Positions 1-11,851 of a stretch of DNA of 11,851 nucleotides are shown piece after piece. The notes beneath the pieces are model-generated. The model did not search any database, had not been told where the DNA came from, and was given only the letters and a program-made list of their open reading frames with translations. The position numbers and the translations under genes are program-made. The stretch is from NCBI GenBank assembly GCA_900551385.1, contig URVS01000023.1:1-11851 (forward strand), given 5' to 3'. The stretch comes from an uncultured Mollicutes bacterium (lineage in GTDB: Bacteria > Bacillota_I > Bacilli_A > RFN20 > CAG-449). Each line of letters starts with the position of its first letter. Positions within the stretch are counted from its first letter, which is position 1.

Positions 1-2
1 TT

Positions 3-149
3 AATAAAATATCAGATAATGAAATTATACTCAATTTTAAAGGTGTAGAATATATGTGTGTTTCCTTTGCTCAGGAATATGGACATCAGAAAAAATTATC
101 TAAGAAAAAAATTTTTATGGAGGTAATTCATGAATCTAGTAAATTTTAA
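3..149 (+). CDS. C-terminal fragment of a small STAS-like (DUF4325-type) protein, 5' end outside the window
   Basis: An open frame runs in from the left edge and stops at TAA 147-149, giving 48 residues. The stretch ILNFKGVEYMCVSFAQE resembles the core of STAS-like DUF4325 proteins, in which a hydrophobic strand, Asp/Asn-Phe-x-Gly-Val and a Ser-Phe-Ala-x-Glu motif follow each other. The tail is Lys-rich and ends about 27 residues after that motif, shorter than I would expect for the family. The stop lies 20 bases inside the next gene, and that gene's ribosome binding site (GGAGG, 119-123) sits within this frame, so the two are probably translationally coupled. Function is unknown; small STAS-like proteins usually act as protein-interaction or regulatory modules. 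The family call rests on one short motif and is tentative. That the frame is coding is supported by the overlap and by the lack of another explanation for bases 1-129. Confidence 0.45.
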   Translation, partial: NKISDNEIILNFKGVEYMCVSFAQEYGHQKKLSKKKIFMEVIHESSKF

Positions 150-990
150 TCAATTTCAAGTAAGAAAAAAAACATATGGTGGAGCGAATGGAAATAAATT
201 AAGTATTTGTATTGGTGATAGTCTATATATGTTAAAACTGCCTTCTCATGCAACCAAAAACAAAAATCTTTCTTACACTAATTCATGTATTTCTGAATAT
301 TTAGGTTCACATATTTTTAATATGATTGGAATAAAAGCTCAAGAAACAATTTTAGGAGAATATGAATATAATGGGGTAAAAAGAATTTCAGTTGCTTGTA
401 AAGATTTTGAAGAAGATGGGTATGTATTAAAAGATTTTGCTTCAGTTAAAAACCAAATAATTGATTCAAAATCTAATGGATACGGAACTGATATTAATGA
501 AATATTAGAAACAATAGAGCAACAATCATTAATTGATCCAGTCTTTTTATCTAATACATTTTGGGAAATGTTTGTTATAGATGCATTACTTGGTAATTGG
601 GATAGACATAATGGAAACTGGGGATTTTTATATAATCAAGGAACAGATGACATAAAAATTGCTCCTATATTTGATTGTGGCTCATGCTTATTTCCACAAA
701 TTGATGATGATATTATTGATACAATAATGAAAGACAAATCACAATTAAATGCAAGAATTTTTAATTTTCCAACTTCTGCTTTATTATATAATGGGAAAAG
801 AATTAATTATTATGATTTTATACAAAATCACGAATTTAAAGAATGCGATAATGCAATCATCAGAATAAAAAATAAAATTAATTTTGATGATATTAATCTT
901 TTAATTGATGATATACCTTGCATTAGTGTTAAACATAAAAACTTTTTAAAATTAATTATTAAAAAGAGATTTGATGCTTATTTTAATTAA
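130..990 (+). CDS. HipA/CtkA-like serine/threonine protein kinase
   Basis: This is a 286-residue protein of the HipA-like kinase fold, close in size and layout to single-domain CtkA-type kinases rather than full HipA (about 440 residues). Visible kinase landmarks are the ATP-anchoring Lys in YMLKLP (K36), a Glu in SEYLG (E56) that may pair with it, the catalytic loop NWDRHNGN (D158, N161, N163), and the metal-binding Asp in IFDCGS (D182). All are intact, so an active kinase is plausible. The start is supported by GGAGG six bases upstream. No HipB-like helix-turn-helix antitoxin is adjacent; the overlapping upstream partner is a STAS-like fragment. Its 3' end converges on the serpin gene with only five bases between, and I see no clear terminator there. 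Substrate is unknown: full HipA phosphorylates a glutamyl-tRNA synthetase, but that cannot be transferred to this shorter protein. A toxin role is possible, not shown. Confidence 0.75.
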   Translation: MNLVNFNQFQVRKKTYGGANGNKLSICIGDSLYMLKLPSHATKNKNLSYTNSCISEYLGSHIFNMIGIKAQETILGEYEYNGVKRISVACKDFEEDGYVLKDFASVKNQIIDSKSNGYGTDINEILETIEQQSLIDPVFLSNTFWEMFVIDALLGNWDRHNGNWGFLYNQGTDDIKIAPIFDCGSCLFPQIDDDIIDTIMKDKSQLNARIFNFPTSALLYNGKRINYYDFIQNHEFKECDNAIIRIKNKINFDDINLLIDDIPCISVKHKNFLKLIIKKRFDAYFN

Positions 991-995
991 AAATT

Positions 996-2399
996 TTATT
1001 TATTAGGATTTACCATATTTCCTACATAAATAGGTACATCATTCACATCATAAATAATATAAATAAATGGTTTATTTAATTGTATATTATATCCATCTAA
1101 TGTTGATTCAGCTTTATTTCCTGCTCCATAAGAAACTGATTTAATCATTGTGCCATCTTCAGAAAATGTTATTTCATTTTTTTGTTTAACTAATTGAAGA
1201 TAAACACCCAAATTTTCATCATTAAAAATATTATTTAAACTATTTGCATTTTCATCAAAAGTATTTGGCATCATTTCTTTTAATATTTCAGTAAAATCAA
1301 GAGAATAATTATTTGAAAATTTAGGAAGCGATAAATTAATATATGCTTCTTTTTTTGTTGTTTGATCTAAATTAAATAAATTAATATCTTTAGTCAAAGA
1401 AAATATATTTTCATCATTTTTACTAATATAATATTTAATTTTGATATTATTTTTATAATAATCTGTTACTTCATAAAATTTATCTTGTTCATTAATTTCG
1501 CCTATATAAGAATGATTCATATAAGTAACTTTTTCATTACTATTATTAGAATAAAATGTATCTATATAATTATTTTCATCATTAAATATATGATACCAAC
1601 GATTATTAAAATATAAAGTATTTATAAAATATATAACTGTATCATTATCATCTATTTCTAATTCTTCTTTTTTCATAAAATCTTTTTGATTTATTTTATT
1701 ATCAATCCATTCAATTATTTTATCTTGATCATTTTTAAATGATAATTGATATGCTTCAATATAATAATCTTTTAATAAATTAATATATTCTTCATTATAT
1801 TGAAAATCATTACTTAAAAATACTGAATTATACATTTGTATAGTTCCTTGTTCATTACAAAAATAATTATTTTTATATGTTTTAATTAAATCTTCTTTTC
1901 TTTTATTTTTATCTAATTTTAATAAATTATCAAATTCATTATTTATTTCTTCTTTAGTTGATGATAAAGATATATTATTCATTAAATAATATAGACTCAT
2001 TGGTGAAAAAGAATAATTATCTTCTTTAAAAGATTTTCTATACATTTCATTAGAGAAATTATTAATTGCTTCTTTAAAATCATCACTTATTGATAAATTC
2101 TTAGTTTCTAAAGAAGGATAATTAATTTCATTTAATTTTTTAAATGAAGTGCTTTCCATAACTTGTTTTTCATTTATTGTAAAATTTCTTTTTATTAAAC
2201 TACTTTTTGGCTTAAAATCAATCATTGATAAAAAAGGAATACTTAATATTACTAAAGGAGTAAGTATAGCTAAACATGTTAATGTAATTGCTAATTTATG
2301 AGATTTTTTATTAGGTTGAAGTTTTGAAGTATCAAAATTCAAATCAATATCTAATTTATTTTCTAAATCATTTTTTATTTCATTTTTAAGATTATTCAT
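996..2399 (-). CDS. Membrane-anchored serpin in the anti-sigma-factor position
   Basis: This 467-residue protein has three parts. Residues 1-34 are charged and predicted cytoplasmic, 35-57 form one transmembrane helix, and about 105-467 form a full-length serpin domain outside the cell. Serpin landmarks are FSP (131-133), a helix with S-x-x-T-x-x-E-I (146-152), NTLYFNNRW (260-268), LPKF (358-361), EDGT at the start of the reactive loop hinge (414-417), NKPF (442-445) and a terminal NP (464-465). The hinge after EDGT reads MIKSVS where inhibitory serpins have small, mostly Ala residues. Gln406 stands where the shutter His (His334 of alpha-1-antitrypsin) is expected. The gene overlaps the sigma factor gene by 8 bases and has its own AAGGAG (2406-2411). 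Known: an ECF sigma gene is usually followed by the gene for a single-pass anti-sigma protein. Inferred: the N-terminus binds the sigma factor and the serpin domain senses a protease. A plain surface protease inhibitor is the alternative. Confidence 0.85.
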   Translation of the reverse strand: MNNLKNEIKNDLENKLDIDLNFDTSKLQPNKKSHKLAITLTCLAILTPLVILSIPFLSMIDFKPKSSLIKRNFTINEKQVMESTSFKKLNEINYPSLETKNLSISDDFKEAINNFSNEMYRKSFKEDNYSFSPMSLYYLMNNISLSSTKEEINNEFDNLLKLDKNKRKEDLIKTYKNNYFCNEQGTIQMYNSVFLSNDFQYNEEYINLLKDYYIEAYQLSFKNDQDKIIEWIDNKINQKDFMKKEELEIDDNDTVIYFINTLYFNNRWYHIFNDENNYIDTFYSNNSNEKVTYMNHSYIGEINEQDKFYEVTDYYKNNIKIKYYISKNDENIFSLTKDINLFNLDQTTKKEAYINLSLPKFSNNYSLDFTEILKEMMPNTFDENANSLNNIFNDENLGVYLQLVKQKNEITFSEDGTMIKSVSYGAGNKAESTLDGYNIQLNKPFIYIIYDVNDVPIYVGNMVNPNK

Positions 2400-2916
2400 T
2401 GTCTTCTCCTTTATAATGCTTCTTTACTTTGTCTAATGTTCTTTTGTATTTAGAAGAAATAGAATCAATATTAACACCTTGTTCATTAGCAATATCTTTA
2501 AAAGTAAAATCATATAAAAATTTATAAATAATTAATTCTAATTCTTCTTCATTTAAATATTCTTTAAATTTATCTATATATGTATTAAATTCATTTTTTT
2601 GATCAAAACAAGCAATTTCATTATCTAGTTGTTCATATTTATTATTTTTCTTTAATAAATTAATAGATAAATTTTTACAAGTAGTAAGTAAATAATATTT
2701 TATTTTCTTATAATTTCTTATTTTATTTTTATTAATAAAGAATTGCATGAAAGTTTCATTAGTAATATCTTTAGCATCTTCTTGATTTTTTAAAATATCA
2801 AAACTAACAAAATAAACAAGTAATTTATATTCTTGATAAATATCATTAAACGCTCTTTCCATGACTTGTTTTGAAGAAGATTTTAAATCTTTTAAATCTT
2901 TGTTAGTGATATCCAT
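2392..2916 (-). CDS. ECF-family RNA polymerase sigma factor
   Basis: A 174-residue protein with the two-domain layout of ECF (group 4) sigma factors. Region 2 spans about residues 23-92: a conserved helix (FNDIYQEYKLLVYFVSFDIL), the acidic turn NQEDAKDITNETF that contacts the polymerase clamp, and a basic aromatic stretch (RNYKKIKYYLLTTCKN) for -10 recognition. Region 4 spans about 120-168 and includes the helix-turn-helix FTFKDIANEQGVNIDSISSK for -35 recognition. No extra C-terminal domain is present. The start has AAGGAG at 2923-2928 (minus strand), a good distance from ATG. It is the first gene of a two-gene operon; its stop lies inside the start of the serpin gene, so translation is coupled. 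Such sigma factors normally activate their own operon and are held inactive by the second gene's product. Target genes cannot be read from the window. The class call is firm; the subgroup is not assigned. Confidence 0.85.
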   Translation of the reverse strand: MDITNKDLKDLKSSSKQVMERAFNDIYQEYKLLVYFVSFDILKNQEDAKDITNETFMQFFINKNKIRNYKKIKYYLLTTCKNLSINLLKKNNKYEQLDNEIACFDQKNEFNTYIDKFKEYLNEEELELIIYKFLYDFTFKDIANEQGVNIDSISSKYKRTLDKVKKHYKGEDNE

Positions 2917-3012
2917 TTTTCTCTCCTTACATTAATAAGACAATTTTAAATAATTTTTTCGTTGGTTTATTTTAATTTTAGCAAAATTTAAAAAAAAATT
3001 TAATTAGCTTTT

Positions 3013-3028
3013 TTGAAAGCGATTACAA
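3013..3028. promoter_or_regulatory. Candidate catabolite-responsive element (cre), LacI/CcpA-family operator
   Basis: The 16 bases TTGAAAGCGATTACAA fit the published cre consensus WTGNNARCGNWWWCAW at every constrained position. Such sites are bound by CcpA or related LacI-family repressors. The position in front of an operon encoding a glycoside hydrolase and carbohydrate-binding proteins makes biological sense. It lies about 100 bases upstream of the TATAAT box at 3128-3133, so repression would need a nearer promoter, for example a weak TATAAG at 3044-3049, or the site may act on the minus-strand sigma operon. No regulator gene of this family is in the window. Confidence 0.55.
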
Positions 3029-3100
3029 CTTACGCTGAATTTTTATAAGAATACGAACATGTTTAATTTTTTTTATATTTTTTAATTTAATATAAGTTTA

Positions 3101-3114
3101 GTTCTCAAGAGAAC
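3101..3114. promoter_or_regulatory. Inverted repeat GTTCTC-AA-GAGAAC, candidate operator
   Basis: Two perfect 6-base arms are separated by 2 bases, inside otherwise featureless A/T sequence. The centre lies about 20 bases before the TATAAT box, so the repeat covers the -35 region of the most likely promoter of the right-hand operon. That is a classic position for a dimeric repressor or for an activator replacing a poor -35 box. A hairpin with only a 2-base loop is unlikely to be stable, so a DNA-binding site is the better reading. The cognate protein is unknown. Confidence 0.4.
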
Positions 3115-3127
3115 AATTTTATTTCAT

Positions 3128-3133
3128 TATAAT
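3128..3133 (+). promoter_or_regulatory. Candidate -10 box (TATAAT) of the surface-glycan operon
   Basis: A perfect TATAAT lies 77 bases before the first start codon. There is no good TTGACA-like -35 at 16-18 bases spacing; that space is occupied by the inverted repeat at 3101-3114, which would fit a regulated promoter. In such A/T-rich sequence a TATAAT can occur by chance, so this is a candidate only. Confidence 0.35.
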
Positions 3134-3209
3134 CAAGAAATTTTGTTAATTATTATTCATTTGAAAATAAGTTTTATAACATAATTAGTCTTGATAACAA
3201 GGAGGAAAA

Positions 3210-4772
3210 ATGAAACTAAAACCATCTAAATTAGCTTTATGCGTTTTAGCTGCATTACTTTTAGTAGGTTGTAACACTACAACATCAAGTAATCAACCTA
3301 CTACTTCTAGTCAAGAAACTACAAGTTCAGCTACAACAAGCAAGCCTCAATCTTCTATTACAAAAAATTTAACAGGTATTGAAATTAGTAAAATGCCTAA
3401 AAAAGTTAAATATGAAGAAGGCGACATTTTTGATAAATCAGGTTTAGAAGTTAAAGCAAAATATTCTGATAACAAAGATGAAATAATCAAAGATTACACT
3501 ATCGATAAAGAAAAGACACCTTTAAAATTAGAAGATAAAGAAGTAATTGTTTCTTATAAAGGTTTCACTGCATCTATTAAAATTACAGTTATAGAAAAAC
3601 ATTATGATTTAACTATTGATTCATTAGGTGATCATATATTTGAAGCTGAAGATTTAGTCCCAGATGAAAAATGGATTATGAGAGATGATATGATTAGTCA
3701 AGGTCATACAAATTATGTAGTTGATTCAGCTGATTCAAGTAATGGAAAATCTATTGAAAGATATGACATTAATACTGTTATTACATTAGATTTCTATACA
3801 AATGAAGATATTACTTTAAAATTATCTGCAGTTGTTTCTAATTATGATGAAATTAATTTGAATGATTCAGTTGTTTTTAAAGTTGATGATACAACTTTAG
3901 TATCCGATAATCCTACTCTTGGCCATAGAAATTCTAGTGATTGGTGGAACTGGCAAACAGCTTTATTTAATTCTGTTGATTTAACAAAAGGTAGCCATTC
4001 ACTTACAATTAAAATGTACACCGCTAGACCTAATTTAGATTGTTTTAATTTCCATGTTAAAAAATATGGTGAAACAGTTGAAGAACATAAATTAACTTCA
4101 ATTTCTATTGATACAATGCCTACTAAAACAACTTACAATGTTGGAGAAGTTTTTGATCCAACTGGTATGAAAATTAAATTAAATTATTCTGATTCTACTT
4201 ATGAAATTAGTGAAGATTTTACTTGTGATACCACAACACCTTTAACAGAAGAAACAAAGAATGTTGAAATAAAACATGGTGAATTTTCTACTACCGTTTC
4301 TATTACTGTTATTAATAAAGGTGAAACAATTTCTGAATCAAAAGTTATTAAATTAGAAGCTGAAGATTTTGATAAAACAAATCTTCAAAATAATGGTAAC
4401 GGATTTGTTGAAAATACAGATTTTGCAAGTGGTGGAAAATGTTTAGGTAATGGTACACATGGTACAATTGAATGGACTTATACATTAACTAAAGATATGA
4501 AATTAGATATCTTAAGTGTAGTATGTAAATATGAAGAATTTTTTGTTAAAGATTATTTCAAAGTCTTTATTGATGATGTAGAAGTTTCTTTACAAGATCC
4601 TGAATTAAAATTAGGTAGAACTGATGGTAATGATTGGTTTAACTTTAAAGAAGCAAATTATGTTCAACAAACATTACAAGCTGGTACACATAAAATTAAA
4701 GTTCAAATCGGTACTGAAGATGCAGCAGGTTGTAATACAGATTATATCCAATTTACATTTACTGAAATCTAA
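3210..4772 (+). CDS. Surface lipoprotein with two Ig-like plus carbohydrate-binding module units
   Basis: A 520-residue secreted lipoprotein. Residues 1-20 form a lipoprotein signal with lipobox LLVGC, the lipidated Cys being C21, followed by a Ser/Thr-rich spacer (22-50). Two copies of one unit follow. Residues 54-129 are a Big_3-type bacterial Ig-like domain and 141-286 are a CBM6/35-like beta-sandwich starting EAEDL. Residues 294-369 are a second Ig-like domain and 379-520 a second module starting EAEDF. Both Ig domains carry the same core, Y-x-x-G-[DE]-x-F-D-x-[ST]-G. Both modules share an aromatic patch, DWWNW (244-248) and DWFNF (475-479), a likely sugar-binding surface. No catalytic domain is present, so the role is probably glycan binding or presentation at the membrane. 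It is the first gene of the operon, with AAGGAGG four bases before ATG. The exact module family is not certain. Confidence 0.8.
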   Translation: MKLKPSKLALCVLAALLLVGCNTTTSSNQPTTSSQETTSSATTSKPQSSITKNLTGIEISKMPKKVKYEEGDIFDKSGLEVKAKYSDNKDEIIKDYTIDKEKTPLKLEDKEVIVSYKGFTASIKITVIEKHYDLTIDSLGDHIFEAEDLVPDEKWIMRDDMISQGHTNYVVDSADSSNGKSIERYDINTVITLDFYTNEDITLKLSAVVSNYDEINLNDSVVFKVDDTTLVSDNPTLGHRNSSDWWNWQTALFNSVDLTKGSHSLTIKMYTARPNLDCFNFHVKKYGETVEEHKLTSISIDTMPTKTTYNVGEVFDPTGMKIKLNYSDSTYEISEDFTCDTTTPLTEETKNVEIKHGEFSTTVSITVINKGETISESKVIKLEAEDFDKTNLQNNGNGFVENTDFASGGKCLGNGTHGTIEWTYTLTKDMKLDILSVVCKYEEFFVKDYFKVFIDDVEVSLQDPELKLGRTDGNDWFNFKEANYVQQTLQAGTHKIKVQIGTEDAAGCNTDYIQFTFTEI

Positions 4773-4784
4773 GGAGGAAATTAA

Positions 4785-5477
4785 ATGAATAAAAAATTAA
4801 AACTAGGATTATTAGCTACCCTTCTTTTAGTTGGTTGTAATGTTGTTACTACTCCTTCAAGTAGTAGCAACACTCCTTCAAATGGAGAATTTGATTATGA
4901 AGATCCTAAAACTAATATTGTTTCTGAATCAAGTCATTCTAGTAGTTCTTCTTCAACATCAACTCGTAAAGATAATTATGGTGATTTAGATATAGAAGTA
5001 ATTGCAACAGTTAATGATAATGGAACATTTATAGCTGAAGCTGAAGATTGTGATACAAAAGGTTGTACATTACAAGCTGGTTGTGCTGGATTCTTTGAAT
5101 CAACTTCATTTGCAAGTGGAAATATGTGTATCGCATGTATTTCTGCTCCTTCAATTTTAGCTTTTTCTTTTGATTTAGAAAGTAGTTGTGATATCGAGTT
5201 TGTTACAGTCAGTGCTAAGTACGAAAACCCATGGAATTTAGATCAAAACGTTTCTTATTATGTTGATAAAGATGGTAATAATTTTGTTCATACTTTATCT
5301 TCAAATGGTTATACAGATTTTGGCCATACAAATGAAAATCAATGGTACAATTTTAAAAATGTTTCTTTAGGAAAATTATCTTTAAATCGTGGTACACATA
5401 CTATGTACATTCAAGTTAAGGGAGCTTTCCCAAATACTGATTGTTTTAAATTAATTGCAACTAATTTTGATAAATAG
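4785..5477 (+). CDS. Small surface lipoprotein with one carbohydrate-binding module
   Basis: A 230-residue lipoprotein with lipobox LLVGC (C18), a long Ser/Thr-rich spacer (about 20-62) and a single CBM6/35-like module (about 78-230). The module opens with IAEAEDC and contains QWYNF (186-190), matching the aromatic motif in both modules of the preceding gene; it is most like the second of these (FASG and the Gly-Thr-His of RGTHTMYIQV also recur). It has seven cysteines after the lipobox (89, 94, 100, 115, 118, 135, 220), many for a secreted Bacillota protein. It has no Ig-like or catalytic domain. AAGGAGG begins right at the previous stop codon, 12 bases separate the genes, and the two were probably generated by duplication and loss of modules. 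Probable role: sugar-binding partner of the glycoside hydrolase encoded next. Confidence 0.75.
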   Translation: MNKKLKLGLLATLLLVGCNVVTTPSSSSNTPSNGEFDYEDPKTNIVSESSHSSSSSSTSTRKDNYGDLDIEVIATVNDNGTFIAEAEDCDTKGCTLQAGCAGFFESTSFASGNMCIACISAPSILAFSFDLESSCDIEFVTVSAKYENPWNLDQNVSYYVDKDGNNFVHTLSSNGYTDFGHTNENQWYNFKNVSLGKLSLNRGTHTMYIQVKGAFPNTDCFKLIATNFDK

Positions 5478-5491
5478 AAAGGATTAAATAA

Positions 5492-8400
5492 ATGAAAAGA
5501 ACAAGTGCAGTAGGTATTATTTCTACCGCAGTTATGTTAACAGCTTTACTTACAGTAGGTAATGTTGTTGCTAGTGCATATGGTGGAATTATAGATACAT
5601 TCTTTAGCAAAAGTAATGTTATAATGGATGAGCAAACTCAAAACGCTTTAACAAAAGGTAAAGATTTAGCTAAAGAAATTCAAGAAAATGGTACAGTTTT
5701 ATTAGAAAACAAAAATAATACTTTGCCTTTACAAAAAGCAGAAGGCCAAGAAAAATTAAGAGTTAATATTTTTGGTTGGGGAGGTAGTGATAATGGCTTC
5801 CTTTATCAAGGTGGTGGATCAAGTGAAGGTGGCTATTCTCTTGATAAAATCTCTTTATATAATGCTTTTAGAAATAATGGTTTTGAAATTAATGAAGAAT
5901 TAGCTAATGCTTATAATGGTTTACCTTATCGTAGAGAAGGTGCACCAGATCAAAACCAACATTCAATTTATTATCGTGCTTATGATCCAGATGAAAGTTT
6001 TTATACAGATTCTTTAATGAATAACGCTATTGAATTTTCTGACGTTGCTATTGTAGTCTTATCTAGAAGAGCAACAGAAGGTGATGATTTACCAAAAGTA
6101 AGTTATGACGAGAATGGAAATGCTGATTATTCAAGAAGATATTTATCATTATCTGCTAGAGAAACAATTATGTTAAGAAAGGTAACTAATAAATTTAATA
6201 ATGTAATTGTTTTAGTTAATTCATCCGCTCCAATGGAATTAGGATTTGTTGATTATTATAAAATTGGTGCATGTTTATATATTGGTTACCCTGGATATTA
6301 TGGTACAGAATCAATCGCTAAAATTATTTCTGGAGAAACTCAACCAAGTGGTCATTTAACTGATACAGTAGCATATGACCTTAGAACTGCTCCAAGTTAT
6401 GTTAATGCTGGTCCTGATGCAACTCATGTTTATAATGGTAAAGGTGGTAGATATACTGATTATGCTGAAGATATTTATGTAGGTTATAAATGGTATGAAA
6501 CTGCTAATACAGAAGGATATTTTGATAGTTGTGAATTAAATATTTATGGTAAAAATAGACGTGGATATGAAGCAGTAGTTCAATATCCATTTGGATATGG
6601 TTTAGCATATACAAACTTTTCATGGGATATTGAAGAAATTAAAGTTCAACACACTCTTGATGATGGTTCTTTAACTGAAGCAACTAATTTACAAGAAAAT
6701 CAAACATTATTAGCTAATGATGTTATTACTTATAAAGTTTGGGTTGAAAATACTGGTTCAGTTCCAGGTAAAGATGTAGTTGGTTTATATTATAGTGCAC
6801 CTTATACTAAAGGAGGTATTGAAAAATCAAGTATTAATCTTGCAGACTTCCAAAAAACAGATTTATTAGAGCCTCAAAAAGGTCAATATTTAACTTTAAC
6901 TTGTAAAGCTTCACAAATGACAAGTTATGATACTTATGATCGTAATAATAATGGTTTTATGGGTTATGAACTTGAAGCTGGTCAATACACTTTATCTTTA
7001 AGACCAGATGTTCATAATGTTAAATTAGATAAATTAAATCAACCAATGTCTTATGATTATAAAGTACTAGAAGGTGGATATAAATATGCAACTGATGAGG
7101 TAACTGGTAGTGAAGTAAAAAATAGGTTTACCACTTATACTAATACTACTTCAGGAGCAAGTTCAACTTGTGATGAGCCTCAAACAAATTATGCTTTATC
7201 TATTGATGGTAATGATGATTCAGATGATTATGATCAAAATATTACATATTTAACTAGAGCTGACTTTGCTTCTACTTTCCCTCAAGTAACAGAAACTAGA
7301 ACAATGTCTAATAATATGTTTAAAAATGTTTTCTTAGTACATAATCCATTTGTTGATCCTAATGATGAAATGCCTACAACATCTTCAACATCTACTTCTT
7401 GGACTCTAGATGACGTTAAAGGTTTAGCTTATGAAGATCCAAAGTGGCAAGAATTAATTGAACAATTAAGTGTTCAACAATTAGCTGATTTATGTGCTAA
7501 TGGTGGATTTGGTACAATGGCAATTAATTCAATCAAGAAACCAAAATGTACAGATAGTGATGGTGGTACAGGATTTACTAGTGGTGTCTCTACTGGTGAA
7601 GATGGACATGCTATTAAATATCCAGCTGCTAATGTTTTAGCAGGTACATGGGATTGGAAAGAAGCATATAAGTGGGGCCATGCTATTGGTGATGAAGGTC
7701 AAGCTTTAGGTATTCAAGGTTGGTACGCTCCTGGATGTAATGTACATCGTTCTCCATTAGGTGGAAGAAACTTTGAATACTTCTCTGAAGATGCATATAT
7801 GTGTGGTGTATTTGTTGCTTATACTGTTAAAGGTTGTACTGAAAATGGTGTATATGCATATATGAAACATTTTGCTGGTAATGATACTGATGAAGGTAGA
7901 AATGGTCAATTTAAATGGATGACTGAACAATCATTAAGAGAAATTTGGGCAAAACCTGGTGAAATTGCTACAAAAGTCGGTGGTGCTAATGCAATGATGG
8001 CATCAGTTGATAGAGTTGGTGCTACTAGGGTTACTGGTTCTTATGCTTTACTTGAAACTGTTTTAAGAGGTGAATGGGGCTTTAGAGGTTCTGTTATTAC
8101 AGATTATTATCAAGGTGGTAATGTTAACGATTTAGATGAAGGTATTAGAGCAGGTAACGATTTAGGTATGGGTTCTAAATTAAATTTCTTAGGTGCAGAT
8201 TATAACTTTAATTATACTGAAACTGCTACTCCAAGAATTCAAAGACAATTAAAGAAAGCTATTAAACATGCTGCTTATGCATATTTACATACTCAATGTA
8301 TTAATAAAGCATGGAATGAATATGTTAAAGAACATCCAGATCAAGGTGAAACAATTGATAGTGCTGTATTAATTGATTCATGGAACTGGTGGAAACCAAC

Positions 8401-8494
8401 TGTACTAGCAATTGATATTATGATTGGGTGTGGAATTGTTTGTTGGGCTTACTTTGTTATTCGTAGAAAAGAATGGTTTGAGGAGGCTAAATAA
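5492..8494 (+). CDS. Membrane-tethered, domain-permuted family 3 glycoside hydrolase
   Basis: A 1000-residue GH3-type enzyme (beta-glucosidase-like) with reversed domain order. Residues 6-29 are a hydrophobic export signal or anchor (ASA before Y30 could be a cleavage site). About 56-300 are the GH3 alpha/beta sandwich (GTVLLENKNNTLPL; RRATEGDD at 192-199, with E196 a candidate acid/base). About 408-510 are a fibronectin-III-like domain. About 650-930 are the GH3 TIM barrel normally found first. Barrel landmarks are DGGTGF (690-695), GRNFEYFSED (758-767), KHFAGND (792-798) and VITDY (868-872), with D871 the expected nucleophile. Residues 968-990 form a C-terminal transmembrane helix ending in RRK. 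All main catalytic residues appear intact. It hydrolyses terminal beta-linked (or similar) sugars outside the cell; exact specificity cannot be read. AAAGGA stands 8 bases before ATG, and 14 bases separate it from the previous gene. Confidence 0.85.
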   Translation: MKRTSAVGIISTAVMLTALLTVGNVVASAYGGIIDTFFSKSNVIMDEQTQNALTKGKDLAKEIQENGTVLLENKNNTLPLQKAEGQEKLRVNIFGWGGSDNGFLYQGGGSSEGGYSLDKISLYNAFRNNGFEINEELANAYNGLPYRREGAPDQNQHSIYYRAYDPDESFYTDSLMNNAIEFSDVAIVVLSRRATEGDDLPKVSYDENGNADYSRRYLSLSARETIMLRKVTNKFNNVIVLVNSSAPMELGFVDYYKIGACLYIGYPGYYGTESIAKIISGETQPSGHLTDTVAYDLRTAPSYVNAGPDATHVYNGKGGRYTDYAEDIYVGYKWYETANTEGYFDSCELNIYGKNRRGYEAVVQYPFGYGLAYTNFSWDIEEIKVQHTLDDGSLTEATNLQENQTLLANDVITYKVWVENTGSVPGKDVVGLYYSAPYTKGGIEKSSINLADFQKTDLLEPQKGQYLTLTCKASQMTSYDTYDRNNNGFMGYELEAGQYTLSLRPDVHNVKLDKLNQPMSYDYKVLEGGYKYATDEVTGSEVKNRFTTYTNTTSGASSTCDEPQTNYALSIDGNDDSDDYDQNITYLTRADFASTFPQVTETRTMSNNMFKNVFLVHNPFVDPNDEMPTTSSTSTSWTLDDVKGLAYEDPKWQELIEQLSVQQLADLCANGGFGTMAINSIKKPKCTDSDGGTGFTSGVSTGEDGHAIKYPAANVLAGTWDWKEAYKWGHAIGDEGQALGIQGWYAPGCNVHRSPLGGRNFEYFSEDAYMCGVFVAYTVKGCTENGVYAYMKHFAGNDTDEGRNGQFKWMTEQSLREIWAKPGEIATKVGGANAMMASVDRVGATRVTGSYALLETVLRGEWGFRGSVITDYYQGGNVNDLDEGIRAGNDLGMGSKLNFLGADYNFNYTETATPRIQRQLKKAIKHAAYAYLHTQCINKAWNEYVKEHPDQGETIDSAVLIDSWNWWKPTVLAIDIMIGCGIVCWAYFVIRRKEWFEEAK

Positions 8495-11400
8495 ATGAAA
8501 AAGAAATTAATTGAAAAATTATCAATTATTGGTGTAGTCGCTATTTGTGCAGGAGTCTCAATTGGACAAGTAGTTAGCTCAAAAATAAGTTATGACCAAT
8601 ATCGTAATGAGCTTGAAGAAGCTGAAAATAATCGTGTTGGTAACCCTGTTTTAGACTCAATTATTGTTAGTAAGAAAGAAGGAGTTAATTTTTATAAAAA
8701 TGGTAAAGCATCTCCTAGTAAAGATGATTTTAGCGTTCAAGCTCATTTCACAGTAAAAAATGGAGAAGATTATTCTTCAAATTTAACTAGTAAACAATTT
8801 AATATGGAAGTTCCTAATGATTTTGCTACTAATGGTGGAGAAATTACCTTTAAATATTTGAAAAAAGAAACAAAATTAAATATTTCATTATTAGATGTTA
8901 AACCAGTAAAACTAACTGTTATTAATAATCCATATATTGTCGTATATAAAGAAGGACAATTATTTAATAAAGATGGATTAATTATTTGTGTTGAATTAGA
9001 TGTTGATGATTCAAAAATTAATGTTGATACTACAACTCCATTAAAATTAATAGATAAGAAATGGAAATTAACTTATGAATTTGAAGGCACTACTTTATTA
9101 GGAGAAGTTGATATTTCTGTTTTAAAAGAAAGTGAATTTACAAATGGTAAACTTGTTTCTTTAGAACTTAAAGATGGTGAAGCAATCTTATTTGCTGATG
9201 AAAAAAGAGAAAATGCCGATTTAAGTAAATTAAAAATAATGGGTAAATATGATTCTGGTAATTATATTCCTGTTAATTTAAGTGAGATTACTATTATTGG
9301 AAAAGAAGATATTGTTTCATTTGGTAAAAAAACAAATTTAACAATATGTGCTAAAGATAATAATAACGCTAGAATTGAAATAAAAACAAAAGTTGTTAAA
9401 AGACAAGAAGCTGAAAAAGCAACAATTACAAATGGAAAAGTAAAAACTGGCTCAAGCTATAAATATGTTAATAATGAATATATTTTTGATAAAGAAGTAT
9501 CTTATGTTGGAGATTTAAATAGTTCTTCTAAAATTGAATTTAATGTTAATTCTAAAAATAATATTCGTGGAAAAATTACTCTTAGAGTAGCTTCAACATA
9601 TTTATTATTTGATAATAATAATTATCATAGTGAAGATATTTTGTTAAGTAATCTTTTAAATATTAAAGTAAATGGTTATGATAAAAATTTTGATCACAAA
9701 ATTAAAATTGAAAAAGCAGGTAATACTACTAATAAAGATCAACCATCACAAGTATATTATGATATAACTTTATTTGATATTCTTTTATCTACTGGAGATA
9801 ATAAAATTACTTTAGAAATCAAAGATAGTAATATAAAATCTTATGATAATTCTTCAGCATCAATTAATCTTGATTATGTTGATGTAGAAATGTTAGATGA
9901 TAATAATTTCTCTTTCGGTGAATATAATGAAACATGTGATACTAGAAATATTGAAAAAACATACACAACTAATAAAGTATATGAAGGCGAAAATGTAAAC
10001 GTTGATGAAGGTGTTGATGCTCAAGGAAGCTGTTCTGATGGAGAATATATTTATATTGCAGTAAGCCAATTTGGTGGTGGAAAAACTAGAATTATTAAAT
10101 ATGATATAGAAACTAATAATGTTGTTGAAAAAAGTGAACTAATTGAAGATGGTTATACATCTGGTTGGGTAACTGATAACTATGATATTAATAAATTATT
10201 TTATGAAAATGGCAAAATTGGATATTTTGATTTTAATGGTAAAGTATCATATTATGACGCTAAAACTCTTGCTTTATTAGAAAAAGATATTACATTTACT
10301 GGAGCAAGCGAAAAAACTATTGATGCAGAATACAATAATTATTTAGATCAATATGTAGTTGTTGGTAAAAATCATGTTGGCACTTTCTATAAAGGAAATA
10401 AAAAAGAAAAAGCTAATGAAACTACTATAAAATTTGATGTTAATAATTATATGTTTAGAACTATAACAAGTGATGAAAATTATATTTATGCTGTATATCG
10501 TGATAATAGTGAAAGTGTTACTTCTACTTTAATTCAAACTTATACATGGTTTGGACAAAAAGTTGGTGAAGATCAAATTATTGATTGTTCTAATGGTTTA
10601 ACAGAATCAGATAATAGAACTGTTCAAAGTATGGTATTTGCTAAAGGTAATGTATATTTTACTGGCCGTGCTTATACTGGTCATAAAGGATTATTCATTT
10701 CTAAATTAAATATGAGCTTAGATAGTTTAAGAACATTTGATAATAGTTTACTTGGTGGATATGTACAAAATTCGATGAAAAATAATGTTGAACCTTCATT
10801 TAGTGATAATCTTATTGCTGAAAGAATTATTTCAATAGAAGAATGTGATGGAAAAACTCAAACATTATTTTCTGTTGAAGGTGGTTGTACAGATGAACAA
10901 TATTTATATTATGCTTTATCATCTAATGGAAGAAAATATGTTCAAATTGTTAAATATGATTTATCAACTAATAAAATAATTCAAAAAACAAATGTTATTA
11001 AAATATCTGATTCAAATTACTGGAATGAAGATTATAACATGTTCTATCAAAATGGATATGTATATTTACTTGTAAAACAAACAAATGTAATTAAAGTCTT
11101 TAATTCAGCTACATTAGAAGTAGTAGAAGATGCAGAAGAATTTGTTTTCAAAAATAATGGAACAAAGATGAAAGAAATTTTCTCAGTCGGTTATAGTGTA
11201 GAAAAGAATCAATATGCTTTAGCAATTAATAATAAATTGTATATTACAGATAAAGATAAAAATGTTATTAATACAATTGCTTTAAAAGCGGAACATACTA
11301 AAGATTTCTTTAAAGATTTTGAAAAGAATCCTGATATAGATGCTAGATTCCAAACATTATATGCTGATAATGAATATATTTACGCAATATTTAATCACGA

Positions 11401-11614
11401 TGGTTGGTTAGCTGGTGAAATTCAAATCTTTGATTGGAAAGGTAATAAAATTAAAACTGTTACTATTGATTTAACAATTAATGATAAATTACAATCAGCT
11501 AAAGGCTCATATAACGTTCAAAATATGGTACATATGAATGGTAAATTATATCTTGGTGTACTTGCTTATGGTGGCAATACTGGATTATATATTTATCAAA
11601 TAGATTTTAATTAA
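8495..11614 (+). CDS. Large membrane-anchored surface protein: Ig-like domains, carbohydrate-binding module, duplicated beta-propeller-like region
   Basis: A 1039-residue protein with an uncleaved-looking signal anchor (9-29, no lipobox). Three Ig-like domains follow at about 51-133, 136-210 and 217-302. The second has the Big_3 core (YKEGQLFNKDGL, then TPLKL) seen in the operon's first lipoprotein. A CBM6/35-like module spans 303-467, opening QEAEKA and closing INLDYVDVEM. The C-terminal half (about 500-1039) is rich in beta strands and consists of two related halves, about 508-740 and 796-1039, each with C-[ST]-D-x-x-Y-[IL]-Y near the start, KYD-[IL]-x-TN, then a [DE]NYIYA or NEYIYA strand, a T-W-F-G or D-W-K-G turn, and a Gly-rich end (GLFI or GLYIY). 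This suggests a propeller with repeated blades. No catalytic residues are recognised. The gene begins directly at the stop of the hydrolase gene, with AGGAGG (8481-8486) inside that gene, so expression is coupled. Probable role: glycan binding or scaffold for the hydrolase. Confidence 0.75.
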   Translation: MKKKLIEKLSIIGVVAICAGVSIGQVVSSKISYDQYRNELEEAENNRVGNPVLDSIIVSKKEGVNFYKNGKASPSKDDFSVQAHFTVKNGEDYSSNLTSKQFNMEVPNDFATNGGEITFKYLKKETKLNISLLDVKPVKLTVINNPYIVVYKEGQLFNKDGLIICVELDVDDSKINVDTTTPLKLIDKKWKLTYEFEGTTLLGEVDISVLKESEFTNGKLVSLELKDGEAILFADEKRENADLSKLKIMGKYDSGNYIPVNLSEITIIGKEDIVSFGKKTNLTICAKDNNNARIEIKTKVVKRQEAEKATITNGKVKTGSSYKYVNNEYIFDKEVSYVGDLNSSSKIEFNVNSKNNIRGKITLRVASTYLLFDNNNYHSEDILLSNLLNIKVNGYDKNFDHKIKIEKAGNTTNKDQPSQVYYDITLFDILLSTGDNKITLEIKDSNIKSYDNSSASINLDYVDVEMLDDNNFSFGEYNETCDTRNIEKTYTTNKVYEGENVNVDEGVDAQGSCSDGEYIYIAVSQFGGGKTRIIKYDIETNNVVEKSELIEDGYTSGWVTDNYDINKLFYENGKIGYFDFNGKVSYYDAKTLALLEKDITFTGASEKTIDAEYNNYLDQYVVVGKNHVGTFYKGNKKEKANETTIKFDVNNYMFRTITSDENYIYAVYRDNSESVTSTLIQTYTWFGQKVGEDQIIDCSNGLTESDNRTVQSMVFAKGNVYFTGRAYTGHKGLFISKLNMSLDSLRTFDNSLLGGYVQNSMKNNVEPSFSDNLIAERIISIEECDGKTQTLFSVEGGCTDEQYLYYALSSNGRKYVQIVKYDLSTNKIIQKTNVIKISDSNYWNEDYNMFYQNGYVYLLVKQTNVIKVFNSATLEVVEDAEEFVFKNNGTKMKEIFSVGYSVEKNQYALAINNKLYITDKDKNVINTIALKAEHTKDFFKDFEKNPDIDARFQTLYADNEYIYAIFNHDGWLAGEIQIFDWKGNKIKTVTIDLTINDKLQSAKGSYNVQNMVHMNGKLYLGVLAYGGNTGLYIYQIDFN

Positions 11615-11618
11615 AAAT

Positions 11619-11647
11619 AATACCTATGGTTTTGCGCCATAGGTATT
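11619..11647. terminator. Strong, probably bidirectional rho-independent terminator
   Basis: A perfect 11-base stem with the core ATACCTATGG/CCATAGGTAT encloses a 7-base loop. It is followed on the plus strand by a T run to 11650 and preceded by an A-rich stretch that gives a T-rich tail on the minus strand. It starts 4 bases after the stop of the surface-glycan operon and ends 1 base before the stop codon of the minus-strand gene on the right, so it can serve both convergent units. Confidence 0.9.
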
Positions 11648-11648
11648 T

Positions 11649-11851
11649 TTATACACATATAATAAATAAAATAGAAACAATTATAACTGATAAAACTAGA
11701 GAAAAGAAAATAAAATGAGTAACACATCTTTCATAATTAAATTTTCTTTTCTTTTTTAGTGTTGATTTATCGATATCGAGAATTTTGAATATATTGTTGA
11801 TTGTTTTACTAGATAATAAGCAATTTCCGTTTTCAAATTGAGATATAGCTT
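11649..11851 (-). CDS. C-terminal fragment of an XRE-type helix-turn-helix protein with a transmembrane tail
   Basis: An open frame on the minus strand enters from the right edge and ends at TAA (plus-strand 11649-11651), giving 66 visible residues. The first 27 (AISQFENGNCLLSS, then KTINNIFKILDID) match the second half of a Cro/CI-type helix-turn-helix, in which I-S-x-[FIW]-E-N-G is followed by a polar stretch and an aliphatic helix. A basic linker (about 32-41) follows, then a hydrophobic segment (about 46-66) ending the protein, consistent with a single transmembrane helix. The protein would thus be a small membrane-bound regulator, a known arrangement in Bacillota. The N-terminal part of the domain lies outside the window. 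It converges on the surface-glycan operon and shares its terminator. Its targets are unknown. Confidence 0.65.
   Translation of the reverse strand, partial: AISQFENGNCLLSSKTINNIFKILDIDKSTLKKKRKFNYERCVTHFIFFSLVLSVIIVSILFIICV

What the first reader, a model, noticed from the sequence alone, without database searches (positions are those of the whole stretch)
996..2916. Serpin domain as the sensor of an ECF sigma/anti-sigma pair
The sequence shows an ECF sigma gene overlapping by 8 bases a single-pass membrane protein whose outer part is a full-length serpin. Family knowledge: the gene after an ECF sigma gene is typically a membrane anti-sigma factor with a variable outer sensor. Serpins change shape drastically when a protease cuts their reactive loop. 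Inference: an external protease (host, competitor or own) cuts or is trapped by the serpin, and the shape change or a follow-up cleavage frees the sigma factor. I do not recall a described anti-sigma factor with a serpin sensor.
Basis: partly seen in the sequence, partly recalled or inferred. Interest (0 to 1): 0.85.

Follow-up and report, generated by a model that had tools for sequence, protein, structure and literature searches.

The report
Serpin as bacterial anti-sigma sensor
Some gut Bacilli appear to use a serpin, the spring-loaded fold best known as a protease inhibitor, as the outer sensor of a membrane switch that controls a transcription factor, which would be a new way for bacteria to detect proteases.

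Summary
An ECF sigma gene (2392-2916, minus) overlaps by 8 bases a 467-aa protein (996-2399, minus) with a 34-aa inner segment, one membrane helix and a full serpin domain.

The pairing is a conserved unit. Among serpins fetched from the order search, 46 of 46 full-length membrane-anchored ones with an inner segment have an ECF sigma gene directly upstream, against 0 of 33 lipoprotein or secreted ones (with eight labels corrected by eye). In the earlier 50-locus scan it is 22 of 23 against 0 of 32. Flanking genes differ.

A bipartite promoter-like element precedes the sigma gene in 20 of 22 loci, which suggests autoregulation. Few other sites in each genome match it. In one genome an exact second copy precedes a lipoprotein serpin gene.

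I conclude that this is a membrane anti-sigma factor with a serpin sensor. The trigger (cutting or trapping at the reactive loop, then intramembrane proteolysis) is inferred. Against a simple reading: the hinge of this clade departs from the inhibitory consensus, and seven membrane-anchored serpins of other Bacilli have no sigma gene nearby. The open-access papers searched hold no description of it.

The parts
2392..2916 (-). ECF sigma factor gene, 174 aa
   Evidence: Pfam regions 2 and 4 over cut-off; NCBIfam sigma70-ECF over cut-off
996..2399 (-). membrane anti-sigma factor candidate with serpin sensor, 467 aa
   Evidence: PF00079 residues 111-465; helix 35-59 in the model; linkage to sigma genes
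2298..2399 (-). cytoplasmic segment, residues 1-34, proposed sigma-binding part
   Evidence: position before the membrane helix; helix 2-16 in the model at moderate confidence; sigma binding is inferred
2223..2297 (-). membrane helix, residues 35-59
2085..2222 (-). stalk, residues 60-105, with the family motif around SFKKLNEINYPS
   Evidence: conserved in alignment A1; residues 63-72 under pLDDT 50
999..2084 (-). serpin domain, residues 106-467
1083..1160 (-). hinge and reactive loop, residues 414-439
   Evidence: aligned hinge EDGTMIKSVS; residues 427-439 under pLDDT 50
2934..2964 (-). promoter-like element CAACGAAA-N13-TTGTCTTATT before the sigma gene
   Evidence: best match in the window to the element conserved in relatives

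Best explanation
The two genes form one signalling unit: an ECF sigma factor and its membrane-bound anti-sigma factor, whose outer sensor is a serpin. The short inner segment holds sigma at the membrane (inferred). Outside, a protease cuts the reactive loop or is trapped on it; the loop inserts into the main sheet and the domain changes shape (inferred from serpin biology; the model only shows that insertion is compatible). This disturbs the conserved stalk next to the membrane and exposes it to a first cut; a site-2 protease then cuts the helix and frees sigma (inferred by analogy with RsiV). Free sigma transcribes its own operon, so that the spent sensor is replaced, and in some genomes further lipoproteins including a second serpin (inferred from promoter copies). 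Shown: architecture, linkage, conserved promoter-like element, presence of a site-2 protease family. Inferred: sigma binding, trigger, release, regulon.
For: Linkage: 46 of 46 membrane-type serpins fetched from the order search have a sigma gene directly upstream versus 0 of 33 others; 22 of 23 versus 0 of 32 in the first scan. Twelve of the 46 (L282-L293) come from loci fetched after the pattern was seen, and all twelve fit. Flanking genes differ. ECF identity of ten upstream ORFs checked by Pfam. Promoter-like element with fixed spacer in 20 of 22, the operon's own site present in 19 of 19 genomes at up to 2 mismatches. Extra exact copy before a lipoprotein serpin. Paralogous ECF genes mostly followed by single-pass proteins with other outer parts. 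Independent-looking cases in L250-L253 and L032. Peptidase_M50 in 21 of 21 genomes, 20 over cut-off, though such proteins were in all 14 control genomes too.
Against: No sigma contact shown. The hinge of this clade departs from the inhibitory consensus at P13-P9, with K/R at P11 in 39 of 53 paired serpins, so trapping may fail. L015 is a membrane-type relative without a sigma gene. L255-L260 and L264, membrane-anchored serpins in other Bacilli, have none in the fetched stretch. Homology of the inner segment to other anti-sigma segments is only suggestive: best cross score 64, but one of 200 shuffled sets also reached a best of 64. Promoter copies outside the operon are few.
Confidence: 0.65

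Rival explanations
1. The serpin is the anti-sigma factor, but the outer domain senses by binding (a ligand, or a protease without being cut), or it restrains the protease that would cut its own stalk until another protease occupies it. No spring-like loop insertion is needed.
For: RsiV, the best studied analogue, is activated by binding of lysozyme without need for its enzyme activity (abstract and passages of PMC4183432). The hinge of the window's clade is not the inhibitory consensus.
Against: P15 Gly is kept in 53 of 53 and P14 Thr/Ser in 48 of 53 paired serpins. Some paired serpins have near-consensus hinges (L239, L245, L246; L250-L253). The model places the hinge as an inserted strand.
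Confidence: 0.25
2. The serpin is an effector, a membrane-anchored protective inhibitor co-transcribed with an ECF sigma that is controlled by something else; the inner segment is only an anchor.
For: Membrane-anchored serpins without a sigma gene exist (L255-L260, L264). A lipoprotein serpin carries the same promoter element in G043. In three Ruminococcus loci a secreted serpin lies downstream of an ECF gene and a separate small membrane protein.
Against: In the window's family the sigma gene follows the inner segment, not the serpin: 0 of 33 lipoprotein or secreted serpins of the order set are paired. In the operons listed the ORF right after sigma is the serpin gene, leaving no other candidate anti-sigma gene in between. 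Inner segments are conserved within the clade.
Confidence: 0.12
3. The linkage is an accident of shared descent in one clade and has no functional meaning.
For: Distances of the two proteins correlate (r 0.88), which common species history also gives.
Against: The pair stays together down to about 15% identity of either protein while flanks change. Similar pairs with other inner segments occur in L250-L253 and L032. Relatives that lost the inner segment also lack the sigma gene.
Confidence: 0.02

Closest known systems
SigV/RsiV of Bacillus subtilis and relatives
   Same: ECF sigma with a single-pass anti-sigma factor whose outer domain itself is the sensor, there for a host defence enzyme, lysozyme (abstract and passages of PMC4183432). 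NCBIfam SigV is among the weaker matches of the window's sigma, far under its cut-off.
   Different: The outer domain here is a serpin; no RsiV-type domain was found by Pfam. Trigger unknown.
SigI/RsgI of Clostridium thermocellum and relatives
   Same: Anti-sigma factors whose outer sensor domains are swapped between paralogues (passages of PMC3413522 and PMC12484212).
   Different: Sensors there bind carbohydrates and the sigma is SigI, not ECF.
Tengpin
   Same: Bacterial serpin; latent tengpin is the top Foldseek match; its N-terminal tail stabilises the native state (passages of PMC8233489 and PMC12702362), a possible precedent for the stalk.
   Different: No sigma partner or membrane role was mentioned in the passages seen; hinge differs.
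Siropins and cellulosomal serpins
   Same: Serpins of gut or cellulolytic bacteria; siropins inhibit human neutrophil elastase and proteinase 3 (abstract and passages of PMC5127057); cellulosomal serpins are mentioned in passages of PMC12484212.
   Different: Described there as inhibitors, not as sensors; the window's clade has a non-consensus hinge and a sigma partner.

Membership tests
ECF sigma factor | sigma-70 regions 2 and 4 in a short protein | tested here: met
   Pfam Sigma70_r2 and Sigma70_r4 over cut-off; NCBIfam sigma70-ECF over cut-off
ECF sigma factor | autoregulated promoter of ECF type | tested here: inconclusive
   conserved bipartite element before the gene; transcription not measured
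membrane anti-sigma factor of an ECF sigma | gene directly downstream of, and co-conserved with, the sigma gene | tested here: met
   46 of 46 and 22 of 23
membrane anti-sigma factor of an ECF sigma | single membrane helix with an inner N-terminal segment | tested here: met
   topology predicted, not measured
membrane anti-sigma factor of an ECF sigma | inner segment binds and inhibits sigma | not testable with these tools
   no two-chain prediction; similarity to inner segments of other ECF partners only suggestive
serpin superfamily | serpin domain and fold | tested here: met
inhibitory serpins | hinge consensus P17-P9 ExGTEAAAA (as given in PMC8233489) | tested here: not met
   window EDGTMIKSV: P17, P15 and P14 fit, P13-P9 do not
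inhibitory serpins | covalent trapping of a protease | not testable with these tools
   needs an assay
RsiV family | RsiV-type outer domain | tested here: not met
   only Serpin matched in Pfam and nothing in NCBIfam at E 0.001

The most novel reading that the evidence does not exclude
The one-way spring of a serpin is used as a transmembrane trigger: cutting of the reactive loop by an outside protease snaps the sensor, opens its stalk to intramembrane proteolysis and frees an ECF sigma factor, which rebuilds the spent sensor and, in some species, makes a second, lipid-anchored serpin. Bacteria would have turned a protease inhibitor into a protease sensor, more than once.
Probability: 0.4. Interest if true: 0.9.

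Novelty: new variant of a known kind. Interest (0 to 1): 0.76.

Why it matters
What bacterial serpins do for their owners, and how gut bacteria sense host or rival proteases, is poorly known (my judgement). A serpin anti-sigma would be a direct, testable protease sensor, and a case where the irreversible serpin change of shape serves signalling. The serpin family, paired or not, has a match in 103 of 279 genomes of one order of Bacilli, known mostly from metagenomes. The conserved element gives a ready reporter, and paired versus unpaired serpins are a natural comparison of sensor and inhibitor loops.

Tried and rejected
Mobile origin: no relative in two viral-contig scans, one phage record at 26% identity, no plasmid match.

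Regulon: one search covered 19 genomes (G008 and G009 left out, their sites being weak or absent) and listed 37 sites at up to 2 mismatches; 19 are the operon's own; the reversed-pattern control gave 8. Of the 18 others I examined 14: 3 lie directly before a lipoprotein gene (G043:C79, a serpin; G037:C22; G043:C42:292), 10 lie inside an ORF of 150 aa or more, 1 is unconvincing. Four were not examined (G037:C7, G037:C20, G001:C12, G044:C22:26907). A weaker copy (15 of 18 positions) precedes a lipoprotein serpin in G002; seven other second serpins (L124, two in L125, L126, L127, L130, L131) had no convincing site. In the diverged clade 10 of 12 genomes have the operon's own site at up to 1 mismatch (control 2); of two further sites one precedes a 73-aa remnant of the sigma gene, the other nothing convincing.

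Inner segment of L032 as a query found only itself. The hit in G175 (L238) is no sigma partner. Partners L172, L173, L175 and L183 match my serpin profile weakly, but Pfam finds no serpin in L172, L175 and L183; they are not counted.

Labels: seven proteins with a cysteine in a helix starting at residue 44 or later were labelled LIPO by my pattern and are counted as membrane type (L017, L020, L024, L049, L231, L232, L235). L296 was labelled membrane type but has a lipobox and is counted as lipoprotein. In the class set the script's label gives 3 membrane-type serpins with sigma and 5 without; of the five, L251 has a sigma fragment at the contig end (13.7 bits, below the threshold), L254 is by eye not a membrane type, and L257, L260 and L264 are true exceptions. 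Truncated ORFs and ORFs under 330 aa were dropped. Two of the unpaired counted had under 400 bases of upstream sequence. Not all hits were fetched (for example G104 and G275, truncated).

The second structure job was not used: single chains cannot test the contact.

Full report
OBSERVATION. A 174-aa ECF sigma gene (2392-2916, minus) and a 467-aa gene (996-2399, minus) overlap by 8 bases. The first has sigma regions 2 and 4 and passes the NCBIfam ECF cut-off. The second has a Serpin domain over residues 111-465; its best sequence matches among solved structures are Serpin48 and neuroserpin. A hydrophobic helix starts near residue 35, leaving 34 residues inside.

A REAL FAMILY. A protein search gave 39 relatives. 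Of 29 sequences aligned (window included), 27 share the inner segment and helix; P0021 and P0024 lack the inner segment and look like lipoproteins. A scan of genome contigs gave 50 loci.

LINKAGE. One search classed every fetched serpin of 330 aa or more with one profile for the serpin and one for sigma. Scan: 22 of 23 membrane-type serpins (helix starting at residue 24 or later) have a sigma gene directly upstream, the exception being L015; 0 of 32 others do. Loci fetched from the order search (L210-L249, L266-L269, L282-L321): 46 of 46 versus 0 of 33. Eight labels were corrected by eye (listed under Tried and rejected). Twelve of the 46 (L282-L293) were fetched after the pattern had been seen, and all twelve fit. 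Gaps run from -86 (a doubtful start) to +37 as called. Flanking genes differ. Over 53 pairs the distances of the two proteins correlate (r 0.88; largest of 2000 permutations 0.27), which shared species history also produces. Matches to the window's sigma number 0 to 6 per genome in 24 genomes, so chance adjacency is negligible (inference).

ELSEWHERE. In a class-wide sample 53 of 395 genomes match the family. Sixteen loci of that sample were fetched (L250-L265). L250-L253 show the pairing with another inner segment and a GIEGGAVT or GIEGAAAT hinge (L251 with a sigma fragment at the contig end). L255-L260 and L264 (seven) are membrane-anchored serpins without a sigma gene in the fetched stretch; four of the seven have their helix starting before residue 24. 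L032, a Lachnospiraceae genome, is a further pair; its upstream ORF has sigma regions by Pfam.

PROMOTER. Upstream of the sigma genes lies CGACRAAA-N13-TTGTYTTATT. The script found it with spacer 13 in 18 of 22; L009 and L049 also have such a copy, giving 20 of 22; L014 is weaker and L024 lacks it. In the window it is CAACGAAA-N13-TTGTCTTATT at 2934-2964 minus, an exact match to a pattern widened by one position; with 3 mismatches allowed the window has 2 matches, against a shuffle mean of 0.47. At up to 1 mismatch 15 of 20 genomes have a site, 14 of them the operon's own (control 1 site). At up to 2, 19 of 19 have the operon's own (37 sites, control 8). The diverged clade has CGAACGTTTT at the same offset from a similar -10 box, the operon's own site in 10 of 12 genomes searched (control 2). 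An exact extra copy in G043 precedes a lipoprotein serpin gene, one in G037 a 190-aa lipoprotein. Of the 18 non-operon sites, 14 were examined and 3 lie directly before a lipoprotein gene, while 10 lie inside genes. This fits a sigma that serves mainly its own operon and sometimes further serpins or lipoproteins (inference).

SENSOR SWAP. In the same genomes other ECF genes are mostly followed by single-pass proteins with short inner segments and other outer parts. Similarity of those inner segments to the serpin ones is suggestive only: best cross score 64; best scores of 200 shuffled sets had mean 47 and maximum 64.

MECHANISM. RsiV is the working model: its outer domain binds lysozyme, signal peptidase cuts, RasP frees SigV (abstract and passages of PMC4183432). 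A Peptidase_M50 member occurs in 21 of 21 genomes tested, 20 over the cut-off, but also in all 14 control genomes.

LITERATURE. Serpin + anti-sigma factor + ECF sigma: one paper, whose passages are unrelated. Bacterial serpin + RNA polymerase sigma factor: none. Serpin + anti-sigma: 13 papers, 12 listed; I read passages of three of them (PMC10059941, PMC3413522, PMC12484212) and saw listings of the rest. A sensor-domain search listed 10 of 43 papers, with no serpin case in the listing. Passages of the serpin superfamily phylogeny mention no sigma factor. Within these searches I found no description; subscription papers and preprints were not covered.

VERDICT. Sigma/anti-sigma pair with a serpin sensor: about 0.9. 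Protease-triggered change of shape as the switch: about 0.4. Both figures are my judgement. New variant of a known kind.

Noticed in passing
L033:4044-9182, L034:6285-9164, L050:6187-9149: In three Ruminococcus loci an ECF sigma gene and a small single-pass membrane protein lie just upstream of a secreted serpin with an N-terminal stretch that looks like a dockerin (my reading); ECF and serpin may be linked there too, in separate genes.
   Followed up: partly
L172:562-2214, L175:1448-2881, L183:1028-2329: Partners of paralogous ECF genes that weakly match a serpin profile and end in a serpin-like C-terminus, though Pfam finds none: possibly strongly diverged serpin sensors.
   Followed up: partly
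L255-L260, L264: Membrane-anchored serpins of other Bacilli with charged inner segments and no sigma gene in the fetched stretch; role unknown.
   Followed up: no
L117:1501, L121, L123 (genome G043): Genome G043 holds several related lipoprotein serpin genes at contig ends, one with the exact promoter element.
   Followed up: partly
L275:1501-1767 (genome G213): A second exact promoter copy precedes a 73-aa remnant of the sigma gene, apparently a broken duplicate of the operon.
   Followed up: no
window 5492-8494: Glycoside hydrolase family 3 protein in which the C-terminal domain (residues 68-332) comes before the N-terminal domain (709-874), i.e. swapped domain order.
   Followed up: no
window 130-990: Gene with a HipA_C domain next to the operon; partner not examined.
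   Followed up: no
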